This document shows, piece after piece, positions 1 through 37,472 of a stretch of 37,472 nt of DNA. A program made the position numbers and the translations under genes. The DNA lies in IMG/VR virus record IMGVR_UViG_3300035670_000651, positions 1-37,472 of that record, one strand, 5' to 3'. The stretch comes from a virus. Numbering within the stretch: the first letter of the stretch is position 1; every line of letters starts with the position of its first letter. Below the pieces are notes generated by a model. It worked only from the letters and a program-made list of their open reading frames with translations, searched no databases and had not been told where the DNA came from.

Positions 1-1
1 A

Positions 2-1342
2 GACGGATCAACTGCGGAACAAATTGCAGGGATTGTAAGATTCAAACCTGTGAACAATAATTATTGTTCCTACGCAAATGGGAATAATAATGTTATGTTC
101 AGGCTCTCAGATGACTTCAACATTGAAGGTGATTTCTTCGATCTGCGTTTAGGTGAAGTCAGTTTTCACCCAAAACCTGAACAACAGGGTATAAATCCGA
201 ATGGATTGTGGGCAAGGAAAGGACGTCAGACTATCAAAATCGGGCGTTTATTGAATTCACTTCGCAATGAATTTTTAATCGTGACTTTGTTAGAAGATGA
301 TGAATTTACAACAGAACGTGAAAAACATCTGAAGGATAAAATCTTCAGGCGGTTTTGTGAGATACAGACCGACAAAATCAATTCACAGAAGCTGAATTGG
401 CAAATTCATATTTCTGACAATCCTGCTAAAATTTACGGAATGCCTTCATTCAGGTATTCAGGAACACTTCGAAATGAAAATAACGGATCATGTATGCGTC
501 CCGAGAGTGATTACTTTTGCAGACGTGGAAGGGGATTTCACAGTATGACAGGAGCAAGAATAGTATTCATCAAGAATGAATATGATGAACTTGTTTCCCG
601 TGCTATGCTTTACGATAATGTTGTGCTTTCGAACAGGAAGAAAGTCACATTCATGGATCGTGTTTATGGAACAGATGAAGTTCAGCAGTTCATGATTGAG
701 TATGCTGAAAGTAATGGTTGGTTCCATAAGGTGTACCAGAATTCACACTCCAATGATTGTACTGACGGAAATGAAAATCTTGAAGTGGTGTATTATGAAT
801 TTCCTAATGATATCAATCCTGTCGGATATAAACCCTATATGGATACTTTCATATCAGCAGATAATAAGAAATTGTATGCTTTTGAAAATTTCGGATGGTG
901 GAAATTACAATCCACCTGCAAGGAATTTGAAAAGCCTGTATTTTGTCCTTACTGTGGACAGAATTTGATTCTTACCGGAGCTTCACTGGTTGATGACGGG
1001 TGTTCCAGTTGTCAGGCATGGGATGATTTCCACAATAATTGGTTCCCAAAGGAATATATGGTCAGGTATTACTATGCAAATAGTAGTAGATCATATACTG
1101 TTGACAGAAGGGTCTTTAGAGAGAAGAATGTTGCTTACGCTATCGTTAGAGGTGAAGTAGCACTTGTGGAAATTGTGCCAGAACCTGAAGTTGAAATGCC
1201 TGAGTATAATAACAATCAACTTACCATTGAACAATGGATGGATTCAAATTATCCACCACTTGCCAGTAATGAAGATCAGCCGTGGGATGATGATGACAAT
1301 GTAGAAGTACCTGAAGAAGAGGAGGTTGAAGAAAATGAATAG
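2..1342 (+). CDS. Zinc-ribbon phage protein of unknown function, 5' truncated by the window
   Basis: The reading frame is open to the left edge (it reads DGSTAEQIAGIVRFKP before the GTG at 50), and no ribosome-binding site precedes that GTG, so the true start is probably outside the window. The visible part is about 446 residues. A central block has the motifs SCMR, RAMLYD and FMDRVYG, which recall a widespread phage hypothetical family that I cannot name with certainty. Further on, CPYCG and CSSCQ form a C-x2-C/C-x2-C zinc ribbon, and the last 60 residues are acidic (DDDD, EEEE runs). The stop overlaps the start of the peptidase gene. Function unknown. The truncation is inferred from the open frame. 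Confidence 0.8.
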   Translation, partial: DGSTAEQIAGIVRFKPVNNNYCSYANGNNNVMFRLSDDFNIEGDFFDLRLGEVSFHPKPEQQGINPNGLWARKGRQTIKIGRLLNSLRNEFLIVTLLEDDEFTTEREKHLKDKIFRRFCEIQTDKINSQKLNWQIHISDNPAKIYGMPSFRYSGTLRNENNGSCMRPESDYFCRRGRGFHSMTGARIVFIKNEYDELVSRAMLYDNVVLSNRKKVTFMDRVYGTDEVQQFMIEYAESNGWFHKVYQNSHSNDCTDGNENLEVVYYEFPNDINPVGYKPYMDTFISADNKKLYAFENFGWWKLQSTCKEFEKPVFCPYCGQNLILTGASLVDDGCSSCQAWDDFHNNWFPKEYMVRYYYANSSRSYTVDRRVFREKNVAYAIVRGEVALVEIVPEPEVEMPEYNNNQLTIEQWMDSNYPPLASNEDQPWDDDDNVEVPEEEEVEENE

Positions 1343-2291
1343 AACTGATAAACATTTGCTGAAAACTCTTTACCGGATTAATTCAAAGTCCGGTAAAGAG
1401 CATTTAATGAAATCTTTTCTCAAATCATTGTATCCGTTTGAGGAAGATACTCATGGAAACCTATACCTTACCAAAGGTGAATCTGAAACGTATCCTTGCT
1501 TCGTTGCTCATTTGGATGAAGTGCATTCACAATCACCGGACATTATTATTGAAAATTCAGGATTCATTTTTGGATTTTCAGTAGCTGAAAAAAGTCCTAC
1601 CGGAATCGGGGCTGATGACAAAAATGGAATATTTGTTTGTCTGAAAATGCTGGAATATCTTCCTGAAGTCAAAATAGCTTTGTTTGTTGAAGAAGAAACA
1701 GGTGGTAGAGGAAGCAGAAATGCTGATGTTGATTTCTTCGATGATTGCCGGTGGGTTATTGAATGTGACCGGAAGAATGGTTCAAATATGATCACTGAAA
1801 TATCAGGCTCATACATTTGTTCCAAAGCATTCAAAAAAAGAGTGCTTCCTTTGGCTACGAAATTTGGTTACAAAGAAACAACAGGGCTGTTCACTGATGT
1901 TGATCAAATAAGTTCAAGCTGTAATATTTCATGTTTGAATCTTTCGTGTGGTTATTACAATCCACATTCTGATGAAGAATGTACTGTGATTTCAGAATTG
2001 GAAAATTGTATTCATTTCTGTTTGAGTATTGCCAAAGATATTATTGAAAGGTATGAATTTACAAGACCCAAAACTGTTTACAAATCATGGAATGGCTATG
2101 ATGAACAAGATTGCAAGGATCTTCAGCAATATTATGGATATTCAAATGTTCCAAAAAGAGGAGACTTTCCAGCTTGTAAAATTTGTCCTTGGCAAGAATG
2201 TAAAGATTGGTGCTCTGCTTCATATCGACACAATCTGATGCAAATGAATAAAGCTACTGGAACGAACGGTTATTTTAATTTTTCATTTTAA
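1335..2291 (+). CDS. M20/M28-like zinc metallopeptidase
   Basis: A 318-residue protein with the di-zinc aminopeptidase motif order: H59-x-D61 (AHLDEVH), GADDKNG around 92-98 (bridging Asp), EEETG 119-123 (catalytic Glu), ECD ending at D145, and a late His at 211 in NPHSDEE. This matches co-catalytic zinc exopeptidases of the peptidase T / M20-M28 group. A Cys-rich tail (CKICPWQEC, WC) is an unusual addition and may bind another metal. ATG 1335 is chosen over TTG 1326 because a GAGGAGG sequence at 1319-1325 sits at good spacing, and the start overlaps the upstream stop. Its role in a phage is unclear: host peptide processing or an amidohydrolase-like use are possible. Substrate not inferable. 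Confidence 0.8.
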   Translation: MNRTDKHLLKTLYRINSKSGKEHLMKSFLKSLYPFEEDTHGNLYLTKGESETYPCFVAHLDEVHSQSPDIIIENSGFIFGFSVAEKSPTGIGADDKNGIFVCLKMLEYLPEVKIALFVEEETGGRGSRNADVDFFDDCRWVIECDRKNGSNMITEISGSYICSKAFKKRVLPLATKFGYKETTGLFTDVDQISSSCNISCLNLSCGYYNPHSDEECTVISELENCIHFCLSIAKDIIERYEFTRPKTVYKSWNGYDEQDCKDLQQYYGYSNVPKRGDFPACKICPWQECKDWCSASYRHNLMQMNKATGTNGYFNFSF

Positions 2292-2304
2292 TCTTTGATT
2301 TTTA

Positions 2305-2347
2305 CTGTTCAAATGTTCAGGGGAAAATTCCCCTGAACTATGAACAG
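2305..2347 (+). terminator. Nested hairpin downstream of the peptidase gene
   Basis: Arms GTTCAGGGGAA (2315-2325) and TTCCCCTGAAC (2328-2338) are perfectly complementary with a 2-nt loop. An outer pair CTGTTCA (2305-2311) / TGAACAG (2341-2347) extends the structure across a small internal loop. It begins 14 nt after the stop codon. The tail is only weakly T-rich (GTTTAATCTT), so it may be a terminator, an mRNA-end stabiliser, or a DNA-level palindrome. Confidence 0.6.
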
Positions 2348-2371
2348 GTTTAATCTTAAAAATTAATCACA

Positions 2372-2506
2372 ATGAAGAAATTATTCAGATTATTCAAAGG
2401 ACTGTATTATGCCAATCCGGGAATAGTTCAGTTCACAAAAGATTTACTGTTCGCTATATTCATGTTCGGTGGATTGTACATCATATTCTATTTTTTGCGT
2501 CCCTGA
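2372..2506 (+). CDS. Small single-pass membrane protein, 44 aa
   Basis: An ATG-initiated ORF of 44 codons between two hairpins. The first 24 residues are basic and amphipathic (MKKLFRLFKGLYY), followed by one hydrophobic stretch of about 18 residues (LLFAIFMFGGLYIIFYFL) and a short RP end. A single N-in membrane segment is likely. It lies in an otherwise gene-free 380-nt gap that ends at a terminator 28 nt downstream. Function unknown. Its reality rests only on the coherent membrane segment and position. Confidence 0.5.
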   Translation: MKKLFRLFKGLYYANPGIVQFTKDLLFAIFMFGGLYIIFYFLRP

Positions 2507-2533
2507 AAGTATAATGACAGGTGTACAAAACTG

Positions 2534-2570
2534 AAATAAGGCTGTTTCAAGCGTATGACAGCCTTATTTT
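2534..2570 (+). terminator. Rho-independent terminator
   Basis: Perfect 12-bp inverted repeat AAATAAGGCTGT (2534-2545) / ACAGCCTTATTT (2558-2569) with a 12-nt loop, ending in a short T run. It separates the leftmost genes from the promoter that follows within 10 nt. Confidence 0.7.
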
Positions 2571-2576
2571 GGGACT

Positions 2577-2610
2577 TTTGTCGTATAAACGTACAAATTT
2601 ATTATTTTTG
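2577..2610 (+). promoter_or_regulatory. Bacteroidota-type promoter
   Basis: TTTG at 2577-2580 and TATTTTTG at 2603-2610 (consensus TAnnTTTG) are 22 nt apart, matching the -33/-7 elements of the Bacteroidota primary sigma factor. It lies directly after a terminator and about 60 nt before the first gene of the next unit (2672). The leader also carries ATTCACTAAA at 2651-2660, a motif repeated in the control region near 7954. Confidence 0.65.
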
Positions 2611-2671
2611 TCTATCGTGTGTTTAAAACGCTTTTCACGTTAAATTATTTATTCACTAAAAAATCAATAAG

Positions 2672-2887
2672 ATGAACAAATTAAAAAGATTAGCTGAAAT
2701 TGAAGGCTATGATTCAATAGAAGAAATGTTGGAGCAATCAACCTTTGACAGTACTATTCCTGCAATCTGTACGAATGCAGATTGTGAAGCTACCTATTGG
2801 TATGAACCTGATTGTATAGGGGGTTGGTGTGAAGAATGTGGAACGAACAGCGTTTCAAGCTGTTTGATATTAGCTGGAATGATATGA
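2672..2887 (+). CDS. Small zinc-ribbon phage protein
   Basis: 71 residues, first gene after the promoter at 2577-2610. An N-terminal helix (MNKLKRLAEIEGYDS) is followed by IPAICTNADC and GGWCEECGTN, giving a Cys4 zinc site (C-x4-C then C-x2-C), then a hydrophobic end. Short proteins of this pattern (IPAICTN...CEECGTN) are common in tailed phages and have no assigned function. ATGA overlap with the next gene suggests coupled translation. Confidence 0.8.
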   Translation: MNKLKRLAEIEGYDSIEEMLEQSTFDSTIPAICTNADCEATYWYEPDCIGGWCEECGTNSVSSCLILAGMI

Positions 2888-3108
2888 ATCATACTGTTCT
2901 ATTATCAAGAGATGAACAATTTAGAGTTCATATCTTGATGACCTTTGACAATGAGGATTCCTTATGCTACAAAGTTAGTGAAACGGGGTACATAAGCAAA
3001 TCATTCAAGAAGGCGTATGAAAATGCTTCTGATTTTCTCAGGAAAATTCAGGGGGCTCAACCAAAAATAAGAATTAGAAAAAGAACTAAATTTAAAAATC
3101 ATGAGTAA
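2884..3108 (+). CDS. Hypothetical protein with basic C-terminal tail
   Basis: 74 residues from ATG 2884, which overlaps the upstream TGA as ATGA. An in-frame start further upstream would overlap the previous gene by 50 nt and is less likely. No known domain. The end QPKIRIRKRTK is strongly basic and resembles tails on several other proteins in this window. The stop overlaps the next start by 8 nt. Confidence 0.65.
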   Translation: MNHTVLLSRDEQFRVHILMTFDNEDSLCYKVSETGYISKSFKKAYENASDFLRKIQGAQPKIRIRKRTKFKNHE

Positions 3109-3271
3109 AACATTGTATCAAATCACAAAGGATTTCCTTAAAATTCCACAGAATGAAAGAAGTGTTGAGTTATGGAATAAATTGCGGGAAGATTTAAAAA
3201 TTATTCATCCTACAAAAATCATAAATGAACTGGATACAAGTGGCTTCATAATTTCATGGTTACATGAATGA
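3101..3271 (+). CDS. Small hypothetical protein, 56 aa
   Basis: A 56-codon ORF that fills the space between the previous gene and the SNF2 helicase, with overlaps on both sides (8 nt upstream, ATGA downstream). It is predicted mostly helical (ITKDFLKIPQNERSVELW, KLREDLKIIHPTKIINEL). Such perfect tiling supports a real gene. No family recognised. Confidence 0.65.
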   Translation: MSKTLYQITKDFLKIPQNERSVELWNKLREDLKIIHPTKIINELDTSGFIISWLHE

Positions 3272-4971
3272 GGACGGCTCACTTGATAAAGGAAAGGCAA
3301 GTTTTACGACTTGTCTTTCCTTTGGAATTTAATTTGATAAGAGAATTAAATAAAATTCCATATTTGATACAAAAGAATGATGCTTGGGAAACACCAGTTG
3401 AAATCAAAACCGTTTTATTGCTTGAAGAACTCAACTTTGTATTTTCACGATCACTTGAAGTTTGGGCGGATAAACATATTCGTCATGTGGAACATCAAAG
3501 CAAACATTCAAGGGGTACGTGGGATGAATCTTTACAACTTTATAATTTTCAAATGGAAGGTGTAAAATTTATTGAAAGTAAAAGTGGAAGGGCGTTGATA
3601 GCGGATGAAATGGGTTTGGGAAAAACTGTTCAGGCGTTGTATTGGTTAAGGAAACACGATGAATTCCGACCTGTTCTTATAATTTGTCCAGCCAGTTTAA
3701 AATTGAATTGGGAAAGGGAAGTTGAAAGGTGGATCGGAGTGAAGGCACAAATATTGAATGGTACTTCAAGTACAATTAAAATCAAAAAAGAAATTGTAAT
3801 TATAAATTATGATATTTTACCGTATTGGATTGAAAAATTAAAATTGGAAAGATTTACTGCTGTGATAGTGGATGAAGCTCACTTCATAAAAAACAATTCT
3901 GCTAAACGAACAAAAGCGTTTAAAAGATTGATTAAAGAAATTCCCAAAATTGTAGCTTTGACAGGAACACCGATTGAAAATAAACCTGTTGAAATTTACA
4001 ATATTGTTCAGGCTATTAATCCTATGATATTCCCTAACTTCATTGCGTTTGCACAGGAATTCTGTAATGCAAAAAGGAATAGGTTTGGATGGGACTTCAG
4101 TGGTTCTGCAAATTCTAAAAAGCTAAATGCAATTCTGAAAGCAACTATTATGATTCGCAGGAAAAAGGAAGATGTACTTACAGAACTTCCTGTAAAGAAT
4201 ATAGTGAAGGTTCCGGTTACTATTGATAACCGGCAAGAATATGATAAAGCTGAAAAAGAATTTATAAGTTTTCTTCGTGATAGATTCAATAAAAATATTG
4301 ATGATGAAGTAAAAGAAGAATTGAAAAACTTTGCAAAAAGAAATAAAATTAATATTAGTGATGAACTTACTGAATCTGAAATTAAAATGCTCTTGCAGGA
4401 AAAGTTTCAGAAAGTAGCTGCCGCACCGATTTTATCACAAATTGAAATGTTAAAACAATTAGTCATTCAGGGAAAATTAAATCAAATTTGTTTATGGATT
4501 GATACATTTCTTGAATCTGGTGAAAAATTGGTTGTATTCTGTACTCACAGAAAAACTGTTGATTATCTTATGGAGAAGTTTGGCAGAATAGCTGTCAAAG
4601 TTGATGGTTCAGTCACAACTGTTCAAAGACAAAAAGCTGTTGATAAATTTCAAAATGATAATTCAACAAGATTGTTTATAGGAAATATAAAAGCTGCCGG
4701 TGTTGGAATTACTCTTACTGCTGCTTCAAATGCAGCTATGATTGAATTTCCGTGGTCACCGGGGGAATTGTCTCAGGCTGCTGACCGTATTCATAGAATC
4801 ACTCAAACAAAACAGGTGACTATATGGAATATTGTTGGTGATAGAACCATTGAAGAAAAGATTATTGATTTGTTGCGTAAAAAAGAACATATCATTAATC
4901 AGGTAATTGATGGAAAAGTTTATAAAGATAGTAATATTCTTAGTGAATTAATTAAAAGTTATATAAAATGA
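3268..4971 (+). CDS. SNF2-family DNA helicase/translocase
   Basis: 567 residues with a complete SF2/SNF2 motor: motif I DEMGLGKT (113-120), motif II DEAH (202-205), motif III LTGTP (231-235), motif V near AAGVGITLTAA, and motif VI QAADRIHRITQ from about 503. The N-terminal 90 residues are a small accessory domain like those of SMARCAL1/HepA-like annealing helicases. Such ATP-driven double-strand translocases in phages are thought to aid replication restart, branch migration or strand annealing. The ATG overlaps the previous stop (ATGA). It heads a run of tightly overlapping genes ending in the primase. Family call is firm; the exact biochemical role is inferred. Confidence 0.93.
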   Translation: MRTAHLIKERQVLRLVFPLEFNLIRELNKIPYLIQKNDAWETPVEIKTVLLLEELNFVFSRSLEVWADKHIRHVEHQSKHSRGTWDESLQLYNFQMEGVKFIESKSGRALIADEMGLGKTVQALYWLRKHDEFRPVLIICPASLKLNWEREVERWIGVKAQILNGTSSTIKIKKEIVIINYDILPYWIEKLKLERFTAVIVDEAHFIKNNSAKRTKAFKRLIKEIPKIVALTGTPIENKPVEIYNIVQAINPMIFPNFIAFAQEFCNAKRNRFGWDFSGSANSKKLNAILKATIMIRRKKEDVLTELPVKNIVKVPVTIDNRQEYDKAEKEFISFLRDRFNKNIDDEVKEELKNFAKRNKINISDELTESEIKMLLQEKFQKVAAAPILSQIEMLKQLVIQGKLNQICLWIDTFLESGEKLVVFCTHRKTVDYLMEKFGRIAVKVDGSVTTVQRQKAVDKFQNDNSTRLFIGNIKAAGVGITLTAASNAAMIEFPWSPGELSQAADRIHRITQTKQVTIWNIVGDRTIEEKIIDLLRKKEHIINQVIDGKVYKDSNILSELIKSYIK

Positions 4972-5207
4972 AAATTTGGGGATTAATGTCTATTTGGACA
5001 GGTGAAGTAAAGCTGAAAAGTGGGGACATCTTAAACCTATGTCTTGTAAAAAAAGGTGATTTGATGTCTTTCAAGAAAAAGAAAGATGCTGTGGATTATA
5101 GAAATTCAAAATGTGCATGGGCTTTGAAACCTATGAAAATACATTTTGAAGTTACTTACTGGAATAGTGAAGAAGTTTTTTACCATTTCATAGACAATTT
5201 GAAATGA
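4968..5207 (+). CDS. Hypothetical protein, 79 aa
   Basis: 79 residues, ATGA-coupled at both ends to the SNF2 helicase and the next gene. It has a beta-rich start (MKIWGLMSIWTGEVKL), a central basic stretch and an aromatic end (EEVFYHFIDNL). No family recognised. The tight overlap is the main evidence that it is translated. Confidence 0.7.
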   Translation: MKIWGLMSIWTGEVKLKSGDILNLCLVKKGDLMSFKKKKDAVDYRNSKCAWALKPMKIHFEVTYWNSEEVFYHFIDNLK

Positions 5208-5527
5208 AAAAAATTCCTAAGACTCTTCAAAAATTTGCAGATGAACACAATCTGGGAATAACAGTTCTCAAATTCAAACACGCTGCATCAGGACAATGGG
5301 TGAAAAGACCGGGATACTCCATTCATTCAAAAGAAATAGTTGCATTTGATGGAAAAAAGTTTCATCGTGTTTATTTTGAATTGGAACCTATTGATCATCC
5401 TTGTGGATATAAATGGCTTGTGAAAAACCATATGACTATTCACAGATATCTTTACAGGCTTTGCAAGTATGCCTTAGAAAGCATTCCATTAAAATTAAAT
5501 CAACAATTTTTAATTGAAGTAATATGA
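5204..5527 (+). CDS. Hypothetical protein, 107 aa
   Basis: 107 residues, ATGA-coupled to both neighbours. Mixed alpha/beta composition with many His and Lys residues (HAASGQWVKRPGYSIHSKEIVAFDG) and a helical C-terminus. No recognisable motif. It lies between the SNF2 helicase and the primase in one translationally coupled string. Confidence 0.72.
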   Translation: MKKIPKTLQKFADEHNLGITVLKFKHAASGQWVKRPGYSIHSKEIVAFDGKKFHRVYFELEPIDHPCGYKWLVKNHMTIHRYLYRLCKYALESIPLKLNQQFLIEVI

Positions 5528-5790
5528 ACTGGAAAGAATTAGGTTTTGAAGTAATTAACATTGATCCGGGAAATGTTGTCCTGTGTGATTTCTGCAATAA
5601 AGATTTCACAAATGATGATAAATCCACAGGTGGTATTCTATTTACAGGTCATGCCTGTTGTCCTGATTGTTTACCTGAATTTATGAAAGGTGTAAGAAAA
5701 TACAATGAAGAAAAGTTTATTCAGGCTACTGCAAATGAAAATGAAACATTCAAAGATTTTGTATATAGAATAAGAAAAGGAAATTACTAA
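5524..5790 (+). CDS. Zinc-finger phage protein
   Basis: 88 residues. CDFCNKDF near the start and CCPDCLPEF mid-protein give a C-x2-C ... C-x2-C zinc site separated by a GGILFTGHA beta strand. This pattern is familiar in short phage hypotheticals, usually near replication genes. The stop TAA shares one base with the primase ATG (TAATG). Confidence 0.78.
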   Translation: MNWKELGFEVINIDPGNVVLCDFCNKDFTNDDKSTGGILFTGHACCPDCLPEFMKGVRKYNEEKFIQATANENETFKDFVYRIRKGNY

Positions 5791-6704
5791 TGGATATAAT
5801 TCGTTTATATAACGATTATGGGATTGAATACCGTACAGAAGGACATAAGCACACCAGAAGCGGGTGGGTAAATACAGAATGTCCTTTCTGTACGGGAAAT
5901 CCCGGTCTTCATTTAGGTTGGAATCTAAAAGATGAATACTTCTATTGCTATCGTTGTGGATGGAAGTCCACAGTGAAAACAATTTCAATGCTTACTCATC
6001 TTCAAACCTATGAAGTAGTTGATTTATTGCCTAAATATGGAATAAACAGAACAATCATTAAACAGGTTATTCAATCCAAAAAGCAATTTCAATTACCTAC
6101 TCATACAAGTTTCTTAAAAAGTTCACACAAAAGATATTTAATTGAACGTGGATTCAATCCTGACAAATTAGAACTTATGTGGGGAATAAAAGGAACTAAT
6201 CCTGTATCAAAATTAGGTTCATTAAGTTATAAATACAGAATAATTATTCCATTCATTTGGAATGGTGAAATTGTATCATTCGATTCAAGAGATATAACTG
6301 ATGAAGCTATGAATAAATATCAGGCGTGTCCTGCTGAATATGAAACTATTCCACACAAAGCTATTCTTTACGGGAATCAGGAAGAATGGAATCCTAATTT
6401 GGGTATTTGTGTGGAAGGACCTACTGATGTTTGGCGAATAGGTTATCAAGCGTTTGCCACTTCAGGTATTCAATACACACATGAACAGGTTCGTGTGATG
6501 TCAAATACATTCAGACGAATTGCTGTTGTGTATGATGATGATCCACAGGCACAGGTTCAGGCAAAGAAACTTGTGGCTGAATTAAAATTCAGAAACGTGG
6601 ATGCTTTTAATGTTCAGATTAAAGGTGATCCCGGTAGTATGAATGAAAAAGAAGTAAGAGAATTAATAGGATTTATAAATTTAACAAAAGCATTTAGAAA
6701 ATGA
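5790..6704 (+). CDS. DNA primase with zinc-ribbon and TOPRIM domains
   Basis: 304 residues. A CHC2-type zinc ribbon at the N-terminus uses Cys 31, 34, 53 and 56 (CPFC ... CYRCG). The C-terminal half carries a TOPRIM fold: EGPTD (Glu209) and the acidic metal site VVYDDDPQ (Asp249-251), followed by an alpha helix. This is the arrangement of DnaG/T7-type primases, which make RNA primers for Okazaki fragments. At 304 aa it is shorter than bacterial DnaG (about 600) because it lacks a helicase-binding C-terminal domain. It would act with the DnaB-like helicase encoded at 10560. Confidence 0.88.
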   Translation: MDIIRLYNDYGIEYRTEGHKHTRSGWVNTECPFCTGNPGLHLGWNLKDEYFYCYRCGWKSTVKTISMLTHLQTYEVVDLLPKYGINRTIIKQVIQSKKQFQLPTHTSFLKSSHKRYLIERGFNPDKLELMWGIKGTNPVSKLGSLSYKYRIIIPFIWNGEIVSFDSRDITDEAMNKYQACPAEYETIPHKAILYGNQEEWNPNLGICVEGPTDVWRIGYQAFATSGIQYTHEQVRVMSNTFRRIAVVYDDDPQAQVQAKKLVAELKFRNVDAFNVQIKGDPGSMNEKEVRELIGFINLTKAFRK

Positions 6705-6943
6705 AAAAATTTATTGTGAAAGGATGTACTGTCTTTAATGAAGACATTGAAAACTATGAAATCAGCAGTGATGTAATTGATCTGGTGAATGTGGAAAATG
6801 AAAATGAAACAATCATGGCAAATCCGGATGATTTCACCATTGGTGATTTTGTTACTGAAGAAGATTTCTTTTTAAAAGAAATTTCATACGTTGATGATCA
6901 GGGCACTGGTCGTGGAATGATGGCTTTCAGACATGAATTTTAA
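6701..6943 (+). CDS. Hypothetical acidic protein, 80 aa
   Basis: 80 residues, ATGA-coupled to the primase. Strongly acidic (ENYEISSD, ENENE, TEEDFF) with alternating beta-type segments, ending GMMAFRHEF. No family recognised. It overlaps the start of the next gene by 11 nt. Confidence 0.7.
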   Translation: MKKFIVKGCTVFNEDIENYEISSDVIDLVNVENENETIMANPDDFTIGDFVTEEDFFLKEISYVDDQGTGRGMMAFRHEF

Positions 6944-7397
6944 ACCTAAAAAAGTATTCAAAATGGACACAACTAAAAATTTAATGAGAAATGAAATGTT
7001 CAAAGAAAGATTAGCTTTCTTATTAATGAGTATTGATGAACTAAAAGAAAATTTCAATGCTAAAGCATGGACTCGGGAAAATCATACTGATGATTATTTC
7101 GTTGTTTTCGCTGAAAAACTTGGTTATATTGAAGTGGTAAACATCATCAACAAAAGAAGAGTGTTTGTGACCAACACAAAATCTGAATTTGTAACTGTTG
7201 AGGACGGTGCTAAAATTGCTCATGAATATGACAAGCTGTATGCTGAAAGGCGAATGAAAAAGAAAAATGGATTTTCAACTACTCCACCTGTAAACCCTGT
7301 TTATCTTCATTTGGCAAAGGATTCTGAATTATTTGCAGAATTGCGTAAGCGTGGATTCTCCGGAGAGCTTCAACATACTGCCAAAATCAAATTGTAA
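6933..7397 (+). CDS. Hypothetical protein, 154 aa
   Basis: 154 residues if ATG 6933 is used (11-nt overlap with the previous gene), or 144 from ATG 6963, which has an A-rich lead typical of this genome; the choice is open. Helical N-terminal third, a central beta region (NIINKRRVFVTNTKSEFVTV), then helices rich in Lys and Arg. No known motif. Confidence 0.7.
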   Translation: MNFKPKKVFKMDTTKNLMRNEMFKERLAFLLMSIDELKENFNAKAWTRENHTDDYFVVFAEKLGYIEVVNIINKRRVFVTNTKSEFVTVEDGAKIAHEYDKLYAERRMKKKNGFSTTPPVNPVYLHLAKDSELFAELRKRGFSGELQHTAKIKL

Positions 7398-7402
7398 AAG
7401 CT

Positions 7403-7651
7403 ATGGACTGGAAAGTTAGTTTGGATAAATACCTGACTTCAGGACCACCGGATAATGGGTATGATGATTTTTTTGAAGAAATAGGGAATAACCTTTCAGA
7501 TGATTTCTTTTACAAGAATGAAGATTGGTTGATTGATTCATTCCAGTGTGACAAATGGACTTCAAAGTTGTTTTCAAAGGGGTATTCCCCCTTTGAAGCA
7601 GCTTTAATACTTGAACGTGCCTTTAATTTGTATATAAAAGGGCGGATTTAG
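7403..7651 (+). CDS. Phage hypothetical, 82 aa
   Basis: 82 residues beginning MDWKVSLDKYLTSGPPDNGYDDF, a start pattern I have seen in short tailed-phage hypotheticals (W-x4-D-K-Y-L-T...P-x-D-x-G). Acidic with many aromatics; no catalytic motif. Its TAG stop lies inside the first copy of a 26-bp direct repeat, so the last codons (YIKGRI) are written by the repeat. Confidence 0.72.
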   Translation: MDWKVSLDKYLTSGPPDNGYDDFFEEIGNNLSDDFFYKNEDWLIDSFQCDKWTSKLFSKGYSPFEAALILERAFNLYIKGRI

Positions 7652-7695
7652 GCGTATGTAGCCCTATTCAAAGGGCGGATTTAGGCGTATGTAGC
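7637..7695 (+). repeat. 26-bp direct repeat, two perfect copies 33 bp apart
   Basis: AAAGGGCGGATTTAGGCGTA followed by TGTAGC occurs at 7637-7662 and again at 7670-7695. The first copy includes the stop codon of the 82-aa gene; the second lies in the gap before 7711. The intervening CCCTATTC lets GCCCT pair with either AGGGC, so two alternative small hairpins can form. The repeats are GC-richer than their surroundings. They could be a tandem duplication, a processing site or a protein-binding site. Confidence 0.85.
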
Positions 7696-7710
7696 TAATT
7701 TTTAAAGAAT

Positions 7711-7950
7711 ATGTTAATACATGAATCAACAATTCAAGTTGGGAATATAATTAGAATTACCAAAGAACCTAAAAGAGCAAAACGGAATGGTTTTTTGCTC
7801 GGCACGGAACACACAATTCAAAATCCACCAAAAGGATTTTTGAATAGCTTAATGGGTGTATGGGTGTTGAATAAATTTGGTGAGTTAAAACCTTTGCAAT
7901 TCTTTGAATATCAATGGACTGGCAAAGTAAAACGAATACGCAAAAAGTAA
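7711..7950 (+). CDS. Small basic hypothetical protein
   Basis: 79 residues, beta-rich (STIQVGNIIRITKEP, GVWVLNKFGELKPLQFFEYQW) with a basic C-terminal tail KVKRIRKK. It resembles a small SH3-like or OB-like barrel, but that is only an impression. Last gene before the control region that precedes the replication initiator. Confidence 0.65.
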   Translation: MLIHESTIQVGNIIRITKEPKRAKRNGFLLGTEHTIQNPPKGFLNSLMGVWVLNKFGELKPLQFFEYQWTGKVKRIRKK

Positions 7951-7953
7951 ATA

Positions 7954-8059
7954 ATTCACTAAAATTCACCAAAAATATATTCACCAAATACTTAATAAAA
8001 CAAGGCGTAAGTGCCTGATTTACAGCAAATTAAAAATAAATTTGGTAAATTAAAAATAA
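7954..8059 (+). repeat. Short repeats in the control region
   Basis: ATTCACYAAA occurs at 7954-7963, 7964-7973 and 7979-7988; another copy (ATTCACTAAA) lies in the other promoter leader at 2651-2660. AAATTAAAAATAA occurs at 8027-8039 and 8047-8059, flanking the -35-like TTTG box at 8041. Spacing and placement fit operators or iterons for a phage regulator. The copies are seen directly; the binding role is inferred. Confidence 0.5.
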
Positions 8060-8072
8060 TTTATTACCTTTG
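8041..8072 (+). promoter_or_regulatory. Bacteroidota-type promoter for the replication cassette
   Basis: TTTG at 8041-8044, 20 nt spacer, then TACCTTTG at 8065-8072, a perfect match to TTTG-N19-20-TAnnTTTG. Transcription would start near 8079, leaving a leader of about 155 nt before ATG 8235. It lies in the largest open control region of the + strand module. Confidence 0.75.
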
Positions 8073-8165
8073 TAAAGGTAGTTTTTTAAAAATATGTAAC
8101 GTATATTCGTAAAAGCCGTTATGAATTACAAATTTTATTTTTCTTTGATTTTTTAGGTGGAACAG

Positions 8166-8218
8166 CAGGTAGGGGGAGTAGAGGCGGCTTACTCGAAACC
8201 CCTGCCTGTATGTTTTTT
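8166..8218 (+). terminator. GC-rich hairpin with T tract in the initiator leader (attenuator or small-RNA end)
   Basis: CAGGTAGGGG (8166-8175) pairs with CCCCTGCCTG (8199-8208), with one G-T wobble, and GAGTA (8176-8180) pairs with TACTC (8190-8194) inside it, leaving a GAAA bulge. Six Ts follow at 8213-8218. It is the most GC-rich spot in the area and sits between the promoter at 8041-8072 and ATG 8235. It would end a transcript of about 140 nt, or act as an attenuator for the initiator gene. Confidence 0.6.
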
Positions 8219-8234
8219 AAAAATCATAAAAACT

Positions 8235-9086
8235 ATGAATAAAAAAATATTCGTTATTGAACTACTATCAAGTGATTCGTTTTTGGTAGTAAACAAAAAT
8301 CTCTTAAAGTATTTTGGCCCTGATACAATTATATTCTTATCGAATTTAGTTGATAAATTTAAGTATTTTGATTCAAAAAATGAATTAAAAGATAATGAAT
8401 TGTTCTATTTAACCCACGAAAAACAAATGGATGATATAGGATTTGATGAACGTACAATTCGTAAATGCAAATCCAAATTAAAAATTGAAAATATAATTGA
8501 AACCAAATTGATAGGTATTCCACCAAAAGAATATTATAAAATTCAATGGGAAAATATAGCAGAAATAATACAAAATAGTGTAAGGGATAAGGGTACGGAT
8601 TCTGTAAGGGATAAGGGTACGGATTCTGTAAGGGATAAGGGTACGGATTCTGTAACCCTTAATAATAATAACAAATATAATAATAAAAACAAAGTTTATA
8701 AAAACAAAGTTGCAGAGCAACTTATTTGCGCAAACAGCAACAATTCAATTACCCAAAGTAAATTCGATACTTTTTGGCACTTATACCCAAATAAAGCTGG
8801 AAAAGGAGCTGCCGTGACCGCATGGAATAAAATTTGTAATCGCCAAAACGGGCAACGCCCGACTTGGGAAGAAATTGAAAATGCAATTTTAGAACAGAAA
8901 AAATCAAAACAATGGCAAGACCGGCAATATATTCCACACGCCTCAACGTGGCTAAACCAAAGCCGGTGGCTTGATGATCCAAAATATATGAATGGATTTT
9001 CAAAAGATGAACCTGTTACAAGAACACGAACAGTAGGATATGTTGGTGACACACCACTAAAATACAAAAGAGCAAAATCAGTATGA
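8235..9086 (+). CDS. Replication initiator / replisome organiser with in-gene repeats
   Basis: 283 residues from ATG 8235; the longer GTG-started frame (8157) would run through the leader hairpin and is rejected. Residues 1-110 look like a winged helix (DDIGFDERTIRKCKSKL as recognition region). Residues 115-138 are three copies of SVRDKGTD, then an Asn/Lys-rich linker. From about 177 comes the FDTFWHLYPNKAGKGAA ... YIPHASTWLNQSRW module found at the C-termini of many phage O-like or DnaD-like replication proteins. Such proteins bind the origin inside their own gene and recruit helicase loaders; here a DnaC-like loader follows with a 4-nt overlap. The tail is basic (KYKRAKSV). Confidence 0.8.
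   Translation: MNKKIFVIELLSSDSFLVVNKNLLKYFGPDTIIFLSNLVDKFKYFDSKNELKDNELFYLTHEKQMDDIGFDERTIRKCKSKLKIENIIETKLIGIPPKEYYKIQWENIAEIIQNSVRDKGTDSVRDKGTDSVRDKGTDSVTLNNNNKYNNKNKVYKNKVAEQLICANSNNSITQSKFDTFWHLYPNKAGKGAAVTAWNKICNRQNGQRPTWEEIENAILEQKKSKQWQDRQYIPHASTWLNQSRWLDDPKYMNGFSKDEPVTRTRTVGYVGDTPLKYKRAKSV
8580..8700 (+). repeat. Three perfect 24-bp repeats plus AT-rich tract: candidate replication origin
   Basis: The unit GTAAGGGATAAGGGTACGGA + TTCT is repeated exactly at 8580-8603, 8604-8627 and 8628-8651. TAAGGGT (8636-8642) and ACCCTTA (8655-8661) then form an inverted repeat, and a nearly pure A/T tract follows to about 8700. Iterons plus an AT-rich unwinding region inside the initiator gene is the lambda O/ori arrangement. 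The repeats encode a linker, so the protein tolerates them. Origin function is inferred. Confidence 0.6.
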
Positions 9087-9643
9087 GAACTGAAGAAAAC
9101 TTTCAAAAAGTATGGTTTGAACAAGCCCTGCAAAAGTTTCCACCACGATTGCAAAGGGATTTAAAGAATATTACTTTCCCTAAAGATTTACAATCTGGTG
9201 AAGCTAAAAGCACATTCATTTATGGTGGTATTGCTACCGGCAAAACTGTCCGTGCCTGTTTTATGATGTTACAGGAAATAAAACATATTTATTTAAACGA
9301 ATTACAGGTTTTAAATTCAATTCTTTTTGTATCTTTCCCTGATTTATTTGCTGAAATAAAAGATACATTCAATGATTCTACCAAAAAGGAAAGTACAATT
9401 ATGAATAGGTATATGAATGCACACTTACTTGTTTTGGATGATTTTCTTACTACAAGACCTACTGAATGGGTAATGGATATTCTATATCATTTAATAAATC
9501 ATAGGTATGATTATATGTTGAAAACAATTATAACCTGTAATTTAAGTTTGGAAGAACTTGAAAAAAAGTTAGGTGATCAGCGTATTACCAGCAGGATTGA
9601 CAGAATGTGTGAGATTGAACGCAAAGATAAAAACTGGAAATGA
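9083..9643 (+). CDS. DnaC-like helicase loader (AAA+ ATPase)
   Basis: 186 residues with Walker A GGIATGKT (48-55), Walker B LLVLDD (115-120), sensor I TCN (151-153) and an arginine-finger region GDQRITSRIDR. Short DnaC/DnaI-type proteins of this kind place the replicative helicase on DNA at the origin. It overlaps the initiator gene by 4 nt and is in the same unit as the DnaB gene, which supports the role. It lacks a long N-terminal helicase-binding domain, having only about 40 residues before the ATPase. Confidence 0.87.
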   Translation: MRTEENFQKVWFEQALQKFPPRLQRDLKNITFPKDLQSGEAKSTFIYGGIATGKTVRACFMMLQEIKHIYLNELQVLNSILFVSFPDLFAEIKDTFNDSTKKESTIMNRYMNAHLLVLDDFLTTRPTEWVMDILYHLINHRYDYMLKTIITCNLSLEELEKKLGDQRITSRIDRMCEIERKDKNWK

Positions 9644-10563
9644 AAGAATTGATTTCAACAAAAGAATTGAATGCACGTATTGGTTGGACTTTAGAACAAA
9701 AGATTGATCATGCTTTGTATATTATTGATGCTTTTAATGCAAAGCATCCAAAAAGCACAATTTCATTTAGTGGTGGTTTGGATTCAACTGTAATGTTACA
9801 TTTAATTCGTATAGTTGATAAAAACAAAAAAGGAATATTTGTGAATACAACTAATGAACATTCTGAAATAGTTAAATTTGTCAAAGAACAAGATAATGTT
9901 GATATTATTATGCCAAAAATAACTTTTACTAAAATAGTAGAACAGCATGGATTTCCATTGATAAGTAAAAAAGTTGCAGGAATGATTGAAGCATACAGAG
10001 ATCCTTTAAGGATTAATGAAGCATCCAAAAGATTATTTTTAACAGGAAAAACAAAAGATGGGCATAATTCAAGAACATTTATTATCCCTGAAAAATGGCT
10101 TTATTTACTGAAAGCTCCTTTTGATGTTACAGCAAAATGTTGTTATTACTTAAAGAAAAAACCATTGAGGCCATATAAAAAAGATGGAACTTTTGTAGGG
10201 ACTAAAGCAACAGATAGCAGACTTAGAATGATTAGTTATCAAAAAATTGGTTGTATAAATGAAAAAATAAATGTTTGCACACCACTTTCAATATGGACAA
10301 GGGAAGATGTGGTAAAATTCATAAAGCAGAATAATATACCGTACTCAAGTATTTATGATAATGGGGAAGTTTCTACTGGTTGTGCTTATTGTGGATTTGG
10401 TATGCAATTTGATATAACAAGATTCAGAAGATTAAAAGAAAGAGAGCCTAAAAGATATGAAATAATGATGAATATTAAAAACAATGGTATTCCTTATAAA
10501 GATGCTATACAAATGGTTTTCAAACGTACCTGTCATTTACAACCAACATTCTTTGATATATGA
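9640..10563 (+). CDS. PAPS-reductase-family protein (PP-loop, adenine nucleotide alpha hydrolase fold)
   Basis: 307 residues. PP-loop SGGLDS at 44-49 binds ATP/PAPS-like nucleotides. Cysteines C167-C168 (AKCCYYLKKKP) and C248/C251 (GCAYCGFG) could hold an iron-sulfur cluster, and GTKATDSRLR matches the conserved G-x-R/K-A-x-E/D-S region. Such genes are frequent in phages, often next to replication genes, and are related to CysH and to DndC of DNA phosphorothioation; no dnd partners are visible here. The substrate cannot be read from sequence. It sits between loader and helicase with 4-nt overlaps on both sides, so it is expressed with them. Confidence 0.8.
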   Translation: MKELISTKELNARIGWTLEQKIDHALYIIDAFNAKHPKSTISFSGGLDSTVMLHLIRIVDKNKKGIFVNTTNEHSEIVKFVKEQDNVDIIMPKITFTKIVEQHGFPLISKKVAGMIEAYRDPLRINEASKRLFLTGKTKDGHNSRTFIIPEKWLYLLKAPFDVTAKCCYYLKKKPLRPYKKDGTFVGTKATDSRLRMISYQKIGCINEKINVCTPLSIWTREDVVKFIKQNNIPYSSIYDNGEVSTGCAYCGFGMQFDITRFRRLKEREPKRYEIMMNIKNNGIPYKDAIQMVFKRTCHLQPTFFDI

Positions 10564-13340
10564 TTGAAAGGAAAATATTGATAGGGCTAATCACCCAAAC
10601 AGAATATTTACGACAAATAAAATCTGAGTGGAATTCTGATTTTATTGAAAGTGCTACTGCAAAGTTGATAGCAGGGTGGTGCTGGGAATATTTTAATGAG
10701 TTCAGTAAAGCACCTTTAAGGGATATTGAAACAATTTACATAGATAAATTAAAAAAAGGAATTGACAAATCATTAGCCAAAGAAATTGAAGAAGAAATTT
10801 TACCTAACTTATCAGATGAATATGAAAATGGTGAGGTGAATGTTAAGTACCTTATCAAACAAACAAAAAAGTATTTTAAAGAACGGCAAATAACTATTCA
10901 TTCAGAAGTAATAGATCAATTACTTTCAAAACACAAAATTGATGAAGCAGTACAGGTAGCACAGGATTTTAAAATAGTTTCAGAAGTTGAAGATGATGAA
11001 ATTGATTTAAGCAAACCAGAAGTTTTAGCAAAAATAGATAGTGCTTTTGACACAGAATATCAAAATGTAATAAGTTTTCCCGGTGCTTTGGGTGAGTTTT
11101 GGAATGACCAGTTAGTTCGTGGTGCTTTAGTAGGAATACTTGCTCCAGAAAAGAGGGGGAAGTGCCTACCGGGAAGCCAGAAAATTCTTATGTCAACAGG
11201 AGAGGAATTAACAATAGATAGAATAATTAAATTTGGCAGAAGGGATATTATTTCTTTTGATGAAATTAATCAAATTTTTGTTAAAACAAAAATATCTGAT
11301 ATTTATTATAATGGGACGAAAAAAATATATAAAGTTACAACTAAAACAGGAAGGCAAGTTATTACAACTTATAATCATCCATATTTAACTCCTAATGGAT
11401 GGATTGAACTTTCTGATTTGAAGTTAAATGATTTTATAGCTGTTCCTAAAAGAATTGATATTTTTGGTAATTTAGAGTTACCAGAACATTATATAAAATT
11501 AATTGCTTATTTTATTGCTGATGGTTGTACTGGTGAAAAGTTATATGGTAACACAAAATGTAAATATATTGGGTTTACTTGTGAAGATAATGCTATGCGT
11601 AAAGATTTTGTTGAATGTATTGACAAAATGGGGTGTGAAACATCTTGGAATGGAATTGATTGCAGAGTAATAAATTCAAGAGAAAATAGAGGAAAGCACG
11701 ATAAGAATTTTGTTTTGCCTTTTCTAAAAAAGTATAAAATATTTAATAAACTATCTTATCATAAGAGAATACCAGTTTCAATTTTTAAATTGAATAAAGA
11801 GCAACTATCATTATTTTTAAGTATTCTGTTTTCATGTGATGGTTGGATTAATAAAGATGGATCAGAAATTGGGTTTTGTGTTGCTAATGAAATCTTATGC
11901 AGACAAGTCCAATCATTACTTATTAAATTTGGAATTGTTTCTTGTCTCAAATTTAAAAAAAATAATAAAGCAAATGCTTGGAGTTTAACTATACGTGATT
12001 ATGAAAACATAATCCTTTTTATTAAAGAAATAGGGTTTAAGTTTGAAAATGCTGTTAAATGTGAAAAAGCAATAAAAAATAAAAAACCTATTTATAAATC
12101 ATTTCTTGATAAATTTCCTTATAAAATAGCGAAAGATTTTCATGATGAAGTGCAGATCGAAATTAAAAATACGGGTACAATTTTTAAAAAAGCAGGGACA
12201 ATCAGGGAACAAGTTATTAAAAAGAAACCATTAATGAGACAATCTTTTTCTGAAGTTAAAGACACAAAAACAGGAAATAAATATTTCAATTCTGTATTAT
12301 TATGGGATGAAATTACTAAAATTGAATATTTAGGAAAAGAAAAAACGTATGATTTGACTGTTGAAAAACACCATAATTTTATAGCCGAAAATATATTAGT
12401 GCATAATACCTTTATGCTATTAGAATTTATGATGAGGGCATATTTACAAAAACGAAAAGTTGCATTTTTTCAGGCTGGTGACATGACTGAAAAGCAACAG
12501 ATAATGCGAATATGTATTTACCTTGCAAAGCGTTCAAACCTTGAAAAATATTGTGGTGTAAAGTATATTCCAGTGCAGGATTGTGTAAAGAATCAAACTG
12601 ATACCTGTAACAAAAAGATCAGGGAATGTAATTTTGGTATCTTTAATGAAGATGAACTTGAGGTAAGAACCAAAACCACAATGGAAAAATTGATTCAGGC
12701 GTATGAAGACAATCCAGCGTACAAACCATGTTATAATTGTGTTGAGTGGTATAAGAAAAAATTTGGTGCTGTATGGGTTAAAAAAGAAGAAATTAAAGTA
12801 CCTTTGTCTGCAAAGGTGAGCAAAAAACTTGTAGAACGATTTTTTATTAAAACCAAAAGAAGTATTAAAATATCAACTCACGTGAACGGAACATTAACCA
12901 TTTCAAAAATAAATTCAGTATTAAAAAGGTGGAAAACAGAAAATGATTTTGTGCCTGATATAATCCTTATTGATTACGGTGATTTGATTGTACCTGAAAT
13001 ACGTGGTGAATTCAGACATCAACAAAACGACATTTGGAAAAAGTTTCGTGGTCTGTCACAGGAAGGAGATTGTTTGGTGGTAGTGCCTACTCAGGCTGAT
13101 TCTGAAAGCTATACTAAGGACAGGTTAGGGTTAAGTAACTTTAATGAGGATAAACGCAAATATGGGCACGTCACAGCCATGTATGGGCTTAATCAGGACG
13201 TAAGTGGCAGGGAAAAAGAAATTGGCATAATGCGTATTAACAAAATTGTAGTCCGTGAAGGTGATTTTCATGCCACACATGAAGTTAATGTTTTGCAAAG
13301 GTTAGAAATAGGAAGACCATTTTTAGGGTCATTCTTTTAA
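10560..13340 (+). CDS. DnaB-type replicative helicase precursor, intein-interrupted
   Basis: 926-residue precursor; removal of the 415-residue intein gives a 511-residue helicase. The split Walker A is APEKRGK | T, restored by splicing. Walker B is IILIDYGD, and IIV/VVVPTQAD follows as motif 3. Between Walker A and B lies a Cys-rich insert (DCVKNQTDTC, IRECNF, CYNCVEW) that probably binds zinc, as in other phage DnaB proteins. The N-terminal 150 residues are the helical collar-type domain. It would unwind the fork 5'-3' and contact the primase. ATGA overlap with the upstream gene; a tRNA follows at 13346. Confidence 0.9.
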   Translation: MIERKILIGLITQTEYLRQIKSEWNSDFIESATAKLIAGWCWEYFNEFSKAPLRDIETIYIDKLKKGIDKSLAKEIEEEILPNLSDEYENGEVNVKYLIKQTKKYFKERQITIHSEVIDQLLSKHKIDEAVQVAQDFKIVSEVEDDEIDLSKPEVLAKIDSAFDTEYQNVISFPGALGEFWNDQLVRGALVGILAPEKRGKCLPGSQKILMSTGEELTIDRIIKFGRRDIISFDEINQIFVKTKISDIYYNGTKKIYKVTTKTGRQVITTYNHPYLTPNGWIELSDLKLNDFIAVPKRIDIFGNLELPEHYIKLIAYFIADGCTGEKLYGNTKCKYIGFTCEDNAMRKDFVECIDKMGCETSWNGIDCRVINSRENRGKHDKNFVLPFLKKYKIFNKLSYHKRIPVSIFKLNKEQLSLFLSILFSCDGWINKDGSEIGFCVANEILCRQVQSLLIKFGIVSCLKFKKNNKANAWSLTIRDYENIILFIKEIGFKFENAVKCEKAIKNKKPIYKSFLDKFPYKIAKDFHDEVQIEIKNTGTIFKKAGTIREQVIKKKPLMRQSFSEVKDTKTGNKYFNSVLLWDEITKIEYLGKEKTYDLTVEKHHNFIAENILVHNTFMLLEFMMRAYLQKRKVAFFQAGDMTEKQQIMRICIYLAKRSNLEKYCGVKYIPVQDCVKNQTDTCNKKIRECNFGIFNEDELEVRTKTTMEKLIQAYEDNPAYKPCYNCVEWYKKKFGAVWVKKEEIKVPLSAKVSKKLVERFFIKTKRSIKISTHVNGTLTISKINSVLKRWKTENDFVPDIILIDYGDLIVPEIRGEFRHQQNDIWKKFRGLSQEGDCLVVVPTQADSESYTKDRLGLSNFNEDKRKYGHVTAMYGLNQDVSGREKEIGIMRINKIVVREGDFHATHEVNVLQRLEIGRPFLGSFF
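11163..12407 (+). mobile_element. Intein with LAGLIDADG endonuclease in the DnaB P-loop
   Basis: Residues 202-616 of the precursor (415 aa). Block A starts CLPGSQKI with Cys1; block B TTYNHPYLTPNGW has the conserved His; the endonuclease has paired LAGLIDADG motifs LIAYFIADGC and LSILFSCDGW; blocks F/G read YDLTVEKHHNFIAENI and end VHN, followed by Thr as +1 residue. Insertion is between Lys and Thr of the GKT P-loop, so unspliced protein cannot bind ATP. All splicing residues are present, so it should be active. Confidence 0.93.
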
Positions 13341-13345
13341 AAATA

Positions 13346-13419
13346 GGGTAAGTAGCTCAGTTGGTTAGAGCATCAGACCGATATTCTGAAGGTCGTAGGT
13401 TCGATGCCTACCTTACCCA
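13346..13419 (+). tRNA. tRNA-Ile (anticodon GAT), with C at position 33
   Basis: 74-nt cloverleaf: acceptor GGGTAAG/CTTACCC, D-arm GCTC-AGTTGGTTA-GAGC, anticodon stem TCAGA/TCTGA with loop CCGATAT, 5-nt variable region, T-arm GTAGG-TTCGATG-CCTAC, and A as discriminator. Anticodon GAT (13380-13382) reads AUU/AUC. The base before the anticodon is C rather than the near-universal U33. CCA is not encoded. It lies 5 nt after the DnaB stop codon, probably co-transcribed and processed. AUU/AUC codons are frequent in this AT-rich genome. Confidence 0.92.
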
Positions 13420-13420
13420 C

Positions 13421-13560
13421 AAAAAGGCAAGGAATACCAATGTTCGTAAGACTTGGGCGTTCTTTTAAATGTAATAGCAAATTTTTTCATACGTAGACAA
13501 AAATGGAAATATTCTTGAAAAATCCAAATTAAATTTCATGTTACTAATCCTTGCCTTTTT
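13421..13560 (+). ncRNA. Candidate structured non-coding RNA closed by a 13-bp long-range stem
   Basis: AAAAAGGCAAGGA (13421-13433) and TCCTTGCCTTTTT (13548-13560) are perfect complements 114 nt apart, and the 3' arm ends in a T run like a terminator. Pairing can continue past an A-A mismatch (TA/TA). Inside, CCAA...TTGG (near 13437-13456) and GTAA/TTAC with AATTT/AAATT give further helices. The only ATG-started ORF inside is 18 codons. The element fills the gap between the tRNA and the next gene. Structure is seen; a functional RNA is inferred. It could also be an unusual large-loop terminator. Confidence 0.45.
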
Positions 13561-13627
13561 ACTTTGAAAGTGCAGTTGCACCTAATATAAATTCTTTTAT
13601 TAATCAAATTTTTAAAAATTTTGACAA

Positions 13628-14656
13628 ATGGCAAAAAGTTTAACGAAAAAGGAACTTGTCAGTGCTTATAAAGAACTGGACAAGGAAATTGGGATTGAGC
13701 CCCCGATTGAGTATGATGAACTTTCTCTTGAAGAATTTGAGAAAGAACTCTATGACACAGTTACTGAACTTGTTGAGGAAGGTGACACATTCACAAAAGC
13801 TACTCAGGCTGTTTTTGATGCTTTAAATGCAAAGTATGGTGATGAAACTGAAGAAGAAGAAACTGAAGATGATGAACAGGAAGAAAATGAGGAAGATGAT
13901 GAAGAAGAAACTGAAGATGAGGATGATGAGGAAGAAGTAGAAGACGATGAGGATGAGGACGATGAGGAAGAAGATTTGACAGCTTTAGTAAAAAGCACAC
14001 CTAAAAGAGATGCTCTTTTAGCTTTGTTAAAAGAAAGGGATGAATTTAAAAAGGTTCGTAAAGCCCTTGCAAACGAAAAGAATGTATTTACTCTTAAAAA
14101 GCAAATGCTTAAAGCACTTGAAGGTGTAACACCTGTTGCTGAAGAAAAACCTGTTCAGAAAGGTAAAGTCACTGAAAAAGAAAAACCTGCAAAAAAGACA
14201 AAGGAAATTGTTGAAGAACCGGAAGAAGAAACCAATCCACTTATTGATGAAATCAATGAATTTGAAGATCGTGATGATTTACTTCTTTTTGTGAAGGAAA
14301 ATAAAGAATCTTTTAAAGGGATTGTAACAAAGGATTTTCCAACATTTAAAAAATTGAAAGTGGCTTTGCTTGAACATCTCGGTGTAAAAACAAAGATTAA
14401 AGGAACACATATTGTAAAAAATCCTTGTACTCTTCCACGTAATGTTGGTGTAATTGCTACCATCAAGAAAATTCTTGAGGATGCCGGTAAAGAAGGAGTG
14501 TCACGACAGGATATTCTTAAAAAATTGGCTAAGAAATTCCCTGATCGCCCGACAGAAGGCATGATTAAAACTGTTACTGCACAAGTTCCGGGACAGCTTA
14601 CTGTTCATGGTTTTGCCGTTATAAAGAACAAAGCTGGTTTATACGTAAAAAAGTAA
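13628..14656 (+). CDS. Acidic-linker protein with a C-terminal winged-helix-like domain
   Basis: 342 residues. N-terminal helices (1-75) lead into about 40 almost purely Asp/Glu residues (roughly 76-115), then Lys-rich helical segments, and a C-terminal 80-residue region (VGVIATIKKILEDAGKEG ... QDILKKLAKKFP) that looks like a winged helix. Two short repeated-looking modules, DLTALVKSTPKRDALLALL and EINEFEDRDDLLLFVKENK, may be related. It is flanked by the candidate RNA and a terminator, and just precedes the sliding clamp. Function unknown; a DNA-mimic or chromatin-like role is speculation. The acidic tract makes the opposite strand look like false Ser- or His-rich ORFs. Confidence 0.78.
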   Translation: MAKSLTKKELVSAYKELDKEIGIEPPIEYDELSLEEFEKELYDTVTELVEEGDTFTKATQAVFDALNAKYGDETEEEETEDDEQEENEEDDEEETEDEDDEEEVEDDEDEDDEEEDLTALVKSTPKRDALLALLKERDEFKKVRKALANEKNVFTLKKQMLKALEGVTPVAEEKPVQKGKVTEKEKPAKKTKEIVEEPEEETNPLIDEINEFEDRDDLLLFVKENKESFKGIVTKDFPTFKKLKVALLEHLGVKTKIKGTHIVKNPCTLPRNVGVIATIKKILEDAGKEGVSRQDILKKLAKKFPDRPTEGMIKTVTAQVPGQLTVHGFAVIKNKAGLYVKK

Positions 14657-14664
14657 TTTTAATT

Positions 14665-14704
14665 GAACACCTATCTAATCATAGGTAGGTGTTCTTTTAT
14701 TTTT
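14665..14704 (+). terminator. Rho-independent terminator before the sliding clamp gene
   Basis: GAACACCTATCT (14665-14676) pairs with AGGTAGGTGTTC (14683-14694) with one G-T wobble and a 6-nt loop, followed by TTTTATTTT. The clamp ATG is only a few bases further on, so either the clamp is expressed by read-through or this hairpin trims expression. Confidence 0.75.
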
Positions 14705-14708
14705 GTAT

Positions 14709-15719
14709 ATGAAAATAAATAAAAGTGAATTAAAAAAGGCTTTAGAAACAGTAAAGCCGGGATTAGCAAACCGTGAATCATTTGATCAGGCAACTTCATT
14801 TGCTTTTACAAATGGTTGTGTGGTTACTTACAATGATGAAATTTCAATATCACACCCTATCAGTATTGATATTGAAGGAGCTGTACAAGCAGAAGAATTG
14901 TACAAATTTATTGCTAAAGCAAGTACTGATGAAATTGAAATTGAAACTACTGATGATTCGATTACATTAAAGAGTGGCAGGGCAAAGGCTGGTTTCTTAC
15001 TTGCAAAGGAAATAAAATTACCACTGGAAGATGAAATTCTTAAAAAAGGTAAATGGACAGATTTGCCTGAAACATTCATTGTTTACTTACAATTTGCATC
15101 AATGAGTTGTTCGGTGAATTTAACTGATCCAAAACTAACTTGTGTTCATGTAAATAAAAAAGGATTCATTGAAAGTAGTGACAATCACAGAATTTTTCAT
15201 TATGATTTTGAAAAACCATTTGGTTTTAAAACATTCTTGATTCCACAATCTTCGGTGAGGGTAATTACAAAATTAAACCCTGTTAAAATAACTGATGGTA
15301 AAGGATGGGTTCATTTTAAAAATTCTGAAGGCACTGTAATTTCATGCAGGACTTTTAATGAAGAATATGTTGATACATCACCATTTTTAAAATTAGCTAA
15401 AGGTGGGACAAAACTAACATTTCCTGAAACATTAAGTGAAATTCTTGATAGGGCTATAATTTTTACTGAAGAAGAAAAAGTAATCAACAGTAGTGTTGAT
15501 ATTGAAATTCAGAATAAGAAACTTGTAGTCAAAAGCAAATCTGAAACTGCATGGTTTGAGGAAAGTGCAAGAATTAAATACGAAGGTGAAACATTGACTT
15601 TCACTATTGTGAATTACTTGTTAAAGGATATTCTTTCTTTAACAAATGGGGGCAGTATATTTGAAAAGATTTTGTTTTTTAAAGGAGAGAATTGGGTGTA
15701 CATAACATCTTTGAGATAA
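14709..15719 (+). CDS. DNA polymerase sliding clamp (DnaN-like)
   Basis: 336 residues from ATG 14709 (a TTG two codons upstream is less likely). The start KINKSELKKALETVKPGL and the pattern of three similar beta-alpha modules (FAFTNGCVVTYNDEISI; SDNHRIFHYDF; EEKVINSSVDIEI) match the bacterial beta clamp, though it is diverged and slightly shorter than the usual 365-375 aa. It would encircle DNA as a dimer and tether the PolA encoded two genes downstream, loaded by the ATPase at 20876. The stop shares one base with the next ATG (TAATG). Confidence 0.82.
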   Translation: MKINKSELKKALETVKPGLANRESFDQATSFAFTNGCVVTYNDEISISHPISIDIEGAVQAEELYKFIAKASTDEIEIETTDDSITLKSGRAKAGFLLAKEIKLPLEDEILKKGKWTDLPETFIVYLQFASMSCSVNLTDPKLTCVHVNKKGFIESSDNHRIFHYDFEKPFGFKTFLIPQSSVRVITKLNPVKITDGKGWVHFKNSEGTVISCRTFNEEYVDTSPFLKLAKGGTKLTFPETLSEILDRAIIFTEEEKVINSSVDIEIQNKKLVVKSKSETAWFEESARIKYEGETLTFTIVNYLLKDILSLTNGGSIFEKILFFKGENWVYITSLR

Positions 15720-16954
15720 TGTCCGGATTCTTTACAAGACAAGAAACTAAGTCCGCAGAACGTCCTGATGGTAAATTACAGACTTGCTATTCATGCGGTT
15801 TGTATAATAAGTGTGATTCACCAAAAATGAAACCTTTTGGTAATTTTAAAAAAGGCATTATGAATATTGGTGAAGCCCCCGGATTGGCTGAGGATAGGGT
15901 TGGAAAGCCGTTTCAAGGGCGTACAGGGCAATTACTTGAGCGTACCTATGCAAAGTTAGACATTGACTTATTTGAGGACTGTATTAATTTAAACGCTGTG
16001 AATTGCTGCCCTACTGACAAAGGTGGCAAAAACAGACCACCTACCAACATTGAATTGGATTGTTGCAGAAGAATTGTTTTGAATTACATAAATCAGTACA
16101 AACCAAAAATAATTGTTCTTTTAGGTAAATCAGCACTTTATTCAATAATTGGTAATCGTTGGAAAGGTGGATTGAACAGTATGACGGAATGGCGTGGGTG
16201 GACTATACCTGATCAAGATTTTGAATGTTGGGTTTGTCCTGCATTTCATCCGAGTTACGTTGAACGAATAGTTGATGATCAACCAGTTGTAAAACTTGTT
16301 TGGGAGCAGGATTTAAGGAATATTTTTAACAAATTAAAAGAACCTTTTGTAAAATATGTAAAACCTGAAATCACATTTTTAGAAGATTTAAAAGTGTTGA
16401 ATGGAATTAAAAACGGGGATACCATAAGTTTTGATTATGAAACAACAGGTTTAAAACCACACGCAGATACTCATAGAATTGTTTGTTGTTCGGTAGCAAT
16501 AAATGAAGATCAGGTGTATGTATTTGAAATGCCAAATAAAATTGAAAAAGCAAAACCTTTTATTGATGTATTAAAAAATGCAAAAATAAAGAAAATGGCC
16601 CACCACCTAAAATTTGAAGATAATTGGAGTTGGGAAATATTAGGTGCAAGAGTACGTGGTTGGAGTTGGGATTCAATGTTGGCTGCTCATATTCTTGATA
16701 ATCGTGCTGGTATCACAGGATTGAAATTTCAAACCTATGTTAATTTTGGCATTGTAAGTTATGATGAAGCTGTAAAACCTTATTTACAAGCGGATGATAA
16801 AAATGCAAATAGTATGAATACAGTTTTGGAATTGGTTAAAAAACCAAAAGGGAAAATTCAATTAATGGAATACTGTGCAATGGATTCAATTTTTGAGTTT
16901 AGGCTCGCCATGAAACAAATGAAAGAATTTGAACTGCAAACTTTACCTTTTTGA
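15719..16954 (+). CDS. Family 4 uracil-DNA glycosylase fused to a DnaQ/PolA-type 3'-5' exonuclease
   Basis: 411 residues from ATG 15719; the upstream TTG would overlap the clamp gene. N-terminal half is an Fe-S uracil-DNA glycosylase: C23, C26, about C96 and C115 are the expected cluster ligands, motif A is GEAPGLAEDRVGKPF (51-65), motif B HPSY (177-180). From about 230 follows an exonuclease: Exo I D239-x-E241 (FDYETTG), Exo II KMAHHLKFEDN, Exo III YCAMD. The following gene encodes a family A polymerase lacking its own exonuclease, so this protein likely supplies proofreading and uracil surveillance to it. All catalytic motifs are intact. Confidence 0.92.
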   Translation: MSGFFTRQETKSAERPDGKLQTCYSCGLYNKCDSPKMKPFGNFKKGIMNIGEAPGLAEDRVGKPFQGRTGQLLERTYAKLDIDLFEDCINLNAVNCCPTDKGGKNRPPTNIELDCCRRIVLNYINQYKPKIIVLLGKSALYSIIGNRWKGGLNSMTEWRGWTIPDQDFECWVCPAFHPSYVERIVDDQPVVKLVWEQDLRNIFNKLKEPFVKYVKPEITFLEDLKVLNGIKNGDTISFDYETTGLKPHADTHRIVCCSVAINEDQVYVFEMPNKIEKAKPFIDVLKNAKIKKMAHHLKFEDNWSWEILGARVRGWSWDSMLAAHILDNRAGITGLKFQTYVNFGIVSYDEAVKPYLQADDKNANSMNTVLELVKKPKGKIQLMEYCAMDSIFEFRLAMKQMKEFELQTLPF

Positions 16955-16956
16955 CT

Positions 16957-19461
16957 ATGGCAGATATATTAGACGCATATAAATTATTTCATGAAGGTGC
17001 TCAGGTTCTTTCAAGGATGGAACAAGCTGGTTTACGGATTGATCTTGATTACATTGCTGATAAAAAGAAATGGATTAATCAGGAAATTATAAATGTTGAA
17101 AATCAATTTTTATCAAGCAAATTAGGTAGGGAATGGAGAAAATCTTCAAAAACAAAAATTAATATTTATAGTGGTGATCAGTTAGGTTATTTCCTTTATA
17201 CGGTAAAAGGTATTAAACCACCAAAGTTTACCAAAACTGAAAAGGGTAGTACAGATGAAGAAGCATTACAGCAATTAGAATTACCTGATTTACACCATTT
17301 ATTACGAATTAAGAAACTTAAAAAGATAAAAGATTATCTTGATATTTTTGAAAGGGAAACTGTTGATGGATATATTCATCCATTTTATCATTTGCATTTG
17401 GTAACTACTTATCGTTCATCAAGTTCAAATCCTAATTGGCAGAATATACCTAAAAGAGATAAAGAGGCTATGGATATAATTCGTAAAGCAATTTATCCAC
17501 GTCCCGGACATCAATTAGTAGAAATTGATTTCAAACAATTAGAAGTGCGTATAGCCGCAACATATTGTGAAGATCAAAAACTTATACATGATGTTCTTGA
17601 AGGTGATATGCACAGGGATATGGCTTGTGAAATATTCAAAATTAAAAATTATAATCCTGAAGATAAAACACATAAAGTTTTAAGGAATGCTGCAAAAAAT
17701 GGTTTTGTATTTCCTGAATTTTACGGTGATTTTTATAAAAATTGTGCTGTAAACCTTGCTTATAATTGGGGACAATTATCCAAAATAAATAACTGGAAAA
17801 AAGGACAAGGTATTGAATTTGAAAAAGGGTATTTATCAGACCATTTAATTGCAAATGGATTTAAAAACCTGTGGCAATTTACAGAACATCTTAAAGATAT
17901 TGAATATATGTTCTGGAATAGAAGGTACAAGACATACACTAAATGGAAAGAATCATGGTGGCAGGAATATCAGCGCAGTGGTTATTTTGAATCTAAAACA
18001 GGATTTGTTTACAGAGGTGTAATGAATAGAAAAGAAGCTATTAATTACCCAATTCAGGGATGCTTGCAAGGTAAAAGCAAAATTTTAACTAATAAAGGAT
18101 TAATTCCAATTAAGGATTTATATGGGAAATCTACTCTTGTATGGACTGGGTTTAAGTGGGCTGAAGCAGTGGGAATGCAAATGGGTAAGTGTCAATTAGC
18201 TAAAATTGAACTATCATCAGGTTTGACTATTAATTGTGATACAAGACACAAATTAAAAAATGAACTGAATGAATGGATTGATTTTAAGGATTTAAAAATT
18301 GGTTCTTACGTTGCTTTACCTAAAATTGATAAGATTATTCCCGCATCTGTAAATATGAACTGGCATTTCATTTATGGTTTTCTTATAGGTGATGGGTATC
18401 TATTTCATAGGGAAGCTATTAGTAAAACAACAAATGATAGAAAAGGAATATCAATAACTGTTGGAAAAGTAAAAAAGGATATTTTAATATCTATTAGGGA
18501 ATTTTTCAAAAATAAAGGATATAAAGTTAATTATCACATATCAAGATTTCCAGAAAGCAATAGAGCTAATAAATACACAATACTTATAGAAAAAAAGAAA
18601 TTAGTAAACTATTTAGAAAATATAGGTTTTATTTTTGGTAAAAATGCTCACACAAAAAGAATACCAGAATCAATATGGGCTTCTACTGAACAAGAAAAAC
18701 GTGATTTTCTTGAAGGTTTATGGTTATCTGATGGTTCCCGTGGAAAATGGAGTAAAAGAGATTTACACATGTGTAACGAACCATTATTAAAAGAAGTTCA
18801 AATTTTAGCATCAAGTCTTGGTTTTGATTCTTGTTTACGAAAAACATCTTGTGGATTTAAACTATCTTTTTATTGGAAAGAGTTTAATAGAAAACCAAAT
18901 AGAAAAGTTCCAAGAACTACCATTGATTTAGCTACTAAAAATACACAGTTTATATGGAATTTACAAAATAATGAGGAAATAACAGAAAAAAGATGTTTTA
19001 ATTCAGGAAAAGCAATTTCACAATATGTAGGGGAAAGGATTATAAACAAATTTAATCCAAATTTTGAAATTTATAGGTATGATACAATTAAGAATATCAC
19101 AATTTTAGATAAAGAAGCAAAAACTTACACAATGGCCGTTAATGAACCTTTACATCAATTTGTTGCTGATGGAGTTATTACAAAAAATTCTGCATTTCAT
19201 TGTTTGTTGTGGAGTTTGATTGAAGGTATGAAAGCACAAAAAGCTGAACATTGGGATTCAAAAATAGTTGGGCAAATACATGATGCAATTATAATTGATG
19301 CAAATCCTCAAGAAATAGAACATATTGTCAATGTTATGAAATGTATAATGTGCCACGATTTACAGGTTACGTGGAAATGGATCAATATTCCTTTAGATAT
19401 TGATATTGAAATCTGTGATATAGATAAAAGTTGGGCTGAAAAGAAAAGTTATGTTGCATAA
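16957..19461 (+). CDS. Family A DNA polymerase core, intein-interrupted
   Basis: 834-residue precursor from ATG 16957; mature protein about 458 residues, polymerase domain only. Motif A is VEIDFKQLEVR (Asp191, Arg198); motif B is RNAAKNGFVFPEFYGD, one residue longer between Lys and YG than in Taq, a variant known in phages; motif C is VGQIHDAIIID. The junction NYPIQG|SAFH is restored by splicing. No 5' nuclease and no 3'-5' exonuclease domain are present; the latter is in the preceding gene. Start ATG 16957 avoids the TTG inside the UDG stop. Its end overlaps the methyltransferase start by 11 nt. Confidence 0.93.
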   Translation: MADILDAYKLFHEGAQVLSRMEQAGLRIDLDYIADKKKWINQEIINVENQFLSSKLGREWRKSSKTKINIYSGDQLGYFLYTVKGIKPPKFTKTEKGSTDEEALQQLELPDLHHLLRIKKLKKIKDYLDIFERETVDGYIHPFYHLHLVTTYRSSSSNPNWQNIPKRDKEAMDIIRKAIYPRPGHQLVEIDFKQLEVRIAATYCEDQKLIHDVLEGDMHRDMACEIFKIKNYNPEDKTHKVLRNAAKNGFVFPEFYGDFYKNCAVNLAYNWGQLSKINNWKKGQGIEFEKGYLSDHLIANGFKNLWQFTEHLKDIEYMFWNRRYKTYTKWKESWWQEYQRSGYFESKTGFVYRGVMNRKEAINYPIQGCLQGKSKILTNKGLIPIKDLYGKSTLVWTGFKWAEAVGMQMGKCQLAKIELSSGLTINCDTRHKLKNELNEWIDFKDLKIGSYVALPKIDKIIPASVNMNWHFIYGFLIGDGYLFHREAISKTTNDRKGISITVGKVKKDILISIREFFKNKGYKVNYHISRFPESNRANKYTILIEKKKLVNYLENIGFIFGKNAHTKRIPESIWASTEQEKRDFLEGLWLSDGSRGKWSKRDLHMCNEPLLKEVQILASSLGFDSCLRKTSCGFKLSFYWKEFNRKPNRKVPRTTIDLATKNTQFIWNLQNNEEITEKRCFNSGKAISQYVGERIINKFNPNFEIYRYDTIKNITILDKEAKTYTMAVNEPLHQFVADGVITKNSAFHCLLWSLIEGMKAQKAEHWDSKIVGQIHDAIIIDANPQEIEHIVNVMKCIMCHDLQVTWKWINIPLDIDIEICDIDKSWAEKKSYVA
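18061..19188 (+). mobile_element. Intein with LAGLIDADG endonuclease in PolA, Lys-Asn C-terminus
   Basis: 376 residues inserted after NYPIQG and before Ser. Block A CLQGKSKI (Cys1), block B GLTINCDTRHKL (Thr-x-x-His type), endonuclease motifs FIYGFLIGDGY and FLEGLWLSDGS, block F TYTMAVNEPLHQFVADG and the end ITKN. The usual penultimate His is Lys here, while the terminal Asn and the +1 Ser are kept. It sits close to the O-helix side of the polymerase active site. Confidence 0.92.
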
Positions 19462-20173
19462 AACCATTGTTTGTAAAAAACCACACATTGAGATAATTCT
19501 TGCAGATTGCACAGAATTAATGTTAGGAATGTCTATTAAAGAATATGATCTTGCTATTGTTGATCCACCATACGGTATAGGAATTACTGGAGATATGATT
19601 TCAAAAAGAAGTAAGAAAAAAATAAGTCACAGAAGTAGAAATGTTTATAAACCTGTTGAAGTTATTCATTATACTAAAAAAAAGTGGGATGTCAAACCAA
19701 ATAAAGAATATTGGGAAGAATTATTTAGGATTAGTAAAAATCAAATTGTGTGGGGTGGAAATCATTTTGAACTTCCATTAAGTACTGGTTGGGTTTTTTG
19801 GGATAAGGTGATGCCAAAAGAAGCAAATTTCTCAGATGGGGAATTAGCATGGACATCTTTTAAGAAAGGGATAAGCAAAATTGTATTTCCGTGGGCCGGT
19901 TTTGTTAAAGGTGAAACAACTACAAGGATACATCCTACACAAAAGCCAATAGGTCTTTACGAATGGTTGATTAGAAAATATGCAAAAGAAGGAGATAAAA
20001 TTATTGATACTCATTTAGGATCAGGTAGTTCTTGTATTGCAGCTTATAAATACAATCACTCATTCACAGGTATTGAAGCGGATGAAGAATATTATGAAAA
20101 AGCAATTAAAAGGATTGAAAAATTCATAAAGAATTATCAGAAGCCTATTTTTAATTTAAGAACATTACATTAA
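19451..20173 (+). CDS. DNA N6-adenine (or N4-cytosine) methyltransferase, beta class
   Basis: 240 residues. Motif IV DPPYG (38-42) comes first and motif I DTHLGSGSSC near the C-terminus, with HPTQKP in between, which is the beta-class order. DPPY favours adenine N6 methylation. No restriction enzyme is adjacent, so it is an orphan enzyme that could protect phage DNA from host restriction. It starts inside the end of the polymerase gene. Target sequence unknown. Confidence 0.9.
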   Translation: MLHKTIVCKKPHIEIILADCTELMLGMSIKEYDLAIVDPPYGIGITGDMISKRSKKKISHRSRNVYKPVEVIHYTKKKWDVKPNKEYWEELFRISKNQIVWGGNHFELPLSTGWVFWDKVMPKEANFSDGELAWTSFKKGISKIVFPWAGFVKGETTTRIHPTQKPIGLYEWLIRKYAKEGDKIIDTHLGSGSSCIAAYKYNHSFTGIEADEEYYEKAIKRIEKFIKNYQKPIFNLRTLH

Positions 20174-20185
20174 AAATTAATTATT

Positions 20186-20302
20186 ATGAAATTAAGTGAA
20201 TCTGCTTCGGCATTAGAAAAAATGGACAAAATTTCAAAATCTGTAAAAGATGAAAAGAGTAAGAACAAAAAAAGTAAAAAGAGAAAGAAGAAAGAACAGT
20301 GA
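20186..20302 (+). CDS. Tiny Lys-rich protein, 38 aa
   Basis: ATG 20186 with an A-rich lead opens a 38-codon frame: a short helical start (MKLSESASALEKMDKISK) and an end of almost continuous Lys/Ser (KSKNKKSKKRKKKEQ). It overlaps the next ORF by 53 nt in a different frame. One of the two may not be translated in full. No family recognised. Confidence 0.4.
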   Translation: MKLSESASALEKMDKISKSVKDEKSKNKKSKKRKKKEQ

Positions 20303-20468
20303 TCCTTTTGCAGATCGTTGTGAAAACCCTTATGATCTTTTGAATGAGTTTTTAACTAACAGAAGAATGTATATTAAAAAACATTACACTGAAAACAATC
20401 AAATTGTATTATTTGAATTAGATTTATACCAGAGTGTATTAAATAGAATTAAACAAAAGTTTACTTAA
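20250..20468 (+). CDS. Small basic hypothetical protein, 72 aa
   Basis: 72 residues starting MKRVRTKKVKRERRKN, a very basic N-terminus, then a helical body (DPFADRCENPYDLLNEFL ... YQSVLNRIKQKF). The KRVRTK string also occurs at the C-terminus of the 77-aa protein at 26700. It overlaps the preceding 38-aa ORF out of frame. Nucleic-acid binding is plausible from charge only. Confidence 0.6.
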   Translation: MKRVRTKKVKRERRKNSDPFADRCENPYDLLNEFLTNRRMYIKKHYTENNQIVLFELDLYQSVLNRIKQKFT

Positions 20469-20486
20469 CCTTTAAAAAATGTAATT

Positions 20487-20879
20487 ATGAACGAAGAATT
20501 AAAAAGTGGATGGTGTTCTGAATTTGGAATGCCACCAGAAGAAGTAATGTTTAACGAATTAAAAAGCAAATTAATTCGTGCACTGACAGAAAATGCAAAG
20601 AATTCAACAATCCTACCTACTGTGTTTGGTTTGTCAGAAGTAGATGCTGACAAAATCACTCAAAGTGTTAAAAAAGTATTTATTGAACTTTGTGACAATC
20701 CTGATAATAGCACCAAAACAAAAGATTTGACCAAAGTATTTGAAAATGTATCTACTATTAATGAGCTTGTTTATGCAACAATGCTGTACAGTTCAGTATT
20801 GGAACGTTTTGCAAAGGATGATAAAGATACAAGCAAAGATTTGTTGAATTTATTACTTCTAACAAAACTGTTAAAATGA
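20487..20879 (+). CDS. Hypothetical protein preceding the clamp loader
   Basis: 130 residues, all-helical by appearance, with a leucine-rich end (DLLNLLLLTKLLK). ATGA overlap with the clamp-loader gene suggests coupled expression and possibly a partner subunit (phage T4 uses a small second loader subunit, gp62), but no sequence motif supports that. Function unknown. Confidence 0.72.
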   Translation: MNEELKSGWCSEFGMPPEEVMFNELKSKLIRALTENAKNSTILPTVFGLSEVDADKITQSVKKVFIELCDNPDNSTKTKDLTKVFENVSTINELVYATMLYSSVLERFAKDDKDTSKDLLNLLLLTKLLK

Positions 20880-21787
20880 GTTTGTATCTAAAACACAGAC
20901 CAAAAAACCTATCTGAAATAGTTGGTAATAAAGAGATTACCTCTACCTTGAAAGGAATGTTAAAAGACAAAGAAACATTCCCACACACTTTTTTATTCTA
21001 CGGTGAAACGGGTTGCGGGAAGACCACTTTTGCCAGAATAATAGCCAAAGAATTAGGCTGTGCCGAAACAAACATTGTTGAAGTTGACACAGCCCAATTC
21101 AGAGGAATTGACACAGTACGTGAATTGCGTAAAAATGCTATGTTTACACCTTTGGGTGGTGGCATCAAAGTTTATATTCTTGATGAAATTCACAAAGCAA
21201 CAGGTGATGCTCAAAATGCTTTGTTAAAGATTCTTGAAGATACACCAAACCATGTGTATTTTATTCTTTGTACCACTGACCCACAAAGTTTGTTGCCTAC
21301 AATTAAAGGGCGTTGTTCACAATTTCAGGTTCAATTACTGGACGATGATGAAATGTTAAGTTTACTAACTAACATTACTACATTGGAAAATGATAAATTA
21401 GAATCTGAAATTTATGATCAAATTATTTTAGACAGTCAAGGGCATCCACGAAACGCTTTACAGATTCTTGAACAGGTCTTAAAAACACCACCTAAGCGAA
21501 GATTAGTCATAGCTAAACAAACAGCCGTTCAACAAAGTGAAAGCATAGCTTTATGCAGGGCTTTGATTAAAGGTGAAAGCTGGACTAAAGTGAAAGATAT
21601 TTTACAGGGATTAAAAGGGCAAGACCCGGAAGGAATTCGCAGGGCAGTTTTAGGGTATGCTACAAGTGTTCTTCTGAATAAGGATGATGAACGTGCAGGG
21701 TTGATTTTGGAAGAATTTATGGAACCTACCTATAATGCAGGTTTTCCAATGATTGTGTATGCTTCATATTCTGTGACAAAAAATTAA
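20876..21787 (+). CDS. Clamp-loader ATPase (DnaX/RFC-small-subunit-like)
   Basis: 303 residues. Walker A GETGCGKT (43-50), Walker B VYILDEIHK with DEIH at 103-106, sensor I region CTTD, the GRCSQF motif that supplies the arginine finger (SRC-like), and sensor II GHPRNAL. This is the AAA+ core plus a C-terminal collar domain of DnaX/RfcS. It would open and load the sliding clamp encoded at 14709. The start SLYLKHRPKNLSEIVGN is typical of the family. Only one loader gene is evident. Confidence 0.92.
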   Translation: MSLYLKHRPKNLSEIVGNKEITSTLKGMLKDKETFPHTFLFYGETGCGKTTFARIIAKELGCAETNIVEVDTAQFRGIDTVRELRKNAMFTPLGGGIKVYILDEIHKATGDAQNALLKILEDTPNHVYFILCTTDPQSLLPTIKGRCSQFQVQLLDDDEMLSLLTNITTLENDKLESEIYDQIILDSQGHPRNALQILEQVLKTPPKRRLVIAKQTAVQQSESIALCRALIKGESWTKVKDILQGLKGQDPEGIRRAVLGYATSVLLNKDDERAGLILEEFMEPTYNAGFPMIVYASYSVTKN

Positions 21788-21788
21788 T

Positions 21789-22019
21789 ATGGAAAATATT
21801 GAAGTAGCAAACAACAAAGTTTGGGTTACTGTTTCAATAAATTTGAATTTGACTAACTATGAAAATGTAAAAGTTGATAGTGGTTATTCAAAAACAATTA
21901 CTGAAAAGGAAAATCCTATTGATCTGATAGAAGAAATGCAAGATGAAATTGCTGAATTAGTAATGATGAAAGCTAAACAAATCAAAAAAGAATATTCTAA
22001 ACACAAAAGATTAAGATGA
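21789..22019 (+). CDS. Hypothetical protein, 76 aa
   Basis: 76 residues: beta-type start (NKVWVTVSINLNLTNYENVKV), acidic helix (PIDLIEEMQDEIAELVMMKA) and basic end (KKEYSKHKRLR). Begins one base after the clamp-loader stop and is ATGA-coupled to the next gene. No family recognised. Confidence 0.68.
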   Translation: MENIEVANNKVWVTVSINLNLTNYENVKVDSGYSKTITEKENPIDLIEEMQDEIAELVMMKAKQIKKEYSKHKRLR

Positions 22020-22231
22020 ACAAAGAATTATCAAAGATTGCAGATAACTTCTGTCCAAAAAGTTCAGATGATGATGCCCCATTTCCAAACTATTCTGATT
22101 CTGATATTTGGAATGAAGGATTCTTAAAAGGTATTGAAATTGCCACAAAAGTAATGATTGGTGATTTTAGTAATCAAACTCAGAAATGGCTTGTAGAAGC
22201 ATTTAAAGTAAAATTTAATAAACTTAAATAA
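22016..22231 (+). CDS. Hypothetical protein, 71 aa
   Basis: 71 residues with an acidic, proline-containing first half (SSDDDAPFPNYSDSD) and a helical second half (NEGFLKGIEIATKVM ... WLVEAFKVKF). ATGA overlap upstream. No recognisable motif. Confidence 0.68.
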   Translation: MNKELSKIADNFCPKSSDDDAPFPNYSDSDIWNEGFLKGIEIATKVMIGDFSNQTQKWLVEAFKVKFNKLK

Positions 22232-22238
22232 TTTAAAA

Positions 22239-22727
22239 ATGAATTACGAAAAAGATGTACACATTGACGAAACAAGTCTTGACGTAGAATTGCTCGAACA
22301 AGCACCATTGGCTATTCGTTATGGGCAGTACTGGTCTGAATGTAAGGAAGAATTTGTAAGGGCTGAAGAAAATGTAAAAATGGTTGTGGCAAATTTGACT
22401 CTTGAAATTAACAAAGACCCTGAAACATTTTTAGGTGAAGGTGTGAAGGTCACTGATGTAAAAATAGAATCTGCTGTCAGAACACACCCTGATTATATTG
22501 ATGCAAAAGAAAGATGGATTAAAGCTATGCGTGTTATGAATGATGCTGAAATCGTTAAAAATGAAATCAGCTTTACACGCAAAACTGCACTTGAAAACCT
22601 TGTTCAATTACACGGACAAAACTATTTTGCTGGTCCAAAAGTACCACGCAATTTAGCTAAAGAACGCTATAACAGGCAAAAGGATAGAATTGATAGTAAT
22701 AAAAGAGTTAGGTTAAACAAAAATTAA
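22239..22727 (+). CDS. Conserved phage protein adjacent to the SSB gene
   Basis: 162 residues, mostly long helices. The segments LEQAPLAIRYGQYWSEC and ALENLVQLHGQNYFAGPKVPR match a pattern recurrent in tailed-phage proteins encoded beside gp32-like SSBs; the family has no firm function that I know. Position and helical character allow a recombination-mediator role, as UvsY has in T4, but this is inference. The basic end (DSNKRVRLNKN) may touch nucleic acid. Confidence 0.75.
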   Translation: MNYEKDVHIDETSLDVELLEQAPLAIRYGQYWSECKEEFVRAEENVKMVVANLTLEINKDPETFLGEGVKVTDVKIESAVRTHPDYIDAKERWIKAMRVMNDAEIVKNEISFTRKTALENLVQLHGQNYFAGPKVPRNLAKERYNRQKDRIDSNKRVRLNKN

Positions 22728-22735
22728 TTTACATT

Positions 22736-23824
22736 ATGAAAAAAAGTAAAGGAAGTTCCTTTAGGGGAAAAACAAGAAGAAATGCTGAAAATTCACGCAA
22801 AAGAGGTGGATTAAACTACTTAAAATTGCCTGATGGTGTTGATTTATTCACACCTGACATGGACAGTAAAGTTGATATGGATATTATGCCATATACTGTA
22901 TCTGACAAACATCACCCTGACAGGGATACTGAAAGTGAAATAGCTATTGAAGGTACATTGTGGTATAAAAGACCATTTACAATACACCGTAATATAGGTG
23001 CAAAGAATGATCAGGTTGTGTGCCCTGCCACAATAGGTAAAAAATGTCCTATTTGTGAATACAGGGATAAACTGCGTAAGGAAGATGGTGATGAAGAAAC
23101 AATACGCAGTCTGGCTCAGAGTGATAAAGTTATGTATGCTGTAATCATTAAGAATAATAAAAGAATTGATGATCAAAAAGTCCATTTGTTTGTTTTTTCA
23201 GATTACTTATTCCAAAAAAGATTTGAAGAACAATTAAAAGATGATGAAAAATTTGAAATATTTCCTGATCATCAGGAAGGCTATACTTTAAGAGTACGCT
23301 TTGCAGAAAATAATATTGGCACTAACAAATTTGCTGATCCAACAAGATTTGATTTTGTAGATCGTAAAGAACAGTATGATGATAGTATTCTTGAAGAAGT
23401 GCCTGACCTTGATAATTTGCTTGTTATTTTGGATTACAAAGACTTGAAAGCAAAGTTCCTTGAAGGTATTTCTGACGAAGATGTGGAAGATGATGATGTT
23501 GAGGAAGAAGAAGATGAAAAACCTGCTAAAAGAACACAAAGATCAAAACCACAATCAAAGCGTAAAATAGAAGAAGATGATGAGGAGGAAGATGAGGAAG
23601 AAGAAGATGATGAGGAGGAAGATGAGGAAGAAGAAGATGAAAAACCTGCTCGTCAAAGAAAAAGAAAAGCCATAAACAATCCTGAACCTAAAGGTAAATC
23701 TAAAAAGCCACTTGAATGTCCTGAAGGGCATAAATTTGGTAAGGATGCCGATAAGTTTGATGATTGTGAGGATTGTGCTGTTTGGAATGAATGTTATGCT
23801 GAAAAGAAAAAATCTAAGAAGTAA
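22736..23824 (+). CDS. gp32-like single-stranded DNA-binding protein
   Basis: 362 residues. The zinc site H84-x11-C96-x7-C104-x2-C107 (FTIHRN ... CPATIGKKCPICEY) matches the His-Cys3 finger within the OB fold of T4 gp32. A basic N-terminus (MKKSKGSSFRGKTRRNAE) fits the cooperativity arm. Residues near 255-305 form an acidic, repetitive linker like the acidic tail that recruits partners. An additional C-terminal Cys cluster (CPEGHKFG, CEDCAVWNEC) is seen in some phage versions. It would coat ssDNA and interact with RecA, polymerase and helicase. Its stop overlaps the next start (TAATG). Confidence 0.87.
   Translation: MKKSKGSSFRGKTRRNAENSRKRGGLNYLKLPDGVDLFTPDMDSKVDMDIMPYTVSDKHHPDRDTESEIAIEGTLWYKRPFTIHRNIGAKNDQVVCPATIGKKCPICEYRDKLRKEDGDEETIRSLAQSDKVMYAVIIKNNKRIDDQKVHLFVFSDYLFQKRFEEQLKDDEKFEIFPDHQEGYTLRVRFAENNIGTNKFADPTRFDFVDRKEQYDDSILEEVPDLDNLLVILDYKDLKAKFLEGISDEDVEDDDVEEEEDEKPAKRTQRSKPQSKRKIEEDDEEEDEEEEDDEEEDEEEEDEKPARQRKRKAINNPEPKGKSKKPLECPEGHKFGKDADKFDDCEDCAVWNECYAEKKKSKK
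23571..23640 (+). repeat. 30-bp tandem repeat in the SSB acidic linker
   Basis: Positions 23571-23600 and 23601-23630 are identical, with 10 more matching bases to 23640 (2.3 copies). The repeat encodes Glu/Asp runs. Its length is a multiple of three, so slippage changes only linker length. Confidence 0.9.
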
Positions 23825-24198
23825 TGGCATTACTAAAAAAACACGCTAAAGAAATCAATAGGAAAGACACTGCTTTTGTCGGTATAAGGGTATCCGATGA
23901 GGTAGGGTCTTTCCTTACCCTTTATAGCCTTGCTATGGGTATCACCAAATCAAGTATAATAACTGATTTACTTGATACTTGGATGGAAGAACAGGAAATT
24001 GATGAAGAAAAGTTGTATGATGAAATTGTTGAACGATCATGGGAAGCATGGAAAAATTTACCAAAAAAGCATACAACTTTTTACGGTTATTGTAATATGT
24101 TGCGTACTGAATTTAAGTTCAGAGGCATAGCTCCGGAAGTGATTGATATAATTGTTAAAAAATTAATCAATGCAAAAAAGATCAAGGACGAAGCCTAA
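23824..24198 (+). CDS. Hypothetical protein with ribbon-helix-helix-like N-terminus
   Basis: 124 residues. The segment FVGIRVSDEVGSFLTLYSLA followed by GITKSSIITDLLDTW resembles the strand-helix-helix of Arc/MetJ-type DNA-binding proteins. The rest is helical and acidic. It sits between SSB and RecA and overlaps recA by 29 nt. It may be a small regulator or recombination accessory; the fold call is tentative. Confidence 0.65.
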   Translation: MALLKKHAKEINRKDTAFVGIRVSDEVGSFLTLYSLAMGITKSSIITDLLDTWMEEQEIDEEKLYDEIVERSWEAWKNLPKKHTTFYGYCNMLRTEFKFRGIAPEVIDIIVKKLINAKKIKDEA

Positions 24199-25231
24199 AG
24201 AAGAAGATTTAGGGAAACAGATTAAAAACCATGCCAATACGAAACCTAAAAAGAAAAAACAATATGATGGCACTACTGAAGTTATGATTTCAACTGGTTC
24301 TACTTTACTTGATTTAGCCATAAGTGGTGGGCGTATTCGTGGTGGCGGTATTCCTTTAGGTATTTTGGTTGAGATATTCGGTCCATCGGGCGCAGGAAAA
24401 ACGGTTCTGCTTTGTGAAATTGCTGGTGATGTGCAACGCAAGGAAGGGGATATTATATTTAATGATCCAGAAGCACGATTGAATAAACAATTCGCACAAA
24501 TGTTTGATGTACGTTTTGACCAAATGGATTATTTAACACCAGATACTGTGACTGAAGTATTTCAGGCAGTACGAACATGGCAACCAAAAGGTAAGTCAGT
24601 AAACGGAATTTTTGCAGATTCATTGGCCGCCTTATCAACTGATATGGAAATGGATAGCAAAGATGGTGATAAAATGGGTATGCGTAGGGCTAAAGAATTT
24701 AGTGAAGAACTACGAAAAACCTGTCGAATATTGGCTAAGAATAACTGGATAATGGTATGTTCTAATCAGGTTCGTATCAATATGGATGCAGGAATGTATG
24801 GACAAAAATATACTACCCCCGGTGGAATGGGTGTCGGATTTTATTCATCTTTACGTTTAAGAGTAGGCAATCCTGAAAAGATTAAAGTAAAGCAAAAAGT
24901 TGTTGGTAAAGAAGTTACAAGGGTTATAGGTGTTGAAACGCAAATTGAAGTATTTAAAAGTTCTGTTTGGAAACCATTTCATACTGCTCCGGTTTATATT
25001 CTGTTTGATTATGGCATTGATGATATTAGGGCAAATCTTCAGTTTATAAAGGATTTTACTAAGAATTCACAATACATGGTGAATGATACGGTTCTATCAA
25101 ATTCTATGAATGAAGCAATACGAATTGTAGAAAGCTCAGGATTAGAAGATGCTTTAAAAAATCAGGTAATTGATTTATGGGAAGCTATTGAAAGCAAATT
25201 TGGTATTGAACGTAAACCAAAAACAAGATAA
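24170..25231 (+). CDS. RecA/UvsX-type recombinase
   Basis: 353 residues. Walker A GPSGAGKT (71-78), Walker B region VNGIFADSLAAL, and a RecA-like L2 neighbourhood IMVCSNQVRINMDAG ... TPGGMGVGFYSSLRL (compare NQxR...TPGGxAL/KFY in RecA). The N-terminus is basic. It would form filaments on SSB-cleared ssDNA for strand exchange and recombination-dependent replication. ATG 24170 lies within the end of the preceding gene. Close in layout to bacterial RecA core but without a long C-terminal domain. Confidence 0.92.
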   Translation: MQKRSRTKPKEEDLGKQIKNHANTKPKKKKQYDGTTEVMISTGSTLLDLAISGGRIRGGGIPLGILVEIFGPSGAGKTVLLCEIAGDVQRKEGDIIFNDPEARLNKQFAQMFDVRFDQMDYLTPDTVTEVFQAVRTWQPKGKSVNGIFADSLAALSTDMEMDSKDGDKMGMRRAKEFSEELRKTCRILAKNNWIMVCSNQVRINMDAGMYGQKYTTPGGMGVGFYSSLRLRVGNPEKIKVKQKVVGKEVTRVIGVETQIEVFKSSVWKPFHTAPVYILFDYGIDDIRANLQFIKDFTKNSQYMVNDTVLSNSMNEAIRIVESSGLEDALKNQVIDLWEAIESKFGIERKPKTR

Positions 25232-25234
25232 ATT

Positions 25235-25477
25235 ATGGGAACGCCAAGTGATATAAAAAGCCGTCCAAATTTTGATTTTAAAAGAAATCTAAGGACACAA
25301 ACACCAAAGTTTTATGATGGGTGGGATGAAAAAAGAGTTGTTGAGGAATACATACGAATTGTAAATCATGAAAGTAAACTTTCAAGAAAAGAACGTGATT
25401 TAGTTATTAAAATGTTTGAAAAAATAAGAAATGGTAAGAGTACGGTTGGACAAACACCTGACAATACTAACGAATGA
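25235..25477 (+). CDS. Hypothetical protein, 80 aa
   Basis: 80 residues, basic and helical (YDGWDEKRVVEEYIRIVNHESK, SRKERDLVIKMFEKI), three bases after the recA stop. It overlaps the resolvase ORF by 47 nt if ATG 25431 is used there. No motif recognised. Confidence 0.65.
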   Translation: MGTPSDIKSRPNFDFKRNLRTQTPKFYDGWDEKRVVEEYIRIVNHESKLSRKERDLVIKMFEKIRNGKSTVGQTPDNTNE

Positions 25478-25973
25478 CCCTTCATTTACAGCTTGGGGAT
25501 ATGTTGTGATTAAAGGTGATGAAATACTTGAATGTGATTGCATTAAAACTGCACCGGATCATAAGAAAAAACGTATTCGTAAATCTGATGATACGGTACG
25601 AAGAATACAAGATATTAACATTCGTTTACTACAAATTGTTAATAAGTATTCCGTGGATTATATTCTATCTGAATTACCTCATGGCAGTCAGAATGCACAG
25701 GCAGCTTTAATGATGGGTGCAGTGCCCGGAATGTTACAAATGCTATCTGATTGTTTACAAATACCTATTGAATGGTATTCTGAAATGGATTCTAAAAAAG
25801 CATTGTTAGGCAAAAAGTCTGCTACAAAACAAGAAACTATTGATAAAGTCAAGGAATTATTCCCTGCTTTAAAATGGAAAAAAGTTAAGTATGTTGATGA
25901 AGCTGTTGCTGATGCTATGTCTATTTATTATACAGCTTTAAAACTTTCACCAACTTTTAAATTATTGAAATGA
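25431..25973 (+). CDS. RuvC-like Holliday-junction resolvase
   Basis: 180 residues from ATG 25431. RNase H-fold acidic residues appear in order: Asp16 in TNDPSFTAWGYVV, Glu in ILSELPHGSQNAQ, and a C-terminal pair in YVDEAVADAMSIYY. GALPGM-like AVPGMLQ is also typical. Phages use such enzymes to resolve branched DNA before packaging. The first ten residues before ILTNDP are unusually long for the family, so initiation might be at the in-frame TTG near 25446. Confidence 0.82.
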   Translation: MVRVRLDKHLTILTNDPSFTAWGYVVIKGDEILECDCIKTAPDHKKKRIRKSDDTVRRIQDINIRLLQIVNKYSVDYILSELPHGSQNAQAALMMGAVPGMLQMLSDCLQIPIEWYSEMDSKKALLGKKSATKQETIDKVKELFPALKWKKVKYVDEAVADAMSIYYTALKLSPTFKLLK

Positions 25974-26119
25974 CAGATTTAGAAATTATAATAGATATAG
26001 GAATCATGGCTATTGCTATACTTGTTCTTTACCATGAACATGAATTAAAAACACTTAAAAAGAAAATTGAAGAATTAGAAAAAGAAATCATGTGTCACAA
26101 ATCGAAGTTACACCAATAA
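25970..26119 (+). CDS. Small membrane protein with coiled coil, 49 aa
   Basis: ATGA-coupled to the resolvase gene. An N-terminal hydrophobic helix (LEIIIDIGIMAIAILVLY) is followed by a heptad-like charged helix (ELKTLKKKIEELEKEI). The layout recalls small inner-membrane spanin- or Rz-like proteins, but no partner lipoprotein is visible. Function unknown. Confidence 0.6.
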   Translation: MTDLEIIIDIGIMAIAILVLYHEHELKTLKKKIEELEKEIMCHKSKLHQ

Positions 26120-26134
26120 AAAGAATAAGGAAAA

Positions 26135-26269
26135 ATGGATGAAATTACTCAAATATGGTTTGCATTATCTGTTTCAGCTGCTGTCATATTTATACTATGT
26201 TTAGTAGTTCGTCATTTAGATAAAAGAATAACCAGATTAGAAAAAATGCACGAGGATGTATCACATTAA
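26135..26269 (+). CDS. Small membrane protein with coiled coil, 44 aa
   Basis: Starts at ATG 26135 behind AAGAATAAGGAAAA. N-out/C-in style segment WFALSVSAAVIFILCLVV then a short charged helix (RHLDKRITRLEKM). Same architecture as the preceding 49-aa gene, so the two may be partners. Overlaps the next gene by 14 nt. Confidence 0.58.
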   Translation: MDEITQIWFALSVSAAVIFILCLVVRHLDKRITRLEKMHEDVSH

Positions 26270-26447
26270 AGAAAACGGTAAATTACTTTGTGAAAAGAAA
26301 CTCACAAAAAGTGATGTTTTTATTTCAATGACTGCTGCCAGTAGGACTACATTTACTCAATGCTGTCCAATATGTCAAAAACGGTATATGGAATTACTTA
26401 ATAAAATGGTATTTTTAACAATCAAAAAAGATGAGAACAATTTATAA
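26256..26447 (+). CDS. Small Cys-containing hypothetical protein, 63 aa
   Basis: 63 residues. CEKK near position 12 and CCPICQKRYMELL later give a possible Cys3-4 zinc site. The pattern (HIKENGKLLCEK ... CCPICQKR) resembles very short phage zinc proteins. It overlaps both neighbours. No function inferred. Confidence 0.62.
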   Translation: MYHIKENGKLLCEKKLTKSDVFISMTAASRTTFTQCCPICQKRYMELLNKMVFLTIKKDENNL

Positions 26448-26703
26448 ATACCCTATTGAAGTTGTAGATGAACAAATCGTAAAAATGCCTCAATTTTCTA
26501 AAATACTCACAGTTCAACTTCAAAGAAATCATGTTTGTATTTGGGCAGAGGTAGAAACAGATGAACCTATTGTTGATTACGAATTGTTTATATTTGGAAC
26601 AGGACATGAAATTCCACCTTACCTCAAAAAAAGGTACATAGGTACATTCCAACTATTAGGTGGTGATTTAGTATTTCATTTATATGAAAAATTAAAAACA
26701 TGA
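26431..26703 (+). CDS. DUF7352-like small protein
   Basis: 90 residues beginning MRTIYKYPIEVVDEQIVKMP and containing IFGTGHEIP and YIGTFQLLGGDLVFHLYE. This string of motifs is the signature of a small beta-rich family (DUF7352, from memory) common in phage and bacterial accessory regions, with no known function. Coupled to the next gene by ATGA. Confidence 0.8.
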   Translation: MRTIYKYPIEVVDEQIVKMPQFSKILTVQLQRNHVCIWAEVETDEPIVDYELFIFGTGHEIPPYLKKRYIGTFQLLGGDLVFHLYEKLKT

Positions 26704-26933
26704 CTGACGAATTTATTCTTGAGCACTTAAAAAAGTGGGTTCCTTTGTTTTATGGCAAGGATAAGAAACCGTTTGCACACAAAGATGGTGATTACTATTG
26801 TTTTGGTTTTTATCCTAATGTACTTAACAGAATATCAAAACCAGTAGCAACATTCCTTGTTTGTGGTCACTCTGATTTTATGAAATATTTGAAAAGTAAA
26901 GAAGAACCAATTAAAAGAGTAAGAACAAAATGA
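26700..26933 (+). CDS. Hypothetical protein with basic tail EPIKRVRTK
   Basis: 77 residues, ATGA-coupled on both sides. Aromatic-rich centre (HKDGDYYCFGFYPNVL) and the C-terminal SKEEPIKRVRTK, a tail closely echoed by the 85-aa protein at 29311 and by the N-terminus of the 72-aa protein at 20250. No family recognised. Confidence 0.68.
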   Translation: MTDEFILEHLKKWVPLFYGKDKKPFAHKDGDYYCFGFYPNVLNRISKPVATFLVCGHSDFMKYLKSKEEPIKRVRTK

Positions 26934-27226
26934 CAAAAGAAGAATTAAATGCCAATGTCTCTGAATACCAAAAAGAGTATGAATGGCTTAAAGACGAGAC
27001 AAAATTAACTGTTAATGAATTAAGTAAAAGTACTATTTGGGTGACTGATGCTGTTGTATTCATGCGACAATACGCTGAGTCCGTTGCACGTGAAGCCTTC
27101 CAACAAGGCAAGGATTACAAGATGGGTGAGTACTTGAAAGATGGGAAATTAATTTCATCATATTATGATTTTGATCAGTGGTTTAATAATTTTATGAAAA
27201 ATGAAAATGACACAGAAAGAAATTAA
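26930..27226 (+). CDS. Hypothetical protein, 98 aa
   Basis: 98 residues, helical and charged, ATGA-coupled upstream and overlapping the next gene by up to 26 nt. The part VFMRQYAESVAREAFQQGKDY is reminiscent of small phage proteins that share an A-x2-F-x2-G helix, also seen in the following gene (STFIAGANFV). Function unknown. Confidence 0.68.
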   Translation: MTKEELNANVSEYQKEYEWLKDETKLTVNELSKSTIWVTDAVVFMRQYAESVAREAFQQGKDYKMGEYLKDGKLISSYYDFDQWFNNFMKNENDTERN

Positions 27227-27443
27227 ACAGGCTGCAAAAGAATATCATTATTATGAAACAAATTTGGAATCAACCTTTATTGCCGGAGCCAACTTTGTCA
27301 ACGAAAGACAACCATACACGGCTAAGGATATGGTGCAGTTTCATATGTGGATGGAAACCTTTGGACATAACTACATTAGGAAAATTGCAAAGCATGTTGT
27401 ACAGAACGATGAACTTTTGAAACTATGGGAGAAAAGTAAATGA
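27201..27443 (+). CDS. Hypothetical protein, 80 aa
   Basis: 80 residues from ATG 27201, or 78 from ATG 27207. Helical; TFIAGANFVNERQPYTAKDM is typical of small phage proteins of unknown role. ATGA overlap with the next gene. Confidence 0.66.
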   Translation: MKMTQKEIKQAAKEYHYYETNLESTFIAGANFVNERQPYTAKDMVQFHMWMETFGHNYIRKIAKHVVQNDELLKLWEKSK

Positions 27444-27931
27444 AAACAAGTGACGTTAAATGCAACAGAGAATACGATTACAAAGGTGAAAAAGTAACTG
27501 TTTTGCATAGAATATACGGAGATGAAACCAAGAGTAAAAATATGCAAAGTGGTCAACTGTTTACTGGATATAAAAGAGAGCAAAAGAGATTTGAACTTTC
27601 AAATGGTAAAATTGTATTTGCTAATTCTTTAAAAACTTTGGGAGGAAAACAAATGAGCAATAATTCACCTGCTGATCAAAATAGTACTGGATCATACACA
27701 TTTAATCCAAATGAAAGAAGTTGGGGTGATCTACCGGAAGAACATAGGTTAAAATGGACAGACTCCGATATGCAGGAGTTTGCGGAGTGGTGTGCTATAA
27801 ACGAATGGGAGTATTTAAAAGAAAGGAAAATGTGGTACAATAATTTCACAGAATATTTTGATGGGTTAAAGACAACTGCTCAACTTTTGCAGGAATTTAA
27901 AGCATGGAAGGAGGCTACAAATGAATACTGA
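27440..27931 (+). CDS. Hypothetical protein, possibly two genes in one frame
   Basis: 163 residues as one open frame. The first 70 residues (EYDYKGEKVTVLHRIYGD ... KRFELSNGKIVFANSLKTL) read as a complete small beta-rich protein. Residues from Met72 (MSNNSPADQNSTGSY) read as a second protein, preceded by a strong GGAGG at 27641-27645 with 7-nt spacing to ATG 27653. Either a fusion with an internal start, or two ancestral genes whose separating stop has been lost. No known family for either part. Confidence 0.65.
   Translation: MKTSDVKCNREYDYKGEKVTVLHRIYGDETKSKNMQSGQLFTGYKREQKRFELSNGKIVFANSLKTLGGKQMSNNSPADQNSTGSYTFNPNERSWGDLPEEHRLKWTDSDMQEFAEWCAINEWEYLKERKMWYNNFTEYFDGLKTTAQLLQEFKAWKEATNEY
27641..27655 (+). 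promoter_or_regulatory. Internal Shine-Dalgarno and start codon
   Basis: GGAGG at 27641-27645, then AAAACAA and ATG at 27653. The frame is that of the 163-aa ORF, so a 92-aa protein ending at 27931 would be made independently. It is the first of six GGAGG sites spaced through 27641-28597. Confidence 0.6.
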
Positions 27932-28118
27932 CAATTATGCAATATTAATGCTCACTTCAAAATTCTTAGAACTAAGATTGAAATATAAAAATTTCAGGCT
28001 TGAAATGGCTGAGTACCCAAACCAATATACTGATGATGCAATGCGACAAGCTGAACAAATGATTAAAGATTTAGAAGAAGCACTTCAAACATTAAAAGTT
28101 AAGGAGGCGAACAAATGA
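27921..28118 (+). CDS. Hypothetical helical protein, 65 aa
   Basis: 65 residues behind AAGGAGG (27908-27914), spacing 6. Almost entirely helical and likely coiled coil (DDAMRQAEQMIKDLEEALQTL). Overlaps the upstream stop by 11 nt and is ATGA-like coupled to the next gene. Function unknown. Confidence 0.7.
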   Translation: MNTDNYAILMLTSKFLELRLKYKNFRLEMAEYPNQYTDDAMRQAEQMIKDLEEALQTLKVKEANK

Positions 28119-28297
28119 ATCCACATTGGAGAGAGTGGTGTAAATCGTGCAATAAACATCACATAGTTAAAATGCAACCATGTCCTTCTTGCGGAGTACA
28201 CGAAACTCCACAACCCGTTAGTGACAAAGTGTATGAAAAATGTAGGGCATATTATGAATGTGATGGATGTGAAGCATATAGAGATCATTTAAGATAG
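28115..28297 (+). CDS. Small multi-Cys zinc protein, 60 aa
   Basis: 60 residues behind AAGGAGG (28101-28107). Cysteine pairs WCKSC and PCPSCG form a C-x2-C ... C-x2-C rubredoxin-like or ribbon zinc site, and a second pair CRAYYECDGCEAY follows. Two zinc sites in a 60-residue protein are possible. No family recognised. Confidence 0.7.
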   Translation: MNPHWREWCKSCNKHHIVKMQPCPSCGVHETPQPVSDKVYEKCRAYYECDGCEAYRDHLR

Positions 28298-28307
28298 GAG
28301 GCTAACA

Positions 28308-28457
28308 ATGGAATTGATAGACAAAGCAGGAACATTTTCTGCCTTACAGATCATAGAACAATTAAAAGCAGATTTATTCCGGATGCAACAAGACATTGAT
28401 ACTTTAGAGAAATTGCTTAAAGGAGAAGGAAACTTAAATCAGGAGGAACAGAAATGA
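28308..28457 (+). CDS. Small helical protein, 49 aa
   Basis: 49 residues behind TAGGAGG (28295-28301), spacing 6. One long amphipathic helix (FSALQIIEQLKADLFRMQQD, then IDTLEKLLKGEG). The stop overlaps the next ATG. The strong ribosome-binding site is the main support. Confidence 0.65.
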   Translation: MELIDKAGTFSALQIIEQLKADLFRMQQDIDTLEKLLKGEGNLNQEEQK

Positions 28458-28585
28458 TTTGGATAAATTTTGGAAAATGGAGTAGGGCGGGAATTGGAAA
28501 ATTTACTTACCGCAGAATCTACATTAAAGGGTACAAATGGACACCTTTTGTTATTGTGAAATTTAGAAAATACATTTACCATTAA
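28454..28585 (+). CDS. Small basic aromatic protein, 43 aa
   Basis: 43 residues behind CAGGAGG (28440-28446), spacing 7. Beta-type sequence rich in Trp, Tyr, Lys and Arg (WINFGKWSRAGIGKFTYRR, YIKGYKWTPFVIVKF), with no acidic residue visible. Unknown function; nucleic-acid or membrane contact possible from composition. Confidence 0.62.
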   Translation: MIWINFGKWSRAGIGKFTYRRIYIKGYKWTPFVIVKFRKYIYH

Positions 28586-28597
28586 GGAGGAACAGAA

Positions 28598-28852
28598 ATG
28601 ACAGCTTACGACTATTGGTTTAAAAAGTTTGGTGAGCCACCAAAATACGACCTTGAAAAACTCGCCGTTTCTATGATGGCTGAATATGGCAGGGAACAAT
28701 ACAATCAGGCTTTGGAAGATGTAAAAGGACTATGTAAATTTTCGCCGCTACATGGTGTTAATCCTGCATTTGCACCTCTTGATGAACTGCATTTTGATCT
28801 TGATTTGTATATCATAGAAAAGAAAGAACTTGAAATACTTACAAAGAAATGA
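28598..28852 (+). CDS. Hypothetical protein, 84 aa
   Basis: 84 residues behind AAGGAGG (28584-28590), spacing 7. Starts MTAYDYWFKKFGEPPKYD; contains MMAEYGREQYNQALEDVK, matching the E-Y-G-x-x-Q-x-N-x-A motif of the next protein, so the two may be diverged paralogues. ATGA overlap downstream. Confidence 0.7.
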   Translation: MTAYDYWFKKFGEPPKYDLEKLAVSMMAEYGREQYNQALEDVKGLCKFSPLHGVNPAFAPLDELHFDLDLYIIEKKELEILTKK

Positions 28853-29052
28853 CAGCAAAGGAATTTTTGGAATCAAAAAGAGGAAAGATGTTTTTAATAA
28901 CAAAAGAAACACTATCCCTATTTGAAGAATACGGTAAACTACAATGGAATATGGCTATTGATGAAGTTGCTAAAAGTGTTAAAGAGAAGTATGATTATCA
29001 ATGCGATGAATGGTATGTAGATCAAGAATCAATCTTAAAATTAAAGAAATGA
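28849..29052 (+). CDS. Hypothetical protein, 67 aa, related to its upstream neighbour
   Basis: 67 residues starting MTAKEFLESKRG, with FEEYGKLQWNMAIDEVAKSV similar to the upstream 84-aa protein. ATGA-coupled to both neighbours. No function inferred. Confidence 0.68.
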   Translation: MTAKEFLESKRGKMFLITKETLSLFEEYGKLQWNMAIDEVAKSVKEKYDYQCDEWYVDQESILKLKK

Positions 29053-29330
29053 AAAAAGTAAAAATTGAAATGGGGGAACCAAATAATGAGGAAAGAACAA
29101 AAATTGAAGTACCTGAAAATCCATACCTTCATCCAGCTTATGATATGGAAAACTTCATGCAACATGGATTAGTGGCAAGTCAGAAAAGGTTGTTCATAGC
29201 TACAATGGCTATGAATGGAATAATGAGTAATCCTACTATTGATTTTAAAGTGAATACACCAAAAATGATTGTTGAATCTGCTTATACAATAGCTGATGAA
29301 ATGTTGAAATATGAACAAACAATACCGTGA
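29049..29330 (+). CDS. Hypothetical protein, 93 aa
   Basis: 93 residues from ATG 29049, which overlaps the upstream stop as ATGA; an upstream in-frame start would overlap 43 nt and is less likely. A beta-type start is followed by ENPYLHPAYDMENFMQHG and a helix ending DEMLKYEQTIP. No recognised family. Confidence 0.68.
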   Translation: MKKVKIEMGEPNNEERTKIEVPENPYLHPAYDMENFMQHGLVASQKRLFIATMAMNGIMSNPTIDFKVNTPKMIVESAYTIADEMLKYEQTIP

Positions 29331-29568
29331 AAATGGCTATTATTGGGTACGAATAAAACGTACTAAGATTTGGATTATTGCCAAATGGATGCAATCCTAC
29401 CAATGGTGGGTGACTATGAATATAGAGAATGATATAAGAGGTGGATTTGACATGGTTGATGAAAGAAGAATTATCAAATCAAAAGAACCTAAAATTAAAA
29501 GAATAAGGAGAAATAAAAATGAAGATAAAGTACCAAAACGAACAAGAAGAAATAGAAGTAGAATGTGA
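29311..29568 (+). CDS. Hypothetical protein with very basic C-terminus, 85 aa
   Basis: 85 residues. First half is beta-type and Trp-rich (YYWVRIKRTKIWIIAKW, YQWWVTMNIEN); the last 35 residues are strongly basic (KSKEPKIKRIRRNK, KRTRRNRSRM). The KEPKIKRIR string parallels the tail at 26700. It overlaps the next gene by 50 nt out of frame, so the last 16 residues might be a late extension. Confidence 0.6.
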   Translation: MNKQYRENGYYWVRIKRTKIWIIAKWMQSYQWWVTMNIENDIRGGFDMVDERRIIKSKEPKIKRIRRNKNEDKVPKRTRRNRSRM

Positions 29569-29716
29569 AAGAGTGTTTATCACTCAAGACAATGTGACAT
29601 TGATAATTCAAGAATCAATAAGTAAAGATTACTTGTTTGAAGTTACAAAATTTCATCCTTGGCCAGGAAGAATAGAAATACAACCAATCACAACCTGTGT
29701 AATTAAAATAAAATGA
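29519..29716 (+). CDS. Hypothetical beta-rich protein, 65 aa
   Basis: 65 residues from ATG 29519 behind AATAAGGAGAAATAAAA. Alternating polar/hydrophobic strands (VFITQDNVTLIIQESIS, IEIQPITTCVIKIK) suggest a small beta barrel or sandwich. Coupled to the next gene by ATGA. Unknown. Confidence 0.66.
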   Translation: MKIKYQNEQEEIEVECERVFITQDNVTLIIQESISKDYLFEVTKFHPWPGRIEIQPITTCVIKIK

Positions 29717-29910
29717 AAAACCAAAAAATAACAGAATGGTGGGATGGTGCAACTTTATTGCCTGATTTATTAACAAGAATAGTAAATGATGGAAATAAAA
29801 TAATCCATGTAATACCTACTCTATACACTCTTGAAAGAAATATATTTGGGCAAAACGTACAACTTTTAGTAAAAGCCATTATTATTTATGAAGAACCTGA
29901 TAAAAAATGA
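29713..29910 (+). CDS. Hypothetical protein, 65 aa
   Basis: 65 residues with ATGA overlaps on both sides. WWDGATLLPDLLTRIVNDGN and beta-type end. Last small gene before the SbcC-like ATPase. No motif recognised. Confidence 0.66.
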   Translation: MKNQKITEWWDGATLLPDLLTRIVNDGNKIIHVIPTLYTLERNIFGQNVQLLVKAIIIYEEPDKK

Positions 29911-30959
29911 TTAAAGAACTCAAGATAAGGAATTTTCAGTCACATAAAAACACCACACTGAATTTTGATCCGGGTGTAAATGTGATTGTAGGTGCAACAG
30001 ATGTAGGTAAATCTGCAATTATTCGTGCTTTGCGATGGGTAGTTTGGAACAGACCGAGTGGTGATTCATTCCGTTCTAATTGGGATGGCACAACCAAAGT
30101 TGGTGTATTGACAGATTCACATGGAGTAGTACGAATAAAAAGTGATTCTGAAAACAAATATGTGTTGAACGATTCTGAAGATTCAAAAGAATTTAAAGCA
30201 TTGGGAACTGGCGTGCCTGATGAAATAAACAATGCTTTATCTTTGAATGAAGTAAATCTTCAACAACAACATGATAAACCATTCTTATTAAGTGATACAC
30301 CCGGACAGATTGCTTCATTTTTCAATAAAGTTGCAGGAATTGATTTGATTGATAAAGGCATTAAGAATGTTCAAAAAGAAATACGCTCTACCACAAAAGA
30401 AATTGAAGTACTTTCGACTGTATTATCAGATAAAAAGAAAGATTTAAAAACTTTTATAGATACTGAAAAAATAGAAAATGAAATTGTTGTTTTAGAAAAA
30501 CTGGAACAAAAACTATCTTCTACTATTTCTGATCATAACAAACTTGCTGATTTGTTTGAAAAGTTAGAAGATATTGAACTTAAAATGGAAGAATCAAACC
30601 ATATTCTTAAACTTGAAAGTAAAGTGAATGGTGTTTTAAAGAATATTGAAAAGAGAAATTCAGTACAAGAAAAGTTGTATAAACTAAAAACATTGATTTT
30701 AAGTATTGGTGATAAAGATAAAAAAATCAAATCAACAAGGAAATTAATTAATAGTGGTAAAGTAATAGATACAATTACCCAAAAAATAGCCCGTAAAACC
30801 GCACTACAAGCCCAAATTGGCACTTTAAGCGGTTTGTTGGGTAAATATATGGTTAATACCACTAACACGGCTAAATTGCAAGTTGAAATTGCAACAAAGC
30901 AAAAGTTATTTGATTCAAATATGAGAATTTGTCCTCTATGTGGAACCAAATTAAAATAA
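29907..30959 (+). CDS. SbcC/Rad50-like ATPase, N-terminal half with zinc hook
   Basis: 350 residues. The start MIKELKIRNFQSHKNTTLNF and Walker A GATDVGKS (29-36) are those of SbcC/Rad50/gp46 N-lobes; a Q-loop-like LQQQHDKPF follows. From about 150 to 330 the sequence is coiled coil, and the protein ends at CPLCGTKLK, the zinc-hook motif. No Walker B is present; it lies in the gene at 32938. Two such polypeptides plus two C-halves and the SbcD-like nuclease would make a DNA-end-processing complex. Confidence 0.88.
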   Translation: MIKELKIRNFQSHKNTTLNFDPGVNVIVGATDVGKSAIIRALRWVVWNRPSGDSFRSNWDGTTKVGVLTDSHGVVRIKSDSENKYVLNDSEDSKEFKALGTGVPDEINNALSLNEVNLQQQHDKPFLLSDTPGQIASFFNKVAGIDLIDKGIKNVQKEIRSTTKEIEVLSTVLSDKKKDLKTFIDTEKIENEIVVLEKLEQKLSSTISDHNKLADLFEKLEDIELKMEESNHILKLESKVNGVLKNIEKRNSVQEKLYKLKTLILSIGDKDKKIKSTRKLINSGKVIDTITQKIARKTALQAQIGTLSGLLGKYMVNTTNTAKLQVEIATKQKLFDSNMRICPLCGTKLK

Positions 30960-30963
30960 CAAT

Positions 30964-31320
30964 ATGATGGAAAAAATCATAATAAAATATGCAGATGCAA
31001 AAACTGAGGTAAAAGAAGATGAAAAGAATTTTCTCATTGAAGGAACCACAGAACCAATAGGCAGTTTTAGAACTGTCACTACTATTGTGGAAGGAAAAGG
31101 TTTTGTAAATGAAGAAGAAAAAGCATTTAAAATAATTTATACGATGATATATGATTTTATGACCCCAAAATCAAAAGCAACTTTATTTATTGATAATAAA
31201 GAATATAATTTGATTTCAATGGGTATAGAACATCCAAAACAATTTTTACTTGATAGTTGTTTGCCAGATTCTTTAGTTCAAGAAAATAATATTAAAACAT
31301 TAACATTAGAAATAGAATGA
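30964..31320 (+). CDS. Hypothetical protein within the SbcCD cluster, 118 aa
   Basis: 118 residues, mixed alpha/beta, beginning 5 nt after the SbcC N-half. ATG 30964 is followed by a second Met. FKIIYTMIYDFMTPKSKATLFIDN is its longest hydrophobic part. Unknown function; its position suggests a role with, or a passenger of, the nuclease complex. ATGA overlap with the homing endonuclease. Confidence 0.68.
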   Translation: MMEKIIIKYADAKTEVKEDEKNFLIEGTTEPIGSFRTVTTIVEGKGFVNEEEKAFKIIYTMIYDFMTPKSKATLFIDNKEYNLISMGIEHPKQFLLDSCLPDSLVQENNIKTLTLEIE

Positions 31321-31850
31321 AAAAGAGAAGAATATGGAAGTATATTCCAGAATATGAAGGAATGTATAAAATTTCTATTTATGGTGATGTTAAAAGTGTC
31401 AAAAGAAAAGTGTTTAATTCTTTAATTTCTAAAAGGACAGTAAAAGAACGTATTTTAAAACCAGCAAAAAATAACGAAGAAAAAGGGTATTTTTTTGTTA
31501 ATTTATCTAAAAATAACAAAACAAAACAAATTTTTGTTCATAAACTTGTTGCTATAACATTTTTAAAATATAACCCTAATAATAGAAAAATAGTAATTGA
31601 TCATAAAGATGCTAATAAAGAAAATAATTCATTAAGTAATATACAAATTATTACAAATAGGGAAAATATAACAAAAGATTTGTTAATAGGATCATCCAAA
31701 TATGTAGGTGTACATTGGAATAAAAGAAAAAATAATTGGATGAGCAGAATATATATCAATGGTACAAGAAAATACTTAGGGAGTTTTAAAAATGAAAAAG
31801 ATGCTGCAATAGCTTATCAAAAAGAATTAATAAAAGTAAAATATGAATAA
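31317..31850 (+). CDS. HNH homing endonuclease (NUMOD4-HNH-AP2)
   Basis: 177 residues. NUMOD4 signature WKYIPEYEGMYKISIYGDV at the start, HNH core with HKLVAITFL, VIDHKDANKENNSLSNIQII and N-R-E-N, then an AP2-like DNA-binding domain SSKYVGVHWNKRKNNWMS ... KYLGSFKNEKDAAIAY. Such free-standing genes spread by cutting phage genomes that lack them. It separates the SbcC N-half region from the SbcD-like gene and overlaps the latter by 8 nt. Intact catalytic region. Confidence 0.93.
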   Translation: MKKRRIWKYIPEYEGMYKISIYGDVKSVKRKVFNSLISKRTVKERILKPAKNNEEKGYFFVNLSKNNKTKQIFVHKLVAITFLKYNPNNRKIVIDHKDANKENNSLSNIQIITNRENITKDLLIGSSKYVGVHWNKRKNNWMSRIYINGTRKYLGSFKNEKDAAIAYQKELIKVKYE

Positions 31851-32706
31851 TAAAGCTGATGCAATATTTATTGCTGACCTTCATCTTCGATTGGATACTC
31901 CAGTTTGTAGAACAGATAATTTTGAACAAACACAATGGGGCAAATTAGATTTTATATCTAATTTACAGAAAAAGAATAATTGTCCTGTAATTTGTTCAGG
32001 TGACTTACTGCACGTATGGAAAGCAAGCCCTGAATTATTATCTAAAATCATAGAACATTTACCAAAAGATTTTTTTACAGTTATTGGGAACCATGATTTG
32101 CCATCACATAATCTTGAACTTTTATATAAAAGTGGTGTATATACTTTATCAGTAGGTGATCATTTGAATATATTAAAAGGAACTCATTGGAATCAAGAGC
32201 CTGATCCAAATTGCTTTTTTGAAATTAAAAATAAAAAAATATTAGTTTGGCACACAATGACTTGGAAAGATGTATTACCTTATTATGGATGCACTTCAAT
32301 AACAGCAAAAGCAATATTAAAACGATTTCCTGAATATTCCACAATAATCACAGGTGACAACCATCAAACCTTTGTTGAAGAATACAAAGGCAGAATACTT
32401 GTGAACCCAGGAAGTATCACACGTCAATCCGCAAAACAAATTGACCATAAACCTTGTGTATTCCTGTGGTACGCTGAAACAAATACTGTTGAACAGGTGT
32501 TTTTGCCAATCGAAGAAGGTGTAATTAGCCGTGAGCATATTGAAATTGAAGAAAAACGGAATGAACGAATTGATGCTTTTATTTCAGGACTTAACATTAA
32601 TTGGGAACATGGTGTGTCATTCAAGGCAAATCTTTTAAAATTCTACGAAAAGAATAAAGTTGAAAAAGATATTAAAGAATTAGTACAAAAATTTATTGAA
32701 GAATGA
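31843..32706 (+). CDS. SbcD/Mre11-like metallophosphoesterase
   Basis: 287 residues with the calcineurin-like motif series: D12-x-H14 (ADLHLR), GDLLH (53-57), GNHD (82-85), VWHTMTW and GDNHQ. In the last motif Asp replaces the more common His of GHxH, leaving GDNH. These bind two manganese ions for DNA end and hairpin cleavage with SbcC/Rad50. Coupled by overlaps to the HNH gene and the coiled-coil gene. Family assignment firm. Confidence 0.9.
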   Translation: MNNKADAIFIADLHLRLDTPVCRTDNFEQTQWGKLDFISNLQKKNNCPVICSGDLLHVWKASPELLSKIIEHLPKDFFTVIGNHDLPSHNLELLYKSGVYTLSVGDHLNILKGTHWNQEPDPNCFFEIKNKKILVWHTMTWKDVLPYYGCTSITAKAILKRFPEYSTIITGDNHQTFVEEYKGRILVNPGSITRQSAKQIDHKPCVFLWYAETNTVEQVFLPIEEGVISREHIEIEEKRNERIDAFISGLNINWEHGVSFKANLLKFYEKNKVEKDIKELVQKFIEE

Positions 32707-32951
32707 AAGAAAAAGAATTACTTGAACTAAAACAAGAAATTGATCATGCAAAAGAAGAATCTTTAAAATTGCAAGGTCAAAAAAATGCTTTGTTACAACA
32801 ATTAAAAGATGAGTATCAATGTTCATCCGTTGAACAAGCTGAAAAGTTGCTTGAAAGATTACAGGGGGAATATTCTAAACTTACTTCTGAAATAGAAGAA
32901 GGTATTAAAAAAGTTGAAAAAGAATATTTTGCTGAAGATGAAGACGAATGA
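32703..32951 (+). CDS. Small coiled-coil protein in the SbcCD cluster
   Basis: 82 residues, nearly all heptad-like helix (ELKQEIDHAKEESLKLQ ... KLLERLQGEYSKLTSEI) with an acidic end (FAEDEDE). It may be a leftover or dedicated segment of the Rad50-type coiled coil, lying between the N- and C-halves. Overlaps the C-half start by 14 nt. Confidence 0.72.
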   Translation: MKEKELLELKQEIDHAKEESLKLQGQKNALLQQLKDEYQCSSVEQAEKLLERLQGEYSKLTSEIEEGIKKVEKEYFAEDEDE

Positions 32952-33546
32952 TTTAAGAAATAAGTTAGAACGTCTTAAAGGCAGGAAAATAGAATTAGAA
33001 AATTCTATTGTAGAATTACGTGGCAAAGTTCGTAAAACTAAAATGCAACTTGAACAACTTGAAAAAGCAAGGGAAATTATTCGTACTGTGGGATTAATGA
33101 CTCAACAAGAATTACAATATCATATTTCTGATATAACTTCACTTGCTTTAGAAAGTGTATTTAAAGAACCTTACAAATTATTATTAGAATTTGTAGAACG
33201 AAGAAACAAAACAGAATGTGATATTGTGTTTGAAAAAGATGGTGAAAAATTTGCACCTATTGACTCTGCCGGTGGTGGCGTGGTTGATGTGGCTTCTTTT
33301 GCATTAAGAATAGCAAGTTGGTCTATGGCAATAGCTAACAAAAGCCATGTTATTATTCTTGATGAACCAATGCGTTTTGTAAGTGCTGAGTACCAAGAGA
33401 ACGCTTCTGAAATGATAAAAGAAATTTCACAAAAACTGAAAATTCAATTTATCATTGTCACCCATAATTCTACACTTGCTTCTTATGCTGATAAAACATT
33501 TGAAGTTTCAATTAAAAAAGGTATTTCAAAAGTAAAAGAATCTTAA
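32938..33546 (+). CDS. SbcC/Rad50-like ATPase, C-terminal half
   Basis: 202 residues from ATG 32938 (an upstream TTG is less likely). The N-terminal 55 residues are coiled coil. DSAGGGVVDVASFALRIASW is the ABC signature/C-loop region; HVIILDEPMRFVS is Walker B with the D-loop; IIVTHN is the H-loop. Together with the N-half at 29907 it completes one ABC-type ATPase. The two halves are encoded about 2 kb apart with four genes between. Confidence 0.88.
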   Translation: MKTNDLRNKLERLKGRKIELENSIVELRGKVRKTKMQLEQLEKAREIIRTVGLMTQQELQYHISDITSLALESVFKEPYKLLLEFVERRNKTECDIVFEKDGEKFAPIDSAGGGVVDVASFALRIASWSMAIANKSHVIILDEPMRFVSAEYQENASEMIKEISQKLKIQFIIVTHNSTLASYADKTFEVSIKKGISKVKES

Positions 33547-33547
33547 A

Positions 33548-33727
33548 ATGAAAACAAAATTTATTCTTATTGAAGTAACGGAAAAAGAAGAAGGGCAATC
33601 AATTCATATTGACATTGAAGGTCTTTCAGACATAGAAGTCATAGGACTTCTAACACATTACAGGAATGTGATACAAGAACAGGCATTAGGTAAATTAAGA
33701 CTTAAAACAAATGAAAAAAGAAAATAA
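33548..33727 (+). CDS. Small hypothetical protein, 59 aa
   Basis: 59 residues, one base after the SbcC C-half stop. Beta-type N-terminus (FILIEVTEKEEGQSIHIDI), then a helix (IEVIGLLTHYRNVIQEQAL) and a basic end. No motif; overlaps the next ORF by 17 nt. Confidence 0.6.
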   Translation: MKTKFILIEVTEKEEGQSIHIDIEGLSDIEVIGLLTHYRNVIQEQALGKLRLKTNEKRK

Positions 33728-33806
33728 CAAATATTTTGTACCTTTATTTTTTGGTGCAATTCTCTTATTTTGGATAATATCAATATTATTAATCATAATC
33801 ATATAA
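33711..33806 (+). CDS. Tiny membrane protein, 31 aa
   Basis: 31 residues: MKKENNKYFVP followed by an unbroken hydrophobic helix (LFFGAILLFWIISILLIII). Single membrane segment. It starts inside the preceding gene. A small holin-like or modulating membrane peptide is possible; nothing more can be said. Confidence 0.5.
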   Translation: MKKENNKYFVPLFFGAILLFWIISILLIIII

Positions 33807-33808
33807 AT

Positions 33809-33973
33809 ATGGAACATTATTTATTCTCTACCGCAAGATTTGAAATACACCGTAAAAAGGAAAGAAGGTGGTTTGATTTTGTATTTTGGTACTCATTACA
33901 AACCTTATTATTCCTTCATATACTTCTTTACGGTTGGTGCTTAACATTGTTTGCAGAAGTATTAAACAAATAA
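33809..33973 (+). CDS. Small membrane protein, 54 aa
   Basis: 54 residues from ATG 33809, two bases after the previous stop. Basic N-terminal half (EIHRKKERRWFDF) then one membrane helix (SLQTLLFLHILLYGWCLTLF). A longer version from TTG 33770 would overlap the preceding gene. Function unknown. Confidence 0.58.
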   Translation: MEHYLFSTARFEIHRKKERRWFDFVFWYSLQTLLFLHILLYGWCLTLFAEVLNK

Positions 33974-33977
33974 ATTT

Positions 33978-34163
33978 ATGAACAATAAACAATTTATTGA
34001 AAAATGGTTACAATTTAAAGAAAGTGGTGAACTGTGGTTAGATGTAAATCAAGATTTGAATAAGATGAAGGCAAGAGGGTGTATTATTCAATTCTTTATC
34101 ATACTTATTCTTTCATGGCTTTTTGCCGGTATTATTTTAATGATTGATAAAATATTAAGATGA
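33978..34163 (+). CDS. Small C-terminal-anchored membrane protein, 61 aa
   Basis: 61 residues: charged N-terminal half (EKWLQFKESGELWLDVNQD) and a C-terminal membrane helix (IIQFFIILILSWLFAGIIL). ATGA-coupled to the next gene. Part of a cluster of four short membrane ORFs between 33711 and 34693. Confidence 0.62.
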   Translation: MNNKQFIEKWLQFKESGELWLDVNQDLNKMKARGCIIQFFIILILSWLFAGIILMIDKILR

Positions 34164-34450
34164 ACACAAGAGTACAAAGTATAATTTTAGAGGCAATTCA
34201 AAAAATAGTAGAAGAAACTGGTGTATCACCAAATGTTGATATCAAGACTACCAAAGTGTATAAACGGCTTTGGGGAATGGAAACAAACAATGTATTACAT
34301 TCACAACTTGAAATAAATATTAAAATAGAAGACAATGACAAAGTATCAAAAACTAATGGAAATCATTCGGGACTTGAGGTATCTTCAGAAGGCATCAAAG
34401 TCAATGGAAGACGAAGAACTATTGGCACAACTATGGGAAATGGAGAGTAG
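34160..34450 (+). CDS. Hypothetical protein with possible out-of-frame extension, 96 aa
   Basis: 96 residues, ATGA-coupled upstream. The first 58 residues form a plausible alpha/beta protein (SIILEAIQKIVEETGVSP). The remaining 38 (KVSKTNGNHSGLEV ... GTTMGNGE) are low in hydrophobics and overlap the next gene by 116 nt in another frame, so they may be a run-on caused by loss of a stop. Confidence 0.5.
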   Translation: MNTRVQSIILEAIQKIVEETGVSPNVDIKTTKVYKRLWGMETNNVLHSQLEINIKIEDNDKVSKTNGNHSGLEVSSEGIKVNGRRRTIGTTMGNGE

Positions 34451-34571
34451 TATTGATGTTATTATTGCTAACTATTTCCAAAGTAAAAATCGACCAGTTA
34501 AGATACTGGAATACAAATCATTACTTACAAAACCTTTAAATGAAAAGAAAAAATGGTGGCAATTATTTTGA
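34335..34571 (+). CDS. Hypothetical helical protein, 78 aa
   Basis: 78 residues, well-formed helices (YQKLMEIIRDLRYLQKAS, EDEELLAQLWEMESSIDVI) and a basic aromatic end (NEKKKWWQLF). It reads as more natural protein than the overlapping tail of the previous ORF. Overlaps the next membrane ORF by 19 nt. Confidence 0.65.
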   Translation: MTKYQKLMEIIRDLRYLQKASKSMEDEELLAQLWEMESSIDVIIANYFQSKNRPVKILEYKSLLTKPLNEKKKWWQLF

Positions 34572-34693
34572 TAATATTATTGATTGTATTTGTGGTAATA
34601 GCAATAATTTCAATAAGTGCATATAAAGAATTTGCAAAAACTATAACAGAAATAGAACTAATGGAAGAAAGTAAAGACAATGAAATGTTATGA
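34553..34693 (+). CDS. Small membrane protein, 46 aa
   Basis: 46 residues: N-terminal membrane helix (AIILIILLIVFVVIAIISI) then a charged helical tail (EFAKTITEIELMEESK). ATGA-coupled to the next gene. Architecture resembles the 49- and 44-aa proteins at 25970 and 26135. Confidence 0.58.
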   Translation: MVAIILIILLIVFVVIAIISISAYKEFAKTITEIELMEESKDNEML

Positions 34694-34968
34694 ACAGGTG
34701 GGACTACTTGATAAGAATAAAGTCTATTGAATTATTAGAGACACACGATAAGGAAGAATCACGTAAGATTTGTAAAGAAAATATTCAAGAATATAAAGAT
34801 AAAGCAAGTGAAAGTGGTTTTACATTATTGTTTTGTCTTGATATGGCAAGGGTTAAACTTTCAAGGAAGTTTAAAAATAATAAAGAATTGCAGAAACAAC
34901 TTTATTCTTATAATGAACAAATGTTATTTTGGTTAGGAGTTTTAAATTTAATCAATAAAAGTAAATAA
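34690..34968 (+). CDS. Hypothetical helical protein, 92 aa
   Basis: 92 residues, all-helical, ATGA-coupled to the preceding membrane ORF. Mixed charge, ending QMLFWLGVLNLINKSK. No recognisable family. Confidence 0.67.
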   Translation: MNRWDYLIRIKSIELLETHDKEESRKICKENIQEYKDKASESGFTLLFCLDMARVKLSRKFKNNKELQKQLYSYNEQMLFWLGVLNLINKSK

Positions 34969-34971
34969 ATT

Positions 34972-35196
34972 ATGAGTATCTTAATTAATGAAAATGCTTT
35001 ACGCATGGCTTACCTGCAAGAAACGGGCTATCAAAAACCTATCGTTCCAAGTCTTTCATATACAGAAACAAATAGATATATTGAATGGTTGGAAGAAAAA
35101 GTGACTGAAATGTTACAAAAAGAAGAGGAAAATTCTCAATATCTTGAACACATTAAAACAATACCATGTGGCGGTCCTTTTGATGAACAGTTATGA
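34972..35196 (+). CDS. Hypothetical protein, 74 aa
   Basis: 74 residues with an acidic helical C-terminal half (IEWLEEKVTEMLQKEEENS). Starts 3 nt after the previous gene, ATGA-coupled to the next. No family recognised. Confidence 0.67.
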   Translation: MSILINENALRMAYLQETGYQKPIVPSLSYTETNRYIEWLEEKVTEMLQKEEENSQYLEHIKTIPCGGPFDEQL

Positions 35197-35528
35197 ACAC
35201 CAATGACACAAGTATTGAAAGACAAAAAATTGTTATTGAAAGGGCATTGAAGGGGATTGACAAAGAATTGGAATTTACTGACTGGTGGCCCAAAGATACG
35301 ATTGAAAACTATTTCAATTATGTTTACACAATAGGATTTAATCACGGTAGGAAACAATGTGCCCATGGAAAACGGGTGGCACAAATAAAAGACGGTAAGA
35401 TTTTACGGGAGTTTGAAAGTGCTGTGGATGCTGCATTTGCCGTTGGTGTAACAAAGTATTCTATTTCAAAAGCAGCATCAGGCAGGACAACTTCAAAAAT
35501 AGCAGGGTTTAACTGGAAGTATGTTTAA
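35193..35528 (+). CDS. NUMOD1-like DNA-binding protein without a nuclease domain
   Basis: 111 residues. The C-terminal 50 residues (KRVAQIKDGKILREF, ESAVDAAFAVGVTKYSISKA, then GFNWKYV) match the NUMOD1 helix-turn-helix module usually attached to HNH or GIY-YIG homing endonucleases. The N-terminal 60 residues are acidic and helical and carry no nuclease motif. It is the last gene of the + strand module. It could be a degenerate endonuclease remnant or a captured DNA-binding regulator. Confidence 0.7.
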   Translation: MNTNDTSIERQKIVIERALKGIDKELEFTDWWPKDTIENYFNYVYTIGFNHGRKQCAHGKRVAQIKDGKILREFESAVDAAFAVGVTKYSISKAASGRTTSKIAGFNWKYV

Positions 35529-35536
35529 AAAACAAA

Positions 35537-35560
35537 GAGGGGGACTCAATAATCCCCCTC
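35537..35560 (-). terminator. Terminator at the convergent module boundary
   Basis: GAGGGGGA (35537-35544) and TCCCCCTC (35553-35560) form a perfect 8-bp GC-rich stem with an 8-nt loop. Read on the - strand it is followed by TTTGTTTTTT, so it should stop transcripts of the - strand virion genes. It also lies 9 nt after the last + strand stop and may act both ways. Confidence 0.75.
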
Positions 35561-35584
35561 ATGCTTATGAAAAAAATCTACGTA

Positions 35585-35612
35585 TTACACTTGCTCAAGG
35601 TGTAATTTCTTT
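35585..35612 (+). terminator. Weak hairpin, possible + strand terminator
   Basis: TTACACTT (35585-35592) pairs with AAGGTGTAA (35597-35605) with one G-T pair, followed by TTTCTTT. It lies just beyond the stop codon of the - strand gene and could terminate + strand transcription. Short stem, so tentative. Confidence 0.35.
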
Positions 35613-37302
35613 ATAACCAACCTGCTGGTATAGCTGAATCATTACTATAAGGATCACCACTATTGTAATTAAAACAATCAGTATAAGATGAACCAACCAT
35701 ATCATAAATTGTAGAATCCCAAAGTTCAGGAGCATACCTTGTATTATCACCACCCCCATAAGTATTAAGATAAAAAGCATATCTGAAATCCATTGTTTTC
35801 CCGGTAAATCTTCTATAAGCAGCATCTTCATCTGTGTCTCCGGAATCATCAGGATCGGGTGCACTAAATACGTATCTTTCTAATTTCATACTATAACACA
35901 CCTCAAATGTTCTAAAGAAACTGGTTACTTTTAAATTGTTTCTAAATAACCCATTTGGTGCTTTTGTTATTCCTAATCTCCACCTGAAACAATACGCATA
36001 AGTCGTAACTTCTGTCTGGTACATAAATAAATCAGGATCAAGATCACCTGTTAAATACCATGATGCTGAACCAGCCTGATAGAATGTATAAGACATATTT
36101 GTGACTGACGTATTTGTTTCTGTACTATTCCAGAATAACTTTCTTGGAATTCCACCATCAATCGGAACCTTAGCAAATGTGCCATAAAAACTGCGATTTG
36201 CATCATTGTATTTAAACATATATTCTGACAAAGGAATATTAAGATTTTCACAAAGCCAGAATGTTTGTGCAAATGTGGTGACTTTTGTATTTTGACTGAA
36301 TAAATTATCATTAAAAACTTCATAACCAAGACTGTCATTTCCTGCATACAATCCATAACATCTTGCAAAAGTGGCATCAAACCACAATGCTTCTGTATTG
36401 TTCCAAAATAAATGATCTGGAATACCTGTTATATTTGTACTATCAAAAGTGCTGGTAAAATATTTTGCACTTGTGCCAGCAGCATCAAATAAAGTTTCTG
36501 GAATAGTGCCTTTAAATGGTGTACCGGCAAATGTATATGAAAAGTTTACAGCATCTACATTCTGAGTAAACAATAATGGTATTTCACAGGTATATTTCGT
36601 TGCATAAAATGTAGCATAAAACGTAGTGGCATTCACGTTTGTATCAAAAATATCATCAGGTAATGTTTCACTTGAATTGCCAAGATTTGTATTTCTAAAT
36701 GTTTCTTGAAAATCTAAAACATTAGCCCCGGCATAAGAAAATAATAAAGTTGGGACATTTCCTGTTATACCAGAATAAGAAAATGAATTATTGAATGATG
36801 CTACACTTGGCGTAAGACTAAACCAATCTTCATCCAATGTTGAAGTATAACTTGTACAACCAGACAAGAAATAAATAAATGTGGTTATATTTGAAGCCCC
36901 TGTTATTGCTCCTGTTGGTAAAGCTGTAAGATTAACACAATTATAAAAGTTCAAATATCTGAAATCTGCTACTGTACCCCACTTAATAACTTTTCTGATT
37001 TGTGCTCTGATAGCAACTTGACTATAACAAGAAAATCCCTGACAAACACCTTTAATTTTAATCCAATAAGTACCTGCGTTTGTATATGTGTGAACTCTGT
37101 CAGAATCATTGTAAGTAGTGACTTTACTATTAGCTGTACCATCTCCCCAAATTGCTATAAAATCGTATGAAGCCGTTCTTGTTACACCTCCACCATCAAC
37201 GTAAGTATTTATCAAAGGCAACGTTACTGTTTCAGATGCTGTGACAGTTACAGAAAAAATAAAAGCATCCATGTTGCTTGTTGGATGATACAATATTCTC
37301 AT
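35611..37302 (-). CDS. BspA-like repeat protein with PKD-like domain, candidate tail/receptor-binding protein
   Basis: 563 residues. After about 15 residues comes a PKD-like beta sandwich: FIAIWGDGTANSKV ... HTYTNAGTYWIKI. From about 105 to 530 the protein is a chain of degenerate 22-30-residue repeats of the form [LI]P..LF..N..VTTF..TF..C, the BspA/DUF285-type leucine-rich repeats of surface proteins. No signal peptide. Very rich in Thr, Ser, Asn, Tyr and Phe, poor in Lys, unlike the + strand genes. It is encoded opposite the replication module, 4 nt after another - strand gene that reads like a virion protein, so a tail-fibre or adhesin role is likely. Repeat family is recognisable; receptor binding is inferred. 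Confidence 0.78.
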   Translation of the reverse strand: MRILYHPTSNMDAFIFSVTVTASETVTLPLINTYVDGGGVTRTASYDFIAIWGDGTANSKVTTYNDSDRVHTYTNAGTYWIKIKGVCQGFSCYSQVAIRAQIRKVIKWGTVADFRYLNFYNCVNLTALPTGAITGASNITTFIYFLSGCTSYTSTLDEDWFSLTPSVASFNNSFSYSGITGNVPTLLFSYAGANVLDFQETFRNTNLGNSSETLPDDIFDTNVNATTFYATFYATKYTCEIPLLFTQNVDAVNFSYTFAGTPFKGTIPETLFDAAGTSAKYFTSTFDSTNITGIPDHLFWNNTEALWFDATFARCYGLYAGNDSLGYEVFNDNLFSQNTKVTTFAQTFWLCENLNIPLSEYMFKYNDANRSFYGTFAKVPIDGGIPRKLFWNSTETNTSVTNMSYTFYQAGSASWYLTGDLDPDLFMYQTEVTTYAYCFRWRLGITKAPNGLFRNNLKVTSFFRTFEVCYSMKLERYVFSAPDPDDSGDTDEDAAYRRFTGKTMDFRYAFYLNTYGGGDNTRYAPELWDSTIYDMVGSSYTDCFNYNSGDPYSNDSAIPAGWL

Positions 37303-37306
37303 AACT

Positions 37307-37471
37307 TTATATTCTTATGTACCTGTATTTTCCTGTAATGTAAGTTGGATCACCATCCGTTCCACTTGTAACCAAAGTCACCACATCACCAATAGCAACA
37401 ATATTATCACTGGTGGCTTCAACATCAGCACTATTTGAAATATCAACAGCATCTAAACCACCAACTGCACT
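37307..37471 (-). CDS. C-terminal end of a probable virion protein, truncated by the window
   Basis: A 54-residue frame open to the right edge. It contains VAIGDVVTLVTSGTDGDP and ends TYITGKYRYIRI, beta-rich and Gly/Thr-rich, as at the ends of phage tail or neck proteins. Only 4 nt separate its stop from the BspA-like gene start, so the two are co-transcribed. Identity unknown. Confidence 0.6.
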   Translation of the reverse strand, partial: SAVGGLDAVDISNSADVEATSDNIVAIGDVVTLVTSGTDGDPTYITGKYRYIRI

Positions 37472-37472
37472 G

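Follow-up and report, generated by a model that had tools for sequence, protein, structure and literature searches.

A family A DNA polymerase divided between a UDG-exonuclease gene and an intein-containing polymerase gene in an uncultivated phage clade, with a candidate trans-acting proofreading subunit

The window, that is the whole stretch of DNA analysed, is IMG/VR virus record IMGVR_UViG_3300035670_000651 of 37,472 bases, a record which is probably a fragment of a genome. The genes and features on which the analysis bears are the following.

10560..13340, + strand: DnaB-like helicase with an intein (phrog_19, 1.7e-21; Intein_splicing, 1.1e-22; LAGLIDADG_3, 1.5e-13)
14709..15719, + strand: DnaN-like sliding clamp (phrog_947, 6.6e-33; the homologue at locus L025 has a bacterial beta clamp fold)
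15719..16954, + strand: UDG-exonuclease (UDG-exo) protein of 411 aa (ATG at 15719, stop TGA at 16952-16954; 80 split relatives)
15836..16273, + strand: Fe-S family-4 uracil-DNA glycosylase (UDG) domain (Pfam UDG, 7e-21; alignment with PDB 1vk2/1l9g; motif survey)
16397..16915, + strand: DEDDy-type 3'-5' exonuclease domain (Pfam PF01612, DNA_pol_A_exo1, 1.5e-9; conservation in 104 loci)
16943..16951, + strand: Leu-Pro-Phe tip at the C-terminus of UDG-exo (survey of the C-termini of relatives)
16952..16956, + strand: stop TGA and 2-nt gap (CT), read from the sequence
16957..19461, + strand: exonuclease-less core of a family A DNA polymerase, as an intein-containing precursor (Pfam DNA_pol_A, 3.8e-40; phrog_17, 1e-48)
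18061..19188, + strand: intein of 376 aa with a LAGLIDADG homing endonuclease, Cys1 ... Lys-Asn / Ser (LAGLIDADG_3, 2.6e-8; Intein_splicing, 2.3e-6; alignment of intein-free relatives)
20876..21787, + strand: clamp loader ATPase of the same replication module (phrog_5846, 3.9e-66)
22736..23824, + strand: SSB-like protein, with no PF tip in the phage of the window (homologous to P0002/P0003; weak phrog_15004 match, 7e-4)

On the DNA-replication side, the replication module of the window comprises a primase, a DnaC-like loader, the intein-containing DnaB, the clamp, UDG-exo and the intein-containing polymerase, and its further genes are a DNA methyltransferase, the clamp loader, the SSB-like protein, a RecA/UvsX-like recombinase and a Holliday-junction resolvase. 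Neither a thymidylate synthase nor a dUTPase was seen among the window ORFs scanned. The start codon of UDG-exo shares one base with the stop codon of the clamp (TAATG); in 79 loci a clamp gene precedes UDG-exo by no more than 1.5 kb, and the order clamp, UDG-exo, polymerase is conserved. Matches to metagenome-assembled genomes scatter over unrelated phyla and consequently no host is claimed. There are no close cultured relatives, the best matches being below about 37% identity, and for locus L096 no close relatives were found in IMG/VR.

The TGA that ends UDG-exo is followed by CT and then by the ATG of the polymerase, leaving a gap of 2 nt. In the Pfam search the second ORF (ATG at 16957, stop at 19461) matched DNA_pol_A and contained no exonuclease, so that Pfam matches and sequence agree with the earlier note in placing a UDG and an exonuclease in one ORF and an exonuclease-less PolA in the next. 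The joining of UDG to exonuclease is not new, as UDG-exo-polymerase single chains are already known; the split is what is new. The profile phrog_17 (1445 columns) models UDG, exonuclease and polymerase together, the first ORF of the window ending at column 829 and the second starting at column 835. The three domains are thus present in the phrog_17 order, although in two polypeptides instead of one, and the two genes correspond to an already known one-chain polymerase divided precisely where exonuclease and polymerase meet, not to a new UDG-exo fusion. No description of the split arrangement was found in the open-access literature, and as far as we searched this known type of phage polymerase has not been described in a two-gene form.

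Viral contigs and genome contigs were scanned, yielding 104 distinct loci with both parts. A UDG-exo protein accompanied by an exonuclease-less PolA, the pairing for which the earlier note had proposed a survey, was found in 81 of them, while in the remaining 23 both are carried on one chain. Measured from the stop of UDG-exo to the start of the polymerase, the spacing in 80 split loci ranges from -23 to 5254 nt, being at most 30 nt in 26 loci and more than 30 nt in 54, often with unrelated small genes in between. Because these loci differ so widely in their gaps and intervening genes, chance and artefact are excluded, and the comparison of sequences confirms a genuine split that is conserved across a large uncultivated phage clade. 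A group I intron was considered as the cause of the split and rejected, because the parts are complete domains.

The exonuclease of the window displays the motifs FDYET (I), HHLKFED (II) and YCAMD (III). The D-x-E of motif I is conserved in 104/104 loci and the Tyr/Asp pair of motif III in 100/104, the window having its Y-x3-D. Motif II has a Glu (KFE) at the position of Klenow Asp424, as do nearly all relatives (KFE or KYE in most), whereas the outgroup phages have KFD. In the polymerase, motif A reads EIDFKQLEVR, motif B RNAAK...FYG, one residue longer before YG, and motif C, downstream of the intein, QIHD. The active sites of all three domains, described earlier as intact, are therefore so for the UDG motifs, exonuclease motifs I and III and polymerase motifs A, B and C, the exception being the Glu in place of Asp at exonuclease motif II. 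The conservation of the split across the clade and the retention of the exonuclease catalytic residues also argue in favour of the separate, trans-acting editing subunit that had been suggested for this locus.

An AlphaFold2 (AF2) model of the fused relative L070, built from 92 alignment rows that were mostly split and unpaired, had a mean pLDDT of 94 and a pTM of 0.92. In Foldseek its exonuclease and polymerase parts matched Klenow and Bst polymerases over about 690 columns with a TM-score of about 0.80-0.84 normalised by target, and a Klenow-like packing of exonuclease and polymerase is accordingly what the model predicts. An artificial read-through construct of clamp and UDG-exo from L025, in which the stop was read as Gly, yielded an AF2 model (pTM 0.87) in which the clamp portion is matched by bacterial beta clamps; the pLDDT of the three C-terminal residues was 63, and the tip was not seen docked on the clamp. 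The pTM of this model weakly supports a predicted clamp/UDG-exo interface.

The polymerase intein, which the earlier note had missed, covers residues 371-746 counted from the TTG at 16951, i.e. nucleotides 18061-19188, and sits between NYPIQG and SAFHCLLW where intein-free relatives are continuous. Cys1, two DOD motifs, the C-terminal Asn and the +1 Ser are present, and the penultimate residue is Lys, not His (Lys-Asn for His-Asn), from which slow splicing would be predicted. Since motif C follows the intein and is separated by it from motifs A and B, DNA synthesis depends on splicing. Inteins occupy other polymerase sites in L006, L038, L043 and L158, and an intein-like insert lies inside the UDG domain of L113.

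In the UDG domain of the window, motif A (GEAPG), motif B (HPSYVER), the Asn in NLNAV and the four Fe-S cysteines, which align with those of PDB 1vk2, are all intact, motifs A and B being taken as defined for family-4 UDGs (PMC10359453). Across the clade the four cysteines are invariant in all 103 loci that could be read through, while only 54/104 loci keep motif A together with the His of motif B. Motif A/B is lost in the other 50/104, which include L015, the nearest relative of the window (62% identity), in which both motifs are gone. On the tree, about 20 switches of the motif state are counted. By count the domain is intact in 4/19 fused against 49/80 split loci, i.e. the fused forms are more often degraded, an association that is not significant on independent pairs. 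With the motifs kept in only 54/104 loci and lost in the sister of the window, the coupling of uracil detection to proofreading, put forward by the earlier note, finds no support as a general mechanism. Therefore, we conclude from the sequences that the conserved job of the domain is probably not uracil excision, and the simplest reading is that the UDG fold binds DNA or serves an architectural purpose. A precedent is vaccinia D4, a UDG acting as a processivity factor (PMC10253040, where De Silva and Moss 2003 is cited for a glycosylase-independent role of D4 in replication). As the glycosylase motifs flip about twenty times and the Fe-S cysteines never, a structural role of polymerase Fe-S clusters becomes testable.

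The exact LPF end is found in 48/80 split UDG-exo proteins, window included, preceded by a segment of variable length and sequence, against a background of 7/1394 other ORFs of the same loci ending in [LIVM]PF. It is absent from the other 32/80 and hence not essential for the arrangement. No such tip occurs on the split polymerases (0/79) or on the clamps (0/90). In three fused relatives it stands at the polymerase end (EEDIPF, VDDLPF and ADDLPF), and in four loci with no tip on UDG-exo or polymerase it is found on the SSB-like protein (L057, L074) or the clamp loader (L141, L152). The carriers are thus UDG-exo in 48 cases, the fused polymerase in 3, the SSB-like protein in 2 and the clamp loader in 2, with never two in one locus; this exclusivity gives a Fisher p of 0.04, which rests on four cases and treats loci as independent despite their relatedness. 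In the window the tail reads FELQTLPF, with LPF exactly C-terminal and no acidic run before it, acidic residues being present in some relatives. The strictly C-terminal position suggests, by analogy with the bacterial SSB tip (DDDIPF; PMC5872125), that the tip may be read through its free carboxylate. Because the phage clamp is DnaN-like, it is also possible that LPF acts as a hydrophobic clamp-binding peptide. In either case the tail is a short, testable handle on how the replisome is assembled.

Trees were made on exonuclease and polymerase and with the UDG part included, rooted on Herelleviridae and other annotated phages; both are quick searches with long branches flagged at the outgroup. 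Eight changes between fused and split states are needed on the tree, at least 5 of them forced by starred branches, and the fused L071 and the L064-L070 group are nested within split clades. The single UDG-exo-polymerase chain is probably the ancestral arrangement, and because some fused forms are nested among split ones, re-fusion of UDG-exo to the polymerase, in the ancestral order and apparently more than once, is likely on the sequence evidence. No remnant LPF was found at the junctions of the fused relatives. The textbook family A polymerase proofreads within a single chain, and an editing subunit that is detachable and sometimes re-fused offers natural paired cases for asking why exonuclease and polymerase are joined.

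Taken together, we consider it probable that these phages encode a two-subunit replicase with proofreading in trans, a UDG-fold scaffold and an LPF tether, a reading that draws, at the level of sequence, on the split and its conservation, the invariant cysteines and exonuclease motifs, the erosion of the UDG motifs, the change of carrier of the tail and the intein. Such a replicase would derive from a single-chain UDG-exo-PolA polymerase. The polymerase subunit would make DNA once its intein is spliced out, and UDG-exo would associate with it in trans, with a Klenow-like packing, and proofread. The main role of the Fe-S UDG fold would be that of a DNA-gripping or architectural module heading the exonuclease, with excision or sensing of uracil a probable further function where its motifs are intact, as they are in the window. 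By docking on one common hub of the replisome, be it the phage clamp or a receptor of SSB tips, the LPF tail would keep the editing subunit at the fork. A more specific version, in which the proofreading subunit has as its base an Fe-S glycosylase fold that in many cases is dead and LPF is a portable tag with one carrier per phage, addressed to a single hub and mimicking the SSB tip, is put forward tentatively, being plausible but somewhat less than an even chance.

Several other explanations were weighed against the two-subunit replicase. An active UDG glycosylase or sensor through which template uracil triggers exonucleolytic back-up agrees with the intact GEAPG, NAV, HPS..R and four cysteines of the window, and the counts of intact domains in split and fused loci could mean that activity is kept preferentially in the free subunit; the loss of motif A/B in half of the loci, in about 20 changes of state and in the sister of the window, as well as the lack of significance of those counts on independent pairs, make uracil-coupled editing rather unlikely, although it is the alternative to which we give most weight. 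We regard it as improbable that UDG-exo is a separate DNA-repair or DNA-degrading nuclease outside the replicase. It is indeed encoded apart, sometimes kilobases away, and its UDG state is variable, but an exonuclease-less PolA accompanies it in every split locus compared, usually with a clamp near, and the apparent re-fusions to the polymerase restore the ancestral order.

The remaining alternatives concern the junction itself. The polymerase frame is -1 relative to that of UDG-exo and is open upstream only to 16933, overlapping the final 7 codons of UDG-exo (16933-16951), which would allow programmed -1 frameshifting at CCTTTTTGA to produce some fused UDG-exo-polymerase besides free UDG-exo. 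Neither a slippery heptamer nor a stimulator was established, and frames and gaps differ among the relatives, most of which have intervening DNA; we therefore hold such frameshifting to be very improbable. The same -1 difference, at a run of five T with only 2 nt between the genes, could in the window point to a fused gene interrupted only by a frameshift mutation or by a mistake in sequencing or assembly, the missed frame that the earlier note had itself named as the case against its claim. Yet the split cannot be put down to a frameshift or a wrong base in the window, because relatives have large gaps with genes between the parts: 80 distinct split loci were compared, whole genes often separate the parts, and LPF stands right before the stop in most UDG-exo relatives as in the window. 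With the gap above 30 nt in 54/80 split relatives a missed frame is ruled out for the family, and we give an error of any kind hardly any credence.

Among known systems, the SPO1-type (Herelleviridae) and related phage polymerases (phrog_17; PDB 9qhs; Lysinibacillus phage LysYB1; Pseudomonas phage Almagne) have the same order of UDG, DEDDy exonuclease and family A polymerase. They are one chain, whereas the family of the window has two genes, often with others between, an LPF tip and a Glu at exonuclease motif II. PDB 9qhs ('Putative DNA-directed DNA polymerase I') aligns with the UDG and exonuclease region, and its 1142 aa suffice for a single chain. In Caudoviricetes ctLwi270 (MW202554) UDG-exo and polymerase are also separate, about 150 nt apart, with both CDS annotated 'DNA polymerase'; it is very distant from the family of the window and has no LPF tip, and its split is probably independent.

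Bacterial Pol III alpha/epsilon (DnaE/DnaQ) resembles the window in having the proofreading exonuclease as a separate subunit together with a DnaN-like clamp. DnaE is an unrelated C-family polymerase, and DnaQ a DEDDh exonuclease without UDG. Compared with a DnaQ-type trans subunit, UDG-exo likewise has its own gene, and its binding to polymerase and clamp is a prediction seen in models only. Group-1 jumbo phage polymerases have no fused exonuclease and a standalone exonuclease was proposed to be in complex with them, but theirs is a different, divergent polymerase with the exonuclease elsewhere in the genome (PMC7824862). The OM43 phages MEP401/402 form a phage clade with the family A polymerase in two ORFs; unlike in the window, their split lies inside the polymerase domain, the exonuclease stays with the N-terminal polymerase part and an intron is suspected (PMC10580990). 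Phage Goe26 differs in the same respect, its polymerase being split inside the polymerase domain with another CDS between. Vaccinia D4 also places a UDG fold in a replicase (PMC10253040), although D4 is a family 1 UDG working with a family B polymerase and has no exonuclease fusion. Finally, the SSB tip shares with the LPF tip a terminal Pro-Phe with a free carboxylate on a replication protein (PMC5872125); DDLPF/DDIPF ends occur on some polymerases, SSBs and loaders among the relatives, while the tail of the window ends in the same Pro-Phe without the acidic run.

The polymerase family is repeatedly a target of inteins. Among the related loci compared with the window, the polymerases of L006, L038, L043 and L158 carry inteins at sites differing from that of the window polymerase, located between TYRS and CIAKG in the first three and near motif A in L158, and an HNH endonuclease is present in some inteins of these polymerase relatives. 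In another related locus, L113 (4648-9312), an intein-like insert was also observed within the UDG domain. In the window phage, the DnaB-like helicase (10560-13340) contains an intein near EKRGKC...VHNTF, in the Walker A region, which is the second one in its replisome genes.

Other genes of the window are the following:

13346-13420, tRNA-Ile (GAT), flanked by the genes of the helicase and of the acidic protein listed next
13628-14656, acidic protein of 342 aa that includes a long stretch of Glu/Asp; its gene lies between the helicase/tRNA and the sliding clamp gene
35611-37302, minus strand, 563-aa protein matching phrog_9915, of unknown function

No family match was obtained for the 342-aa acidic protein, and the 563-aa protein is encoded by the sole large minus-strand gene in the window.

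At the N-termini of UDG-exo, in the window (15719-15745) and in its relatives, a conserved peptide, M-x-G-F-F-[TS]-x-K-E-T, stands ahead of the first Fe-S cysteine and is possibly a second docking peptide. AF2 confidence was lower for this peptide in the model of L070, the fused relative.

The polymerase of Bacillus phage Goe26 (L099:3902-7496) is annotated as two CDS with another CDS between them. Its break falls within the polymerase domain and is a split of another kind, likely representing an intron in a Herelleviridae polymerase gene.
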